A DNA stretch of 64,000 nucleotides from contig WGLS01000030.1 of NCBI GenBank assembly GCA_016125455.1, forward strand, positions 1 through 64,000, written 5' to 3'. The notes under the pieces were generated by a model, which made no database searches, was not told where the DNA came from, and saw nothing but the letters and a program-made list of their open reading frames with translations. The position numbers and the translations under genes were made by a program. Positions 1-64,000 of the stretch are shown here, piece by piece (position 1 is the stretch's first letter; each line of letters opens with the position of its first letter). Origin of the DNA: Alphaproteobacteria bacterium (GTDB lineage Bacteria > Pseudomonadota > Alphaproteobacteria > Caulobacterales > Parvularculaceae).

Positions 1-66
1 GCCCGTCGCAATCACGAAGGGTTCGAAGAATTTCCACTCCTTGTCCGTCATCAACCCGCGAACCAT
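1..66 (-). CDS. IS5-family transposase, N-terminal fragment (runs off the left edge)
   Basis: Too short for the ORF track. The minus strand from the ATG at 66 reads MVRGLMTDKEWKFFEPFV and four more residues, the characteristic N-terminus of IS5-family transposases (IS427 group, DUF4096-type N-terminal domain, followed in family members by a DDE catalytic domain). A purine-rich GGGAG lies about 7 bases before the ATG. Only 22 codons are visible, so whether the transposase is intact cannot be judged. The family call rests on the short N-terminal match alone. Confidence 0.6.
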   Translation of the reverse strand, partial: MVRGLMTDKEWKFFEPFVIATG

Positions 67-136
67 CGCCGTCTCCCAAAAGACAGCGTTGAATCAGCGT
101 TCGCGACCGTTGGGAATCCACTTTGTCAACAGCTCC
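1..136 (-). mobile_element. End of an IS5-family (IS427-like) insertion sequence, cut by the window edge
   Basis: The minus strand carries the first codons of an IS5-type transposase preceded by about 70 non-coding bases that end in GAGCTGTTGACAA, which resembles the terminal inverted repeats of IS5/IS427-group elements. The neighbouring lipoprotein frame ends a few bases outside this end, so the element probably landed in that gene. The outer boundary is uncertain: the 12-bp palindrome TCCTAATTAGGA (134-145) straddles it and may include a target duplication. The rest of the element lies to the left of the window. Confidence 0.6.
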
Positions 137-139
137 TAA

Positions 140-622
140 TTAGGACAGCACCTCAGAAGCCGTAAGGCGCATGATTTGCTGGTCTTTGAACGGGGCGTCG
201 AGTTCCTTTAATTCTGACCATCCGGTACTGGTCCGTTCTTGGTAACGTCTGCCCAAATGCAAAGTCTTGCCGTCGGGGGAGATGAATGGTTGCCCGACCC
301 GACGTGAAATCTCCGACTCTCGCCATTCGCCGCCTTCATATCGAATGACGACAAACGAAGCGCGTTCATATTTTCCGCCGTCTCTCAGGAAATAGAATTC
401 TCTGAGGTCTGGCGTGAATGCGCCGCTATATTCCCAGTGCTCGGTCGAAACCATTCCTGGCGCAAATCGTTCAGGCGTTGAACCGGGAGGCGCCTGCCCA
501 AGATAGCGATCCTGAAGATCAGGAGCGTTGTCCACGGTTTGGCCGCCAACCGAATTTTCCGCTGCGCAACCGGCTGTCAGGCAGACGGACAACGCAATCA
601 TGAATGGTGAAAAAGGCTTCAT
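140..622 (-). pseudogene. PD40/TolB-like lipoprotein, truncated at the IS junction
   Basis: The true start is probably the ATG at 622, not the track start at 1048: it opens a lipoprotein signal (basic MKPF, hydrophobic stretch, lipobox LTAGC with Cys about residue 19). The 160-residue remainder contains WD40-like PD40 elements (SGAFTPDLREFYFLRD and FISPDGKTLHLG), typical of periplasmic TolB-related beta-propeller lipoproteins that usually run to about 300 residues. The frame stops with TASEVLS and TAA immediately beside the IS end, where family members continue with more propeller blades. I infer disruption by the insertion. A naturally short protein is less likely. Confidence 0.6.
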
Positions 623-750
623 GCTTGGTTCCTTTCTGATTCGGCCAGGCGCAGACGCCGCCTCGTCGCGTTCGCCAGCGCCGCCGCAGCCGTCGTGAAG
701 CAATATGTCGCCGCCCGAATGCGGCGCGCTTGCCGCCGGCGCGACGTCGG

Positions 751-2175
751 TCAAGGCCGCGACGCCGACGATCGTCGCCGCATCGCTGCCTCTACCGGCC
801 GGCCGTCCTTCTTGTAGACGACGCCGCCCTTCATCACGAAGTCGATGCGCTGAAACAGCGCCGGGTGTTTCAGCGGGTCGCCTTTGATTGCAATAATGTC
901 GGCGTGGCGGCCGGGCTGGATCGTGCCCCACTCGTCCTCGACGCCCATCATTTTCGACGGCCAGTAGGTCGCTGCCTGGATCGTCTCCATGATGGGCACG
1001 CCCATTATCCGCGTCCACACGTCGATCTCGTTCCAGGTCGACTGGCAATGAAACTTCATCGGGATGCCGCTGTCGGTGCCGACAAGTAGGACGACGCCAG
1101 CCTCGCGAAGCTGCGAGAACTTGCGTTTCAGCGTCGGTTTTCGTTTCGGCGTCAACTGGAAATAGTCAAGTCGGTTCGGGTGCTGAATCGACGCCTTAAT
1201 GTCCGCAATCGTGTCAGGGTTCAGGCCGCGATGCCAGCAGTCCGTATCAAGATATTCGTTGTTGTCTCGGGTTTACTCATAATTCCAGAGCCCTTCCACC
1301 GTAGGCGTCCAGAACAATGGCCCTCCAGCGATACGGCCCTTGGCGGTGCGCTCCTTCAGCAGCGTCATGATGTCGGGCGGGTATTCCGGCGCCGTCGTCA
1401 GGCCGGTATGCTCGAAATTGTCTACCCCGATTGCAAGGCCGATGCGAATCTCGTCGGGCTTGTGGGAGTGGGCGACTACTTTCAGCCCGCGGGCGTGGGC
1501 CGCGTCGACGATGGCGCGCGCTTCGTCCTCGGACATCAGGTCCTGGTCTATGAGCTTGATGACGTCGACGCCGGCTTCCGCGAGTCGGTTCACCTTGGCG
1601 GTCGCGTCGTCGGGGCCGTCGACGCCCCAACGGAACGCCTCCGTGCCGGGATAAGCCTCCTTCTGGATGAACGGTCCCGACACGAACAGTCGCGGGCCGG
1701 CAAGGGCGCCGCTTTCGATCCGTTTCTTCACGTCGATCGACGGCTCTAGCGGCGCGCCGAGGTCGCGCGCGGTCGTGATCCCGGCGAGCAGGAGCTGTTC
1801 GGCGGATGCGGGCATGATTTCGTCGGCGAGCCTGCCGAGATAGGCCCTGTCCCAATATTCGTAGTCGGAATGACCATTCAGCATCAGGTGGGCGTGCATC
1901 TCCCACAGGCCGGGCAGTACGGTCATCGCCTCGGTCGAAATGACCTCATAGCCGTCAGGCACGCTGAGCTTTCCCTGCTCGCCGACGTCGACGATCGTCC
2001 CGCCGTCAATGAGAATGACGCTGTCATGGGTCGGCGCGCCGCCGAGCCCATCGACCAGCGTGCCGCCGACGAGCGCCTTTTTTTGCGCATGGGCCGGTGC
2101 GACGAGCGCAAGACTGGCGAAACCGGCGCTGGCGAGGATAGCGGCGGCGGCTGCGACGAAGCGGAAGTTTGACAT
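751..2175 (-). pseudogene. Exported metal-dependent amidohydrolase interrupted by an in-frame TAA
   Basis: Two track ORFs (1273-2217 and 751-1155) lie in the same reading frame and together make one amidohydrolase. The start at 2175 gives a Sec signal peptide ending near APAHA. The N-terminal part has the metal-binding HxH (EMHAHLML) and the KLIDQD and AHSH segments; the C-terminal part has the GTDSG aspartate and the closing beta-sandwich (GRHADIIAIKGDPL). After GLWNYE comes TAA, then TRDNNEYLDTD continues in frame, so a single substitution (for example AAA to TAA) explains the break. No frameshift is needed. As read it cannot make the full enzyme without readthrough. A sequencing error is the main alternative. 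Confidence 0.75.
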
Positions 2176-2279
2176 GGCGATGCCCCCCGAGGGTCGAATG
2201 TTACGCGAGTTCAGCACGGGGGTTTCCGCTTGGCCAGTCGCGCGGGCGTAGGTTCCCGGCGCAATCGTGACGTCAGAAA

Positions 2280-2930
2280 CTATCGCCCCTGCACGTCGGG
2301 CTGCGCGTCGGGCTGGGCGTCGGGGTGCGCGTCCTGGAACGCAGCCAGTTCCGCGCAGGCGGCGGCGACCCGCTTCATGCGGGGTAAGGCGTCGAGGTTC
2401 AGCTTGAAGCGCTGTGCGGCATAGAGTTGGGGCACGATGAACGCCTCGGCGAGGCCCGGCGCGTCGCCGACCGCGAATTGGCCTTGCGCATCAATGAGCG
2501 ACTCGACGGCTTTCATCGCGCCGCCGCCCCAATGCTGCAGCCAATCGTGCACGGACGGATCGTCAAGCCCGACGTCCTGTTTCAGGTATTGCTGCACGCG
2601 CAGATTCATGAACGGTTGCGCCTCGCAGGCGATTGCCGCGGCGATGGCGCGCGCCCGGGCGCGGTCCTCCGGGGATTTCGGCAGTATTGACGGTTCGGGA
2701 ATGGTCTCTTCAAGGTATTCCGCAATAGCCTGAGACTGGACAAGCCTCTTGCCGCCATCGGTCTCAAGGACCGGGACGAGCGCCTGCGGGTTTCGCGCAA
2801 GGTGCGCCACGCCGCGCTGGTCGCCGGCGCGCAGGTCCACCGCCTCGTAGTCATAGGCGACGCCCTTGAGGTTCAGGAGAATGCGAATCCGATACGTCGC
2901 GCTGGAGCGCCAATAGCCAAAGAGTTTCAT
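2280..2930 (-). CDS. maiA: Maleylacetoacetate isomerase (zeta-class glutathione transferase)
   Basis: Isomerises maleylacetoacetate to fumarylacetoacetate with glutathione in tyrosine/phenylalanine breakdown (cytosolic). The start at 2930 (MKLFGYWRSSATYRIR) is preceded by AGGACGAACAGG and gives the standard N-terminus; the track's upstream 47 residues are unlikely. The SSxTYRxR active-site segment of zeta-class enzymes and the LVQSQAIAEYLEE glutathione-site segment are present, followed by the helical GST C-domain. About 216 residues, normal for the family. An unusual tail of repeated DAxP units (DAHPDAQPDAQPDVQ) extends the C-terminus. It lies divergent from hppD, supporting a shared tyrosine-degradation role. 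The homogentisate dioxygenase and fumarylacetoacetase genes are not in the window. Confidence 0.88.
   Translation of the reverse strand: MKLFGYWRSSATYRIRILLNLKGVAYDYEAVDLRAGDQRGVAHLARNPQALVPVLETDGGKRLVQSQAIAEYLEETIPEPSILPKSPEDRARARAIAAAIACEAQPFMNLRVQQYLKQDVGLDDPSVHDWLQHWGGGAMKAVESLIDAQGQFAVGDAPGLAEAFIVPQLYAAQRFKLNLDALPRMKRVAAACAELAAFQDAHPDAQPDAQPDVQGR
2291..2335. repeat. 12-bp tandem repeat inside the 3' end of maiA
   Basis: About three and a half imperfect copies of a 12-bp unit of the form GCGTCGGGCTGG encode repeated D-A-x-P residues at the C-terminus of MaiA. In-frame unit length means copy-number change would lengthen or shorten the tail without a frameshift. Confidence 0.7.
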
Positions 2931-3053
2931 CCTGTTCGTCCTTTTCCTGGGCGCGTCCTTGATTGCAGCGCAAAACTGGCGACCCCAACTGACTGCGAAG
3001 CCGTTCATGCCTGAAATGGGCGCGCCGATGAACCGGGGGAGCGAGATGACGAG

Positions 3054-3118
3054 GTTACCCGTGCGCGCCAAACGGTGTTACCCGGTTGGGGTTGCCAATA
3101 TGGTAACGCGTGTTACCA
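3054..3118. promoter_or_regulatory. Candidate operator of the MarR-type regulator between maiA and hppD
   Basis: TGGTAAC-GCGT-GTTACCA at 3101-3118 is an 18-bp dyad with perfect 7-bp arms, ending 44 bases before the hppD ATG. Two further GTTACC half-sites lie at about 3054 and 3077. Placement in the divergent maiA/hppD region, with a MarR gene directly downstream of hppD, suggests autogenous and pathway control. MarR dimers commonly bind dyads of this length, but the pairing of this site with this regulator is inference. Confidence 0.55.
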
Positions 3119-3162
3119 ATCCGGCGCGCCCGAGGGGTTGCAGCGACAAAAGGGAGACGACA

Positions 3163-4227
3163 ATGGCTGACCTGTTCGAGAATCCGATCGGCACCGACGG
3201 CTTCGAGTTTGTCGAGTACACCGGGCCCGACGCAATCGTGCTGGAGCGCCTATTCGAGCAACTGGGCTTCGAGCCGGTCGGCAAGCACCGGTCGAAGGAC
3301 GTGCTGCATTTTCGCCAGGGCGACATCAACTTTCTGCTCAATCGCGAAAACGACGGCCAGCCTGTCGCGTTCCGCGACAGCCACGGCGCGGGCGCCAACG
3401 CCATGGCGTTTCGGGTGAAAGACGCGGCTCGCGCGTTCCGGGAGGCCGTGAAGCGCGGCGCGACGCCCATTGAGGCGAAAGCCGGCCCGATGGAGCTGAA
3501 CATACCCGGCATCGAGGGGATCGGCGGGCTGAACGTTTACTTCGTCGACCGGTACGGAGCGCGGTCAATTTATGACGTCGACTTCGAACCGTTTCCCGAT
3601 GCTGGCGACGTCACTGGCGTTGGCCTTACCTACATCGATCACCTGACCCACAACTTGCACCGCGGCAACATGGCGAAGTGGGCGACATACTATGAGGACA
3701 TCTTCAATTTCCGCGAGATCCGGTACTTCGATATCGAAGGCAAGCTGACCGGCCTCGTCTCTAAGGCAATGACGAGCCCTTGCGGCAAGATCCGTATCCC
3801 GCTCAATGAAAGTCAGGACGACAAGTCCCAGATTGAGGAATTCCTCCAGCGCTACAACGGCGAAGGCATACAGCACATCGCACTGGGTACAGATGATATT
3901 TACGCAACCGTCGAGGCGCTGAAGGCGCGGGGCGTGCCGTTCCAGGATACGCCGGACACCTATTATGACAAGATCGCCGAGCGTGTTGGCGACCACGGAG
4001 AGGATCTGGCGCGTTTGCAGAAAAACCGCATCCTGATCGACGGCGCACCGACGCAAGGACAGGGACTTCTCCTGCAAATCTTCACGCAGGACGCCATCGG
4101 GCCCATCTTCTTCGAGATTATCCAGCGCAAGGGAAATGAAGGCTTCGGCGAAGGCAATTTCAAGGCGCTGTTTGAATCGATCGAGGAAGACCAGATCCGC
4201 CGCGGCGTCTTGAAGGCGGAGGCCTGA
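3163..4227 (+). CDS. hppD: 4-hydroxyphenylpyruvate dioxygenase
   Basis: Converts 4-hydroxyphenylpyruvate to homogentisate, the second step of tyrosine degradation. The start at 3163 (MADLFENPIG) has AGGGAGA upstream and fits the family; the longer track ORF runs through the operator region. 354 residues, normal length. The three Fe(II) ligands are visible: His about 160 in DHLTHNL, His about 238 in GIQHIAL and Glu about 318 in FFEIIQRKG. The C-terminal FGEGNFKALFESIE gating helix is intact. It is followed after 10 bases by a MarR gene, probably co-transcribed. Confidence 0.95.
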   Translation: MADLFENPIGTDGFEFVEYTGPDAIVLERLFEQLGFEPVGKHRSKDVLHFRQGDINFLLNRENDGQPVAFRDSHGAGANAMAFRVKDAARAFREAVKRGATPIEAKAGPMELNIPGIEGIGGLNVYFVDRYGARSIYDVDFEPFPDAGDVTGVGLTYIDHLTHNLHRGNMAKWATYYEDIFNFREIRYFDIEGKLTGLVSKAMTSPCGKIRIPLNESQDDKSQIEEFLQRYNGEGIQHIALGTDDIYATVEALKARGVPFQDTPDTYYDKIAERVGDHGEDLARLQKNRILIDGAPTQGQGLLLQIFTQDAIGPIFFEIIQRKGNEGFGEGNFKALFESIEEDQIRRGVLKAEA

Positions 4228-4237
4228 GTGGCCCGCG

Positions 4238-4765
4238 ATGCGCAAGGGCGTTGAGGACGGCGTCCGCGCCATGGCCGGCGCTCGAAGGTCCCTTGCCGCA
4301 AGCGACGCGGCGACGCCCGCTTTCGACCTTGCGGCGTTTCTGCCCTACCGGATCGTCGCCCTCGGGCATGTGATGGGCGAGACGCTCGCCGAAGCGTATG
4401 CGGACGAAAGCGTTGGCGTCAACGAATGGCGAACGCTGGCGGTGATTGGCCAGAGCCGCGACAGCGGCGTCGCCGCGCGAGACGTCGTGGCCCGGACCCC
4501 GCTCGACAAGATGGCCGTGAGCCGCGCTGTCGCTTCACTGGAAGCAAAGGGTCTCATTGCACGCAATGCCGCCGCGAACGATCGACGGATGTCGTGCTTG
4601 TCGCTTACGGCGGACGGCCGCCGCGTCTACGAGCGGATTGTCGGAATTGCGGTCGATTACGAACGACGGCTCCTTGAGGCATTGTCGACGGACGCGAGCG
4701 GCGCGCTTGAATCAACGTTGCGACGTCTTGAGGCGTGCGCGTCCGCGCTTGCTGAAGAAGGATAA
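4238..4765 (+). CDS. MarR-family transcriptional regulator
   Basis: 175-residue winged-helix protein. The MarR core spans about residues 45-165: NEWRTLAVIGQ, then the recognition-helix region LDKMAVSRAVASLEAKGLI and the wing RNAANDRRMSCLSLTADGRRVYE. The ATG at 4271 (MAGARRS) is an alternative start that would remove 11 poorly conserved residues. It sits 10 bases after hppD and is probably its repressor or sensor, acting through the dyad upstream of hppD. The effector (an aromatic acid such as homogentisate or 4-hydroxyphenylpyruvate) is a guess from context. It converges on the peptidase gene with only 5 bases between stops. Confidence 0.85.
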   Translation: MRKGVEDGVRAMAGARRSLAASDAATPAFDLAAFLPYRIVALGHVMGETLAEAYADESVGVNEWRTLAVIGQSRDSGVAARDVVARTPLDKMAVSRAVASLEAKGLIARNAAANDRRMSCLSLTADGRRVYERIVGIAVDYERRLLEALSTDASGALESTLRRLEACASALAEEG

Positions 4766-4770
4766 TTGAC

Positions 4771-6351
4771 TCACTCCGCTGCGAGAACGTCTGCCCACCC
4801 ATCATCCAGCCAGCGCCTGCGCAGAGCCGCCTGATCGAGGGTGGGGGCGGCGACGGGCGCAAGCGCGACGTCGCCTTCGCCATCTGTCTCCACTGACAAC
4901 CCCACCGCCGCAAGGTAGGGCGCAAGATCGAACCCGCCGCCGTGCGAGCCGAGAAAAGCGTCAAAAACGCCGTCGATCCGAGCGCCGGCAAGCCCGCGCG
5001 CGACGGCGCGGAGGTCGTCGAGGGTCCATTCGCCGCCTGGATCGCCAGCGCCTGCGTCTTTCATCGTTCGGGTCGCGAGCGCGCGAAGAAAATCGACAAG
5101 CGAAGCTTCGCCATTTGTCGCGCGGACGATCTCGATGTCGAGCGCGGTCGCGAAGGCGAGGCCGCCGCCATAGATGATTGGAAAGTTATCGTCTTTTTCG
5201 CGGCCAGCCTCCTCGGGCGACGCGGTTCCGTCGAAGGCGCGGTATTGTCCGTACCAGAACGAAAGTCCGTAACCGCCGTTAAGGACATCATCGCCCGACC
5301 GGTCGCCTAGCCGCTGCTCCAGGCGGATCGTCGCGTACTCCGTGACGCCCTCCATGAACCACTGGCCCTCGTCATAGGCGCGGGGGCGCATCGCGACGCC
5401 GTTCCACAGGTGCAGAAACTCATGGGTCAGAATATGTTGCAGCGCGCCAAGCGTTGCGGTTGTGGGCGGCTCCGGCGCGATGATGGTGATGGCGCGGTTG
5501 ACGACACCGCCGCTGAAATAAGGGTCGTAGACGTTGTTTTGGGGCGCAACGTTGCCGATGACCACGAACTTCGCGCCAGGCGGCCGGCGAAACAGGTCAT
5601 TGCCGGCGGGCGCGATCCGTCGGTATTGGTCGGCGATGGTCGGCAGGGCAGGGGCGAATGCTTCGCCGGCGGCAGCTTCGAATTCAAAGCCGCCGGTCGC
5701 AAGGCGGATCGCCTCGCCGCGGCCGACAAATATCGGGCTGCGGACAAGGTCGTCAGTCCCGCGGGCCGTTCGTGCGCCGTCAGGCGCGACGGCCCAGGGC
5801 GTTGTGACGATCCAGTCATTCGGCGCGCCGCGGATGGCCACCTCGTAGCGGCGATTTGCGCCGGCGTCCGGCTCTGCGATGAAGAAGGTTGCGCCGAGGC
5901 CGAACAGGCCTTCATCGATGACGTACGCCGCTTCGTCATGGCCGCCTGGCCAGTCGATTAGGTCGTGGTCGACGCAAACGATATAGTCGATCCTGACCTT
6001 TTGGCCGGCGCTGACGTCGTCGAGACGCCAGCGCCCTTCGCCTAGCGGCGACACGGCGATTGGCGCGCCGGTTGTCGCATTCGCCGCCTTGAGGCCGTCC
6101 ACGAAGGTCGCCCAGCGCGCCGGCAGATGGTCCGCTCCCATCCAGTCCATGGCGAGCACATCGCCGGCGAGGTTGATTTCGGCGGTGACTTCGACCCGGC
6201 GAAGATTTGCGGGGCGTATTGTTACGACGTATCGGCCGGCCAGCCCGACGGACCGCGTTCCGTCGCTTTGCGTAGCGTCGGTATGGACGCACGCGGCGAG
6301 GCAGGACGCGATGGCGAGGCCGGCGATAAAGAGGCGAGCGGTGAGGCGCAT
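4771..6351 (-). CDS. M61-like metallopeptidase lipoprotein
   Basis: 526 residues from the ATG at 6351 (MRLTARLF), which gives a lipoprotein signal with lipobox LAAC; the track start 9 codons upstream would spoil it. The zinc motif HEFLH (His about 310 and 314) is followed by the downstream EGVTEY glutamate segment, as in M61 glycyl aminopeptidases and related gluzincins. The N-terminal 250 residues look like a beta-rich domain. The protein is likely tethered in the outer membrane or periplasm. Substrate unknown. No close neighbour suggests a pathway. The match is by motif, so the precise family is less certain than the peptidase call. Confidence 0.75.
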   Translation of the reverse strand: MRLTARLFIAGLAIASCLAACVHTDATQSDGTRSVGLAGRYVVTIRPANLRRVEVTAEINLAGDVLAMDWMGADHLPARWATFVDGLKAANATTGAPIAVSPLGEGRWRLDDVSAGQKVRIDYIVCVDHDLIDWPGGHDEAAYVIDEGLFGLGATFFIAEPDAGANRRYEVAIRGAPNDWIVTTPWAVAPDGARTARGTDDLVRSPIFVGRGEAIRLATGGFEFEAAAGEAFAPALPTIADQYRRIAPAGNDLFRRPPGAKFVVIGNVAPQNNVYDPYFSGGVVNRAITIIAPEPPTTATLGALQHILTHEFLHLWNGVAMRPRAYDEGQWFMEGVTEYATIRLEQRLGDRSGDDVLNGGYGLSFWYGQYRAFDGTASPEEAGREKDDNFPIIYGGGLAFATALDIEIVRATNGEASLVDFLRALATRTMKDAGAGDPGGEWTLDDLRAVARGLAGARIDGVFDAFLGSHGGGFDLAPYLAAVGLSVETDGEGDVALAPVAAPTLDQAALRRRWLDDGWADVLAAE

Positions 6352-6562
6352 TGGCGTCGCGTCCTTCGTCGATTGCAACGTCCCTCATGGTCGGCCTTCG
6401 CCGCCGCTCGGCAAGCGCCCTTGCGTGGACGGTCGGCGCGCCTACGCCGGCGTTTGCGTCTTTCCGGCGAGCGGTCGCCCTGGCGTGACGAACGGTCGGG
6501 GCGGCGTGTTGATCGGATGCGCAGGCTCTGGAACGAGTAGGCGGACGTCACGCGAGACCAAC

Positions 6563-7369
6563 ATGGACCCATCCGCTGCGCTGAAGTTCCTTCCACGCCG
6601 GATCAGCCGGGAAGGGGCGGCGTTGCTGGCGATCGCGTTCGGTACGGCGATCGCCTTTGCATCGGGCGACAGCAACGGCATCGTCATATTCCATGCCCCA
6701 CGGGACGATCTTTTTGCGCCGATGCTGATCGGCGTCGCGTTGAACGCCATCGCTTTCTATGCGCACGGGTTTCCGGCGATGGACCGGCTTTTGCGGCGCG
6801 GCGCCGCGAAGGCCTATTTATTGGCGTTGGCGTCGATCTATGTCGGCCTGCTGGCGAGCGTCCTCGTCGCCCATTCGGCCCTGGCCTTTGGTTTCGACTA
6901 TGGGCCGCCGGAGTTCAGGTTCTGGCAGATACTGGCCGAAGACGCTGCCCTCTGCCTGTTGGTGATGATCGTCTCTGGCGTCTATCGTCTGGGGCGCGAG
7001 GGATTGGCGGCCCGGGCAGGGATGGCGGCGGCAAACTTGCCAGCGCCGAATCTCGTGACCCTGCGCCTTGGCCGACGATCGCTGACCGTTCGCGCGGCCG
7101 ATATCCTGTTCCTCAAGGCCGCCGGGAATTTCGTTGAGGCGCACCGCGACGGAGCGATGGATCTCGCCTATGGTGCGCTTTCATCGTACCTCCAGACGCT
7201 GCCGCCGGACGACTTTTTCCAATGCCATCGTTCCTACGTCGTAAATCTCGAGCATGTGGCGACGGCGAACGCGGAGCGCATAATTCTCATCAACGGCGCG
7301 GAAATCCCGGTGGGCCGTCGGCGCCGCGCGGAATTGAGCGATCGCCTCGCCGCGCGTTCGCGCGCCTGA
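6563..7369 (+). CDS. Membrane-anchored LytTR-family transcriptional regulator
   Basis: 268 residues from the ATG at 6563 (MDPSAALKF); the track's earlier start lies antisense to the peptidase and is unlikely. The N-terminal part has about four hydrophobic segments (around residues 20-40, 48-68, 84-105 and 118-140). The C-terminal 100 residues are a LytTR DNA-binding domain (VTLRLGRRSLTVRAADILFLKAAGNFVEA, then FFQCHRSYVVNLEHV and GRRRRAEL). It lacks a response-regulator receiver, so it probably senses a membrane or envelope signal directly. It overlaps the following lipoprotein hydrolase gene, suggesting co-expression. Confidence 0.85.
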   Translation: MDPSAALKFLPRRISREGAALLAIAFGTAIAFASGDSNGIVIFHAPRDDLFAPMLIGVALNAIAFYAHGFPAMDRLLRRGAAKAYLLALASIYVGLLASVLVAHSALAFGFDYGPPEFRFWQILAEDAALCLLVMIVSGVYRLGREGLAARAGMAAANLPAPNLVTLRLGRRSLTVRAADILFLKAAGNFVEAHRDGAMDLAYGALSSYLQTLPPDDFFQCHRSYVVNLEHVATANAERIILINGAEIPVGRRRRAELSDRLAARSRA

Positions 7370-8283
7370 GGCGCAGTATCGCATCAGTCTTCGTGCTGGC
7401 CGGCGCGGCGTGCGTATCGTTCCCGGACGCGCCGCAGATCGCCGCCCCGCCGGCCTTTCTCGAAGACCGACTACGGAGCATTGATGGCGTCGACCTGCCG
7501 ACGACGGTGTGGGCCGCAGACGATCCGCAAGCGATCGTTGTCGCCCTGCATGGAATGAATGACTACGCGAACGCCTTCGCGATGCCGGCGGCGGCGTGGG
7601 CGTCCCGCGGCGTAACGACTTACGCCCTCGACCAGCGCGGGTTTGGCCGCGGGCCGGGCCGCGGGCGCTGGCCGGGCGCGCCGACGTTGAAGGCGGACCT
7701 GCGCGCCGCCGTCACGGCCGCTCGCGCGGCGCATCCGATCCTGCCGGTTTATGTTGTTGGCCATTCCATGGGCGGCGCGGTCGCGCTCGCGGCGCTCGGC
7801 GACGAGGAAAGTCTCGACGTGGACGGCGTCGTTCTCGCTGCACCCGCGGTCTGGGGCGGCGCGCGCATGCCGCTGTTCTACCGCATCGCGATCAACCTCG
7901 CGGCGACCTTCGCGCCGGGAAAGACGGCGACGGGCGAGCGCGCCGGCCGTCAGCCAACGGATAATATTGACGTGATGCGGGCGATGGCGGCCGACCCGGT
8001 GATGATCGGCCCGACGCGCCTTGATGCGGCGCTCGGCATTGTCCGGCTGATGGGCGAGGCGTGGCGGGCGAGCGCCGCCGCCGAGGGACGAATTCTCGTT
8101 CTGGTCGGCGAGAAGGACGAAATCATTCCGCCTGACGACGTCTATGCCGCCGCCGAACGCCTGTCCGGCGATGTCACGGTAAAGACCTATCCGGACGGCT
8201 GGCATCTGTTGTTTCGCGACATCGCCCGCGCCGCCCCGACCGGAGACGCTGCCGACTGGATGCTGCGGGACGCGAATGGCTGA
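7222..8283 (+). CDS. Alpha/beta-hydrolase lipoprotein (monoacylglycerol lipase-like), start uncertain
   Basis: Serine hydrolase of the lysophospholipase/monoacylglycerol lipase type. Visible are the oxyanion segment VALHGMNDY, the nucleophile elbow GHSMGGA, the acid-region VLVGEKDEIIP and the catalytic His in YPDGWHLLFRD. A lipoprotein-like hydrophobic stretch ends in AGAAC. The ATG at 7222 opens 150 bases inside the LytTR gene and codes a very Arg-rich, unlikely leader. The only in-frame start-like codon close to the signal sequence is CTG at 7366, which overlaps the LytTR stop as CTGA and would give a protein of about 305 residues with a normal lipoprotein N-terminus. The coordinates given are the maximal ORF. 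The stop is 9 bases from the convergent cutA. Confidence 0.8.
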   Translation: MPSFLRRKSRACGDGERGAHNSHQRRGNPGGPSAPRGIERSPRRAFARLRRSIASVFVLAGAACVSFPDAPQIAAPPAFLEDRLRSIDGVDLPTTVWAADDPQAIVVALHGMNDYANAFAMPAAAWASRGVTTYALDQRGFGRGPGRGRWPGAPTLKADLRAAVTAARAAHPILPVYVVGHSMGGAVALAALGDEESLDVDGVVLAAPAVWGGARMPLFYRIAINLAATFAPGKTATGERAGRQPTDNIDVMRAMAADPVMIGPTRLDAALGIVRLMGEAWRASAAAEGRILVLVGEKDEIIPPDDVYAAAERLSGDVTVKTYPDGWHLLFRDIARAAPTGDAADWMLRDANG

Positions 8284-8292
8284 ACGGCGTTC

Positions 8293-8628
8293 TCATGTTT
8301 TTTGGGTCTCGGCGCCGATCCAGTCGCAGAACGCCGCCGACGACCCCGCGCCGTCGACCGGCAGGGCGAGAATGGCGGGCTCGTCATAGGGGTGTCGTTC
8401 AAGGATGAGGTCGCGCGCCGCGCCGGCCATCGCGGCCCTTGTTTTGACGATCATCGCGATTTCGCGCTCCTTTTGAATCTCGCCATCCCATCGGAAAACC
8501 GATGTCATCTCGCCGAGGATGTTGACGCACGCCGCCAGCCGGGCGGCGACCAGCGCCTCCGCAAGAGCGGTAGCGGTTGGCGCGTCGGGCGCCGTGACGT
8601 AGAGAAGTCGGATATCGGCAGCGGTCAT
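8293..8628 (-). CDS. cutA: Divalent-cation tolerance protein CutA
   Basis: 111 residues from the ATG at 8628 (MTAADIRLLYVTAPD); the track's extra 23 residues overlap the queC upstream region. CutA1 family: LAACVNILGEMTSVFRWDGEI and the E-x-AMIVKTR strand are typical, and the C-terminus keeps the ERHPYDEPAILALP segment that forms the trimer. Small trimeric ferredoxin-like protein linked genetically to copper/divalent metal tolerance in E. coli; its biochemical role is not settled. It is divergent from queC with about 36 bases between starts. Confidence 0.92.
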   Translation of the reverse strand: MTAADIRLLYVTAPDAPTATALAEALVAARLAACVNILGEMTSVFRWDGEIQKEREIAMIVKTRAAMAGAARDLILERHPYDEPAILALPVDGAGSSAAFCDWIGAETQKT

Positions 8629-8664
8629 GGCGGCGGCGCCTCCTTCAGCGTCCCGCCAGGGTAA

Positions 8665-9393
8665 ATGGTCACGATGCGGAAACTCAATCCGGCCCATGCG
8701 CTGGTGCTGTTCTCGGGCGGGCAGGACTCCTCAATTGCGCTCGCCTGGGCGCTTTCCCATTATGAAAAAGTCGAGACAATCGGTTTCGCTTATGGCCAGC
8801 GGCACGCCGTCGAGCTGGCGGCGCGCGCTCAGGTGCGCGATGGACTTGCGGGGCTTTCGGATAACTGGCGCGCCCGGCTCGGCGAGGACCATGTCGTCGA
8901 TCTCAGCGGCTATGGAGCCATTGCGCAATCGGCGCTGACCGCTGCTGATCGCTCAATCGGGTTTGACGCCGCGGCCGGCCTGCCCACCACATTTGTACCC
9001 GGACGAAATCTCGTGTTTCTAGCCGTGGCCGCAGGTCGCGCCTACGTGCGCGGGATCGGCGTGCTGGCGGCCGGCATGTGCGAGGAAGACGCGACCGGCT
9101 ATCCCGACTGCCGCGCCGCGACGCTGGAGACGCAAATGGCGGCGCTTTGCCTCGGGCTCGACGCCGACATGCGTCTCGAAACGCCGGTCCTGCGCCTTTC
9201 GAAGGCTGCGTCCTGGGCGCTTGCGGCAGATATCGGCGGCGACGCGCTCGTCGAGCTCATTCGCGAGGCCTCACACACATGCTACCGCGGCAATCGCACG
9301 CCGAACGCCTGGGGCCATGGGTGCGGCGACTGCCCGGCGTGCCGGCTGCGCGCCGAAGGCTGGGCGGACTACGCCGCCGGAAGGAATGGCTGA
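8665..9393 (+). CDS. queC: 7-cyano-7-deazaguanine (preQ0) synthase
   Basis: Makes preQ0 from 7-carboxy-7-deazaguanine with ATP and ammonia in queuosine biosynthesis. The PP-loop SGGQDSS is near residue 18, and the C-terminal zinc-binding cysteines lie in CYRGN and CGDCPAC. 242 residues, slightly long but normal. The second Met at 8674 is an alternative start; AGGG about 4 bases before 8665 slightly favours the first. queE follows after 5 bases. queD and queF are not in the window. Confidence 0.93.
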   Translation: MVTMRKLNPAHALVLFSGGQDSSIALAWALSHYEKVETIGFAYGQRHAVELAARAQVRDGLAGLSDNWRARLGEDHVVDLSGYGAIAQSALTAADRSIGFDAAAGLPTTFVPGRNLVFLAVAAGRAYVRGIGVLAAGMCEEDATGYPDCRAATLETQMAALCLGLDADMRLETPVLRLSKAASWALAADIGGDALVELIREASHTCYRGNRTPNAWGHGCGDCPACRLRAEGWADYAAGRNG

Positions 9394-9398
9394 TTGCC

Positions 9399-10025
9399 AT
9401 GTATGCCGTAAAGGAACTTTTTTACACGCTGCAGGGCGAGGGGGCGCAAACTGGCCGTGCGGCGGTGTTCCTGCGCTTTGCGGGGTGCAATCTCTGGTCC
9501 GGGCTCGAAAGGGATCGCGCCGGCGCCGTCTGCAGTTTCTGCGACACCGATTTCATCGGCGTCGATGGCCCTGGCGGCGGAAAATTCGAGACCGCCGACG
9601 CGCTAGCCGACCGAGTCGCAACCGAGTGGCCGGGCGGCGGAACTCCCTATGTGGTCTGCACAGGCGGGGAGCCGCTGTTGCAACTCGACGGACCGCTGAT
9701 CGATGCGCTTCGCGCTCGCGATTTCGAAGTGGCCGTCGAGACGAATGGCACGATCGCCGCGCCGGCGGGGCTTGGCTGGATCTGCGTCAGTCCGAAGTCG
9801 ACCGCGCCGCTGGCGCAAACCTCGGGGGACGAACTGAAGCTGGTCTACCCGCAGACGGACGCGCCGCCGCACGCGTTCGCGGGGCTCGATTTCCGGCATT
9901 TCTTCCTGCAGCCGATGGACGGCGCGAACCTAGCGGCGAACGTCGCGGCTTGCGTTGATTACTGCAAACGGCATCCGCGCTGGCGGCTGAGCCTGCAGAC
10001 CCACAAGGCCATCGGAATACCCTGA
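9399..10025 (+). CDS. queE: 7-carboxy-7-deazaguanine synthase (radical SAM)
   Basis: Radical-SAM enzyme that contracts 6-carboxytetrahydropterin to 7-carboxy-7-deazaguanine. The start at 9399 (MYAVKELFYTLQGEG) is the family N-terminus; the longer track ORF is out-of-frame readthrough of queC. The cluster cysteines follow CX14CX2C (CNLWSG to CSFCDTDF), the expanded spacing known from proteobacterial QueE rather than the canonical CX3CX2C. The SAM-binding GGEPLLQ follows. 208 residues. Operon with queC. Confidence 0.93.
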   Translation: MYAVKELFYTLQGEGAQTGRAAVFLRFAGCNLWSGLERDRAGAVCSFCDTDFIGVDGPGGGKFETADALADRVATEWPGGGTPYVVCTGGEPLLQLDGPLIDALRARDFEVAVETNGTIAAPAGLGWICVSPKSTAPLAQTSGDELKLVYPQTDAPPHAFAGLDFRHFFLQPMDGANLAANVAACVDYCKRHPRWRLSLQTHKAIGIP

Positions 10026-10040
10026 ATTCGGCCCGCACGG

Positions 10041-10059
10041 AAAAATGCGTCTGAACGCA
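10041..10059 (-). terminator. Candidate intrinsic terminator of the flagellin-like gene
   Basis: On the minus strand TGCGT-TCAG-ACGCA is followed directly by five T, 16 bases beyond the stop of the minus-strand gene at 10076. The stem is short (5 bp), so it may be weak. On the plus strand it lies 16 bases after queE and could also act there, though the A-rich side is then upstream. Confidence 0.45.
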
Positions 10060-10075
10060 GATTAAAATCTACGGT

Positions 10076-10756
10076 TCACGCGGAAGCGCGATCTTCCAGT
10101 TCAAGACGCGCAATCAGAAACCTTGCGTCCCGGCAATAGCTGACCGCGGCGCGGTCTGCCTTCTGCAACGCACGGTCGAGCTCTTCAAGCGTGACGTTCA
10201 CTTCCTCGTCATCCTCGAACGCGCCGCGCGGCGGTGTCAGGTCAAGGCCTTTCGCTGATGGATCGAGGCGAACGGCGGAGATCGTGTAGAGCGCCTGTCC
10301 GCCGAGGCGAACGTCAATGTGGTTGCGCTGGCGTCCAACAAGCGGCGACCCGTCGGCGCCGACATCGTCGGCGACCTTCGTCATTTCGAGACGGATTTCG
10401 TCATAGCTTTCCGCGAGAAGCGAGCGCGCGGCGGCGTCGGTCGTTTCACGGGCGGACAGGGCAAGATCGTAGGCCTGTTCGATCAGGTCGCGCACCTGGT
10501 CAATCGTGAACAGCGCAGTTTCGATCGCATGCAGAGCTTCGCGAATAGCGTCGCGTCGCCCATCGGGCGCGCCCATTGATTGCGCCCGTGACGCCAGCCT
10601 TAGCGCGCGACTGACCCCGGCGCCAACGTCCATTTCCGGCAGATTGTCCGGGCTGTCGTCGGCTCGACGGCCGAACCAGCCGGCAAGGGGGCTTCTTTTG
10701 GGCTTAGCGTCAACTTGCAACCCATGCGTCGCATATCGGACGTTGCTTGCGGTCAC
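10076..10756 (-). CDS. Orphan flagellin-like protein of unknown function
   Basis: 226 residues, no signal peptide or membrane segment. The middle (about residues 70-175) is a long amphipathic helical region followed by a short beta-rich part. Its order resembles the flagellin N-terminal D0/D1 region: repeated Ala/Leu helices with AYDLALSARE, then a helix that ends in DDVGADGSPLVG and a short strand region DVRLGGQALYTISAVRLD, much like the flagellin turn where a helix ends in an NG-containing loop. The canonical flagellin start and C-terminal D0 helix are not recognisable. No flagellar gene is nearby. The match is weak and by pattern, so 'hypothetical' is the safe label. A short hairpin with T-run follows the stop. 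Confidence 0.6.
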   Translation of the reverse strand: MTASNVRYATHGLQVDAKPKRSPLAGWFGRRADDSPDNLPEMDVGAGVSRALRLASRAQSMGAPDGRRDAIREALHAIETALFTIDQVRDLIEQAYDLALSARETTDAAARSLLAESYDEIRLEMTKVADDVGADGSPLVGRQRNHIDVRLGGQALYTISAVRLDPSAKGLDLTPPRGAFEDDEEVNVTLEELDRALQKADRAAVSYCRDARFLIARLELEDRASA

Positions 10757-10869
10757 TGGCGCCTCTCGGACTTACTCGTTACTGCGGCGACGCGGATTGT
10801 TCCGGCGCCGGGCTGAGGGTGACGCCCTCGCACTACCGAAAAGTAAGGTTTGCCGATTTCCGTCCCGTT

Positions 10870-10887
10870 AAACGCAATCGCGCGTTT
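10870..10887 (-). terminator. Weak hairpin downstream of the membrane-protein gene (possible terminator)
   Basis: AAACGC-N6-GCGTTT forms a 6-bp stem about 25 bases after the stop of the 10912-13020 gene. There is no clear T-run, so termination would have to be Rho-assisted or the hairpin may have another role. Confidence 0.25.
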
Positions 10888-10911
10888 GGCCCACGGACAT
10901 TTGCCTCGCGT

Positions 10912-13020
10912 TTACGACGTTTTCGCCGACCGTCGGCGCGGGCCGCTTTCGATCGCCCATGCGCCGACAAGGGCGATGGCGATGGCGGCGAGCCAGACGA
11001 ATGGCGAGGCGACAGGCGACAGAATGACAGCATCGACGCGCGCGGCGCTTCGCCGCGGAACGCCCGCCCAGTCATTGCCCGCGTTGCGGTCTGCGCGAGC
11101 CGCAGTGCGGCGAAGGTCCGGCGATCGGTCCGATCTGGGCGTAAACGAGCCGCCCCCGGTCGCGTCGGCGACGGCGGCAAGCGCGCGTCTGTCCATGGCG
11201 ACGGTCTCGAACTCCGGCGGCGCGGCAAGGCCGACCTCGCCGACAGCGAACAGCTCCCCGGAGCGCGCACGGTACAAGCCGCGCGGGGCGCCTTCGATGC
11301 GGCCCTCAAAGCGACCCGGGCTGAGCTCTATCATTTCCACCTCGACGGCGCCGCCGCCCGGCATCTCGACCTGGCTTGGCGGCGCTGTTTCGCTGAGGGT
11401 CCGCCGCCTTATGACCAGGGCGCCGGCCGCTTCGCGAAGGGTCAGGCGTTCCTCTTCGAGTTCCGGCTCCTTCATCAGCCAGTGCGCCGTCCGCCGCAGC
11501 AGCTCCGCATGCGGACCGCCGCCGTCAAAACCTCGCGCCCACAACCAGACGTGATCGGACAGGATCGCGCCGACGCGGCCCGCCTGAACGCGATCGAGAA
11601 CCAGAAGCGGATGCCCTGCGGCGTCCGCCATCAGGGTCTGTCCCGATCGCGTCTCGCTCGGCTGGATGCGTAGCCAGCGGCCCCAGCGTGACGGGTCGGG
11701 AAGGTCCTCGGTGACCGGATGACGCGCGCCAGCATCGGTCAAGACCGCGCGATAAGGCGCCTCGACAGCCGGCCCGGTGGGCGACACGGGCAGGATATAG
11801 GCGAAGTTCCGCCGCGCCGCGAGGCTCAATGGGCCGAACAATTCGGGCCCGGACGCCACCAGCACGGCGCCCCCGCGTTCGACGTAGCGGGCGATGTTCT
11901 CAAAGTGAAAGGCATTCAGGACGCCGCGGTAGGTATATCGGTCAAAGATGACAAGATCGAATTCACCAAGCTTTTCGATGAAAAGCTCGTCATACGGAAA
12001 TTCGATCAGCGCCAGTTCGCGCTGGTCGAGAACGCCGTCGCTTGCCTGTTTTTCCGCTGGCCGAAGGATCGTGAAATGGACAAGGTCGATCGCGGGATCG
12101 GATTTCAGGAGATTGCGCCATACGCGCTCGCCGGGGTGCGGCTCGCCTGACACGAGCAGAACCCGCAGTCGGTCGCGGACGGCCTGTATCCGCAGCACCG
12201 CCGAATTGTTGCGGGTCGTGATCTCGCCGTCGAGTGAAGCCGCTTCAAGTTCGATGATCGTCTCGCCCGGGCGATCGAGAGGCGCCTGGAACCTGACGCT
12301 GGCGCCTGTGGGCACGGACTGTCGGACCGCTTCGACGCCGTCGACGCGCAGGACCACTTCGACCGGGGCGGCGCTTGCGCCGGCAAAGGCGCCGTCGACG
12401 CCGAGGTCGTCGACCCTGAAGCTGACTTCCACGGGCTGGTTCACGATGCCATAGCGCGGCGCGTCGGTCATTGTCAGCTTGCGGTCGGTTTCGTTCTCCC
12501 TGCCGGTGAACAGGACGTGCAACGCGGCCTCTTCGGGGATTGCGTCAGAGTCTATCTCATCGAGCGACAGGCCGTCGGTGATGACGAACACGGCCGACAG
12601 CCGGCCTCGCGGCGCGGCGCCGAGCGCAGGCGCAAGAGCTGCGCCAAGCCGCGTCTCCTCCTCGCCAGCGGCGGCCGTTTCGATCACTTCGACGTCGTCG
12701 AGGCCTTCAAGGCGTTCGCGCAGGTCCGCCAGCATGTCGCGGGCCGCGTCGGCGCGGCCGTCAAGCGACTGGCTCGCGGTTTCATCAGTCAGAATAAGGA
12801 CGATGTCGTCGAGCGGCGTCGTCTCCGCCTCACGCCATTGCGGATTGAGGAGAAGTCCGACAAGGGCGGCGACCGCGAAGAGGCGCAGCGCGCCGGCGCC
12901 GGCCCCGCGCGCGCCGCCGGCGCGGATCGCCGCGGCAATCGCCAGCGCCGCCGTCGTCGCGGCGAAGGCGGCGACAAGGACGGTTGACGCTATTGGTGCA
13001 AGGACGATTTGATCGATCAT
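10912..13020 (-). CDS. Large membrane protein of the MoxR/DUF58 operon (BatB/glutamine-amidotransferase-fold-like)
   Basis: 702 residues from the ATG at 13020, which overlaps the DUF4159 stop as ATGA; the track's longer N-terminus is out of context. Two N-terminal membrane segments (about residues 12-35 and 44-60), a vWA-like stretch (IVLILTDETASQSLDG, later AVFVITDGLS), beta-rich Ig-like repeats, a class I glutamine-amidotransferase-like fold (VLVASGPELFGPLSLAARR) without an evident catalytic Cys, and a C-terminal membrane segment near residue 675. This matches the last gene of the alphaproteobacterial MoxR-DUF58-DUF4159 operons, thought to form a membrane complex served by the MoxR ATPase. 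The exact function is unknown. Confidence 0.75.
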   Translation of the reverse strand: MIDQIVLAPIASTVLVAAFAATTAALAIAAAIRAGGARGAGAGALRLFAVAALVGLLLNPQWREAETTPLDDIVLILTDETASQSLDGRADAARDMLADLRERLEGLDDVEVIETAAAGEEETRLGAALAPALGAAPRGRLSAVFVITDGLSLDEIDSDAIPEEAALHVLFTGRENETDRKLTMTDAPRYGIVNQPVEVSFRVDDLGVDGAFAGASAAPVEVVLRVDGVEAVRQSVPTGASVRFQAPLDRPGETIIELEAASLDGEITTRNNSAVLRIQAVRDRLRVLLVSGEPHPGERVWRNLLKSDPAIDLVHFTILRPAEKQASDGVLDQRELALIEFPYDELFIEKLGEFDLVIFDRYTYRGVLNAFHFENIARYVERGGAVLVASGPELFGPLSLAARRNFAYILPVSPTGPAVEAPYRAVLTDAGARHPVTEDLPDPSRWGRWLRIQPSETRSGQTLMADAAGHPLLVLDRVQAGRVGAILSDHVWLWARGFDGGGPHAELLRRTAHWLMKEPELEEERLTLREAAGALVIRRRTLSETAPPSQVEMPGGGAVEVEMIELSPGRFEGRIEGAPRGLYRARSGELFAVGEVGLAAPPEFETVAMDRRALAAVADATGGGSFTPRSDRSPDLRRTAARADRNAGNDWAGVPRRSAARVDAVILSPVASPFVWLAAIAIALVGAWAIESGPRRRSAKTS

Positions 13021-15866
13021 TGGCGCCCCAGCCGCTGCAACAGAATTGGTGTGTGGACCTGATCGGACTTGTAGTTGCCCGTCAGCGCGACGAGCGCCAT
13101 GTTGATGCCGGCGCGATAGGCGCACTCGCGCGGCGGCACGCCGGGCCTGACGGCGCAACCCTGTCCCGCGGCTAGGTTCGGCATCGGACGCAAGGGCGAG
13201 CGAGAATCGTCCCGGGCCCAGGCGCCAGCCCAGTCGCGCCCGCCGATCAGGATTGACGTCACGCCATCGTTTTCCGCGTCCGGGGCGGCGACCCAGACCG
13301 TTCCCTCGCCGGCGCGGCCATCAAGGTCGGAGATGAGATAGAACGACCGCAGCAAGACATGCTCCTGCGGCACAGGGCGCAGCGGCGGCGCATCGAGCCG
13401 GAACAGTATGTCGCGGAGAATCCGCCGCTCCGGCGTGACCGCATCGCCGATCGCGCGCTCATCGTCGCGGGTGTCCATGATGACGAGCCCGCCAAACCGC
13501 ATGAACAGCTCAAGGTTCGCGAGAGCAATATCGGACGGAGGCGCCATGCCGGCGACGATCGGCCAGTACAGCAGGGGGTAAACCGACAGGTCGTCCGCTT
13601 CCAGATCGACTGGCTGCGGATCGGCCGGCTCGACGGCGGTGCGACGGTAGAGCTCATTCGAAAGGGCGCTCAACCCATAATAGGAGAGACTGTCAGCGCG
13701 CTCGTCGCCCGTGGCGACGAAGCCGAGCCGGGTGGCGATCGCAGCTTCGAACGTCTTTGGGTCTATCGGCGCGTCGTACGGGGCGTCCGGTTCGTTCGCG
13801 GCGATCGCATTTCCAGAGTCGGCTGCCTGCGCCCGCGCTTCGCCAGCGGCCATCTGCCCAAGGATGAACGAGAAAGCGATGATTGCGGCGATGCCGGATG
13901 CCGACGTTGCGCGCGCCGCCCGGCGCCGGAAGTTCAGGCCGCCTGAGAAGTACAGCGACGCGATTGCGTCAAGGCCGACAAGGACGAGCGCCATGAGGAA
14001 CAACGGCGCCGCAAAGCGTCGCGGCGGCGCGTCCGCATAGGGCGCGCGGCGGCCAGGAATGTCCGTGAGCGGCTGAAGTTCTAGGTTGGGGGCGACGGCG
14101 TTGATGGCGACCGGCGCGTCGAGACGGCCGTAAAGGCCCGGCGGCGCGGCGATGCTGGGCCCGGCGTCCGCTTCGGCGAGCGTCACCGACGGCGCGTTGG
14201 CGGCAGGGGGGCGCAATGCGCCGAAGCCATCGACGAGGCGCGCGGCGGCAAAACGTTCGGCGCTATCGTCGCGACCATCATCGGTTTGGCTGCGCACAGC
14301 GGAAAGGAACGCTATCCGACGCAGCATTTCGACGAAGGCGCCGGAAAGAGGAAGGTCAGACCAATCTGGCGTCGCGGTCACGTGGAAAAGGACAAGTGCG
14401 CCCTCGCCAATGCGCTCGCCCGTGACAAGGGGGGTCTGATCGCCGAGCCGCGCCCAGGTGCGCTCGGTGGTTTCCCCGCCGGGCGCCGCGAGAATCTGCC
14501 GGCGGATCAATGCGTCTGTCGGCGTTGCAATGTCGGCGAACGGCCCGCTTTGTGAAAATCCGTCAATTGGCTGCGGCGTCTCCCAGGTCAGCGCGCCGCC
14601 AAATGCGCGTCCGCCGCCGCGCAGGCGCACCGGCAACAGGGGCACGTCGCCGTCCTGAGCTGCTTCTGCGAGGTTTGGCCCAGCAAAGCGCAGGATGACG
14701 CCGCCCGTCGCCGCCCACTCCCGTAAGGCGGCTTCGTCCTCGGCGCGCAGGCGGCCGACATCGTCCAGCACGATGACGTCGGCGTCCGAGGAAGTAAGCT
14801 CAGCGATCGCGCCCGCAAAGAAATCAGCGTAGGGACCAAGCGCCGCCTGGATGTATGACGCGCCTTCGAGCAGGTCGACGCCGCCGCTCGTTCGTGCGCC
14901 GACGATGCCGACAAGCGCCCGCCGCGAGCGCCGGTCCGCCAGCAGGAGGGCGCCCGCCGAGGCGGTTCCATCTATCCTCGCGGCGGCGATTTCGTTTCGA
15001 AGCGCGATCGGCAGGTCGATCTGCGCGGTTGCTTCGCGCTCGCCGGCTTCAAGGACGACGGGCGCCCGGGCAAGTCCACGGCCGTCGCGAGCTGAAACGA
15101 TCAGTTCGCCGCGCCAGGCGGTCGCAGCGCGAGCCCTGCGGATGTCGAAAACGTCGGCCCCGTTTGCGGCGCGTCGCCCGCCAATATGCAATATCGACGC
15201 GTCGGCGTCGATCAGAGTCGTGACGGATCCGGCGTCGGTCATCGCGTCGGCAAGCGCATTGCGCCCGTCATGGGCCACGCCGTCGGACAGCCAGCGAATG
15301 TCGTATCCGTCGCCGCGGCGCGGCGCGGCTGAAATGCGCCCGGCGGCGGCCGCCTGATCGGGCAGCAACGGCCCGGGCTGGAGCCCGGCGGCCGCAGCGG
15401 CGAAAGCTTCCGCATCAAGGAGTTCCGGCGCGTCGGCTGATCCTGCGGCGTCGGGCGAGGTGGTAATCAGATAGGCCGCGCGCTGGCCCCGGCGCGCCTC
15501 TTCGGCGATCGACTGCAGGGCGTTGCGACGCAAACGCCAGTTCGCCGCGGCGGTCCAGGCGTCGTCGACAACGACCATGAGCGGCCGCGCGTCGGCTTCG
15601 CCCGCGGTCGGCGCGTTCAGGGCCGGGCCGGCCAGGCCAAGGATCGCGAGGCTCGCGATCAGGAGACGGATGATCAGGAGGAGTGGCGGAGTTCGCGCCG
15701 GCGTGCGCTCGCGATCGGCGAGTCCAAGAAGCAACCTGAAAGCGGGAAAGGCGGCCTTTTGCGGGCGCGGCGGGGTGGCGCGCAAGATCAGCCAGATAGC
15801 CGGCAGGATCGCGAATGCGGCGAGGACGGCAGGCGCGGCGAAGGTGAGCGTTGAGAGATCAGGCAT
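13017..15866 (-). CDS. BatA-domain/DUF4159 membrane protein
   Basis: 949 residues. The N-terminus is an aerotolerance-regulator (BatA) domain with two membrane segments (about residues 8-27 and 62-84). A long periplasmic/cytosolic region follows with a GATase-like fold (VIVLDDVGRLRAEDEAAL). Further membrane segments lie near residues 625-645 and 660-680. The C-terminal DUF4159 domain spans roughly residues 725-945 (YPLLYWPIVAG, LELFMRFGGLVIMDTRD). It overlaps DUF58 by 8 bases at its start and the next gene by 4 at its end. The architecture is typical of the alphaproteobacterial operon. The biochemical role is not known. Confidence 0.85.
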   Translation of the reverse strand: MPDLSTLTFAAPAVLAAFAILPAIWLILRATPPRPQKAAFPAFRLLLGLADRERTPARTPPLLLIIRLLIASLAILGLAGPALNAPTAGEADARPLMVVVDDAWTAAANWRLRRNALQSIAEEARRGQRAAYLITTSPDAAGSADAPELLDAEAFAAAAAGLQPGPLLPDQAAAAGRISAAPRRGDGYDIRWLSDGVAHDGRNALADAMTDAGSVTTLIDADASILHIGGRRAANGADVFDIRRARAATAWRGELIVSARDGRGLARAPVVLEAGEREATAQIDLPIALRNEIAAARIDGTASAGALLLADRRSRRALVGIVGARTSGGVDLLEGASYIQAALGPYADFFAGAIAELTSSDADVIVLDDVGRLRAEDEAALREWAATGGVILRFAGPNLAEAAQDGDVPLLPVRLRGGGRAFGGALTWETPQPIDGFSQSGPFADIATPTDALIRRQILAAPGGETTERTWARLGDQTPLVTGERIGEGALVLFHVTATPDWSDLPLSGAFVEMLRRIAFLSAVRSQTDDGRDDSAERFAAARLVDGFGALRPPAANAPSVTLAEADAGPSIAAPPGLYGRLDAPVAINAVAPNLELQPLTDIPGRRAPYADAPPRRFAAPLFLMALVLVGLDAIASLYFSGGLNFRRRAARATSASGIAAIIAFSFILGQMAAGEARAQAADSGNAIAANEPDAPYDAPIDPKTFEAAIATRLGFVATGDERADSLSYYGLSALSNELYRRTAVEPADPQPVDLEADDLSVYPLLYWPIVAGMAPPSDIALANLELFMRFGGLVIMDTRDDERAIGDAVTPERRILRDILFRLDAPPLRPVPQEHVLLRSFYLISDLDGRAGEGTVWVAAPDAENDGVTSILIGGRDWAGAWARDDSRSPLRPMPNLAAGQGCAVRPGVPPRECAYRAGINMALVALTGNYKSDQVHTPILLQRLGRQ

Positions 15867-16806
15867 ATCCTCTTGCGGCGCCGCCGCGCCGCCCGTCCCG
15901 CCCGTCGATCAATGCCATGTAGACTGACAAAAGAGCTTCTGTGGCGGGCGCGTCGGTAGAGTGAATGACGAACCGCCAGCCAAGTGAATCGCATAACGCC
16001 TCGAGGGCGGCGCGATGGGCCGCGAATGCGCTCCGGTAGGCCTGCCGGATGGATCCTGCATCGCCGAACGTAACGCGCGCTGCGCTTTCGAGGTCAGAAA
16101 ATTCCACCCGACCGTCGAAAGGAAAGGCTTCTTCGGCGGGGTCGACGATCTGGATCAGGCATCCGTTTGCGCCTTGTTCAGCAAAGGCGGCTGCTGCGCG
16201 TTCGATCGCCGCCGGCTCTTCGTAAAAGTCGCCAATAAAGATTGCCGCCGCGCCGGCGGAGACATGTTCTATTACTGGCGCAGACGCCCCTTCGGGTTCC
16301 TGGGCAGTCAACGCCTCGAGGAACTGACGCGGCGCCGCGCGGCCGTGATAGGGCGCGGGGCGTCCGCCAATCAGGCCGATCCGTTCTCCGCCGCGCGCCA
16401 GTAGCATCGTCAGCGCCGTTGCGATGACATCCGCGCGCCAGCGTTTCGTCGGCAGATCCTTGCGCGAAGAAAAGTTCATGGATGCCGACGGATCGGACCA
16501 GAGCCACGCAGTTGCGGCCGCTTCCCATTCCGTCTGCCGTACATAGAGGCGACCTGATCCGCGGGCGGATTGCCGCCAGTCGATCGAACTTGCGGCGTCG
16601 CCGAACCCATAGGGTCTGTGCTGCCAGAAGGTTTCGCCGGGCCCAGCGCGACGACGGCCGTGAACGCCGGCAGCGATCGCGTGCGCCAGTCGCTCCGCGT
16701 CGAGGAGCAGCAGGTCAATGCCGGCCGCCGTTTCCGCGGCGGCGTTGGCGAGGTCGTTGAGCTGGCGCGCGCCGGCGGCGTGCGAACGGTCGCCGCGTTT
16801 CGTCAC
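15859..16806 (-). CDS. DUF58 domain-containing protein
   Basis: 315 residues. Carries the DUF58 signature (DWRQSARGSGRLYVRQTEWE around residue 80-100) and continues into a vWA-like fold (LWSDPSASMNFSS). It overlaps the MoxR stop by 4 bases (ATGA), which implies translational coupling. DUF58/vWA proteins are typical partners of MoxR ATPases and probably act as substrate adaptors or complex subunits in envelope stress or complex assembly. No catalytic site is evident. Confidence 0.88.
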   Translation of the reverse strand: MTKRGDRSHAAGARQLNDLANAAAETAAGIDLLLLDAERLAHAIAAGVHGRRRAGPGETFWQHRPYGFGDAASSIDWRQSARGSGRLYVRQTEWEAAATAWLWSDPSASMNFSSRKDLPTKRWRADVIATALTMLLARGGERIGLIGGRPAPYHGRAAPRQFLEALTAQEPEGASAPVIEHVSAGAAAIFIGDFYEEPAAIERAAAAFAEQGANGCLIQIVDPAEEAFPFDGRVEFSDLESAARVTFGDAGSIRQAYRSAFAAHRAALEALCDSLGWRFVIHSTDAPATEALLSVYMALIDGRDGRRGGAARGYA

Positions 16807-17804
16807 GCCGCGGCGCTCCGGTCGACCCGTTCGGCCATCAATTCATCAATGAGTCCGTCGACAGTCACCTGCTGGCGCACGGCGGCAAAGGTCAGCGCCA
16901 TGCGGTGCCGGAGCACTGGCTTGGCCAGCGCCTTGACGTCTTCAAGGCTCGGCGCCGCGCGTCCTTCGACGAGCGCGCGAGCCTTTGCGGCGATGGTCAG
17001 CGCCTGGCTCGCCCGCGGACCGGGACCCCAGCGGACAAGTTCGAGAACGCGCTCCGACGCGCCCTTGGTCGGGCGCGCTGCGCGGACGAGGTCAAGGATG
17101 GTCTCGACGAGGCGTTCGGCGATCGGCATCGCGCGCACGACCGCCTGCGCCCTCAACAGATCCTCGGCCGACATGGCCGCATCCGGCGCCGCCAGGGCTT
17201 CGCCAGTCGTCGCGGCAAGCATCCGGCGCTCGGCGTCGCGATCCGGATAGTCAATTTCAATCTGCATGAGAAACCGGTCGAGCTGCGCTTCGGGCAGGGG
17301 ATAGGTGCCTTCCTGCTCAATCGGGTTTTGCGTGGCAAGAACATGGAAAGGCGCAGGCAGATCATGCCGTTCGCCGGCGATCGTCACGTGCTTTTCCTGC
17401 ATTGCCTGAAGCAGGGCCGACTGGGTGCGCGGGCTTGCGCGGTTGATTTCGTCGGCCATCAGGAGTTGCGCGAAAATCGGCCCCTTGATGAACCTGAAGG
17501 CGCGCGCGCCGCTGGCGCTTTCTTCGAGGACTTCCGATCCAAGAACATCGCTCGGCATCAGATCCGGCGTGAACTGGACGCGCTTGCCGTCGAGACTCAG
17601 GAGATCGCCGACCGTCGTTACGAGCAGCGTTTTGGCGAGACCCGGGGCGCCTACGAGCAGGCCATGCCCACCCGCGGCGAGGGTCGTAAGGACATTCAGC
17701 ACCGTTTCGTCCTGTCCGAAAACGACCTGCGACAGCCGGTCGCGCGCCGTGCCGAGGCAGGCTGCGGCGGCGTCGAATTCGGCGATCAGATCGGCTTGTT
17801 CCAT
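16803..17804 (-). CDS. MoxR-family AAA+ ATPase
   Basis: 333 residues from the ATG at 17804 (MEQADLIAEFD); the 55 extra residues in the track are Arg/Ala-rich leader without family likeness. Walker A GAPGLAKT, Walker B LLMADEINRA, the MoxR-specific QEKHVTI segment and FHVLATQNPIEQEGTYPLPEAQLDRF are all intact. MoxR ATPases act as chaperones for the maturation of vWA-containing complexes, in agreement with the three downstream genes. First gene of the operon and divergent from sppA. Confidence 0.93.
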   Translation of the reverse strand: MEQADLIAEFDAAAACLGTARDRLSQVVFGQDETVLNVLTTLAAGGHGLLVGAPGLAKTLLVTTVGDLLSLDGKRVQFTPDLMPSDVLGSEVLEESASGARAFRFIKGPIFAQLLMADEINRASPRTQSALLQAMQEKHVTIAGERHDLPAPFHVLATQNPIEQEGTYPLPEAQLDRFLMQIEIDYPDRDAERRMLAATTGEALAAPDAAMSAEDLLRAQAVVRAMPIAERLVETILDLVRAARPTKGASERVLELVRWGPGPRASQALTIAAKARALVEGRAAPSLEDVKALAKPVLRHRMALTFAAVRQQVTVDGLIDELMAERVDRSAAA

Positions 17805-18141
17805 ATAGGGATTCCCGAAGGCGGCAGGGCGGGCGGAAGATGCGCGCCGCAGCGTCGAACGCTGCGGCAAGGCACGAATACCACACGAAACGGCAAGCGT
17901 CGCAACCGCTCGCCGCGGGATTGCGCCGCTCCGCCGCAACACGCTTGAGAGATCGGCGCGGGTCGCCACTTTGTTAAGTAGCCGGTAATAGCGTACGATC
18001 CGGAATGACCCGCCGACGAGGGCGGCGGTGTGGCGAGGTGGCGGGGACGTTTCCGAACAGACGGAAGTCAGGGCGAGCGCGGCGGCGCGTTCGGCGTTAC
18101 CGAAGCAGGTCGACCTGAGCGAGTGAAAGGCAAACGGTAAA
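17805..18141. other. Divergent intergenic region between the MoxR operon and sppA
   Basis: 337 bases with no convincing gene. It must hold the promoters of both operons, but I see no clear -35/-10 pair, dyad or RNA gene. The small shadow ORFs here are Arg-rich and lack ribosome sites. Confidence 0.5.
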
Positions 18142-20034
18142 GTGAGCGATCAAGACAGAAATCCGACTGTGTGGGGCTTTATCAAGGGCTTCGGGAAATT
18201 CCTGATCGGGCTGTTGATGGTGGTCCAGGGGATCGTCGGCCTTGCGGTCCTACTGATTGTGGTCGGGTTCTTCGCTGGCCTTTCGAATGGCGTCGGCGGC
18301 GACTCGAAGGTTACGGTTCCGAAGGAAGCGGCTCTCGTCATCAACCCGAACGGCGTGTTGGTCGAACAGGCGGAAGCCATCGACCCGTTCGAACAGGCCA
18401 TTGAGGATATCTATGGCGTCGAAGAGGCGTCGCAGATTGACGTCCACGACCTTGCGCGGGCGATCCGGCAGGCGAAGGAAGACGACCGCATCAAGGGCAT
18501 CGTTCTCGATCTCGGCCAACTCTTTATCCCGACGTCAAGCGCGAGCAAAGCCCATTATCTCGCCGCTGAGCTGAAGAAGTTCAAGGAAAGCGGCAAGCCG
18601 ATCATCGCGGTCGGCGACTATTACTCTCAGGATACGTATCTTCTTGCCGCCCAGGCGGACCGGATCATGCTGCACGACATGGGCAATTTCGTGCTTGTCG
18701 GGTACGGTCGTTACGGCACCTACTACCGCTCGTTCCTTGAGAAGATCAAGGCGACGCCGCACGTATTCCGCGTTGGCACCTACAAGGCCGCGGTGGAGCC
18801 GTTCCTGCGCGACGACATGTCCGCGGAAGCCAAGGAAGCAAACCAGGCGTTCCTGTCGGTCATGTGGGACAGGTTCATTGACGATGTCAGCGCCGCCCGC
18901 GGCCTGACGCGCGATGCGGTTCTGGGGTATGCCGACAATTACAACGCGGTGCTCCAGTCGACGGGCGGCGACATGGCCAAGGCGGCCCTTGACGCCGGTT
19001 TCGTCGACGAACTGAAGTCGCGTCCGGCGCAGCTTGCGACCCTCGTCGAGACGTTCGGCAAGGGCGAAGGCGATGACGCCTACAAGCAGGTCGGCTATCG
19101 GCGGTATCTGCTTGGCATTGGCGAAACCGAGAAGGACGGGGACGCCCCGAATATTGCGGTCGTGACCGCGTCCGGCGCAATCGTTGACGGCGATGCGCGC
19201 GTCGGAGAAGCGGCTGGCGGCGATTCGGTGGCGCGGCTTCTCAAGAAGGCGCGTGAGGACGAAAACGTCAAAGCCGTCGTTTTGCGCGTCGACAGCCCGG
19301 GCGGCTCTACGTTCGCGTCGGAAGTGATCCGTGACGAGGTGATCGCCATCAAGGAAGCGGGGAAGCCGCTGGTCGTGTCGATGGGGTCGCTCGCGGCGTC
19401 CGGCGGCTACTGGATTTCTGCGCCGGCTGACGAAATCTGGGCGTCGCCGACCACGATCACGGGGTCGATCGGCATTTTTGCTTTTTTCCCGACCTTCGAG
19501 AACACCGCCGCGGAACTTGGCGTCAGTGTTGACGGGGTGGGCACCTCGGCGCTGTCATCGCTGTATGCAACCGGCATTGGTCCGCTTGAGCCCAATGTCG
19601 CCGACATCTTCCAGCAGTCGATCGAGGATGGATATCGCGACTTCCTCCAGACCGTGGCGGAAGGCCGGAACCTCTCGCCTGACTACATCGACACGATCGC
19701 CCAGGGACGGGTCTGGATCGGCGAAAAGGCTATCGAACTCGGTCTGGTCGACAATCTTGGCGATATTGATGAGGCGATCGCGTCGGCGGCAAAGCTCGCA
19801 GGCCTCGAGAAATTCGACCGCGTAGAAATTGTCGAGGAGCGCTCGCCGTTTCAGGCCTTCCTGTCGGGCTTTGGCGTTCGCGCCATGAAGGCTGCGGGGT
19901 TCGACCGCGGCGAGACGGCGCGTAGTGCGTCGACCCTGCGGCGGCTCGCGAGCGAAGCGCGCCGGCAGCTGGCGTTCTTCGACAGCTTCAACGACCCGAA
20001 CGGTTCGTACGCCCGCTGTCTCGCCTGCGAGTGA
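18142..20034 (+). CDS. sppA: Signal peptide peptidase SppA, 67-kDa type
   Basis: 630 residues with a GTG start at 18142 and AAAGG upstream. One N-terminal membrane anchor (about residues 15-40) and two tandem S49 domains. The general-base Lys is in the N-terminal half (TYKAAVEP, about Lys215) and the nucleophile Ser in the C-terminal half (LAASGGYW, about Ser420), the split dyad known from E. coli SppA. It degrades cleaved signal peptides in the inner membrane, active site towards the periplasm. The next gene starts 61 bases downstream. Confidence 0.95.
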   Translation: MSDQDRNPTVWGFIKGFGKFLIGLLMVVQGIVGLAVLLIVVGFFAGLSNGVGGDSKVTVPKEAALVINPNGVLVEQAEAIDPFEQAIEDIYGVEEASQIDVHDLARAIRQAKEDDRIKGIVLDLGQLFIPTSSASKAHYLAAELKKFKESGKPIIAVGDYYSQDTYLLAAQADRIMLHDMGNFVLVGYGRYGTYYRSFLEKIKATPHVFRVGTYKAAVEPFLRDDMSAEAKEANQAFLSVMWDRFIDDVSAARGLTRDAVLGYADNYNAVLQSTGGDMAKAALDAGFVDELKSRPAQLATLVETFGKGEGDDAYKQVGYRRYLLGIGETEKDGDAPNIAVVTASGAIVDGDARVGEAAGGDSVARLLKKAREDENVKAVVLRVDSPGGSTFASEVIRDEVIAIKEAGKPLVVSMGSLAASGGYWISAPADEIWASPTTITGSIGIFAFFPTFENTAAELGVSVDGVGTSALSSLYATGIGPLEPNVADIFQQSIEDGYRDFLQTVAEGRNLSPDYIDTIAQGRVWIGEKAIELGLVDNLGDIDEAIASAAKLAGLEKFDRVEIVEERSPFQAFLSGFGVRAMKAAGFDRGETARSASTLRRLASEARRQLAFFDSFNDPNGSYARCLACE

Positions 20035-20095
20035 TGGCGATCACCGGTCGCGGCGCCTTGCGCGCCGGGCCGGGCGCGGCCAAATCTCGGGCGTA

Positions 20096-20671
20096 ATGAC
20101 GGACCTGATGCGATACGCGGCGCAGCTTGAGGGCGCGGCCGGTCGGGCGCTTCCGCCGGTCGACGACTGGGCCCCCGACTATAGCGGCGAACTTGACCTT
20201 GTGATCCAAAGCGACGGCGTCTGGGTTCACGAAGGCGAGCCAATCCGCCGCGCGAGCCTTGTCAGGCTGTTCGCCACGATCCTGCGTCGCGAAGGCGATC
20301 GCCACTTCCTCGTAACGCCGATGGAAAAACTTGGCGTCAGGGTCGAAGACGCGCCATTCCTTGCAATCCGGCTCGACGTAGAAGCCCGCGGGGAGGCGGG
20401 GCAGCGTCTTCGCTTCACAACCAATCTCGGCGATCAAACGGTCGCTGGGCCCCGCCACCCGCTCGAATTTCGAGCTCAGCCGACGGACGATACGCCCGCG
20501 CCATACATCCGAGTAAGGGGCGGACTAGAGGCGAAGGTGGCGCGCGCGCCTTATTTCGATCTCGTTGACGTTGGCGAAATCCGCACGCACGACGGCCGCA
20601 AGACGTTTGGCGTCGTTTCGGACAGCGTCTTCTTTCCAATGTCCGATGAAGCGGAGGCGATCTCCCAATGA
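20096..20671 (+). CDS. DUF1285 domain-containing protein
   Basis: 191 residues from the ATG at 20096 (MTDLMRYAAQ); the track start lies within sppA and out of frame with it. DUF1285 features: GELDLVIQSDGVWVHEGEPIRRASLVRLFATIL, then YFLVTP-like FLVTPMEKLGVRVEDAPF. Small cytosolic protein of unknown function, often encoded directly before a CoA-pyrophosphatase NUDIX and cca in alphaproteobacteria, as here. It overlaps the NUDIX gene by 4 bases. Confidence 0.88.
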   Translation: MTDLMRYAAQLEGAAGRALPPVDDWAPDYSGELDLVIQSDGVWVHEGEPIRRASLVRLFATILRREGDRHFLVTPMEKLGVRVEDAPFLAIRLDVEARGEAGQRLRFTTNLGDQTVAGPRHPLEFRAQPTDDTPAPYIRVRGGLEAKVARAPYFDLVDVGEIRTHDGRKTFGVVSDSVFFPMSDEAEAISQ

Positions 20672-21327
20672 CGGTCGATGTCCTGAAGGACCTGATCGCT
20701 GCGAACCTCAACCGCGCTACGGCCCAGCGCGTGAGATCCCTGTTTGCGGAAATCAATCCACATCTCGTTGGCGACGCCCTGTTCGAGAGCCGGTGGAGCG
20801 ACGTTCGCAAGGACGCCGCCGTACTTGTCCCGATTATTCCGCGTAGGGAGGGCGCGACCGTGCTCCTGACGGTGCGATCCTCCGACATGCCATCCCACGC
20901 GGGACAGATCAGCTTTCCCGGCGGCCGCACCCATCCGGAGGACGCAACGCCCGTCGACACCGCCCTTCGCGAAACCGAAGAGGAGGTCGGCATTCCTCGC
21001 CATGCGGTCGATGTCGTGGGAGCGCTCGGCGTGCATCAGGGAGGGCTTGGCTATTCCGTCACGCCGGTCGTCGGGATCGTCGATCCGACTGTCCGTTTCG
21101 CTCTGTGCGATCGCGAAGTTGCTGAGGCGTTCGAAGTGCCGCTCGATTTTGTAGCGGATTTGTCGAACCATGTGACCGAGCGGCGATCGCACAAGGGCGT
21201 CGATTACAACATGTTCGCCGCGCCCTATGGCCGCTATCATATCTGGGGTCTCACGGCGGGCATCTTGCGCACGCTGGCGGAAACACTGCAGGCGGATGAA
21301 CGTCCGCTGGCGGATAGGTCGGGCTAG
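20668..21327 (+). CDS. CoA pyrophosphatase (NUDIX hydrolase)
   Basis: 219 residues. The Nudix box is readable as GGRTHPEDATPVDTALRETE followed by EEVGI, preceded by the CoA-specific segment LLTVRSSDMPSHAGQISFPG of the NudL/CoAse subfamily. It would hydrolyse CoA and derivatives to phosphopantetheine and 3',5'-ADP. ATGA overlap with the DUF1285 gene, and 5 bases before cca, so one operon. Confidence 0.9.
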   Translation: MTVDVLKDLIAANLNRATAQRVRSLFAEINPHLVGDALFESRWSDVRKDAAVLVPIIPRREGATVLLTVRSSDMPSHAGQISFPGGRTHPEDATPVDTALRETEEEVGIPRHAVDVVGALGVHQGGLGYSVTPVVGIVDPTVRFALCDREVAEAFEVPLDFVADLSNHVTERRSHKGVDYNMFAAPYGRYHIWGLTAGILRTLAETLQADERPLADRSG

Positions 21328-21332
21328 CGCCG

Positions 21333-22586
21333 GTGGTCGAGATCGAAAACCTGCGGCCACTGGCGCCCGACGAGACCGCGCAGTTTGACTGGCTCGATGC
21401 GCCGCACGTTCGCGCCGTTGTTGCCGCCCTGGAGAAGGCGCGTCCAGGGGGCGCGCGATTCGTCGGCGGGTGCGTCCGGGACGGGCTCGTCGGCGTCGCC
21501 GCGAAGGACATCGACATCGCGACGCAACTTCGTCCTCAACAGACAATGGATGCGCTGAGGTCCGCGGGGCTGCGGGCTGAACCGACCGGCTTCGAGCACG
21601 GCACGATCACCGCGGCGGTCGACGGCGAGGGGATCGAGGTCACAAGCTTGCGCGCGGACGTCGAGACCGACGGACGGCGAGCAGTCGTCGCCTTTACCGA
21701 CGACTGGCGCCGTGATGCCGTCAGGCGCGATTTTACCATCAATGCGCTCTATCTGACGCCGGATCGGCGGTTGTTTGATCCGTGGGGCGGCGTCGCCGAT
21801 CTTCGCGCCGGACGGGTTCGCTTTATTGGCGCGCCGGACGATCGGATCCGCGAAGACTACCTCCGTATACTTAGATTTTTCAGGTTCTCTGCGCGGTTTG
21901 CGGCGGCTGGTTATGATGCCGACGGGCTTGAGGCGTGCGCGCGGCTCGCCGAAGGCGTCGAACGGCTGTCGAAGGAAAGGATCGGCCAGGAGATATCGCG
22001 CTTGCTCCTCGGGCCGCGGGCGGGCGATGCCCTGAAACGCATGGCGGAGGCCGGCGTCCTTGCGAGAGTGCATGCGGACGCCCCTGATATCGATGCGGCC
22101 GCGGGCTTGATGGCGGCCCAGCCCGATGCGCCGCTCGGCTATCGGCTCGCCGCCTTGTGGCCGCGCGCGCCGGCGAAGGGCCGCGACGCGCTCGCTGACG
22201 ATCTCCGGCTTTCGAACGCGGACGCCGCAACACGGAACGCGATCTGCGGCGCGCTTGACGAAATCGAAGCGGCGGACGTCATTGATGACGCTTCTGCGCG
22301 CGCGCTAGCCTATCGGCATGGTCCCGACATCGCCGCCGGCGCCTTGCGGCTTGCTGTCGTCAGGCAGCGGATCAAAGTTCCGCACGCGTTGCTTGCCGCT
22401 CTCGATGGCTGGACGCCGCCGTCATTTCCGTTGTCAGGCGGCGATGTCACCGCCGCGGGCGTCGCTCCGGGACCTGAAGTCGGCGAAATGCTCCGCCGCG
22501 TTGAACGGCGGTGGGTGGCCGAGGGTTTTCCGGATGCGGCGCGCGTGAAGGCGATCCTTGCGGAGGAGCTGCCTCGGCGTCGCTAG
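21333..22586 (+). CDS. cca: CCA tRNA nucleotidyltransferase
   Basis: 417 residues with a GTG start at 21333. Adds or repairs the 3' CCA of tRNA. Class II nucleotidyltransferase head: FVGGCVRDGLVG followed by the catalytic DIDIAT, then the RRDFTINAL motif and EDYLRILRFFRF. The C-terminal half is the Ala-rich helical body of alphaproteobacterial enzymes. Last gene of the DUF1285-NUDIX-cca operon, facing the mscS gene. Confidence 0.93.
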   Translation: MVEIENLRPLAPDETAQFDWLDAPHVRAVVAALEKARPGGARFVGGCVRDGLVGVAAKDIDIATQLRPQQTMDALRSAGLRAEPTGFEHGTITAAVDGEGIEVTSLRADVETDGRRAVVAFTDDWRRDAVRRDFTINALYLTPDRRLFDPWGGVADLRAGRVRFIGAPDDRIREDYLRILRFFRFSARFAAAGYDADGLEACARLAEGVERLSKERIGQEISRLLLGPRAGDALKRMAEAGVLARVHADAPDIDAAAGLMAAQPDAPLGYRLAALWPRAPAKGRDALADDLRLSNADAATRNAICGALDEIEAADVIDDASARALAYRHGPDIAAGALRLAVVRQRIKVPHALLAALDGWTPPSFPLSGGDVTAAGVAPGPEVGEMLRRVERRWVAEGFPDAARVKAILAEELPRRR

Positions 22587-22651
22587 GCCCGCGCTGAACT
22601 TCGACGCCGGTTCAATCGAGCGGTCCCCGTCTCACTCTGTCTTACTCCGCC

Positions 22652-23824
22652 TCAGGCGCCTTTCGCCATATGAATCGTCCGGGTCGGATAGGCGAACACG
22701 ACGCCCCCTTCCTCGAACGCGCGATGAACGTTCAGAAGAACCGCCTGCTGAATATCCATATGGCGCAGGTAATCGCTTGTGCCGGACCAGAAGACCAGTT
22801 CGAATACGATCCCGCTGTCGCCATAGGATTTCAGATGGCAACGGTCGAAACGGGCCCCATCCACAGCGTCTACCGCGTTCTTCATCCATTCAGGAAGAGC
22901 GGCGAGCGTGGCGTACGGCGTCTGGTAGACGACCGCCAGATGATGCGTTGATCGGCGCGCGTTGAGGCGCTGGAAGTTGCGGATCTCCTTGTCGAGGATC
23001 ATCGAATTGCCGACGATCACCTGTTCGCCCGTCAGAGCGCGCAGACGCGTCGTCTTGACGCCGATGTTCTCGACTATTCCGAAGATCGCCCCGTCATTGA
23101 AGCTGATCGTATCGCCACGGACGAACGGCTTGTCGAAGACAATCGCGAGCGATGAAAAGAGATCGCGGAAGACGCTTTGCGCCGCGAGGCCGATTGCAAG
23201 GCCGCCGACGCCAAGACCCGCGACCAGGGGCGCGACATCGATCCCGAAATTGTTCAGGACCATGATCGCGGCGATCGCCCAGATGACGACGCCGGTGACG
23301 GTCGTAATGAGCGAAACGGCGGTGGCCGTCGCGCCCGTAACGTCGGATCGGCTGGTGAAGCCCGCCGTGAACGCGCGGACGAGTTCGCGCAGCCAGATCG
23401 CGACCTGAACAATGAGAACGACGCGCAGAGCCTGGGTCAGGAGGGCGCTCGCGGCGTCGGGAACGCCCGGCGTGAACGGCCCGACGATCCGCGCGGCGGC
23501 AAGAAACAGGAGCAGGCTCGATGTGCCGCCGACGAGGCGGGAGGCGACATTGCGCGCCGCCATCGGCGGCGCTTTCGACGATCGGAGGAGTCGGCAGAAC
23601 GTTGCCCGCGCGAGCCGCAGGATGATGAAAATGCCGACCGCCGCTGCGAGCGCGATCGCCTGCGCCATGCCGTTCTCGCTGATCCAGGCGAGAACCCCGG
23701 CGACGCGCGGTCCCGCCCAAGCCGCAATCGCGACCATGGCGCCTTCCGCGCGCTCCATGATAGTGGACGCGGCGACTTGGGCCGTCGATCCTGTAGGGAA
23801 ATCAGTTATCTGGCTGAATGGCAT
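22652..23824 (-). CDS. MscS-family mechanosensitive ion channel
   Basis: About 390 residues from the ATG at 23824 (MPFSQITDF); the track start 16 codons upstream is possible but has no clear family support. Three to five membrane segments occupy the first 230 residues; the pore helix and beta domain follow (GLGVGGLAIGLAAQSVFRDLFSSLAIVFDKPFVRGD), then the C-terminal cage domain with VVYQTPY and DYLRHMDIQQAVLLNV. An osmotic safety valve of the inner membrane. Confidence 0.9.
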   Translation of the reverse strand: MPFSQITDFPTGSTAQVAASTIMERAEGAMVAIAAWAGPRVAGVLAWISENGMAQAIALAAAVGIFIILRLARATFCRLLRSSKAPPMAARNVASRLVGGTSSLLLFLAAARIVGPFTPGVPDAASALLTQALRVVLIVQVAIWLRELVRAFTAGFTSRSDVTGATATAVSLITTVTGVVIWAIAAIMVLNNFGIDVAPLVAGLGVGGLAIGLAAQSVFRDLFSSLAIVFDKPFVRGDTISFNDGAIFGIVENIGVKTTRLRALTGEQVIVGNSMILDKEIRNFQRLNARRSTHHLAVVYQTPYATLAALPEWMKNAVDAVDGARFDRCHLKSYGDSGIVFELVFWSGTSDYLRHMDIQQAVLLNVHRAFEEGGVVFAYPTRTIHMAKGA

Positions 23825-23947
23825 GGATGGACGGTCCCCTCGCGTCGCTCCGTGGTCAGGGAACCCTAACAAGACGAGGCGGCCACGGCCAATGCCGCGA
23901 CCGCCCTATTTCGCCATGCAATTGCTTCGCCGTTACGGCTTGTCGCG

Positions 23948-25438
23948 TCAGTCGCGATAGTCGAGCGGCGGTTTACGGTCGCCGAGCAGCGGCTCGTATT
24001 TGTAGTTGCCGCCCCGGCGCTCTTCGAACTCCTTGCGCGCGGCCTCGCGCAATTCCTTGTTTTCATAAAGCTCCACTGCAGCGAGCGTCAGCACCTTGGC
24101 TGCATTGTGCGCGCCCTTGAAGCCGATCGGATTGCCCGACGCCGCTACGGCCTGCCACGAATGGCCGGACGTGCCGGGGACGTAGGTGGCGATCCGCAGG
24201 CCAACGGTCGGCGTTGCGATCGAGACGTCGCCAACATCGGTCGAGCCGTAGCCGAGCGAAAGTTCGTAGGGTTTGATCGACATTTCGTCGCCGATCTTCG
24301 CTGATGGCGAATCGAGCGTCGCGTAGAGTTTACGTGCGAATTGACGATCCTGGTCGGAGTATTCGACGCCGCCGACCTGGTTCAGCTTCTCGTCCATCAT
24401 CTTGGCGAGCGCTTCGTTCACGAGCAGTGGATGATTGCCGTGAATGATTTCCCACTCGACCGTCGTGCCGGTGCCTTCGGCTGCGCCTTTTGCGGCAGCT
24501 TCGAGTCGCGTCCAGAGTTCTTTGACCTGCTTGGCTTCAGGATGGCGAAGATAGTAGAAGACCTCGGCGCTGTCCGGCACCACGTTTGGCGCGAGGCCGC
24601 CCTGGGTAATGACGTAGTGGATGCGGGTCTCCTGCGGCACGTGCTCGCGCATCATGTTGACCATGTAGTTCATGGCCTCGACGCCATCGAGCGCGGAGCG
24701 GGCCTTGTCAGGCGCGCCGGCTGCGTGGGCGGAAACGCCGGTGAAGCGGAACTTCGCCGACCGGTTGGCAAGCGTCGTGCGCGCCGCCGCGGAGTTTTCA
24801 TCGTCCGCATGCCAATGAAGGGTGACGTCGACGTCCTTGAAGAGGCCGGCGCGGACCATGTAGACCTTGCCCGAGCCGCCTTCTTCGGCAGGCGTGCCGT
24901 AAAGCCGGATCACGCCCGGCGTGCCAGTCTCGGCGAGCCAGTTCTTGACCGCCATCGCCGCTTGCACCGAGCCCGCCCCGAACAGGTTGTGCCCGCAGGC
25001 GTGACCCGCGCCTTTGCCGGGGATTGGCGAACGGTCTGCAGTATCGTCCTGGTTGATGCCAGGCAATGCGTCGAACTCCGCGAGAATGGCAATCACTGGC
25101 TCGTCCGCGCCGTCGCTCGCCGCCTGTCGGTATTCCGCGACGAACGCCGTCGGAATTTCCGCAACGCCCGGCGTGATCGTGAAGCCCGCCGCCTTCAGCT
25201 TGTCCTGCAAAAGCTTCGACGACTTGTCTTCCTGATAGCCGACCTCCGCATACTCCCAGAGGCTGCGGGCAATCGAGGCTGTCTCGTCATACTTTCCGTC
25301 GAGATAGGAGAGGGCGGCGACGTCCGGCGCGGCCGCGTCGTCGGCGGCGTTCGCTGCGCCGGCGATCAGCGCGATTGCGGAAGCGGCGCAGAACGCCCTG
25401 ATGGCATTGATTGGACGGCGTCCGTTCTGGTTCTTCAT
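23948..25438 (-). CDS. Exported M20-family amidohydrolase (AbgB-like)
   Basis: 496 residues from the ATG at 25438 (MKNQNGRRPINAIRAF), which gives a Sec signal ending near AGAANA; the track start 36 codons upstream has no signal. M20D metal site residues are seen in GAGHACGHNLFGA and PAEEGGSGK, with HWHADDENSAA further on. Closest in pattern to p-aminobenzoyl-glutamate hydrolase subunit B (AbgB) but with an added signal peptide, so it likely acts in the periplasm on N-acyl or N-aroyl amino acids. The substrate is not determined. Confidence 0.85.
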   Translation of the reverse strand: MKNQNGRRPINAIRAFCAASAIALIAGAANAADDAAAPDVAALSYLDGKYDETASIARSLWEYAEVGYQEDKSSKLLQDKLKAAGFTITPGVAEIPTAFVAEYRQAASDGADEPVIAILAEFDALPGINQDDTADRSPIPGKGAGHACGHNLFGAGSVQAAMAVKNWLAETGTPGVIRLYGTPAEEGGSGKVYMVRAGLFKDVDVTLHWHADDENSAAARTTLANRSAKFRFTGVSAHAAGAPDKARSALDGVEAMNYMVNMMREHVPQETRIHYVITQGGLAPNVVPDSAEVFYYLRHPEAKQVKELWTRLEAAAKGAAEGTGTTVEWEIIHGNHPLLVNEALAKMMDEKLNQVGGVEYSDQDRQFARKLYATLDSPSAKIGDEMSIKPYELSLGYGSTDVGDVSIATPTVGLRIATYVPGTSGHSWQAVAASGNPIGFKGAHNAAKVLTLAAVELYENKELREAARKEFEERRGGNYKYEPLLGDRKPPLDYRD

Positions 25439-25521
25439 CTTGATCCCTTGAGTGATTGCGTCCCCGAAGTGGCGGGAGGCTACCAGCGCCGGCGCCGCGA
25501 GCTCAAGTCCTGCGATCCCGA

Positions 25522-27894
25522 TCATGCAGGCTCGTCCGCGAAACACGCGGCGTACTCCCGCTTGATGATATCCCAGTTGCCGGCATCGACGTCAGCCAGG
25601 CCGCCCGCGGCCTGTCGCTCCGCCGTCACCTGCGCCATGTTTTCGATATGTCGGCAGCTTGTCCGCTCGTCGCCGCGAACGCGATAGTGGGACGCCATGA
25701 AATAGAGGTGCACCCAGACCCGGCGCTGCTTGACGGCGTCCGCTGGCGAGGCTTCCGCTTCCGACTTGTACCAGTCCCAGGCGTCGAGCAGCAGGGCTTC
25801 GGCTTCCTCGAAACGTTCGAGGCTTGAGAGAGGCGCGGTCATTTCTCCCTTGATAATTCGCAAGGACAATGCGGCGTTCCGATCATTCGGATCCATTGTG
25901 ACAATGTCTTCGAGGATCGCTTCGGCCTGCCGGAAGGCGGTGACTGAGTCTTCGTGCTTTTCGTTGAGGTAGAGAGCGTTTGCATACCTCCGGTAGGCGC
26001 CGCCGCGTGCGCCGTTCAGCGCATTGTCGCCGCCGGATAATTCGTAGGCGCGCTCATGGTCCTCGAGCGCCGCGAGGTAAAGCGCCGGCGCCTCTGCGCG
26101 GGTCTCCTGGTCGTTGAGCAGCGACAGCGCAAGCCGCGTGCGGGCGTCGCCAAGAAGGGAATGGACGCTTGCGTCGTCCGGCGCGCGATCCCTTAGCGCC
26201 TCCCCATCCGCGATGACGGCTCGGGACATCGCCCGCGCCCTTTCCTGATCGTCCGCACGATAGGTCAGCGTCGCGGCTTCGGCGCGGGTCGACAACAACG
26301 CAAGCTGCAGGTCCGTGTCCTGGGGCGCGATGTCGAGACCGTTGCGAAGGTGCGCGGCAGACTGATCGAGATGGCGCGCCGCGAGGTTGTCGTCGGACCG
26401 CCGGTCGACGGCGATGCGCGCAAGATCATAGTGCGCGCGTCCAAGGCCGAGCAACGCCGCAGCGGTTGGCGGCGTCGCGGCGCGCTCATAAAGGGCGATC
26501 GCCTTTTCGAGACTGGCCGCAGCAGCCGCTGCGTCGCCGAGCGCCGCGCCATCGGGACTGCCGAGGATGCGGCCAAGCTCAGCGTATCCTTCGGCCGTTT
26601 CAAGAAGAAGGTCGGGCGCGGCGTCGGCGTCGTCGGCGAGACGATCCAGATAGGTCTGGGCGGCTTCGACGACGATGCGACGCGCCTGTGTCGACCCCGG
26701 GAGCGGGCTGACGGCGTCGTAGACATCGAAGATAACGGCGCGCGCGAGATTTCGCACGTCATTGTACCGCGCCGTCGCTTCTGCCTCGGCGCTTTCGGCG
26801 CGTACGAACAAAGCGGCGAAGACGATCGCGGCGGCCAAGACGCCGACGGCCGCCGCGGCCCCGGCCGCGACGGCGAATTTCCGCCTCAGGATGAATTTCG
26901 CCGCGACGTAGCCAAAGCCCCCCTGTCGCGCGACGACGGGCAATCCGGCGCGTGCGCGATCAAGATCCTCGATCAGGGCCCCGACCGAAGCGTATCGATC
27001 GCCGGGGGCATCCGCCGCCGCCTTCGCCGCGATCGCCGCAAGATCCGCATTCCGGGGCATGCCCTGCAGCAGGTCCGAAAGGACGCGCCCGAGCGCATAG
27101 ATGTCGCCGAGCGTTGTCGCGTCGTCCCCTTCGGCGCGCTCCGGCGGCGTATAGCCCTTCGTGGCGGTCCGCCGCGGCGCGTCTGCGTCGCGTCCCTCGC
27201 CGAGGGTTCGCGAGATGCCGAAGTCGATTACCTTGGCGCGGAGATCATCCGTCACAAGAATATTCATCGGCGTCAGGTCGCGGTGGACAACAAGATTCTG
27301 GTGCGCATAGGCAACCGCCGAGCATGCGTCGCCGAAGACGTCGAGCCTGCTTTCCATTGACCGGTCGCCGGCGGCAAGCCAGTCGCCGAGCGGTTCGCCG
27401 GGGACATGCTCCATGATGAGATAGGGCACGCCGTCATCGGTTTCGCCGCCGTCATAAAGCTGCGCGATCCCGGCGTGCTTCAGTTTGGCGAGGGTTTGGC
27501 GTTCCGTTCGCAGGCGTTCCGCCAGGCGCGTCCTGTTTCGCCCGCCGGTGACGAACTTGATCGCAACCTCATGATCGAAGTCGCCCGCGTCGCGGCGACC
27601 GAGATAGACCGCGCCCATGCCGCCGCGGCCGATCAGGCGCTCAAGTCGATAAGGGCCGACGCGATCCGGATGGGCCTCGACCGTCCGTCCGAACGCTTCG
27701 ACCGCGCCGCCGGTGATGGCCGCCACATCGGGACTGGCGTCCGCCCGCAACAGCGCGAGCGTGCGTTCACGCAACGCCGCGTCGTCGCCCGCCGCCCGCA
27801 AAATGAGCGCCTCGCGTTCGTTTGAAGGCGCATCAAACGCTTGTTCCAGCAGCGCGAGCGCAAGAGCCTCCAGTCCGTCAGAACCCCTCGCCAT
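25522..27894 (-). CDS. Receptor-type Ser/Thr protein kinase with an extracytoplasmic TPR-like domain
   Basis: 790 residues. Kinase domain about residues 80-315: glycine loop GRGGMGAVYLG, ATP-site Lys113 (VAIKF), catalytic loop HRDLTPMN (residues 204-211) and DFG at 224-226. The normally conserved loop Lys (HRDLKPxN) is Thr208. A membrane segment (341-363) separates it from a C-terminal region of about 420 residues with alternating Ala/Leu helices typical of TPR repeats. It overlaps an upstream ECF-like sigma factor by 17 bases, a recurrent pairing in which the kinase/TPR protein and the sigma factor work in one signalling path. Probably active, though the loop substitution leaves doubt. Confidence 0.9.
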   Translation of the reverse strand: MARGSDGLEALALALLEQAFDAPSNEREALILRAAGDDAALRERTLALLRADASPDVAAITGGAVEAFGRTVEAHPDRVGPYRLERLIGRGGMGAVYLGRRDAGDFDHEVAIKFVTGGRNRTRLAERLRTERQTLAKLKHAGIAQLYDGGETDDGVPYLIMEHVPGEPLGDWLAAGDRSMESRLDVFGDACSAVAYAHQNLVVHRDLTPMNILVTDDLRAKVIDFGISRTLGEGRDADAPRRTATKGYTPPERAEGDDATTLGDIYALGRVLSDLLQGMPRNADLAAIAAKAAADAPGDRYASVGALIEDLDRARAGLPVVARQGGFGYVAAKFILRRKFAVAAGAAAAVGVLAAAIVFAALFVRAESAEAEATARYNDVRNLARAVIFDVYDAVSPLPGSTQARRIVVEAAQTYLDRLADDADAAPDLLLETAEGYAELGRILGSPDGAALGDAAAAAASLEKAIALYERAATPPTAAALLGLGRAHYDLARIAVDRRSDDNLAARHLDQSAAHLRNGLDIAPQDTDLQLALLSTRAEAATLTYRADDQERARAMSRAVIADGEALRDRAPDDASVHSLLGDARTRLALSLLNDQETRAEAPALYLAALEDHERAYELSGGDNALNGARGGAYRRYANALYLNEKHEDSVTAFRQAEAILEDIVTMDPNDRNAALSLRIIKGEMTAPLSSLERFEEAEALLLDAWDWYKSEAEASPADAVKQRRVWVHLYFMASHYRVRGDERTSCRHIENMAQVTAERQAAGGLADVDAGNWDIIKREYAACFADEPA

Positions 27895-28477
27895 CTAGCG
27901 CCTCCTTTAGCCACGCCCGCGTCGCCCGCCATGAGCGCCTCACGGTCGCTTCGGACATGCCGAGCACCAGGCCGATCTCTTCGGAAGTCATGCCGCCATA
28001 GTACCGCATGGCAACAATCTCTGCACGCTGAGCATCTATTGCCGACAACCGGATGAGGGCAGTTTCCAGCGCCTGCGCGTCATAAGGCGCGCCATTGGGG
28101 CCGTTCGCGCCGTCCACGCCATCGGTCAAGGTGACGGTGATCTTGCGACGCTTGTCCGCGCCGCGCTTGCGGCCGGCGTCGACCAGCACCTGCCGCATCA
28201 CCCGTGCGGCGATCGCCAGGAAATGGGCGCGGTCGTTGGCGTCGACCGACCGACCGGCGAGAAGGCGGGCAACCGCCTCGTTGACGACGTCGCCGACGGA
28301 AACCGAGACGGGCCCGCCCTCTCGGCGTAAGAGCGAGCTTGCGATCCGCGACAGTTCAGCATGGGCGTCTTCATAGACGGCCGCCTGCGCCACGGCGTCG
28401 CCAGCGTTCGCCGCGCGCAACCGCAGGATGAATGCGCTGACCTCCTGGTTGCTGGATCCGCTTGGTTGATCGGTCAT
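27878..28477 (-). CDS. ECF-like sigma factor (TIGR02999 type)
   Basis: 199 residues. The sigma-2 region is VVNEAVARLLAGRSVDANDRAHFLAIAARVMRQ (about residues 60-95) and the sigma-4 helix-turn-helix is RLSAIDAQRAEIVAMRYYGGMTSEEIGLVLGMSEATVRRSW (about residues 143-185). This TIGR02999 subgroup commonly precedes Ser/Thr kinase/TPR genes and lacks a standard anti-sigma factor. The kinase gene starts inside its 3' end. The kinase may regulate the sigma factor or transmit its signal. Confidence 0.88.
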   Translation of the reverse strand: MTDQPSGSSNQEVSAFILRLRAANAGDAVAQAAVYEDAHAELSRIASSLLRREGGPVSVSVGDVVNEAVARLLAGRSVDANDRAHFLAIAARVMRQVLVDAGRKRGADKRRKITVTLTDGVDGANGPNGAPYDAQALETALIRLSAIDAQRAEIVAMRYYGGMTSEEIGLVLGMSEATVRRSWRATRAWLKEALDGEGF

Positions 28478-29067
28478 GGCTTTCGGTTTTCCGCTGTCCG
28501 ATCCGTTGCTTGCGGTTCAGGTTTCACGTTCGACCGCACTGCGGCAAGGCGAAGACGCGATTTGGCGGAATTTTTTGGCTTTCGTGACCGCCTTGCCGGA
28601 CGCAATGCGCAGTCTGGAATGAGGGAATGCGTGGCCCGGTTACACAAGCGCGCATTGCCTCCTTGTCGGGCGCGCACGCCTCGTCGTCCAGGAGGTCCAT
28701 TGGGTCTCGCGTATTGGGGGAGACGATGAGCGCGATGCGCCGTCGGTTGCGGTCAGGAGACCGCCGCAGCCGACCGGCACGATTTGCGGCGCGGATCGGG
28801 CGAATGCCCGACGCTGACGCCGTCCCGTGGGGGAGATGGCCGCGGTCCCTGGCGCAGGCGGTATAGCCGAAGCGCCGGGGGCCGCGCCGCATTTCTGGCG
28901 ATACTCGACCCAATTCGCGCCATGCGTCGATCCTCGGCTATCTTGTTTGCAGCCGGACGCGAACGGCAAGACGCCCCACCTGTCGCCCTTCATTGAAAGG
29001 GTTAGGCGGGGCGCCCTGGAATTCGGGATGCGTCGCGAGCGCTGGCGTCGGCCAGGTTCGACTGTCG
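28478..29067. other. 590-base gap between the sigma factor and ctrA
   Basis: No gene with family likeness. One small frame at 28726-28866 (MSAMRRRLRSGDRRSRPARF..., 46 codons, plus strand) has a good ribosome site (GGGGGAGA, 5 bases before the ATG) but is very Arg-rich, as random GC-rich frames are, so I do not call it a gene. I see no tRNA-like cloverleaf. The stretch between 28561 and 28700 is locally more A/T-rich and could hold the sigma factor's promoter. Confidence 0.4.
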
Positions 29068-29760
29068 TCAGGCGGCTTTTTCTTCGGCCGGGTCGCGCAG
29101 CACATAGCCGCGGCCCCAGACCGTTTCGATATAGTGGTCGCCGCTGGTCGCCGCCGCGAGCTTCTTGCGCAGCTTGCAGATGAAGACGTCAATGATCTTC
29201 AGTTCCGGCTCGTCCATGCCGCCATAGAGGTGGTTGAGGAACATTTCCTTTGTCAGGGTCGTTCCCTTGCGGAGCGAAAGCAGCTCCAGCATCTGATATT
29301 CCTTGCCCGTCAGGTGCACGCGCTGGCCCGAGACTTCGACCGTTTTCGCATCAAGATTGACGATCAGCGAGCCGGTCGTGATGACCGACTGCGAATGGCC
29401 CTTCGAGCGGCGGACGATCGCGTGGATGCGGGCGACAAGCTCATCCTTGTGGAACGGCTTCGTCATGTAGTCGTCGGCGCCAAAGCCAAGGCCGCGGACT
29501 TTCGTTTCAATATCGCCCTGTCCGGTAAGGATCAGGATCGGCGTATTCACCTTTGACACCCGCAAGGACTTCAACACGTCGAAGCCCGTCATGTCCGGGA
29601 GGTTAAGGTCGAGAAGGATAATGTCGTAGTCATAGACCTTGCCGAGGTCGACGCCTTCTTCGCCAAGATCGGTGGTGTATACGTTGAACCCGTCCGATTT
29701 CAGCATGAGTTCAATGCTCTGGGCGGTCGCGCCGTCGTCCTCAATCAGCAAAACCCGCAT
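29068..29760 (-). CDS. ctrA: Cell-cycle master response regulator CtrA
   Basis: 230 residues from the ATG at 29760 (MRVLLIEDD); the track's leader is not part of the protein. OmpR-type architecture. Receiver domain about residues 1-115, with the acidic pocket EDD, phosphoacceptor Asp51 in ILLDLNLPD and KPF switch Lys. Winged-helix domain to residue 220 ([50 protein letters not shown]). The sequence is of the highly conserved CtrA type that binds TTAA-N7-TTAA. It is phosphorylated through CckA-ChpT in Caulobacter; those genes are not in the window. It is divergent from mraZ across 528 bases. Confidence 0.97.
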
Positions 29761-29821
29761 GGTTTCCGGTCTCCTTTTCGGGGCCGCCGCGTTCCCACGC
29801 GAGGGCATTCGATCAATTCCC

Positions 29822-29836
29822 TTAAGCAAGCTTTAG
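29822..29836. promoter_or_regulatory. CtrA-like box upstream of ctrA
   Basis: TTAA-GCAAGCT-TTAG matches the CtrA consensus TTAA-N7-TTAA in 7 of 8 positions and ends about 62 bases before the ctrA ATG, a position that would suit autoregulation, as known for ctrA in Caulobacter. A further TTAA-N5-TTAA pair (29858-29870) has the wrong spacing and is less convincing. Confidence 0.45.
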
Positions 29837-29890
29837 GCGGATTTACTTTCATAAAGGTTAACCGCGTTAATGGCCCTGAACGGATATTCA

Positions 29891-29895
29891 GAGTC
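29891..29895. promoter_or_regulatory. GANTC site (GAGTC) upstream of ctrA
   Basis: One of the two CcrM-type methylation targets in the ctrA-mraZ control region; the other is GATTC at 29986-29990. In Caulobacter a GANTC site in the ctrA promoter links expression to passage of the replication fork. Methylation at this particular site is inference. Confidence 0.45.
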
Positions 29896-30075
29896 CGGAC
29901 GGGCGCGCGGCGGCGTTTCCTGCCTCAGGTCCTGCATCGACTGATTTGCAGCGAGCCGAAACCCCTTCGACCCACCGAATTAACCGATTCGCAACCCGCC
30001 GGTCGGAGCCTGCCGAGAGGCAGTCGTTGCGCGACCGAAAGCGAACCGTGATTTTATCCGATGTTTCGTTTTTGT

Positions 30076-30141
30076 TCCCAAACTAACTGTTTGACGCCCC
30101 ATTTGTTCCCGTGATATCCCAATAAATGTATTAATGTCCCG
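30076..30141 (-). promoter_or_regulatory. MraZ box array upstream of mraZ
   Basis: On the minus strand, three pentamers TGGGA, CGGGA and TGGGG stand exactly 10 bases apart (plus coordinates 30117-30121, 30107-30111, 30097-30101), the arrangement known for MraZ operators. Two more copies lie one skipped turn to each side (TCCCG at 30137 and TCCCA at 30076 on the plus strand). MraZ normally represses its own dcw operon by binding such repeats, so autorepression is expected here. Confidence 0.75.
30091..30119 (+). promoter_or_regulatory. Candidate promoter of the mraZ/dcw operon
   Basis: TTGACG (30091-30096) and ATATCC (30114-30119) are separated by 17 bases. The -35 is good; the -10 is weak. 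The element coincides with the core MraZ boxes, which would explain repression by occlusion. Confidence 0.35.
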
Positions 30142-30288
30142 GTAAGGATTTGCGCGCGGGCGCTGGCGGCGAAGGTCGTCGGCGCCGGTCGAAAACCAGT
30201 TGGGCGCGGGTGGGCCGCCAGGGCCGGGGCGCATGAAACTTCCGGCGTCGTCGCGAGAACGCGTCGATCAAGGGGAGAGGCGAATTGC

Positions 30289-30822
30289 ATGTTGGCATCG
30301 GCGCCCCGTTCGGGCGCGTCCTCGTTTCTTGGGACGCACACGAACAAGATCGACGCGAAGGGTCGCGTTCAGGCGCCTGCGGATTTTCGCCGTGCGCTGG
30401 ATTTGGCGTCGTTCAATGGTTTTTTCTGCTTTCCGAACCTCGATACGCGCCGGCTCGATTGCGGCGGCGCGGACTTTGTGGAGGACCTGAAGGCGTTAAT
30501 TGCGACGCTCGATCCCTATTCACAGGCTCGCGAAGACCTCGAAATCGCCATGCTCGGCGAGATACAGCCAATTCCATTCGACCAGAACGGCCGTTTCATC
30601 CTGACAAAGAGATTGCGCGACCATCTTGGCGAGGGCGATCAGGTGCGTTTCGTCGGTCGGGGCGACACTTTCCAGATCTGGCCGACTGCCGGCGCCGAGG
30701 AGGCCGTCAATGCTCACAGGGAAAGGGCTCGCGCGGCCTTGAGGCGGTTGCGGCATCCCGGCGCGCGCGCGATTCCTTCGCCGGAGGACGCGGCTGCGCC
30801 AAGCGGCGGGGACGGTTCGTGA
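30289..30822 (+). CDS. mraZ: Transcriptional regulator MraZ
   Basis: 177 residues. Two SpoVT/AbrB-type half-domains: FLGTHTNKIDAKGRVQAPADFR (about residues 13-35) and FDQNGRFILTKRLRDHL (about residues 97-113). It forms a ring that binds the 10-bp-spaced TGGGN repeats found 150 bases upstream and represses the dcw operon. GGGGAGAG lies 8-15 bases before the ATG. The C-terminal tail is longer and less conserved than in E. coli. Its stop overlaps the rsmH start (GTGA). Confidence 0.95.
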   Translation: MLASAPRSGASSFLGTHTNKIDAKGRVQAPADFRRALDLASFNGFFCFPNLDTRRLDCGGADFVEDLKALIATLDPYSQAREDLEIAMLGEIQPIPFDQNGRFILTKRLRDHLGEGDQVRFVGRGDTFQIWPTAGAEEAVNAHRERARAALRRLRHPGARAIPSPEDAAAPSGGDGS

Positions 30823-31859
30823 TCGACGATGTCCGTTCGGATCCGTTGCGCGGCGAGCATGCGCCTGTCCTTCTTGACGAAGTTCTGGCGGCGCTGGCGC
30901 CGTCCGCGGGGGAGACCGTCGTTGACGGAACGCTCGGTGGCGGCGGCTATGCGCGCGCTTTCTTGGACGCCGGCGCACGGACGATCGGTTTCGATCGCGA
31001 CCCGACGGCGATCGCCCGATCGAAGGAATGGGCAGGTCGCCTCGCTTCCGGGTCCGACGACCGGTTCACGGCGGTCGAAGCGCCGTTCGCCGACTTCGAG
31101 GAAGCGCTTGATGGCCTTGGCGTCGATAAGGTGGACGCCATCGCGCTCGACCTTGGCGTGTCGTCCATGCAGTTCGACCAGCCGGAGCGCGGATTTTCGT
31201 TTCGCAACGACGGCAAGCTGTCGATGCGGATGGATGGCGGGCGTCCTGACGCGGGCGATGTCGTCAATTCAGCAAGCGTTGATGACCTTGCCGCGATCTT
31301 CCGCGTCTATGGCGAGGAGCGTTTCGCAGGGCGTATTGCCCGCGCCATCGTTGCGGCCCGCGCAGACGCGCCGATTGTCGGCACGTTGCGGCTTGCCGCA
31401 ATCGTCGAAGGGGTCCAGCCAAAGGGGCCGCCAAACCGCATTCATCCGGCAACCCGCGCGTTCCAGGCCTTGCGCATCTTCGTCAACGACGAGCTGGCGC
31501 AGCTTGCGGCCGCCCTTGGCGCTTGCGAGCGGGTTCTTGCTCCCGGGGGACGGCTCGCCGTCGTGACGTTTCACTCGCTGGAAGACAGGATCGTCAAACG
31601 GTTCATTGCCGCGCACGCCGCCGGCGCCGCAGGTCGTGGATCGCGCCATGCGCCGGTCGAAACGCAGTTGACGGCGTCGTTCGAACCGATCGGCCGAAAG
31701 CCGATAACCCCGGCGCCGGAGGAGGTCCTGCGCAACCCAAGGGCGCGTTCGGCGAAACTTCGCGCCGCGCGCCGGACGGCCGCGCCGCCGCTGAATCTCG
31801 ATCCGTCCACTTATTATTCGGCGCCTGCCGCGCCAAGTCTCGAAGACATCAGGAGTTGA
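30819..31859 (+). CDS. rsmH: 16S rRNA (cytosine1402-N4)-methyltransferase RsmH
   Basis: 346 residues with a GTG start at 30819 that overlaps the mraZ stop; the longer track ORF runs through mraZ. N4-methylates C1402 of 16S rRNA in the P site. The start region EHAPVLLDEVLAAL, SAM loop VDGTLGGGGYARA, IALDLGVSSMQFDQPERGFSF and NPRARSAKLRAARR at the C-terminus are all family landmarks. Second gene of the dcw cluster; 6 bases before ftsL. Confidence 0.95.
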   Translation: MIDDVRSDPLRGEHAPVLLDEVLAALAPSAGETVVDGTLGGGGYARAFLDAGARTIGFDRDPTAIARSKEWAGRLASGSDDRFTAVEAPFADFEEALDGLGVDKVDAIALDLGVSSMQFDQPERGFSFRNDGKLSMRMDGGRPDAGDVVNSASVDDLAAIFRVYGEERFAGRIARAIVAARADAPIVGTLRLAAIVEGVQPKGPPNRIHPATRAFQALRIFVNDELAQLAAALGACERVLAPGGRLAVVTFHSLEDRIVKRFIAAHAAGAAGRGSRHAPVETQLTASFEPIGRKPITPAPEEVLRNPRARSAKLRAARRTAAPPLNLDPSTYYSAPAAPSLEDIRS

Positions 31860-31865
31860 TCCGAC

Positions 31866-32255
31866 ATGCGTCTTTCGCTGTTTGTTCTCTGTCTCGTCCT
31901 GTTCGCCGCCGCCGCCGGCCGCTACCGCGCCGAAGCGTCGCTGCAAGCGACGGAGCGGCGGATTTCCGCCCTCGAGCATCGGCGCGCAGAGGAGGCGCGC
32001 GCGATCCAGATGCTGCGGGCGGAAATCGCCGTGCTCGAAAGCCCGGAGCGTTTGGCCAGGCTTGCGGATGCGCACACGGACCTCGCGCCGCCGGCGAGCG
32101 ATCGGCTCTTGTCGGCGGACGATTTCCTGCTTGCGTTCGGCAAGCCGGCCGATGAAGTCGATACGGATGATGAACTCCCGACGCGTCGGGCGCCGGTCGG
32201 CGCGCCCGCCACGGCGATCGCTTCCGCCTCGACGATCAGGAACGCCTTGCGATAA
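31866..32255 (+). CDS. ftsL: Cell division protein FtsL
   Basis: 129 residues. The hydrophobic segment is at the very start (about residues 2-18), and a coiled-coil-like heptad stretch follows (LQATERRISALEHRRAEEARAIQMLRAEIAVLESPERLARLA, about residues 27-66). FtsL proteins are poorly conserved, and the call leans on this layout plus position between rsmH and ftsI. It joins FtsB in activating FtsWI at the septum. The C-terminal 50 residues are low-complexity and longer than in most homologues. Confidence 0.85.
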   Translation: MRLSLFVLCLVLFAAAAGRYRAEASLQATERRISALEHRRAEEARAIQMLRAEIAVLESPERLARLADAHTDLAPPASDRLLSADDFLLAFGKPADEVDTDDELPTRRAPVGAPATAIASASTIRNALR

Positions 32256-32273
32256 CCAGAAGGACTTTCGCAG

Positions 32274-34115
32274 ATGCGCTCACTAGCGTCGAAATTTCGC
32301 CTTGCGATGCCTATGCGCATTCGGCGGCGGCCAGTCATCCGTGTAGTGACGGAGTATGATCCCTGCGCCGCAAGCCGGGCCGCTGAACGGACCGCTGACA
32401 AGGCCGCGCCCGAGCTCGCCCGGACCGCGCAGCGCTCGGTCGATCGCGGAGCGTCGCGCCGCATTCGGCTTTGCGCAGGTGCGTTTCTGACGGCATTCAT
32501 CCTGATCTCAGGGCGCCTGTGGACGATTTCGACGGACGAAACGTTGCGCGTCGAAGTGGAAGCGGCCCGCAAGCTCGCGGCCGGTCCGCGTCCTGAAATT
32601 GTCGACAGAAACGGCGTCATTCTCGCGACTAACCTGCCGATGCGGGGCGTCGAGGTCGCCGGCCCGGAAGTGTGGGACGTCGATGAGACGGTGGAGCGCA
32701 TCTCATGGGTCGTGCCGGGTCTCGACCGCGAATGGCTGCGCGGGCGCCTGTCGCAGGGCCGGTATGCGAGCATTCCTGAAACAATCTCGCCGGCGCAGGA
32801 GCGGGCGCTGTTCGAGATGGGCCTGCCTGGCGTTTCATTCGTCGATCGCGCAAAACGTTACTATCCTCAGGCGGATCTTGCCGGCCATCTTGTCGGTTAT
32901 GCAGCGCCGGGGGAGGGCGGCCTTGAGGGTCTGGAAGCGGTAATGGATGCGCGCTGGGACGAGTTTGCCGACGCCGGCGCCATGAAGGCGTCCATTGACG
33001 TGCGAGCCCAGCAAGCGCTGGAATCCGAGCTCGACGCGGCGTTGGCCCTGCACGCAGCCAAGGCCGTCTGGGGCGCCGTGATGGACGTCGGGACCGGCGA
33101 GGTAGTTGCTATCGCCAGCCTGCCTGACTTTGATCCGAACGAGCCCGCTGTCCGTCCGAAAGGCGCCGTCCGAAATCGGGTCGTCTACGATCGCGTTGAA
33201 CTTGGATCGATATTCAAGGTGTTCACCGCCGCGGCCGCGCTTGACGACGGGCTCGCCACTGAGGCGACGCTATATGACGTGCGCAAGCCATTGCCCGTCG
33301 CCGACCGGATGATCCGCGACTACCACGGGGAAAACCGTATACTGACTTTCTCCGAGGTCATCCAGCATTCCTCAAATATTGGCGCTGCAATGATGGCTGG
33401 CCAGCTTGAGCCGCGCGGCATGAAGCGCGCTCTCGGCCGTCTCGGCCTTCTCGACCCCTTGCCGATCCCGTTAATCGAGAGGGGCGCTCCGATTCCGCCC
33501 CAGAAGTGGGGGCCGGTGGAAACGGCGACCGTATCCTACGGTCATGGCATCGCGGTCACGCCCTTGCATGCGCTTGCTGCGTTCAGCGCGGTCGTCAATG
33601 GCGGTATTTACCGTACGCCAACGTTCCTGGTCGAGAGCGACGCGCGGCGCACCGGCCGCCGTGTCTTTTCCGAGGCGACGAGCGGCGTCATGCGGCGCAT
33701 TTTGCGGCAGGTGATCGCCGATGGCACGGCGGGCCGAGCCGACGCGGAGGGTTACTACGTCATTGGCAAGACGGGCACCGCGGAAAAGGCGGTCGCAGGC
33801 GGCTATTCAAAGTCGGAGAAAATAACTAGCTTCATTGGCGCGTTCCCCGGTTATGCGCCGCGCTACGCGATCATCGTTTCCCTGGACGATCCGCAGCCCG
33901 TCGAAGGCGCATGGGGGCATGCCGAAGCGGGCTGGAATGCGGCGCCGACTTTTTCGCAAATCGTTCGGCGCCTCGGGGCGGTTCTCCAGATCGCGCCGGT
34001 CACGCCGGATATCGATCCGGCGGTCGAGATGATGCTGTTTGATGGCCAGATCGTGACCGCGTCGAGGAACGACGCTGCGGTCGCGACAGGGGGACGGGGC
34101 GGCGCGCGCCCATGA
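32274..34115 (+). CDS. ftsI: Peptidoglycan D,D-transpeptidase FtsI (PBP3)
   Basis: 613 residues. Basic cytoplasmic tail, one membrane segment about residues 63-83 (RLCAGAFLTAFILISGRLW), pedestal domain, then the transpeptidase. Active-site motifs: SIFK with nucleophile Ser about 312 and Lys about 315, SSN about 366-368 and KTGT about 499-502. Makes septal cross-links with FtsW and is the target of divisome-specific beta-lactams. Overlaps murE by 4 bases. Confidence 0.96.
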   Translation: MRSLASKFRLAMPMRIRRRPVIRVVTEYDPCAASRAAERTADKAAPELARTAQRSVDRGASRRIRLCAGAFLTAFILISGRLWTISTDETLRVEVEAARKLAAGPRPEIVDRNGVILATNLPMRGVEVAGPEVWDVDETVERISWVVPGLDREWLRGRLSQGRYASIPETISPAQERALFEMGLPGVSFVDRAKRYYPQADLAGHLVGYAAPGEGGLEGLEAVMDARWDEFADAGAMKASIDVRAQQALESELDAALALHAAKAVWGAVMDVGTGEVVAIASLPDFDPNEPAVRPKGAVRNRVVYDRVELGSIFKVFTAAAALDDGLATEATLYDVRKPLPVADRMIRDYHGENRILTFSEVIQHSSNIGAAMMAGQLEPRGMKRALGRLGLLDPLPIPLIERGAPIPPQKWGPVETATVSYGHGIAVTPLHALAAFSAVVNGGIYRTPTFLVESDARRTGRRVFSEATSGVMRRILRQVIADGTAGRADAEGYYVIGKTGTAEKAVAGGYSKSEKITSFIGAFPGYAPRYAIIVSLDDPQPVEGAWGHAEAGWNAAPTFSQIVRRLGAVLQIAPVTPDIDPAVEMMLFDGQIVTASRNDAAVATGGRGGARP

Positions 34116-35566
34116 AGCTGTCGACGCTCATCGGCGCGCCTTGCAATCCGGACCCGGAGATTTCGGGATTGACGGCGGATAGTCGCGATGTCCGGCCGGG
34201 AACGCTGTTTGCAGCGCTGGCGGGCGTGGCCGCCGATGGCGCGGCGTTCATCGACGAGGCGATCGAAGCTGGCGCAACGGCAGTCCTTACGTCGGCGGCG
34301 ACGGCGGCGGGCCGCGCTGACCTGTCGGCGCGCGGCATTGCGGTCGTGGGCGTCGACGACCCTCGGCGAGCGCTCGCCTTCGCGGCCGCGCGGCTGTTTG
34401 CTGGGCGTCCGGCGAAAGTCGTCGGCGTCACCGGCACGAACGGAAAGACGTCGACCGCGTGGTTCGCGGCGGGCGTGTGGCGCGTTCTTGGCCGCCGAGC
34501 GGGCGTCATCGGCACGCTGGGCGCGATCGGCGACGGCTACGAACGGGAATTGCGCCACACGACGCCGGACCCCATCGTCGTTCATTCCGTACTCAGTGAA
34601 ATGGCTGCGGCCGGCGTCGAGCGCGTCGCGATGGAAGCGTCAAGCCATGGCCTTGCGCAGCGGCGGGTCGACGCCGTTCGCTTTGACGGCGGCGCTTTTA
34701 CGAACATCACCCAGGACCATCTCGACTACCACGCGGACTTTGCCGACTATTTCTCGGCGAAACGCCGACTTTTCGAAGACTGCCTCGTCGATGGCGCATC
34801 CGCGGTGATTTCCATGGACGGTCGGGGCGCGCGCGACATGCGCGACGCCGCAGCGTCCTTGGGCAGGAACGTGGTTGAAGCCGGCTTTGCCGGGCGCGAC
34901 CTGAGGCTGACGGACGTGCGCGCCGATGTTGACGGACTTGTCGCAACGGTCGCCGTCGACGGCGCGAGCATTTCATTTTCTTTGCCGTGCATCGGCGCGT
35001 TCCAGGCGGAGAATGCGCTGACTGCTGCAGGCCTTGTCGGCGCCTCGGAAGGCGGGCGAGCCTTCAGCGAGGCGATTGCAGCGCTCGACGGGCTCGCAGG
35101 GCCCCCGGGGCGCATGCAGCGCGCCGCGACAGTCAACGGCGCCGGCGTCTACGTCGATTATGCACATACGCCGGATGCCCTGCGCGTCGTCCTTGCCGCC
35201 GCTCGGCCCCATGCGACGGGCCGTCTCGTCGCCGTGATCGGCGCCGGCGGCGATCGCGATCGCGGCAAACGGCCGCTGATGGGCGCTGCGGCGCAAGCGC
35301 TTGCCGACCTGGTGATTGTTACCGATGACAATCCGCGCACAGAGGATCCGGCGGCAATCCGGCAGGCGGTGCTTGCCGGGGCGCCTGGCGCGATCGAAAT
35401 TGGCGATCGGCGCGATGCTATCCGGCGCGCGGTCCGCGAACTGAGGGCGGGCGATCTGCTGGTCGTCGCCGGAAAAGGCCATGAACGAGGCCAGGTCATC
35501 GGCGACCGTGTCTACCCATTTGACGATGTCGAGGCGGTGATCGACGCTGCGGGCGCCGCGGCATGA
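34112..35566 (+). CDS. murE: UDP-MurNAc-tripeptide synthetase MurE (meso-DAP-adding)
   Basis: 484 residues. Adds the third amino acid to UDP-MurNAc-Ala-Glu. ATP site VTGTNGKTSTAWF, and the DNPRTED motif, whose DNPR indicates meso-diaminopimelate instead of lysine. The carbamoylated Lys region and HTPDALR are intact. The start ATG overlaps the ftsI stop (ATGA). 14 bases before murF. Confidence 0.96.
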   Translation: MKLSTLIGAPCNPDPEISGLTADSRDVRPGTLFAALAGVAADGAAFIDEAIEAGATAVLTSAATAAGRADLSARGIAVVGVDDPRRALAFAAARLFAGRPAKVVGVTGTNGKTSTAWFAAGVWRVLGRRAGVIGTLGAIGDGYERELRHTTPDPIVVHSVLSEMAAAGVERVAMEASSHGLAQRRVDAVRFDGGAFTNITQDHLDYHADFADYFSAKRRLFEDCLVDGASAVISMDGRGARDMRDAAASLGRNVVEAGFAGRDLRLTDVRADVDGLVATVAVDGASISFSLPCIGAFQAENALTAAGLVGASEGGRAFSEAIAALDGLAGPPGRMQRAATVNGAGVYVDYAHTPDALRVVLAAARPHATGRLVAVIGAGGDRDRGKRPLMGAAAQALADLVIVTDDNPRTEDPAAIRQAVLAGAPGAIEIGDRRDAIRRAVRELRAGDLLVVAGKGHERGQVIGDRVYPFDDVEAVIDAAGAAA

Positions 35567-35580
35567 AGCTGGAGGCTTGA

Positions 35581-37179
35581 ATGACGCTCCCTGAAGATCC
35601 GGCAATTCGTCATGCGACTGCGCCGTCATCAGTGCCGGCCTCCGCGGTCCAGGCGGCGTCGCCGCTGTGGACCGCGTACGAAGTGGCCGCGGCAACCGGC
35701 GGCGCGTTGTGCGCGCGCCCGTCGGCGTCCGCGTCGGCGTTCGCGCCGTCGGAGGGCGCAGGCGCGTGGATCGCCGAGGAATGGACCGCGGCGGGCATTT
35801 CGATTGACACCCGTTCATTGCGGGCTGGAGATATCTTTGTGGCGCTGAAGGCGGCCCGCGACGGGCACGAATTTCTTGATGCGGCGTTCCGGGCCGGCGC
35901 GTCGGCTGCGCTTGTCGACACGATTGGCGAAAGCGCGCCGCGGGATGCGCCCCTTGTGGTCGTCGAGGATGCGCTTGCCGGTCTGACGCGTCTTGCAACG
36001 GCGGCGCGGCGGCGAAACTTTGGCAAGCGCGTCGCGATTACCGGCAGCGCCGGCAAGACGTCGACAAAGGAAATGATGCGCACGGTCTTTTCCGGCTTCG
36101 GCGAGGCCCATGCGGCGGACAAGAGCCTCAACAACCATATCGGCGTGCCGTTGACGCTTGCGCGCATGCCCCTTCGGGCGGACTTCGGGGTCTTTGAAAT
36201 CGGCATGAACCACGCAGGCGAGATCACGCCGCTCGTCCGTCTCGTGCAGCCGCACGTTGCAATTATCACGACGGTTGGCGAGGCGCACCTTGAGAACTTC
36301 CCGTCGGTTGAAGGCATCGCTCGCGCCAAGGCGGAGATCATGCTGGGCCTCGTCAAGGGCGGCGTAGCGGTGCTGCCAATCGACAATGAACACTTTGACC
36401 TGCTGGCTCAGCTTGCGCGGGACGCCGGCGTTGAACGGATCATGACCTTTGGCGAGAATGCGCGGGCCGATGTGCGCTTGCTCGACTACCAGACTGACGG
36501 GATCGTTGGCCATGCGCGCGCTTTTGCGGCCGGCTCGCGCCTCAGCTTCGAGGTGGGAGCGCCCGGCAGGCATCAGGCGATGAATGCCCTTGCAGTGCTG
36601 GCGGCCGCTTATGCGCTGGGGCTTCCCGTCAACCACGCCGCAGCTCGGCTTGCCCGCTTCGGCGCCGGCGGCGGGCGCGGACTGCAACGTATGGTCCGCC
36701 TTGATGGCGGCCGGCGGGTGGCGATCCTCGACGAGAGCTATAACGCCAATCCCTCTTCCGCGCGCGCGGCGATCGCGCTCCTCGGCGCCATGACAAGGCC
36801 AAAGGGCGGCCGAAAAATTGTCGTGCTAGGGGATATGCTGGAACTCGGGCCGGACTCGCCGGCTCTCCACGCGGGCCTGCTTGAGGCGCTCCTTGCCGCG
36901 GGGGTCGACAAAGTCTACTCGGCGGGCGCTCTCGCCCGGCACCTCTACGACGCCGCGCCGGATGAGATGAAGGGCGCGGCGGCGGACGACGCCGCAACGT
37001 TGAGCGAGCTGGTGAAAATGGCGCTGTTGGATGGCGACATCGTGATGGTCAAAGGCTCGAACGCGTCTAAGGTCAGCCGCGTCGTCGATGCGCTCGTTGC
37101 GGCGGACGTTTCGCCGGCCGACGCCGCGAGCGACGCGTCGATCAATAGCGGCGGCTCGCAAGAGCGCCGCTCCAATTAA
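35581..37179 (+). CDS. murF: UDP-MurNAc-tripeptide-D-Ala-D-Ala ligase MurF
   Basis: 532 residues, longer than the usual 450-480. Adds the D-Ala-D-Ala dipeptide to complete the UDP-MurNAc-pentapeptide. ATP site ITGSAGKTSTKEM, NNHIGVPLT, IGMNHAGEI and LDESYNANPSS are all present. The extra length is an Ala/Ser/Pro-rich N-terminal leader of about 30 residues plus a low-complexity insert (ARPSASASAFAPSEG). A later start is possible but the first in-frame Met gives the best fit to the murE spacing. Confidence 0.95.
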   Translation: MTLPEDPAIRHATAPSSVPASAVQAASPLWTAYEVAAATGGALCARPSASASAFAPSEGAGAWIAEEWTAAGISIDTRSLRAGDIFVALKAARDGHEFLDAAFRAGASAALVDTIGESAPRDAPLVVVEDALAGLTRLATAARRRNFGKRVAITGSAGKTSTKEMMRTVFSGFGEAHAADKSLNNHIGVPLTLARMPLRADFGVFEIGMNHAGEITPLVRLVQPHVAIITTVGEAHLENFPSVEGIARAKAEIMLGLVKGGVAVLPIDNEHFDLLAQLARDAGVERIMTFGENARADVRLLDYQTDGIVGHARAFAAGSRLSFEVGAPGRHQAMNALAVLAAAYALGLPVNHAAARLARFGAGGGRGLQRMVRLDGGRRVAILDESYNANPSSARAAIALLGAMTRPKGGRKIVVLGDMLELGPDSPALHAGLLEALLAAGVDKVYSAGALARHLYDAAPDEMKGAAADDAATLSELVKMALLDGDIVMVKGSNASKVSRVVDALVAADVSPADAASDASINSGGSQERRSN

Positions 37180-37221
37180 TCCGCCAGGTACCTGGCGCGC
37201 ACGAAACCGGTTCGCCCGCCC

Positions 37222-38355
37222 ATGCTCTACGCGTTGCTGACGCCTTACGCAGACCAGTTCCAGCTTTTCAATGTCTTCCGATACCTGACGTTTCGGACGG
37301 GCGGGGCTATCGTGACCGCTTTGTTGATCTCGTTCGTATTCGGGCCGTCGCTCATTCGCTGGATGCGACGCAAGCAGGGCAAGGGGCAACCAATTCGCAA
37401 GGATGGTCCGCAGACGCACATCATCGAGAAAGCCGGCACCCCAACCATGGGCGGCGTGCTGATCCTTTTCTCAATGACTGTCGCCACCTTCCTGTGGGCG
37501 CGCCTCGACAGCCCGTTCGTATGGGTGGTGATGGGCGTGACGCTCAGCTATGGCGCGCTCGGGTTCATCGACGACTATCTCAAGGTTACGAAGCAAAGCG
37601 CAGACGGCGTTGTCGGGAGCCTGAAGCTGATGGTGCAGTTCGCCGTCGCGCTTCTCGCCGCCTATTTCTGCATGGACATTCTCGCGCAGGACCCGTCGGC
37701 GCCCAAGGGGATCGCGACCTCAGTAGGCGTTCCATTCTTTCCGGTCCGGCTGTTCGAGGAGTGGTTTGCCGCACCCGGCGTGCCGCTGGGCCTGTTCATT
37801 ATCCCGTTCGCGGCGTTCGTGATCGTCGGCGCGTCAAACACGGTGAACCTCACGGACGGTCTCGATGGCCTCGCGACCGTCCCGGTGATGATCGCGGCTG
37901 CGGCCTATGGGTTGATCGCCTATCTCGTCGGCAATGCCATCTATGCGGCCTATCTCGGCGTGCCATTTGTTCCGGGAGCAGGCGAACTGGCGGTAATCTG
38001 CGGCGCGATTATCGGCGCCGGGCTCGGTTTTCTCTGGTTCAACGCGCCGCCCGCGGCGATATTCATGGGCGATACCGGATCGCTGGCGCTCGGCGGCGCC
38101 ATCGGCTCAATTGCGGTCGCCGCCAAGCATGAGATCGTGCTGGCGATCGTCGGCGGCCTCTTCGTTCTCGAAGGGCTATCGGTGATGGTGCAGATCGCGT
38201 CATTCAAGCTCACGGGCAAGCGGGTGTTCCGAATGGCGCCAATCCACCACCATTTTGAACAGCTCGGATGGAAAGAGTCGACGATCGTCATCCGGTTCTG
38301 GATCATCGCCGTTATTCTGGCCCTCATCGGGCTGTCGACGCTGAAACTGCGGTAG
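37222..38355 (+). CDS. mraY: Phospho-MurNAc-pentapeptide translocase MraY
   Basis: 377 residues with about ten membrane segments. Transfers phospho-MurNAc-pentapeptide to undecaprenyl phosphate to form lipid I. Family motifs: [36 protein letters not shown] (the aspartates bind Mg2+) and [14 protein letters not shown] near the end. The largest dcw spacing to this point (42 bases) separates it from murF, though co-transcription is likely. Confidence 0.97.
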
Positions 38356-38362
38356 TACGAAA

Positions 38363-39811
38363 ATGTTCTCGCTTACCGGAGTCGCTGGAAAGAAGTACGC
38401 CGTGTTCGGTCTTGGGCGGACAGGGCGCGCCGCCTGCGCAGCGCTTTCCGCAGCGGGCGCCGACGTTTTCTCGTGGGACGAAGCAAAGGCCGCCCGCGCG
38501 GCGACCGAGGGCAAGACCTATGAGGCGAGCCATCCGAAGGAATGGCCCTGGGACGATCTCGTGGCCGTCGTCCTGTCGCCCGGCGTGCCCCTGACCCACC
38601 CCAAGCCGCACGTCATCGTGCGCAAGGCCGCACAGAAGAAAGTGCCGGTCATTGGCGATCTTGAACTGTTCGCACTCACTGTGAACGCCATGCCGGCCGA
38701 CGCCCGGCCGCGGGTGATCGCCGTCACGGGATCGAACGGCAAGTCGACCACGACGGCGCTGATCGGCCACATACTGAAGGAATCAGGCCGCAAGACCATG
38801 GTGGGCGGCAATATCGGCGAGCCATTGCTGTCGCTCGCCGGGCCGTCGGACGACGCGACCTATGTGCTGGAGCTGTCGTCGTACCAGCTCGAACTTTCTG
38901 CTTCGTTTCGGCCGGATGTTGCGGCGCTGCTGAATATTTCCCCGGATCATCTCGATCGTCACGGCACGATGGAAAACTACGTCGCCGCCAAGTCGCGGAT
39001 ATTCGCGCGCCAGACGAACGAGGATTGCGCGATTGTCGGCGTCGATGATACCTACGTACAAGGAGTATGTGCAGCGCTCGCCCGAAACCCTGCCGGCCCG
39101 GCCGTATTGCAGGTATCTTCGACCGGCGCGCTTGGCGCCGGCGTGTTCGCCCTCGATGGCAAGCTCTACTACCGCCTTGGCGACAAGACCGGCGAAGCGG
39201 GCGTCCTGAAGTCCGCCGCGTTGCCAGGCCGCCACAACGCCCAGAACGCTGCGGCCGCCCTCGCGTCGGTCATGCGCGAAGGCGTTTCGCCGGCGGTAGC
39301 GATGCGATCAATGGAGCGGTTCAAGGGGCTTCCCCATCGGTCCGAGGTCGTCGCAGTGTCGGACGGCGTCGCCTTTGTGAACGATTCAAAGGCGACGAAC
39401 GCCGCTGCGGCCGCCTATGCTCTTGATGCCTACGACGAAATATACTGGATCGCCGGCGGGCTGCCGAAAGAAGGCGGCGCAAAGCCGCTGCGCGATCACA
39501 TGACGCGCGTACGCAAGGCTTACCTGATCGGCCAGGCGGCGGCGGCCTTCGCCACGGATCTCGACGGCGTCGCGACGGTCGTCCAGTGCGGCGATCTCGA
39601 AACGGCGCTGTTGCGCGCGGCCGAGGACGCATTCAATCGCAACAGTCCGGAAACGCCGCGATCGGTTGCAGTGTTGTTGTCGCCGGCCTGCGCTTCGCAG
39701 GATCAGTTTCGCGACTACGAGCACCGCGGGGAAACATTCCGTATACTGGCATCGAGGCTGGTCTCGGCGCGCAGCGACGGCAGGCCGCAAAATAACGGGG
39801 AGGCGGCATAA
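38363..39811 (+). CDS. murD: UDP-MurNAc-L-alanine:D-glutamate ligase MurD
   Basis: 482 residues. Adds D-glutamate to UDP-MurNAc-Ala. N-terminal UDP-binding Rossmann-like part (VFGLGRTGRAACAAL), ATP loop VTGSNGKSTTTALIG, substrate region SSYQLE, NISPDHLDRHG and LPHRSEVVA with FVNDSKATN. The stop shares a base with the ftsW start (39811), so the two are tightly coupled. Confidence 0.96.
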   Translation: MFSLTGVAGKKYAVFGLGRTGRAACAALSAAGADVFSWDEAKAARAATEGKTYEASHPKEWPWDDLVAVVLSPGVPLTHPKPHVIVRKAAQKKVPVIGDLELFALTVNAMPADARPRVIAVTGSNGKSTTTALIGHILKESGRKTMVGGNIGEPLLSLAGPSDDATYVLELSSYQLELSASFRPDVAALLNISPDHLDRHGTMENYVAAKSRIFARQTNEDCAIVGVDDTYVQGVCAALARNPAGPAVLQVSSTGALGAGVFALDGKLYYRLGDKTGEAGVLKSAALPGRHNAQNAAAALASVMREGVSPAVAMRSMERFKGLPHRSEVVAVSDGVAFVNDSKATNAAAAAYALDAYDEIYWIAGGLPKEGGAKPLRDHMTRVRKAYLIGQAAAAFATDLDGVATVVQCGDLETALLRAAEDAFNRNSPETPRSVAVLLSPACASQDQFRDYEHRGETFRILASRLVSARSDGRPQNNGEAA

Positions 39812-40950
39812 TGGCGGAACCGCACCGTCTCGACGCGTCGGCGCTTGCACACTGGTGGCGCACGGTGGACCGGGTTCTACTTGCGACCTGCGGCGCATTG
39901 CTGGCGATCGGCGTCGTTCTGTTGCTGGCCGCTGGTCCGTCCGCGGCGAACCGGTTGGGCATCGAGAACGCCTTCCATTTTCCGATGCGCCAGACCGCGT
40001 TTCTTTTCCCCGCAATTGCAATTGTCGTTGGCGTGTCGATGGTCTCGCCGCTCGATGCCCGGCGCATTGGGGTTGTCGCGTTCATCGGCGCGCTCATGAC
40101 GATGGCGATGCTGCCGTTGATCGCAAATGACGTGAACGGCGCGCGGCGCTGGGTCGATCTTGGCGGGTTCGCGTTTCAACCCTCGGAGCTCCTGAAACCG
40201 GGATTCGTGATTGTCGCCGCGTGGATGCTGTCGGAAAAGCGCCGGAACCCCGCGTTTCCGGGCATCGCCATTGCGATGGCCCTCTATCTTGTGGCGACCG
40301 CGCTCCTGGTGATCCAGCCGGACTACGGCCAGGCTGCGCTCCTGACGGCGGTCTGGATGGTGATGTTCTTCATCTCGGGCTGGAGCATCTTGTGGATTCT
40401 CGGCATCGCGAGCGCCGCCGGCGCGGCGCTAGCGTTTGGCTTCTTCTTTTCCGACCACCTCGCGGCGCGCGTGCGCGCGTTTCTTGATCCGACTGCGGAC
40501 GGCAACTATCAGGTGCGCCAGTCCGTAGAGGCGATAGCGTCGGGCGGACTCGGCGGCGCTGGCGACGGCCCGGTCATCGTCAAGACGCGATTGCCGGACG
40601 CCCATACCGATTTCATCTTCGCCGTGGCGGGAGAGCAGTACGGCTTTTTCTTTTGCGTGCTCGTCATCGTGCTGTTCGCCGCGTTCGTCATGCGCGCCCT
40701 GGACAAGGCGGCGAAAGCCGAAAGCGCCTTCGCACAAGTCGCGATCGCGGGGCTTGGCGCGTTGATCGGGCTGCAGGCCTTCATAAATATTGGCGTGTCG
40801 CTCCGGGCGCTGCCGGCCAAAGGCATGACTTTGCCGTTTGTTTCCTACGGCGGATCTTCCTTGTTGACGGCGTCGCTCGCCGTCGGGCTCTTGCTTGCCT
40901 TGACCCGTCGGACCCGGACAATCCGTCGTCGCCGGGAGGTGATGGCGTGA
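39811..40950 (+). CDS. ftsW: Septal peptidoglycan glycosyltransferase FtsW
   Basis: 379 residues, SEDS family with about ten membrane segments. Polymerises lipid II at the septum with FtsI. Visible landmarks are the GARRWVDLGGFAFQPSEL loop, LVIQPDYGQAALLTAVW and the C-terminal PFVSYGGSSLL. The catalytic Asp region is in the extracellular loop. The stop overlaps the murG start as GTGA. Confidence 0.95.
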   Translation: MAEPHRLDASALAHWWRTVDRVLLATCGALLAIGVVLLLAAGPSAANRLGIENAFHFPMRQTAFLFPAIAIVVGVSMVSPLDARRIGVVAFIGALMTMAMLPLIANDVNGARRWVDLGGFAFQPSELLKPGFVIVAAWMLSEKRRNPAFPGIAIAMALYLVATALLVIQPDYGQAALLTAVWMVMFFISGWSILWILGIASAAGAALAFGFFFSDHLAARVRAFLDPTADGNYQVRQSVEAIASGGLGGAGDGPVIVKTRLPDAHTDFIFAVAGEQYGFFFCVLVIVLFAAFVMRALDKAAKAESAFAQVAIAGLGALIGLQAFINIGVSLRALPAKGMTLPFVSYGGSSLLTASLAVGLLLALTRRTRTIRRRREVMA

Positions 40951-42083
40951 GCAGCGGCAGGCTACCGCCGTCGCCCTTGGTTGCCCTCGCCGCGGGCGGG
41001 ACCGGTGGGCACATGTTCCCGGCGGAAGCCATGGCGCAGGAACTGAAACGGCGTGGACGACGGGTTCTTCTAGTCACTGATGAGCGTGGCGATCGCTATG
41101 CCGGGTCGTTTCCCTGCGACGAGAAATTCCTTATTGCGGCAGGCAGTCCGAATGTCGGTGGACCGGTGCGCAAAGCGCTCGCGGCCGCGGCGATTGCCGG
41201 CGGGCTGATCAAGTCATTGCAGGAGTTTCGCCGGCGCGGCGTCGATATTGCAGTCGGGTTCGGCGGTTATCCTTCCCTGCCGTCAATGAAGGCGGCCGAG
41301 CTGCTGAAGATCCCGTTCGGCGTCCACGAACAAAACGCTGTTCTTGGTAGGTCAAATCGCCTCCTTGCGCGCGGAGCGTCCTTCCTGGCGCACGCCTTTC
41401 CAGAACTTGATCGCGCGCCGGCTGGCGTGAAGGCCCGAGTCGAAGTTGGCAATCCGGTCCGCGATGCGGTCGCCGCGCTTGCCGGCGCGCCCTATCCGGC
41501 GCCCGATATTGAAGGCGAGTTGCGCATCCTTGTCTTCGGGGGCAGTCAGGGCGCGACGGTATTTTCAAGGAGCGTCCCGTCTGCGGTCGCTGCGCTGCCT
41601 GAAACGATCCGCCTTCGCCTGAAAATCGTTCAGCAGGCGCGAGAGGCGGATCTCGACGACGTCAAGGCGGGGTATGCCGGCATTGGCGTCGACGCCGATA
41701 TTGCGACATTCTTTGCGGACCTGCCGCAGCGGATGCGCGACGCTCACCTTGTCATTGCGCGAAGCGGAGCGTCTACGGTGACTGAGTTATCCGCAATCGG
41801 ACGGCCATCGGTGCTGGTCCCGTTGCCCATCGCGATGGACGATCATCAGGCCGGCAACGCCCGCGCTTTGTCCGACGTCGGCGCGGCGATCATGCTCCGC
41901 GAAGGGCCGGGGTTTGATGCAGGTCTTGCATCGGCGCTCGGGAAGCTGCTCGCCAACCCGGCTGAACTCGCCCTTATGGCGGGCAAGGCGCAGGGGCGAG
42001 TGAAGTCCGGCGCCGCGGCTGCGCTCGCCGATCTTGTCGACCGTCTCCTGGCTGAGCGCAATCGACGGGAGGAAGCCGCATGA
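40947..42083 (+). CDS. murG: Lipid II synthase MurG (undecaprenyldiphospho-MurNAc GlcNAc transferase)
   Basis: 378 residues with a GTG start at 40947 that overlaps the ftsW stop; the track start is out of frame within ftsW. GT28 fold on the cytoplasmic face. The first glycine-rich loop is [19 protein letters not shown], the second [11 protein letters not shown], and the UDP-GlcNAc site is [22 protein letters not shown]. Membrane association region and [13 protein letters not shown] are intact. murC starts on its stop (ATGA). Confidence 0.95.
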
Positions 42084-43522
42084 CGACATCAAGCGACGGG
42101 CCGGCGGCGGCGCCGCCATTCCCGATTGGCGTCATTCACTTTGTCGGCATCGGGGGCATAGGCATGTCCGGCATCGCTGAGGTGATGAGGAACCTCGGCT
42201 ACGCCGTACGCGGATCGGATATCGCCGATGGGCCAAACGTCGACCGCCTGCGAAAGCTCGGCGTTGAGGTCGTGATCGGCCACGCCCCGCGCAACGTCGA
42301 AGGCGCTGAGGCGGTCGTGGTGTCGACGGCGATCCGACCTGACAACCCCGAACTGCGCGCCGCGCGCGCGCGGCATATTCCCGTCGTGCGACGCGCCGAC
42401 ATGCTTGCCGAGCTCATGCGATTGAAGTGGACGGTCTCGGTTGCTGGCACGCACGGCAAGACGACCACCACCACGATGGTCGCCGCGCTCCTGGATGAAG
42501 CGAGGCGCGATCCGACCGTCATCAATGGCGGCGTGATCAACGCGTATGGCACGAACGCGCGGGTCGGCGCCGGCGACTGGATGGTCGTTGAAGCCGATGA
42601 GTCGGACGGCGCGTTTCTGCGGCTGCCAACGACCGTGGCGGTCGTCACCAACATCGATCCGGAGCATCTCGATCATTGGGGCACGTTCGACGACCTGAGG
42701 GCGGCGTTTGACGCGTTCATCGAGAACACGCCTTTCTACGGTTTCGGCGTCGTCTGCCTCGACCATCCCGAAGTGCAGGCCCTCGTCGGACGCGTCACGG
42801 ACCGGCGACTGATCACCTACGGCGCCAATCCGCAGGCCGACGTTCGCGCCGAGAACGTGACCTTCATGCATGGCGATGCGCGCTACGACATTGTCTTTCG
42901 CGAGCGCGGGGCGGATGGTTCGGTGCGCGAGGCGTCTCGCATTGTCGATGTGCGCCTGCCGATGCCTGGCGTGCACAATGTGTTGAACTCCCTCGCCGCG
43001 GCGGCGGTCGCGCGACGGATCGGCGCGACCGAGGACGAGATCAAGGCGGGATTTGCGAAGTTCCGGGGCGTGAAACGGCGCTTTTCCAAGGTTGGCGTTT
43101 GGAATGGCGCAACCATCATCGACGACTACGGCCACCATCCCGCTGAGATCGCCGCGGTCCTGCGCGCGGCGCGCAACGTGGCGTCCGGAAAGATCATCGC
43201 CGTCGTCCAGCCCCACCGCTATTCGCGCTTGAGAAATCTGTTCGAAGACTTTTGCGCATGCCTCAATGAAGCGGATATTGCGATCATCACGGATGTTTAC
43301 GCCGCCGGCGAAGCGCCGATTGAGAATTATGACCGGGACGCGCTCGTGGCGGGCGTTGCGGAGCATGGCCACCGCGACGTTCGGGCGCTGGCGAGCCTCG
43401 CCGACCTGCCCGGCGCGATTGCCGTACTGGCGGAACCCGGCGACTACGTCGTGTGCCTCGGGGCTGGCGACATTACGAAACATGCAAACGCCTTGCCCGG
43501 TGTGCTGGAGGCGTTGGCGTGA
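42080..43522 (+). CDS. murC: UDP-MurNAc:L-alanine ligase MurC
   Basis: 480 residues. First Mur ligase, adding L-Ala to UDP-MurNAc. UDP-binding [17 protein letters not shown] loop [40 protein letters not shown] and [13 protein letters not shown] are all found. Overlaps murG by ATGA at the start and murB by GTGA at the end. Confidence 0.97.
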
Positions 43523-44451
43523 CACCGCGGGTCGCCGTAGCGGACTTGCCGCCGGTACGCGGCAAATACATCGAAAACGCCGACCTCTCGGCGTTGACCT
43601 GGTTGCGCGCGGGCGGCCCCGCTGACGTCCTTTTTTCGCCTGCTAATGAAGACGACTTGGCCGCGTTCCTCGGCGATGTTGGCGCCGACGTGCCGGTGAC
43701 GGCTGTGGGCGTCGGGTCCAATCTTCTTGTCCGGGATGGCGGCGTGCGCGGCGTTGTCATCCGGTTGGGCGCAGCGTTCGCGCGGATAGAGATCGACGGC
43801 GCAGTCGTCCGGGCGGGCGCGGCCGCCCTTGACGCGCAGGTAGCCAAGGCCGCGGCACGGGCCGGCGTCGCTGGACTCGAATTCTTAAGGGGCGTGCCCG
43901 GCTCGATCGGCGGCGCCCTCAGGATGAATGCGGGCGCCTATGGTGTCGAAACGAAAGACATCTTCCGATCGGCGCGGGCGGTCGATCGACGCGGTCGTCC
44001 GCGCGTCCTTGGTGCGGCTGACATGGGCTTTGCCTATCGTCATGTCGCCTCGGACCCGGAACTTGTATTCACCCATGCCATGCTTGAAGGCGTTCCAGGC
44101 GACCCGGCAGAGATCGAGGCGCGGATGGCCGAAATCATGGCGCAGCGCGAGGCCAGCCAGCCGATCCGCGAAAAGACCGGCGGGTCGACCTTCGCCAATC
44201 CGGACCCCGAATTGTCCGGCGGTCGAAAAGCGTGGCAGCTCATTGACGCGGTTGGGGGGCGTGGGCGACGCGTCGGCGATGCGCAGGTTTCGGAACGCCA
44301 CTGCAATTTCATGATCAATCGCGGCGCGGCGACCGCGCACGATATCGAGACGCTCGTCGAGGGGCTTCGTAAAGACGTCCTTAACGAAACGGGGGTCGAG
44401 TTGCGCTGGGAAATCAGGCGGATCGGCGAACCGTTGGAGGCGACGCGATGA
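43519..44451 (+). CDS. murB: UDP-N-acetylenolpyruvoylglucosamine reductase MurB
   Basis: 310 residues with a GTG start at 43519 over the murC stop; the track start is out-of-frame extension. FAD-binding enzyme that reduces enolpyruvyl-UDP-GlcNAc to UDP-MurNAc with NADPH. FAD loop [26 protein letters not shown]-like [20 protein letters not shown], catalytic Ser in [10 protein letters not shown] and the C-terminal Glu in [11 protein letters not shown]. Type I/II intermediate length is normal for alphaproteobacteria. ATGA overlap with ddlB. Confidence 0.96.
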
Positions 44452-45380
44452 GCTCAAAACGCGTACTGGTCTTGATGGGCGGATGGTCTCCGGAGCGGAA
44501 TGTCTCGCTGAATTCCGGCGCGGCGGCCGCGAAGGCCCTGAGAGAGGCCGGCTACGACGTCGTCGTGCTCGACGCCACGCGGGCCGAGCGGTCGTCATTG
44601 GCGGCGCATCTCATCGAGGCGGCGCCCGACGTTGTCTTCAATGCGCTGCACGGCCAGTGGGGCGAGGACGGATGCGTCCAGGGCCTGCTTGAAATTCTCG
44701 AAATTCCGTATACGCACTCCGGAGTTCTCGCGTCGTCCCTCGCAATGGACAAACAGCGCGCAAAGGCGGTCTTCGGGCAAGCGGGGATTCCTTCGCCGGA
44801 GGGGCGCCTTGCGGACCGGCGCGAGGCGGCGGGCGGCCATTTCATGGAGCCGCCCTATGTCATCAAACCGAACGCGCAAGGTTCGTCGGTCGGAGTGTTT
44901 ATCGTTCGCGCTGGCGACAACCGGCCGCCCGAGGCGCTGACAAGTCCGGATTGGGACCTCGGCGACGAAGTGCTCGTGGAAAAGTTCATTCCGGGGCGCG
45001 AGTTGACGACAGCCGTCATGGGCGATCGTTCATTGTGCGTCACGGAAATTGTCACCAGCCTACAGTTCTATGATTATGAGGCGAAGTACGCGTCCGGCGG
45101 CTCGCGCCATATATTGCCTGCCGATGTTCCGGTGGCGGTCGAGCAGCGTTGCATGGAGCTGGCCCTTCGCGCGCACGTGGCGCTTGGCTGCCGCGGCGTT
45201 TCAAGGGCTGATTTTCGCTATGACGAAACGCTTGGCGCCGAGGGCGTTATCTGCCTGGAAGTGAATACCCAGCCAGGGCTTACCGCGACGTCGCTGGCGC
45301 CGGAACAGGCGGCGCATGTGGGGGTCGCCTTCCCGGCGTTTTGCGCCTGGATGGTGGAGGACGCGACATGCCAAAGATGA
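44448..45380 (+). CDS. ddlB: D-alanine--D-alanine ligase
   Basis: 310 residues. Supplies D-Ala-D-Ala to MurF. ATP-grasp fold: [36 protein letters not shown], the SMDK-like [22 protein letters not shown], and metal-site [20 protein letters not shown]. It starts on the murB stop and overlaps ftsQ at its end. Confidence 0.96.
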
Positions 45381-46249
45381 GCTCGCGACGCGGCGGATCA
45401 TCCTCGGCGCGCCCGGCGCGCAAGCGGAAAGCGGCTCCCAAGAAAGCAGCAAAGAGACAAGGCGGCGCCTCTTCGGTTTTCGAACGCATCGGCTCGACGC
45501 TGGAAGAGTACGCCTTCGCATCGATCGCCGGCGCGATCGTCATCGTCGCGGTCGGCGGCGTGATCTTCTGGGCGGGCGGCTATGGGGCCGTTGCGGCGAA
45601 GGCCGCGGATCAGGCGAGCAGGGGGTTGGCGCGCAGCGCCGGCCTGCGCGTCGAACGTATCACGCTCCGCGGCGCGCATGATCTCTCGCACGCAGAGCTC
45701 CTCGGCGCCATCGGCGGCGCGATGGACGCCTCGATAGTGCACCTTGATCTTGAAGCGCTTCGGGAGAAGGTCGAGGCGCTCGGTTGGGTTCGCTGGGCGT
45801 CCGTCGGCCGGCTCTATCCGAATACGTTGCATATTTCGGTGCGGGAACGCGCTCCGATCGCCGTTTGGCAGGTCGCCGGCGCCGTTCGCCTGATCGACCA
45901 TGAAGGCGCGGTAATCCGCGAGATCGGCGCCCACGAGTACGCCCATTTGCCGATGATCGTTGGCGACGGCGCGGCGGTGGCCGCAGCGGACGTTCTGGCC
46001 GCCCTCGAACCGCGGCCGGATCTTGCCAGCACGATCGCTGCGATTGTCCGCGTCGGCGAGCGTCGCTGGAATCTCCGTCTCCGGAACGGCGCAAAGATCC
46101 TGCTGCCGGAGGATGGCGTCGAGGACTCCATCGATCTTGTGTGGCGCATGCACGAGAAAGAAGAGATTCTTGACCAGCCGCTCGAATACATTGATCTCCG
46201 GGACGGCAAGCGCGTCATTGTGCGGCGAAAGGCTGAGGCCGATCCGTAG
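45368..46249 (+). CDS. ftsQ: Cell division protein FtsQ
   Basis: 293 residues from the ATG at 45368. GGAGG ends 7 bases before it, which favours this start over the ATGA-type alternative at 45377. Bitopic membrane protein: a basic cytoplasmic tail rich in Arg, Lys and Ser, a membrane segment about residues 52-74 ([20 protein letters not shown]), the POTRA domain [20 protein letters not shown] and the FtsQ/DivIB beta domain ending in [15 protein letters not shown]. It links FtsB/FtsL with the early divisome. The first 12 bases overlap ddlB. Confidence 0.95.
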
Positions 46250-46290
46250 ACGAACTAAGGCGCCGCCGCATACCTGAATGGACCGAATCT

Positions 46291-47592
46291 TTGCGCAGCC
46301 CGATCAACATTCCGAAATTTCGCCAAGGTACGGCCAGACAGGCGCGCCGCCATGGCGACTTGATCGCTGCGGTCGATATCGGCGGATCCAAGGTCGCGTG
46401 CGCAATCGCCGCTCTCTCGGACGTGGGGGGCGCGTTCGAAGCGGACGTCGTCGGCATCGGCAGAACAGGACTTGCGCGCGAGGCATCGTCCGCCGAGCGC
46501 GAGGCGGCGCTGCGCGGCGCAATCGATGCGGCGGAGCGCATGGCGGGGGAGACTATCTCGGCCGTTGCGTTGCTTGTCGGCGGGCGGTTCATCGCATCGC
46601 GCCGGGTCGTGGTTGACATGCCGTTGCCGCGCGGCGTCGTGACCGTTGAGGATGTTGGCGACTGTCAACTTGAGGCCGGTGCTTTCCACCGCGAAGACCG
46701 CCGGCACCTGCTGATGACGCCCATCCGTTACGTACTCGACGGCGAGGCGGACCGAGAGCCGCCCGTCGGGCTGGCGGGGGAACTGCTGTCGCTCGAAGCG
46801 ATGACGGTGGATGCGCGCCGGACGGCAGTCGAGAACATGAGTCGCGCTTTGGAAAGGTGCGGCGTTCGGGTTGATGGCGTGCTGCCGAGACCGATGGCGG
46901 CGGCGGCCGCGACCGTTATTGAGGATGAGCGCGAGCTTGGCGCGATGGTGATCGATTTCGGCGCGAGGTTCACGGAATTCGCCGTCTTTGAAGGAGGCGC
47001 GATGACCGCTTGCGGCGGCGTTGCCCTTGGAGCGGACCATGTGACCCGCGATATCGCCAAGCTGTTCGGCTGTCCGATCGCGGCCTCCGAGCGGATAAAG
47101 ACGCTTCATGGCGCCATGTTCGCGGGACCAAACGACGACGCACGGATCATCGACTTTCCGCAAATCGGCGACCCTTCCGAGACCGCTCGCCACGCCCGGT
47201 CGGAGCTGGCGGGCGTCATCGCGCCCCGGATCGAAGAGATTATCGACCTTACCATCGTTGCCGCATCGCGCGCTGGCGCGAAAACGTCTTCGCTGCGTCG
47301 CGTTGTAGCGACCGGCGGCGGCGCCTTGATGCTTGGCATGGTGGAGTCGCTCGAAAGGATCGTCGGCGCGCGCGCGCGCCTGGGGCGACCAACCGGCTTT
47401 CTTGGCGCGCCCGAAGCGGCCTCGGCGCCGCAATTCGCCGCCTGCCTCGGCGGCCTGAAACTGATTGCGTCGAACGCGCCCGGCCTTGCCGGCGCGCGAC
47501 AGACGCGCGCCATCGCCACGCGCCCCCCCCAGCGCCTGCAACGCGTTGGCGGCGCATTCGGCATCGGTCGCTGGCTGCGCGACAACTTCTGA
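46291..47592 (+). CDS. ftsA: Cell division protein FtsA
   Basis: 433 residues, probably with a TTG start at 46291; the ATG at 46278 is in another frame and makes no FtsA. Actin-like ATPase that anchors FtsZ to the membrane. Phosphate loop AAVDIGGSKVACAIA, SHS2-subdomain, VIDFGARFTEFAVFEGG and VATGGGALMLGMVE. The C-terminal FGIGRWLRDNF is the amphipathic membrane-targeting helix. The non-AUG start is unusual for a divisome gene and worth checking experimentally. Confidence 0.93.
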   Translation: MRSPINIPKFRQGTARQARRHGDLIAAVDIGGSKVACAIAALSDVGGAFEADVVGIGRTGLAREASSAEREAALRGAIDAAERMAGETISAVALLVGGRFIASRRVVVDMPLPRGVVTVEDVGDCQLEAGAFHREDRRHLLMTPIRYVLDGEADREPPVGLAGELLSLEAMTVDARRTAVENMSRALERCGVRVDGVLPRPMAAAAATVIEDERELGAMVIDFGARFTEFAVFEGGAMTACGGVALGADHVTRDIAKLFGCPIAASERIKTLHGAMFAGPNDDARIIDFPQIGDPSETARHARSELAGVIAPRIEEIIDLTIVAASRAGAKTSSLRRVVATGGGALMLGMVESLERIVGARARLGRPTGFLGAPEAASAPQFAACLGGLKLIASNAPGLAGARQTRAIATRPPQRLQRVGGAFGIGRWLRDNF

Positions 47593-47883
47593 TTTCGCGC
47601 CGGCCGCAAGGACGAATTCATCAATAAATCGTCCGCATTCGGCGCCGCAGGGCATTTCCTCCGGATTACGCGTATTGATTTGAATTGCGAACACCTCTGG
47701 ATTGGCCGCGTTAAGGATTTGGTAAGGGTTCTGAACGAAGTTTTAACCCTGCCCATGAACGCGCGGCGTACCGCGTCATAAGTATCGCGGCGCAACGACG
47801 GGTGGTCGCCCGGGGCGACTGCGTGAGGGGGCGGGAAAATTGATCAAGCCCGGCGATCGGAAGTGCAATCGGAGCAGCGACAC
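47593..47883. other. Intergenic region upstream of ftsZ
   Basis: 291 bases without a gene; the largest gap inside the dcw cluster. A/T-rich between about 47690 and 47760, with a CtrA-like box at 47711. It probably holds a dedicated ftsZ promoter, as found in other alphaproteobacteria. Confidence 0.5.
47711..47725. promoter_or_regulatory. CtrA-like box upstream of ftsZ
   Basis: TTAA-GGATTTG-GTAA matches TTAA-N7-TTAA in 7 of 8 positions and lies about 160 bases before the ftsZ ATG. CtrA is known to repress ftsZ in Caulobacter. Control here is inference. Confidence 0.4.
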
Positions 47884-49386
47884 ATGCCACTCAACCTCAG
47901 CGTCCCAGAATTAACAGAACTAAAGCCCCGCATCAGCGTATTCGGCGTTGGCGGCGCTGGCGGCAACGCCGTGAACAATATGATCGAAAGCGCGCTTGAG
48001 GGCGTGGAGTTTGTTGTCGCCAACACCGACGCCCAGGCGCTCGGCCTGTCGAAGGCGACAAAGCGCATTCAACTTGGCGAAACGACGACGCAAGGGCTCG
48101 GCGCCGGCTCGCTGCCGGAGATCGGCTGTTCGGCGGCCGAGGAATCCCTGGAAGAGATCATTGAGCATATCGGAAATTCCCATATGCTTTTCATTACAGC
48201 CGGGATGGGCGGCGGCACGGGCACCGGCGCGGCGCCGGTGATCGCCAAGGCCGCGAAGGAACGCGAGGTCCTGACAGTTGGCGTCGTAACCAAGCCGTTT
48301 CACTTCGAAGGCGCACGGCGGATGAAAATCGCCATGGCGGGCATCGAAGAGCTCCAGAAGCATGTCGATACGCTACTGATCATTCCGAACCAGAACCTTT
48401 TCTCGATCGCCAATGAGCGCACGACCTTCCATGAGGCGTTCGCGCTCGCCGACCAAGTGCTGCATTCGGGCGTTCGCGGCATCACCGACCTCATGGTCAT
48501 GCCGGGGCTCATCAACCTCGACTTCAACGATGTCCGCACGGTGATGTCCGAAATGGGCAAGGCCATGATGGGCACTGGCGAGGCCGAAGGCGAGAAGCGG
48601 GCCATTCAGGCGGCTGAAGCGGCGATCTCCAATCCTCTCCTCGACGAAGTGTCGATGAAGGGAGCCAAGGGCGTGCTCATCAACATTACCGGGTCGATGG
48701 ACATGACCCTTTTCGAAGTCGATGAGGCCGCGAACCGCATCCGCGCCGAAGTCGATCCGGATGCGAACATTATCGTCGGCTCCACATTCAATCAGGAACT
48801 CGAAGGCCGCGTTCGCGTTTCAGTCGTGGCGACGGGCATAGAGGCCGCTCAGCGCGAAGCGACGAGCTATCACACGCGCATTTCCGCGGGCGCATCCTCG
48901 ATGTCGCGGCCATGGCGCGCGAGCGAACCGACCGCGAGGCCGGCTGAACCTGCTCGCCCGGCGGCCGAAGCCCAGCCTGAACTTGAGCGGCCCGCGGCCA
49001 GCGCGCCCTCGCGCGCGGCTGAAGCGGCCGCCGGTCCCGCCGCCGCAAACCCGGTTGGCGATGTCCAGGCGCGCATTCGCAAGATGTTGATGGAAGGTGC
49101 GCCATCCACTCAGGAAGCTGCGCGAAACCCGTTCAGGGAGACCCCGCAGGAGGCCCATGACCCCCGCGCGCGCGGGGGCATTGGCGCGGCCCTCAACCGC
49201 TTCAAGTCGCCCCTTGGGGCGTCGCGGCGCGAAGATGAGGGCCACGTCGACGGCCCTGCAGCGCCCGTTGACGAAACGATGGCGCCACGCGCTGATGCGC
49301 GGGCGCCGCGTGGCGATCTCTTTGAGGACGACGCCGACAGCGAGCTGGAGATTCCGTCCTTCCTCCGGAAAAAGAAGGTCGTTTGA
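47884..49386 (+). CDS. ftsZ: Cell division tubulin homologue FtsZ
   Basis: 500 residues from the ATG at 47884 ([13 protein letters not shown]), preceded by GGAG at 10 bases; the track's GTG start 7 codons upstream is possible. GTPase core: [13 protein letters not shown], tubulin signature [19 protein letters not shown], and T7-loop [12 protein letters not shown] long Ala/Pro-rich linker (about residues 330-480) leads to the C-terminal peptide [13 protein letters not shown], which binds FtsA and other partners. Forms the Z ring. Confidence 0.97.
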
Positions 49387-49476
49387 CCTGGCGGTTTGCC
49401 GCCTCGTCTCGATTAGTCGAAGCAGCGGGCCGTCGATCATGTATTGGTCGGCGGCCCTTTTGCGTCATACTGGGCC

Positions 49477-50358
49477 ATGATTAGGGTAGTTGAGTCAGGC
49501 GTGCGCGGAACGGTCGCCTCGCCGTCAGCGTTTTCCGGCATCGGCCTGCACACGGGCGCGCCGGTCATGGCGACCGTGCGGCCGGCAGCCGCCCACAGCG
49601 GCATTTGGTTCAAACGCGTCGACGTCCCGTACGCTTCGCCCATTGCCGGCCGCATTTCGGCAGTGCGCGAAACACGCCTCGGCACGGTGATCGGCGAGAC
49701 CGCCCCGGTCCGGACAATCGAACACCTGATGGCGGCGCTGTCGATTGCCGGAATCGATGATGCGTTCGTTGAAGTGGACGGCCCCGAATTGCCGATCATG
49801 GACGGCAGCGCCCGCGATTTTCTGACGGGCCTCCGGGATAGCGGCGTTCACGGGCAGGGCGTCGCGCGGCGCGCGGCGATGCCGCTTGCCCCTTGGGCGA
49901 TTGAGGACCGCGGCCGCAGCATACGCTGGGAGCCGGCCGACGTGGACTCGATTGAGGTGTCAATCGAGTTCGAGGATGCGGCCATCGGCAGTCAGTCTGT
50001 GTTCCTCGACCTGGCGAATGGCGACGCCTTGGCCACGGTCGCCGCCGCCCGTACTTTTTGCCGCCGCTCGGATATTGATGCGATGCATGCGGCCGGCCTT
50101 GCGCTCGGCGGATCGCTCCACAATGCCATCGTCGTCGACGGCGATCGAATCCTCAATCCTGAGGGGCTTCGCGCGCCGTCCGAGTTCGCCTACCATAAAG
50201 CGCTTGATTTGATTGGCGATCTTGCGCTGTTCGGCGCGCCTTTAAGGGGCCGGATTTCGGCTTTGCGCCCCGGCCACGACCTGAATGTCGCCTTTGTGCG
50301 CGAGGTGGCCGAGCGCGCGGCTGGCTGCGGGTTTGACCCGTTCGAACAGGCTGACTAA
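49477..50358 (+). CDS. lpxC: UDP-3-O-acyl-N-acetylglucosamine deacetylase LpxC
   Basis: 293 residues from the ATG at 49477 (MIRVVESGV); the track's TTG start would add 11 unlikely residues. Committed step of lipid A synthesis, Zn-dependent. Zinc ligands: HLMAALSIAGIDD and the HKALDLIGDLALFG segment (His and Asp). FSGIGLHTGAPV is the conserved N-terminal motif. Its place after ftsZ ties peptidoglycan and outer-membrane synthesis together. Confidence 0.96.
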   Translation: MIRVVESGVRGTVASPSAFSGIGLHTGAPVMATVRPAAAHSGIWFKRVDVPYASPIAGRISAVRETRLGTVIGETAPVRTIEHLMAALSIAGIDDAFVEVDGPELPIMDGSARDFLTGLRDSGVHGQGVARRAAMPLAPWAIEDRGRSIRWEPADVDSIEVSIEFEDAAIGSQSVFLDLANGDALATVAAARTFCRRSDIDAMHAAGLALGGSLHNAIVVDGDRILNPEGLRAPSEFAYHKALDLIGDLALFGAPLRGRISALRPGHDLNVAFVREVAERAAGCGFDPFEQAD

Positions 50359-50428
50359 TGCTGTCGTGCCGGGCGATTCCGCCCGCGTAAATGGTGCCGG
50401 AGGTGCTGCGTTGAGCGGTCATTACCCA

Positions 50429-51355
50429 ATGAAAATGACGTCACGAATCGTTCTCGTGTTCATGCTGATGGCGGTTGCGGCGTGTGGGTCTGGCGGCAAG
50501 AAGAAATTCGCCTACGTCGAACGGCCCGCCGAAGGCCTATACGCCGAGGCGGTCGAGGATCTTGAGCGCAAGCGCTATGATCGCGCGATCCCGTTGTTCG
50601 AGGAAGTCGAGCGCCAGCATCCCTATTCGCCATGGGCGCGCCGCGCGATGCTGATGAAGGCTTTCGCTTACTATCGGCAGAATGACTATGACGAGGCGAT
50701 CGCCGCGCTCGACCAGTTTATTTCGCTGCATCCAGGCAACAAGGATGCGCCCTATGCGTACTATCTGAAGGCGATTTCATTCTACGAACAGATCCGGGAC
50801 GTTGGCCGGGACCAGGACTTCACCAACAAGGCGGTCGCCGCCCTGACCGATGTCGTGCGCCGTTATCCGTCCACTGAGTACGCCCGTGACGCGAGGTTGA
50901 AGCTTGATCTCACGTTCGATCACCTTGCGGGCAAGGAAATGTATGTTGGCCGGTTCTATCTGAACGCCGGCAAGTACATCGCCGCCGTCAACCGGTTCAA
51001 TACGGTCGTGGAACAGTACCAGACGACCAGTCACGTTCCTGAGGCGATGCACCGTCTGGTCGAAACCTATATGCAGATCGGGGTCATCGAGGAGGCGTGG
51101 AAGATCGCCGCGGTCCTCGGCTACAACTATCCGGGCAGCGAGTGGTATCAGTACAGTTACAACCTGCTGGATAATGCCGGCGTCCTTGAGCCCGGCAGCG
51201 CGCCGAAGCCTTCCGTCCTCCGAAAGGCGAAGGACGAGGAAAAGGAACAGAAAATCCGGCGGCCGGTCGACCTCGATACGCCGCAGCTTTCGCCGGTCGA
51301 CAGCGACATTGGCAACAACTCACCAATTCCGCCGGCGAATCAGCTACCCGATTAG
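50429..51355 (+). CDS. bamD: Outer-membrane assembly lipoprotein BamD
   Basis: 308 residues from the ATG at 50429 (MKMTSRIVLVFML); the track's earlier start overlaps lpxC in another frame. Lipobox VAACG puts the lipid-modified Cys near residue 18. TPR-like repeats follow (AVEDLERKRYDRAIPLFEEVERQHPYSPWARRAMLMKAF and so on). Essential subunit of the BAM complex that inserts beta-barrel proteins. A Lys/Glu/Pro-rich tail extends beyond the five repeats. Confidence 0.95.
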   Translation: MKMTSRIVLVFMLMAVAACGSGGKKKFAYVERPAEGLYAEAVEDLERKRYDRAIPLFEEVERQHPYSPWARRAMLMKAFAYYRQNDYDEAIAALDQFISLHPGNKDAPYAYYLKAISFYEQIRDVGRDQDFTNKAVAALTDVVRRYPSTEYARDARLKLDLTFDHLAGKEMYVGRFYLNAGKYIAAVNRFNTVVEQYQTTSHVPEAMHRLVETYMQIGVIEEAWKIAAVLGYNYPGSEWYQYSYNLLDNAGVLEPGSAPKPSVLRKAKDEEKEQKIRRPVDLDTPQLSPVDSDIGNNSPIPPANQLPD

Positions 51356-51391
51356 GGTCTCGCCAATGTCCGGCGGGTGACGGGCGACACA

Positions 51392-53095
51392 ATGCTCACC
51401 GCGCTGCATATTCAGGATTTCGTTCTGATCGACGACGTCAGCCTGTCGTTCGGCGGCGGCCTGACCGCTCTGACGGGCGAAACTGGCGCCGGCAAGTCAA
51501 TCCTTCTAGAAGCGCTTGGTCTCGTCGTCGGCGCACGGGCGACACGCGCCGCTGTGCGAAAGGGCGCGCGCCAGGGGGTCGTCACCGCGGCGTTCGAGCC
51601 GGATCAGAACAATACTGTCTGGCCGGTTCTCGAGGAAGCCGGCTTCGATTCCGACGACGACCAGATCATCTTGCGCCGCATCCAGAAGCCGGACGGCAAG
51701 GGCCGGGCTTTCGTTAATGGCCAGCCTGCATCGATTGCGACTCTCCGCGCGATCGGCGGCGCGCTGCTGGAGGTTCATGGACAACACGATGGTCGCGGGT
51801 TCATGAACGTCGCGACCCATCGCGCTCTTCTTGACGCGTATGCCGGCATCGAGGCGCGCGTTTCGGAACTGAGGGCGATCCATGCGCGGCGACGAGCTGC
51901 GCAGGCCGCGCTCGACGACCGACGCGCGTCATTCGAAAAGGATGCGCGCGAAGCCGACTACCTGCGCTTTGTCGTCGACGAATTGTCCGCGCTCGGCGTT
52001 TGCGCTGGCGACGAAGCCCGCCTGTCGCAACGGCGCGCCGAATTGAACGCATCCGAGAAAGTGGGCGAAGACATTGCCGCGGCCCATGCCCTCTTGTCAG
52101 ACGAAGGCCTTGAAGGGAAGCTATCGCAGGCCGCCCGACGTCTTGCGCGCGCGGCGGCAGGCATTCCAGCGGAAGCCGGCCCGCTGGAAGCGGCGATTGA
52201 GCGCATCGACCGGACCCTTTCCGAAGCGATGGAGGCGCGCGCGGCGCTCGACGAGGCTGCGCACCGGTTTTCCTTCGATCTAGCTGAGCTCGAGGAGACA
52301 GAAGCACGCCTGTTCGCGATTCGCGCCATGGCGCGCAAGCACGGGGTCGAGCCGGATCGGCTGCCGGACGTGCTTGCGGCCGCCGAAGCTGCGCTGCAAC
52401 GCGCGTCTGCGGATGGGGCGACCGGCGAGCGGCTCGAACGTGAGGTGCGCGAGCTTGGCAAGACGTATCTGGCGCTCGCGGGCGAACTTACCGAAGCGCG
52501 CCGCGCCGCGGGCGACGCATTGTCGGCGGCCGTTGCGCGGGAGCTGGAGCCGCTGAAGCTCGGCGCCGCCCGGTTCATTGTGGATGTTTCTCCGCGTCCT
52601 GACGAAGAACATTCCGGCGATGGCGTGGATCATGTGGAGTTCATGGTCGCGACCAATCGCGGCGCGGAGCCCGGCCCGCTGAAAACCGTCGCCTCCGGGG
52701 GTGAGCTATCGCGGTTTGTGCTTGCCATGAAAGCGGCGCTTGCCGCGAAGGAATCGCGCACAGTGATTATCTTCGACGAGGTCGACGCCGGCGTCGGCGG
52801 CGCAGTCGCGGACGCAGTAGGGGAGCGTCTCGCCTCGCTTGCCCGGGACGCGCAGGTTCTTGTCGTCACCCATAGCCCGCAGGTCGCCGCGCGCGCGGAC
52901 GCCCACCTTCTTGTGGAAAAGGCGCAGGAGCCCGATCGCGCATCGACGACTGTGCGGCGCCTCGGCGCAGACGCCCGCGTCGAGGAAATCGCCCGGATGC
53001 TGTCCGGCGCGGAAATCACCAATGAGGCTCGGGCCGCCGCCGCGCGGCTGCTCGGCGCGCCAGCGCGCCGCCCCGCGCGTCGCAAATCCGCCTGA
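51392..53095 (+). CDS. recN: DNA repair protein RecN
   Basis: 567 residues from the ATG at 51392 (MLTALHIQDFVLIDDVSLSF). SMC-like repair ATPase for double-strand breaks. Walker A GETGAGKS near residue 33, QHDGRGF-type hinge side, a long coiled coil in the middle (about residues 150-380), ABC signature VASGGELSRFVLAMK and Walker B VIIFDEVDAGVGG. 6 bases before ligA. Confidence 0.95.
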   Translation: MLTALHIQDFVLIDDVSLSFGGGLTALTGETGAGKSILLEALGLVVGARATRAAVRKGARQGVVTAAFEPDQNNTVWPVLEEAGFDSDDDQIILRRIQKPDGKGRAFVNGQPASIATLRAIGGALLEVHGQHDGRGFMNVATHRALLDAYAGIEARVSELRAIHARRRAAQAALDDRRASFEKDAREADYLRFVVDELSALGVCAGDEARLSQRRAELNASEKVGEDIAAAHALLSDEGLEGKLSQAARRLARAAAGIPAEAGPLEAAIERIDRTLSEAMEARAALDEAAHRFSFDLAELEETEARLFAIRAMARKHGVEPDRLPDVLAAAEAALQRASADGATGERLEREVRELGKTYLALAGELTEARRAAGDALSAAVARELEPLKLGAARFIVDVSPRPDEEHSGDGVDHVEFMVATNRGAEPGPLKTVASGGELSRFVLAMKAALAAKESRTVIIFDEVDAGVGGAVADAVGERLASLARDAQVLVVTHSPQVAARADAHLLVEKAQEPDRASTTVRRLGADARVEEIARMLSGAEITNEARAAAARLLGAPARRPARRKSA

Positions 53096-55243
<2,148 letters not shown>

Positions 55244-55251
55244 CGGCGGGC

Positions 55252-55271
55252 CGGCGCCTAGATGGGCGCCG
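55252..55271. terminator. Inverted repeat between convergent ligA and the M24 peptidase gene
   Basis: CGGCGC-N8-GCGCCG lies at the junction of two convergent genes and includes the stop codon of the minus-strand gene. A short GC stem without a T-run; it could serve as a weak bidirectional terminator or be incidental. Confidence 0.3.
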
Positions 55272-57075
55272 TTGCGTCAGCGAGCCATGCGGCGACATCG
55301 GCGGGCAGCAGCGGCAAGAGCGTCTTTGCGACCCGCGCGTGGTAGTCGTTCAGCCACTTTCGCTCGACCTCGCTCAGAAGCTCCGATTTTATCAGCGTAC
55401 GATCGATCGGCGCGAGCGTAATCGTCTCGAAACCCATCATTTCGCGCTCGCCGCCCTTAACCGGCTTCGGATCCGTGACAATCACGAGGTTTTCAATCCG
55501 TATGCCGTACTCGCCCGACTTGTAGTAACCGGGCTCGTTTGAAAGGATCATGCCGGGGAGAAGTTCCTGGTCGCTGCCCGCCTTGGCGATGCGCTGCGGT
55601 CCCTCGTGCACGCCGAGGAACGAGCCGACGCCATGCCCCGTGCCATGGTCATAGTCGAGGCCGACCTCCCACAGGGGGCCGCGCGCAAGGGCGTCAAGTT
55701 GGCCGCCGCTGACGCCCTTCGGAAACCGCGCCAGCGCGAGCGCGATATGGCCCTTCAGGACGCGCGTAAATCGATCCCGCATCTCGTCCGTTGGCTCGCC
55801 GATCGGCACGGTTCGAGTGATATCGGTTGTTCCGTCACGGTACTGACCGCCGGAGTCGATGAGAAACAATTCGCCGGCGCCAAGGGGGCGGTTGGTGTGC
55901 GTCGTCACCCGATAGTGGCAATGGGCGCCATTCGGGCCGCTGGCCGAAATCGAGTCAAAGCTGAGGTCCATAAGGTCATTGTTCTGTCGGCGGAACTCCT
56001 CAAGTTTCCGAGCCGCCGTGATTTCATCAATCGAGCCGTCTGTGGCCGCAGTGGAAATCCAGTGAAGGAAGCGAGTGACGGCAGCTCCGTCACGAATGTG
56101 GGCCTTGCGGGCGCCGTCCTGTTCAGTCGCATTCTTGGTGGCCCGCGGCAGGGCGCAGGGGTCGGGCAGATGCCGCACGGTTGCGCCTGCGCTTTCCGCC
56201 ACGTCGGCGAACAGGGCGGGCGCCTGGTTGAGGTCCATAGCAATAGTGGCGCCGGCCTCGCCAAGAGTCTCGAGTCGCGCGGTAAGTTCATCCTCTTCGA
56301 GGACCGCGACATTGTCGCCGAGATCGGTTTTCACGTCGGGTTCGACCGATCTTGTCGCGCAGAACAGCGCCGCGCGCCCGTCGGCGAAAACCAGCGCCCG
56401 CGACAATGCAATGGGCGTGCGGTCAACATCCTCGCCGCGGATATTGAACAGCCACGCGACCGAGGGCGGCGCGGCGATCAGGATAGCGTCGACTTCGGCT
56501 TCCGCAGCGGCAAGCGCGATTGCCTTGATCTTGGACGCTGCGGATTCGCCCGTTCGCTCGACAGGGTGGTGCCGCACCGCGCCCGCCGGTTTTGTCGGCT
56601 GGTCCGTCCACGCATCGTCGATCGGGTTGCCGTCCAGCCGCACAAGCCTGCATTTTGCCTTCGCGGCGGCTTCTTCGAGGCGCTTGAGGCCATTTCGGGT
56701 GTGGAGCATCGGGTCGCACCCGTAGGTCAGGCCCTTGCCGCCTTTCTGCTCGATCCACTTCGCGGGCGGGACTTCAGATACGTCCTCGTATTCAAAGCAC
56801 GCGCCGTCGACCTGTTCGCGAACCTGCAAGGTGTACCGGCCGTCCACAAAGATGACGGCGCGATCCCTCAGAATGATTGCTGAGCCGGCAGACCCCGAAA
56901 AGCCTGAGACCCAGAGCAGCCGCTCGGCGTACGCCGGGATGTATTCGTTCTGGTATTCATCGTCATGCGGAACAACCATGGCGTCGATCCCGGCCGCGGC
57001 CATGCGTTCGCGCACCGCTGGCAGGTGAAGGCGAGCGAAACATTTGTCGGCGACAGGTTCGAATGTCTGGAACAT
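55258..57075 (-). CDS. Aminopeptidase P-type M24B peptidase (Xaa-Pro aminopeptidase)
   Basis: 605 residues, the long three-domain form also found in eukaryotic cytosolic aminopeptidase P. Two creatinase-N-like domains (about residues 1-170 and 180-320), then the catalytic pita-bread domain. Metal-site segments: DSGGQYRDGTTDITRTVPIG, TGHGVGSFLGVHEGP and SNEPGYYKSGEYGIRIENL. Removes N-terminal residues before proline, cytosolic. Confidence 0.93.
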   Translation of the reverse strand: MFQTFEPVADKCFARLHLPAVRERMAAAGIDAMVVPHDDEYQNEYIPAYAERLLWVSGFSGSAGSAIILRDRAVIFVDGRYTLQVREQVDGACFEYEDVSEVPPAKWIEQKGGKGLTYGCDPMLHTRNGLKRLEEAAAKAKCRLVRLDGNPIDDAWTDQPTKPAGAVRHHPVERTGESAASKIKAIALAAAEAEVDAILIAAPPSVAWLFNIRGEDVDRTPIALSRALVFADGRAALFCATRSVEPDVKTDLGDNVAVLEEDELTARLETLGEAGATIAMDLNQAPALFADVAESAGATVRHLPDPCALPRATKNATEQDGARKAHIRDGAAVTRFLHWISTAATDGSIDEITAARKLEEFRRQNNDLMDLSFDSISASGPNGAHCHYRVTTHTNRPLGAGELFLIDSGGQYRDGTTDITRTVPIGEPTDEMRDRFTRVLKGHIALALARFPKGVSGGQLDALARGPLWEVGLDYDHGTGHGVGSFLGVHEGPQRIAKAGSDQELLPGMILSNEPGYYKSGEYGIRIENLVIVTDPKPVKGGEREMMGFETITLAPIDRTLIKSELLSEVERKWLNDYHARVAKTLLPLLPADVAAWLADATAPI

Positions 57076-57166
57076 CGATTGCTTCCTTTGGCGTTCTCAT
57101 GGGGCCGGGACGATACGGAATATGCTACGCGCAGGCGCAGCGCTCAAGCCGGCGCGCCGCCGTCCC

Positions 57167-58144
57167 TCATACCTTCACGAATAGCAGGATGGGCCACACC
57201 GGGTGCTGCGGCGGATGGGCGGGGTCGCCGACCGGCGTCGCCGGCGGCAGGCGATTGATGAGCTTGAAGCCCGCGGCCGAATAAGCATCGCGCACGCCAT
57301 TTTCCTGCTCGGCCATCAGTCCTGCGAGGAGGACGCGCCCGCCTGCCGCCATGATTTCGCCCATGCCCGGCGCGAATTCAACCAGCGGCCCGGCAAGGAT
57401 ATTGGCGAAAACAAAGTCAAAGGGCGCGACGCCAAGCACTGCGGCATGCATGGGCCCGTCCGCGACATCAAAAGACGTCAGGTCGCGGACGCCGTTCAGC
57501 CTCGCGTTCTCTCGCGCGATATCGACTGACGTCGGATCGATATCGACGCCGTGGATGTGAATGCCCCAGAGCTTTGCCGCCGCAATCGCGAGGACTCCCG
57601 AACCGCAGCCAAGGTCGAGAGCCCTGGTTGGCGGCGCGCCAGCGAAACGGTCCAGCATCGAAAGGCAACCGAAGGTGGTGGGATGGTGGCCGGTGCCGAA
57701 CGCCTGGTTGGCGTCAATGCGTATAGAGATGATGCTGTCACTTGAAGGCGCCTTGCCTTCGTCGTGCGTGCCATAGAGGACGAACCGGCCAACTTCGACA
57801 AGGCCTAGCCCCTCCAGGGAGTACTGCACCCAGTTCGTCTCGGGCAACGTTTCCGACCCTTCGCGTCGAACCACGCCCCAGTCGAGTCCGAGCGCTTCGA
57901 GGAATGCCGCAAGGCGCGCCTCCACCCCGTGGATGTCGATATCCGAATATGCGTAATACTCAAGCAGCCAGTCGCCATCGTCCGCCTCCGGCGAGCCTTC
58001 CACTGGCGCAAGGCCATCAGGTCCCGGCAAGGGGCGGAAGCTGACCGCCGCCTCATCCATGAATTCGGACAGAAAGGTCTGGCCGGCGTCTAGCGTCGGC
58101 TTCGGTCCGGCCCAGGAATGCTTTGTTATGGGGCGATCGGTCAT
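57167..58144 (-). CDS. prmA: Ribosomal protein L11 methyltransferase PrmA
   Basis: 325 residues. Trimethylates ribosomal protein L11. SAM-binding motif ALDLGCGSGVLAIAAAKLWG, the DIDPTSV acidic loop, FANILAGPLVEF and upstream GTGHHPTTFGCL. Its ATG overlaps the uvrD stop (ATGA), so it is coupled to the helicase. Confidence 0.95.
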   Translation of the reverse strand: MTDRPITKHSWAGPKPTLDAGQTFLSEFMDEAAVSFRPLPGPDGLAPVEGSPEADDGDWLLEYYAYSDIDIHGVEARLAAFLEALGLDWGVVRREGSETLPETNWVQYSLEGLGLVEVGRFVLYGTHDEGKAPSSDSIISIRIDANQAFGTGHHPTTFGCLSMLDRFAGAPPTRALDLGCGSGVLAIAAAKLWGIHIHGVDIDPTSVDIARENARLNGVRDLTSFDVADGPMHAAVLGVAPFDFVFANILAGPLVEFAPGMGEIMAAGGRVLLAGLMAEQENGVRDAYSAAGFKLINRLPPATPVGDPAHPPQHPVWPILLFVKV

Positions 58145-60465
58145 CCCGCCTCGAGAAATGTATCGACGACCCGCTTGGGGCCGGAATGGTCAAACTCGAC
58201 CGTCAGCTTCTGCCCTTCTGCTTCGGTCACCCGTCCGTAGCCGAATTTCTGATGGAAAACGCGCGCGCCGACGTCGAATTTTGCGGCGCCCGGCGCATTG
58301 ACCGAAACCGTCGTCGCCCTCCCGTCGATAATCGGCGGCGCGCCGGCCGGACGGGCCTTGGCCGCCCTCGCGCGGCGCCACCCCGGATTGTCATAGTAGG
58401 TGTCGGTCTCAAGCGCCGCGCCGTCGAAACGGGAGTGGCTGGCGAGATCCCGCGCCGCGGCGCCATAAAGCCCGGGCTGTGAGTCCACCTGAACAAAGTC
58501 TTCCGGCAACTCGTCGATAAAGCGGGACGGCATTTGCGAACGCCATTGTCCGTAGACCTGTCGATTGGCGGCGAAGGATATCCGACAGTCTTCCATTGCG
58601 CGCGTGACGCCGACATAAGCGAGCCGACGTTCCTCTTCGAGCGCCGCTTCGCCATTCTCGTCAATTGCTCGTTTCGAGGGAAAGATTTCCTCCTCCCATC
58701 CGGGCAGAAACACGACCGGAAACTCAAGGCCCTTCGCCGCGTGCAGGGTCATCAGCCACACTTCGCCGTCCGGGCTTGCCTCATTGTGTTCGGCGACCAG
58801 CGCCACATGATCGAGATATGCTTCCATTGTGTCGAACTCCGACACCGCCTGAATGACTTCCTTCAGGTTGTCGAGCTTGGAATCGGCTTTTGCCGACTTC
58901 GAGTGTCGCCAGTAATCAACGTACCCGGACTCTTCCAGAATGATCTCGGCGATATCCCGAGGCGGCAGGTCTTTCGCTTCGCGCGCCCACCGATCGACCA
59001 TTTCAATAAATTTGCGCAGGGCGTTCCGCCCGACCGCCGGCAATTCATCGGACGTGATGAGTTCGCGGGCGGCGGTCATGTTCGAAACGCCGTTCGCGCG
59101 CGCGTGCGCATGCACGCCCTGCAGCGATTGCCCGCCGAGTTTGCGCGCTGGCTTGTTGGCGATCCGGTCGAAAGCAAGATCGTCGTCCTGAGACCTGACC
59201 AGCCGGAAGTAGGCTATTGCGTCCCTTGTCTCCTCACGTTCGTAAAATCTCGGACCGCCGACGACGCGGTAGGGAATGCCAAGGGCGTTGAACCGCTCTT
59301 CAAATGCCCGCATCTGGAACGACGCGCGAACCAGCACCGCCATATGGTTCAGGGCGCGGCCGCTGGATTGCTCCGCTTCGATATCGCCGCAGACAAGGCG
59401 GGCCTCTTCGTCTCCGTCCCATATGCCACGGACACGGACCATCTCGCCTTCCTGCCGGTCCGTCCACAGGGTCTTGCCAAGTCTGGCCTTGTTTGCGCTG
59501 ATGAGGGCGGACGCCGCGCCGAGGATGGCGGGGGTTGAGCGATAGTTTCGCTCCAACCGGATTACGGTTGCGCCGGGAAAGTCATTCTCGAAGCGGAGGA
59601 TGTTTTCCACTTCCGCGCCGCGCCAGCCATAGATTGACTGGTCGTCGTCCCCGACGCAGCAAATGTTCTTCGACTTCTGCGCCAGCAAGCGAAGCCAGAG
59701 GTACTGCGCCACATTCGTATCCTGGTACTCGTCGACCAGCATGTACCTGAATCGCGACTGGTAATCGGCGAGAATGTCCGGATACTTCTGAAAGATCGTT
59801 ATATTGTGGACGAGCAGGTCGCCAAAGTCGGCCGCATTGAGCGTCTTGAGGCGATCCTGATACGTACGGAAAAGTTCGATTGCGCGGCCTTCCGCGAAGA
59901 AATAGGCCTCATTTCCAGGCGTGGAGTCCGGCGTCAGGCCCCGGTTCTTCCAGCCGTCAATGACAGTTGCGATATGACGCCCGGTCCAGCGCTTTTCGTC
60001 AAGGCCGGCGTCATTGATCACCTGTTTCGCGAGCCTTACCTGATCGTCGGCGTCGAGGATGGTGAATGTCGACTTCAGCCCTGCAAGCTCGGCGTGGCGT
60101 CGAAGAATGATTGCGGCGATCGAGTGGAAGGTGCCGAGCCAGCGCATCCCTTCCATGCCGTCGCCGATGAGTCCGCGCACGCGTTCGCGCATCTCGCGCG
60201 CTGCCTTGTTCGTAAAGGTCACGGCCAGTATCTGGCTGGGGTAGGCGCGGCCGCTGGCCAGAATATGCGCGATGCGCGTCGTCAGCGCCCGTGTCTTGCC
60301 AGTGCCAGCGCCGGCGAGCATCAGCACCGGCCCTTCGGTCGCAACGACCGCCGCGCGTTGCTCATCGTTCAGTCCGTCAAGGTAGGCGGCGTCAGGCGCG
60401 CCGCCTTCGGACCTTGCGCCAAGGCCTGCACGCGCGCGTTCGGAAATGGAAAGCGGATGGGACAT
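58141..60465 (-). CDS. uvrD: UvrD/PcrA-type DNA helicase II
   Basis: 774 residues. SF1A 3'-5' helicase for excision and mismatch repair. Walker A AGAGTGKT at about residues 51-58, Walker B VDEYQDTN, GDDDQSIYGWRGA, LERNYRSTPAILGAA, and the late motifs LMTLHAAKGLEFPVVFLPGWEEE and RRLAYVGVTRAM. The C-terminal Tudor-like domain (KFDVGARVFHQKFGYGRV) is complete. Confidence 0.96.
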   Translation of the reverse strand: MSHPLSISERARAGLGARSEGGAPDAAYLDGLNDEQRAAVVATEGPVLMLAGAGTGKTRALTTRIAHILASGRAYPSQILAVTFTNKAAREMRERVRGLIGDGMEGMRWLGTFHSIAAIILRRHAELAGLKSTFTILDADDQVRLAKQVINDAGLDEKRWTGRHIATVIDGWKNRGLTPDSTPGNEAYFFAEGRAIELFRTYQDRLKTLNAADFGDLLVHNITIFQKYPDILADYQSRFRYMLVDEYQDTNVAQYLWLRLLAQKSKNICCVGDDDQSIYGWRGAEVENILRFENDFPGATVIRLERNYRSTPAILGAASALISANKARLGKTLWTDRQEGEMVRVRGIWDGDEEARLVCGDIEAEQSSGRALNHMAVLVRASFQMRAFEERFNALGIPYRVVGGPRFYEREETRDAIAYFRLVRSQDDDLAFDRIANKPARKLGGQSLQGVHAHARANGVSNMTAARELITSDELPAVGRNALRKFIEMVDRWAREAKDLPPRDIAEIILEESGYVDYWRHSKSAKADSKLDNLKEVIQAVSEFDTMEAYLDHVALVAEHNEASPDGEVWLMTLHAAKGLEFPVVFLPGWEEEIFPSKRAIDENGEAALEEERRLAYVGVTRAMEDCRISFAANRQVYGQWRSQMPSRFIDELPEDFVQVDSQPGLYGAAARDLASHSRFDGAALETDTYYDNPGWRRARAAKARPAGAPPIIDGRATTVSVNAPGAAKFDVGARVFHQKFGYGRVTEAEGQKLTVEFDHSGPKRVVDTFLEAG

Positions 60466-60610
60466 TTCGAGAACTTAGGCGCGCGCGCTCGATTCTTGAA
60501 GGCGACACTTCTGACGTTTGCCCTGGAAGTCGACGCAGGCTGTCGTTCAATGTCGCGCCAGGGCGCTGAATCGCGATAGCATTCGATCGAAATCAGATGG
60601 AGCAATAGCG

Positions 60611-60946
60611 TTGGCTGGAAAATTCGAAATCTACAAGGACAAGGCGGGAGAGTTTCGGTTTCGCCTGAAGGCCGGGAACGGCCAGACAATTCTCGCTAGC
60701 GAGGGCTACAAGGAGCGCGCCGGCGTCACCAATGGGGTCGAGTCCGTCAGGAAGAATGCCGGCGATGACGCGCGCTATGAGCGCAAGACGTCGACGAACG
60801 GCAAGCCCTTCTTCGTTCTGAAAGCCGCCAACCATCAGGTGATCGGCAATTCCGAAATGTACGAAAGCGAAGATGCGCGGGAAAATGGTATCCGCAGCGT
60901 AATGGCGAGTGCGCCTGACGCTACGGTCGATGACCAGACGGCCTGA
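60611..60946 (+). CDS. YegP-family (DUF1508) protein
   Basis: 111 residues from a TTG at 60611 (read as MAGKFEIYKDKAGE), with GGAG 8 bases upstream; the longer track ORF adds unrelated residues. Two tandem DUF1508 repeats: FEIYKDKAGEFRFRLKAGNG and YERKTSTNGKPFFVLKAANHQ, each ending in the SEGYKE or SEMYES strand. Small protein of unknown function. The non-AUG start is a prediction. Confidence 0.88.
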   Translation: MAGKFEIYKDKAGEFRFRLKAGNGQTILASEGYKERAGVTNGVESVRKNAGDDARYERKTSTNGKPFFVLKAANHQVIGNSEMYESEDARENGIRSVMASAPDATVDDQTA

Positions 60947-60988
60947 CGGCTGCAATACGCCGGCATTACTGCGTAGCTGCGGCAGGCG

Positions 60989-61017
60989 GACTCGAGTCCG
61001 GATTGCCGACTCGATTC
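60989..61017. promoter_or_regulatory. Cluster of four GANTC (CcrM-type) sites
   Basis: GACTC, GAGTC, GACTC and GATTC lie within 29 bases, the first two back-to-back in the 12-bp palindrome GGACTCGAGTCC. They occupy the space between the convergent yegP and 61130-62056 genes, not a clear promoter. See findings. Confidence 0.45.
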
Positions 61018-61022
61018 AGTAG

Positions 61023-61056
61023 GGTGGGTAAAGCGGCCCGCTTCCGCTTCCCCACC
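61023..61056. terminator. Stem-loop between convergent genes (possible terminator)
   Basis: GGTGGG pairs with CCCACC and, inside it, AAGCG pairs with CGCTT around a GCC loop. It lies 74 bases from the end of the minus-strand gene and 77 from yegP. No T-run follows. Confidence 0.3.
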
Positions 61057-61129
61057 TCTCGTCTCCCGCCATGGCGACAGTGAAGCCACGAACCAGCGCC
61101 TTCTGCCGTTCTGCGAAGGCGTAACGAAA

Positions 61130-62056
61130 TCAATCCGCGGAGGTGAGGGTCGGTGAGGCGTCGACCGTTCGAATGGTGTCGAGCACTGACTTGCAGACAT
61201 TATCGCCGATGGTCTGCTCGGCCGGGATAAAGGCGACGTCATCAATAAGGAAATCGATGTTCCGGCGACGGCGTTCGGCCCGGGCCGTCTTTTGCTCTTC
61301 GGTCATCTGCGGCGGCTCTTCGCCTGATGCGACAAGGTAGTCATAGGCCGCCTGCTCCGCGGCGTCGTCGTCTTCGAGCTTGAGGCTGCGCATTTCGATT
61401 TCAATGCTGTCGGCCGCGCCTTCTTCGAGGAAGGCCATGACCTTGTTCCGCCATCTGAACGTATTGTTGGTCCAGGTGAAATCGACCTTGGTCGAACCGA
61501 TGCGGGCCGGCTCTCCGCCGTCGACGCCTGATCGGCGCATGGTGATGTTCACGCGAAACCGTTCGCCCTCGACGCCGCCAACAGGGTAGATCGACAACGC
61601 TGTTGCGCACACCGGCGCATCGAACTTGATGCGCAGCGGGTCGCGAGGGCTGTTCGAGTATACGGCGGCGTAGCTGCCGCTCGGCGGCGCTTCATAGGTG
61701 CAGCGCGAATCATAACGCGGGTAGCGTTGGCCGTCGCAGATCTGGAGCTTCAAGCCATCACTGAAACGAACGCCCATGCCATCCGCATACTGACCTGATA
61801 CGATATCGTTATTCCGGCCCGGCGGCGGGTCGAACGTCACGACGCGAAACGGAACGTCGAACTGGTCGGCGCCAGGCGTAACCTCGCGATAGTACCCAAG
61901 TACGTCGGTCGCAGGATTGCCGTCTCCGTCCGCATCGGCGCCGATGCCATTCTCGCCTGCCGCCGCGCGGCCGGGCGCATAAGCGCTGGCGGCCACGGCA
62001 AGGACCGCGGCAAGCCGGAATGCGTCGCTAAGGTGCGCCTGAACGAAATTTGACAT
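61130..62056 (-). CDS. Secreted hypothetical protein with a beta-sandwich-like body
   Basis: 308 residues with a signal peptide (AAVLAVAASAYAPGRAAAG). Directly after it comes DADGDGNPATD, an EF-hand/type III-like Asp-rich loop that may bind calcium. The body (about residues 75-200) has beta-rich features of jelly-roll carbohydrate- or lectin-like extracellular domains (APVCATALSIYPVGGVEGERFRVNI, and a closing NIDFLIDDVAFIP near residue 270). A charged Glu/Lys/Arg-rich stretch (EEQKTARAERRRR) lies between. I do not recognise a named family. Function unknown. Confidence 0.75.
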   Translation of the reverse strand: MSNFVQAHLSDAFRLAAVLAVAASAYAPGRAAAGENGIGADADGDGNPATDVLGYYREVTPGADQFDVPFRVVTFDPPPGRNNDIVSGQYADGMGVRFSDGLKLQICDGQRYPRYDSRCTYEAPPSGSYAAVYSNSPRDPLRIKFDAPVCATALSIYPVGGVEGERFRVNITMRRSGVDGGEPARIGSTKVDFTWTNNTFRWRNKVMAFLEEGAADSIEIEMRSLKLEDDDAAEQAAYDYLVASGEEPPQMTEEQKTARAERRRRNIDFLIDDVAFIPAEQTIGDNVCKSVLDTIRTVDASPTLTSAD

Positions 62057-62188
62057 CTGCCATCCCCTTCGGCGTTAACCTTACACCGCTGATCGAAACG
62101 CCGCAAAGGTCTTCCGGTCAATGAAGGCCAATGCCGGTCGTTTACCCGGCGACTTGTTGCGTTTTCGCCGCCGAGAAAGGCTGCAAAT

Positions 62189-63877
62189 ATGTTCGACACT
62201 GCCTGGAGCGCCGCGATCAAACCTGTTGGAAATTCTCTAGCAGCCTGTTTTTGTTATATTTTTACGCTCACCGGGTCGTTCGCGCCGGTCGATGCCCGGA
62301 CCGCCGATCCGGCCTTGCCGCAGGCGCAGTCGCAGACGGACGTCGCGGCTTTCGTACGAATCGAAAATGATTTCCGCTGGCTGTCCGATGACGCCCGCAA
62401 TGGCCGGTTGGCTGGGTCGGACGGGCACCGGGCGGCGGCGGCCTATGTTGCCGACGCGATGGCCCGCGCTGGGCTCGCTCCCGCAGGGGCGGAGGGGTGG
62501 CGACAGCCTGTGCGTCTCGTTCGCGCGACGGCGAAGATCGAGGATGCGAGTCTGCAAGCGGTTGGCGACAACGCCGAACCGATTGAATTCGCCATCGACC
62601 GGGATTTCGCGCCGCTGGCGTCGCCGGCGCGCCGCGGCCAATGCGAAGGGCCGGCTGTTTTCGCCGGGTTTGGCGTTGACGATCCGCTCGGACGCCATAC
62701 CGACGTCGGGGCCGGCAATCGTCTTGAGGGAAGGGTTGTTCTGGTGCTCGACGCGGTGCCGGCAATATTTGACGGCGAGGAGGCGATTTATCTTCGCGAT
62801 CGCGCCGCGAAACTTCGCCATCTGTCGGCGGCAGGCGCTTCTTGCGTCGTTTACATTCAGCCTCCGACCGCGGAACAGAATGGCCGGCCCTGGGACCGGC
62901 AAGTGAGGCGACTGAAGCGAGAGGCCTGGTTCCTGCGCGACGAGCCCGCGCCGGTCCCGGCCGTCTTCCTCCACTGGGCGGCGGCTGACCGCATCTTGGG
63001 TCTCGACCGGGCCAACGCGATTATGCGCCGAGGCGCAGACGCGCCGTCGATGGAGGGTCGGTTCGAAGACCTCGCGGTTCGGATCCGTCTGCGCACGTCA
63101 AATACATTGTCGCATGTAGAAAGCGAAAACGTCGTGGGCGTATTGCCTGCCGCCGCGGAAGGAGCGGGTTCCGCAATTGTCGTGACGGCGCATCTCGATC
63201 ACCTGGGCCCTACGACCGACGCGGGTGGCGTCGATCGCATTCGAAACGGAGCATTCGACAATGCGCTCGGCGTTGCAGTCATGCTGGAGGTCGCCAGACG
63301 CCTGGCTGCCCGGTCGACCCCTCCGGCGCAGCAGATCGCTTTTGTTGCCCTGACCGCGGAAGAACAGGGACTTCTCGGGTCATCGGCGTTCGCGGCAAAA
63401 CCGCCGTCGCGGGTCGCCGACGTCGCCGCCAACGTCAATATCGACATGCCGCTGTTGATGTCGCCGATCGAGGATGTGCTGGCGATTGGCGCCGAACGAT
63501 CGTCGCTCCACTCGGTCGCGCAGGCGGCTGCGCGCGATGCGGGGCTTTCGCTCGGCGATGGATCCGACGCCGCCCGCGGCCTCTTCCTGCGGTCGGACCA
63601 GTTCAGTTTCGCCCGCAAGGGCGCGCCGGCGACCATGTTGTTCGTCGGCGCCGCTGGCGGCGGCCGACAGGCCTTTGCCGACTTTTCCGCCCGTCACTAC
63701 CATCAGCCTTCAGACGAAGCGTCTCTCGGGCTGGATATCGATGCGGTTACCCGTTTTCTCGATTTCGCGGCCGGCCTCGTCGAAGCCGCCGCCGATGCGC
63801 CGTCGCCGCCTAAGTGGGTGGACGGCGATTTCTTCAAGGCGGCGTCGGATCAGGCTGCGGCGCGGCCCGTCCAATAG
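62189..63877 (+). CDS. Exported M28-family zinc exopeptidase
   Basis: 562 residues. The N-terminus has a hydrophobic signal-like segment (about residues 15-35). A PA-like insert domain (GRVVLVLDAVPAIFDGEEAI) precedes the M28 core. Zinc and catalytic residues: AHLDHLG, GAFDNALGVAV, TAEEQGLLGSSA, NVNIDMP and YHQPSDE. It likely trims peptides in the periplasm or outside. The substrate is not determined. Confidence 0.9.
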   Translation: MFDTAWSAAIKPVGNSLAACFCYIFTLTGSFAPVDARTADPALPQAQSQTDVAAFVRIENDFRWLSDDARNGRLAGSDGHRAAAAYVADAMARAGLAPAGAEGWRQPVRLVRATAKIEDASLQAVGDNAEPIEFAIDRDFAPLASPARRGQCEGPAVFAGFGVDDPLGRHTDVGAGNRLEGRVVLVLDAVPAIFDGEEAIYLRDRAAKLRHLSAAGASCVVYIQPPTAEQNGRPWDRQVRRLKREAWFLRDEPAPVPAVFLHWAAADRILGLDRANAIMRRGADAPSMEGRFEDLAVRIRLRTSNTLSHVESENVVGVLPAAAEGAGSAIVVTAHLDHLGPTTDAGGVDRIRNGAFDNALGVAVMLEVARRLAARSTPPAQQIAFVALTAEEQGLLGSSAFAAKPPSRVADVAANVNIDMPLLMSPIEDVLAIGAERSSLHSVAQAAARDAGLSLGDGSDAARGLFLRSDQFSFARKGAPATMLFVGAAGGGRQAFADFSARHYHQPSDEASLGLDIDAVTRFLDFAAGLVEAAADAPSPPKWVDGDFFKAASDQAAARPVQ

Positions 63878-63886
63878 CCGCAAGGG

Positions 63887-64000
63887 TCATTCGATTTCCA
63901 AGATGAGGTTTATCGACGCCGACAAGGTTGCTTCGCCGGGTTCGATCGGCGCGCCCTGGGCGGCGAAAGAATCGGCCTGCATGCTCCGCGCGATCGATTT
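63887..64000 (-). CDS. SIMPL (DUF541) domain protein, C-terminal fragment
   Basis: The last 37 codons of a minus-strand gene that runs off the right edge (QADSFAAQGAPIEPGE, then ATLSASINLILEIE). The pattern PIEPGE plus a closing hydrophobic strand is the usual end of periplasmic SIMPL-domain proteins. Only the tail is visible, so the family call is moderate. Convergent with the M28 gene 9 bases away. Confidence 0.65.
   Translation of the reverse strand, partial: KSIARSMQADSFAAQGAPIEPGEATLSASINLILEIE

Follow-up and report, generated by a model that had tools for sequence, protein, structure and literature searches.

The gene for CtrA, the master regulator of the cell cycle, lies in the DNA analysed here (a stretch of 64,000 nucleotides, below called the window) directly beside mraZ, the first gene of the dcw operon, and the two are transcribed away from each other. 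This raises the question of whether the DNA between them is a shared control region which evolved to couple the cell-cycle clock to septum synthesis, as an earlier note on the sequence had proposed, or whether two promoters with separate histories have simply been brought together. A search of a literature collection found no paper on ctrA-mraZ adjacency. On the comparative evidence presented below, the second answer is the probable one: two old, self-contained promoter modules would have been made neighbours by deletion, rather than having evolved as a joint switch.

The locus

The window's ctrA (29068-29760, minus strand) encodes a response regulator of 230 residues in which a receiver and a winged-helix domain are recognised (Pfam Response_reg and Trans_reg_C). 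The protein has one clear best match per genome and high identity to named alphaproteobacterial CtrA proteins, the nearest of which, at 94%, is from a Parvularculaceae MAG, so that the window's family is probably Parvularculaceae. Orthologues are 93-99% identical within the family, and 96-99% where the neighbourhood is the same. On the other side, mraZ (30289-30822, plus strand; 177 residues; Pfam MraZ) has a match in 58 of 62 family genomes and is followed 3' by the dcw genes in order to ftsA and ftsZ and then by an LpxC-like gene, the later genes having been recognised from their translations. A probable ribosome-binding site for mraZ, GGGGAGAGG, is seen in the sequence at 30272-30280 on the plus strand.

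The gap between the two genes, 29761-30288, measures 528 bp. All the elements previously claimed for it are present, namely divergent genes with a CtrA-like box, two GANTC sites and an MraZ-box array. A sigma-70 consensus scan gave no promoter match and a terminator scan gave terminators at chance level, while rnpB and other Rfam families are absent from both gap and window. Nor did tblastn detect remnants of the flagellar genes fliI or fliJ (see below) in the 528 bp at E-values below 0.1. Downstream of ctrA, at 25522-28477, the window carries genes for an ECF sigma factor and a large Ser/Thr protein kinase, as does its relative G002.

Phyletic distribution of the ctrA-mraZ order

The positions of ctrA and mraZ were determined in 61 relatives, in 62 family genomes and in a sample of 115 genomes of the class, 73 of them with a close ctrA. 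A survey of named ctrA loci, made with CtrA, covered 80 loci with up to 6 kb of upstream flank. Within the family, four genera (g1, g2, g5 and g6) have ctrA and mraZ as divergent neighbours. The two genes share a contig in 29 genomes of this clade, and five more (G011, G033, G071, G072 and G074) can be added through overlapping contig ends or a ctrA start visible beyond mraZ. The linkage is thus retained in 34 of the 34 clade genomes whose assembly permits the test; in the remainder either the contig ends there or there is no full ctrA match. The other, downstream, flank of ctrA is not the same in g2, g5 and g1/g6. In several g2 assemblies (L173, L174, L177 and L178) the contig ends no more than 100 bp upstream of ctrA, at a point where two contigs overlap.

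Outside the clade the picture is quite different. Linkage is absent from genera g3 and g7 and from 24 genomes of other families of the order, mraZ appears in none of the 80 named ctrA loci within the flank of up to 6 kb, and no sampled genome of the class has the divergent pair. The Caulobacter, Phenylobacterium and Brevundimonas loci in the survey, among which C. crescentus is not included, have no mraZ within 4.5-6 kb. The gene order is thus unusual, and the arrangement is both real and rare; the earlier note was right that it departs from Caulobacter-type loci. The chance that it is a product of assembly or annotation is negligible: contigs of several relatives do end just upstream of ctrA, but those ends overlap contigs from the mraZ side, G029 carries the linkage on a single contig and three members of the window's genus agree, so that independent assemblies refute an artefact.

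A separate linkage was seen in a genome from another family of the class (G142, locus L221). Here fliI, ctrA, a space of about one gene's length and mraZ follow each other, with ctrA and mraZ in tandem and ctrA pointing towards mraZ, an independent case.

Origin of the arrangement

Across the Alphaproteobacteria the usual divergent partner of ctrA is the flagellar gene fliI. About 29 of the 80 named loci, from Rhizobiales and Caulobacterales-type bacteria, have it upstream of ctrA and divergent to it, mostly at a distance of 243-536 bp, and the same pairing is found in several families of the order. Elsewhere in the order, many genomes have rnpB directly 5' of mraZ. In g2 the order is rnpB, ctrA, mraZ; in the window's genome rnpB is on another contig.

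The clade itself displays what once lay between the two genes. Its gaps range from 0.5 to 3.2 kb (the longest in G021). Both flagellar genes are present in gaps of about 2.3 kb, fliJ alone in gaps of about 1.05-1.2 kb and neither in gaps of 528-787 bp; FliJ reaches the Pfam cut-off in G007. Taken with the ctrA-fliI and rnpB-mraZ orders elsewhere and with the order in g2, this gives as the simplest history a single joining followed by flagellar losses. A ctrA-fliI-fliJ block would have arrived upstream of mraZ once, in the ancestor of the clade, in the place usually held by rnpB. Thereafter came repeated losses of fliI and fliJ, and in the window's genus no gene is left in the gap. Counting losses only, on a CtrA+MraZ+RsmH tree, yields about eight for fliI and about four for fliJ. 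The window's genus lacks both genes beside ctrA, and the order of the two losses is not visible within it. On this history it is the disappearance of the intervening fliI and fliJ that would have made ctrA abut the dcw operon.

Nine genomes of the 61-genome set (G000, G001, G002, G006, G014, G023, G025, G029 and G036) have no fliI linked to ctrA, and all nine carry another FliI at 44-49% identity. In the window's genome this second FliI is part of another, self-contained flagellar cluster (G000:C19, L179) with FliF, an FlgF/G-type rod protein, FliK and flagellin. In several independent lineages fliI has gone and a lone fliJ-like gene persists beside ctrA (L034, L039, L041, L043, L044, L163, L164, L165, L168, L175, L176 and L227, with that of L224 upstream of mraZ).

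Loss of the flagellar genes seems to have left its mark on the DNA upstream of ctrA. A CtrA box of the form TTAA-N7-TAAA occurs at -242 to -269 from ctrA, beside a GAATC and near the start of fliI. Of 13 genomes with fliI 12 retain it, as do 6 of 8 with fliJ only and just 1 of 6 with neither (neither versus the rest, Fisher p 0.004, uncorrected for relatedness). This distribution is consistent with a promoter element that served the flagellar operon and decays in its absence. Divergent regions of the ancestral ctrA-fliI kind are known from Rhodobacter sphaeroides, where fliI2p-flgB2p and fliL2p-fliF2p are CtrA-dependent and are likewise short regions with CtrA sites (PMC6180460). The present gap differs from them in having lost its flagellar half, so that ctrA is now followed on that side by a division operon without a conserved CtrA site of its own.

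The ctrA side of the gap

Family comparison identified on this side a conserved core, GTTAACCTTTATGAAAG (29846-29862, minus strand), which has a putative CtrA half site where the -35 would be and looks like a CtrA-dependent P2 promoter of ctrA. With the pattern GTTAAC...TGAAAG it lies at -94 to -108 from the ctrA start (-137 in G063) in all 27 family genomes compared, whatever the divergent neighbour. At this position only the GTTAAC half site is conserved and there is no full CtrA box. The putative -10 of the same promoter, CCTAAAGC (29830-29837, minus strand), is proposed from its spacing and from partial conservation in the alignment.

Overlapping this putative -10 is the best CtrA-like box in the gap, TTAAGCAAGCTTTAG (29822-29836), which reads CTAA-N7-TTAA towards ctrA, one mismatch from TTAA-N7-TTAA. 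All three members of the genus have it, at -75 to -79, and no other family genome examined has it at that position. The genus has lost the TTAA-N7-TAAA box of its relatives and has its own box at 29822 instead. CtrA-like matches are above chance in the window, with six in the whole 64 kb against 1.9 expected, and two of the six fall inside the 528 bp; the perfect TTAA-N7-TTAAC is absent.

GANTC sites upstream of ctrA are a general feature of the Caulobacterales (PMC8116508). One of the two in the gap, at 29986-29990 (GAATC towards ctrA), is a putative P1 methylation site which aligns in the genus and in many relatives, GAATC being found some 210-250 bp before ctrA in many of them. The second, GAGTC at 29891-29895, is not conserved there in G001 or G002. 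Two sites compare with 2.5 expected from composition, so that the number of GANTC sites is at chance level and was set aside as evidence, which leaves the conserved position at 29986.

The layout resembles the P1/P2 arrangement of ctrA in Caulobacter crescentus (PMC8116508), with a putative CtrA half site at the proximal -35 and a GANTC further upstream, in the model's order; as in a Caulobacter-type distal promoter, the GANTC at 29986 is conserved in the genus. It differs in having mraZ as the divergent neighbour, in the loss by the genus of the upstream CtrA box and in the box over the putative -10. Judged by this likeness, leftward transcription of ctrA would start, as it does in Caulobacter, at a P2 activated by CtrA and at a P1 that depends on GANTC.

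A dependence on methylation would open another route by which ctrA and the dcw operon might be held together, namely selection for chromosome position or replication timing, in which the moment of GANTC hemimethylation matters and shared binding sites do not. In Caulobacter the timing of P1 does depend on where ctrA lies on the chromosome, and throughout the Caulobacterales the gene stays in the origin-nearer half (PMC8116508); the linkage is kept throughout the clade and has a second, independent counterpart in the tandem arrangement of G142. Nevertheless, several g2 genomes lack a GANTC near ctrA and ordinary inheritance of synteny would explain the retention too, which leaves selection on timing a very unlikely explanation.

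The mraZ side of the gap

A different set of elements characterises the other end of the gap. The putative -35 of mraZ, TTGACG (30091-30096, plus strand), is followed directly by an array of MraZ boxes at 30097-30121 (minus strand), TGGGA-N5-CGGGA-N5-TGGGG with a 10-bp period, or CCCCA-N5-TCCCG-N5-TCCCA on the plus strand. The probability of such an array in 528 bp is about 0.002, and it is the only triple of this kind in the window, 0.25 being expected over 64 kb. Many family genomes likewise have TTTGAC followed by a CCC array before mraZ, and in other families at least two MraZ boxes are found shortly upstream of mraZ in 18 of 20 genomes, many with rnpB upstream. The array is therefore retained order-wide, whether rnpB or ctrA lies upstream. 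The MraZ-box array of the earlier note, which gave no coordinates for it, is thus real, and 30097-30121 is the conserved copy. A pair of TGGGC motifs at 30201-30215 was rejected as an MraZ array since it is not conserved.

Eraso et al. are said to have found in 2014 that the Escherichia coli mraZ promoter is autoregulated by MraZ via TGGGN repeats. The window shares with E. coli the 10-bp-spaced GGG repeats at the mraZ promoter, three here, as in an MraZ-regulated promoter, and differs in the variant YGGGN and in the placing of the putative array directly behind a TTGAC -35. The related families with rnpB upstream of mraZ have the same kind of promoter array and differ in that rnpB is on another contig here. 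By analogy, mraZ and the dcw operon would be transcribed rightwards from the TTGACG promoter, with MraZ repressing through the array just behind it.

A weak CtrA-like match in the mraZ leader, TTAATGTCCCGGTAA (30131-30145, plus strand; one mismatch), is not conserved in G001 or G002, and family comparison yields no conserved CtrA box on the mraZ side. A perfect TTAA-N7-TTAA is present there in G006 and G067.

A LexA box upstream of mraZ

Comparison of the mraZ upstream regions also brought to light a motif matching GTTC-N7-GTTC, the published LexA motif of Caulobacter (PMC12700426). Of 27 clade genomes, 14, all of them g2, have a perfect copy 160-203 bp before mraZ, and 6 of 6 genomes of family f3 and two of family f5 have one 147-200 bp before it. 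On one strand, 0.0035 copies per 300 bp are the background. The N7 is not the same in the different families. Reading of the sequence adds G010 and G020, and examples among relatives are L039, L041, L043, L182, L185, L186, L188, L190, L191, L194 and L197. The window has only a degenerate box, GTTT-N7-GTTC (30063-30077, plus strand; one mismatch), and no perfect box is found upstream of mraZ in G001 and G002. A LexA site at an mraZ gene has been reported from gut metagenomes with Bacillus LexA (PMC3998124). The distribution suggests SOS control of the dcw operon in the order, lost or decayed in the window's genus.

Shared or separate control

Can the two sides nevertheless act together? No site was found that is both conserved with and placed to serve both genes; the P2-like core of ctrA and the promoter and array of mraZ are conserved separately. 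Such independent conservation, the variation in gap length across the clade and the fact that the partner of the ctrA promoter was fliI argue against a shared control region evolved to link clock and septum. Two further points tell against it: the only CtrA box conserved genus-wide, at 29822, belongs to the P2 region of ctrA and stands some 255 bp away from the mraZ promoter, and the genus has lost the CtrA box that lay close to the former divergent gene.

A functional joint switch confined to the window's genus would have the CtrA side and the MraZ/RNA polymerase side interact, by roadblock, looping or supercoiling, and so couple the clock to the dcw operon. Its attractions are that the putative P1 GANTC (29986) is only about 100 bp from the mraZ -35 (30091), that two CtrA-like matches fall in the gap, one of them the genus-specific box found in 3 of 3 genomes, and that the linkage is never broken in the 34 testable genomes. 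It is, however, unlikely, given that the genus-specific box sits over the putative ctrA -10, some 255 bp away from the mraZ promoter, that the mraZ-side match is not conserved and the box beside the former divergent gene is gone, and that 1-3 kb separate the modules in most clade members.

Retention of the linkage in every testable genome, despite a changing other flank of ctrA, is compatible with selection and also with plain inheritance. It is quite unlikely that selection has held ctrA and the dcw operon together and that, after loss of fliI and fliJ, the promoters became a joint switch, mere deletion having given CtrA a division output in exchange for a flagellar one.

Classical control of septum genes by CtrA may instead be exerted at ftsZ, 17 kb downstream, and not at the ctrA-mraZ gap. 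The gap between ftsA and ftsZ contains two CtrA-like sites, TTAAGGATTTGGTAA and TGAACGAAGTTTTAA (47711-47746, plus strand), 21 bp apart and with one mismatch each, in line with the control by CtrA reported for ftsZ in Caulobacter and for ftsAKQZ in Hyphomonas (PMC7200025).

Implications

With two self-contained modules as the preferred reading, each side of the gap would be mainly self-controlled, ctrA by CtrA and methylation and the dcw operon by MraZ. The clade then provides a natural series, its steps still to be seen in living relatives, along which a cell-cycle master regulator exchanges flagellar genes for division genes as its divergent partner. The series lends itself to testing whether promoters become coupled when a deletion brings them together, and suggests that an odd neighbourhood of two famous genes can arise without new regulation.
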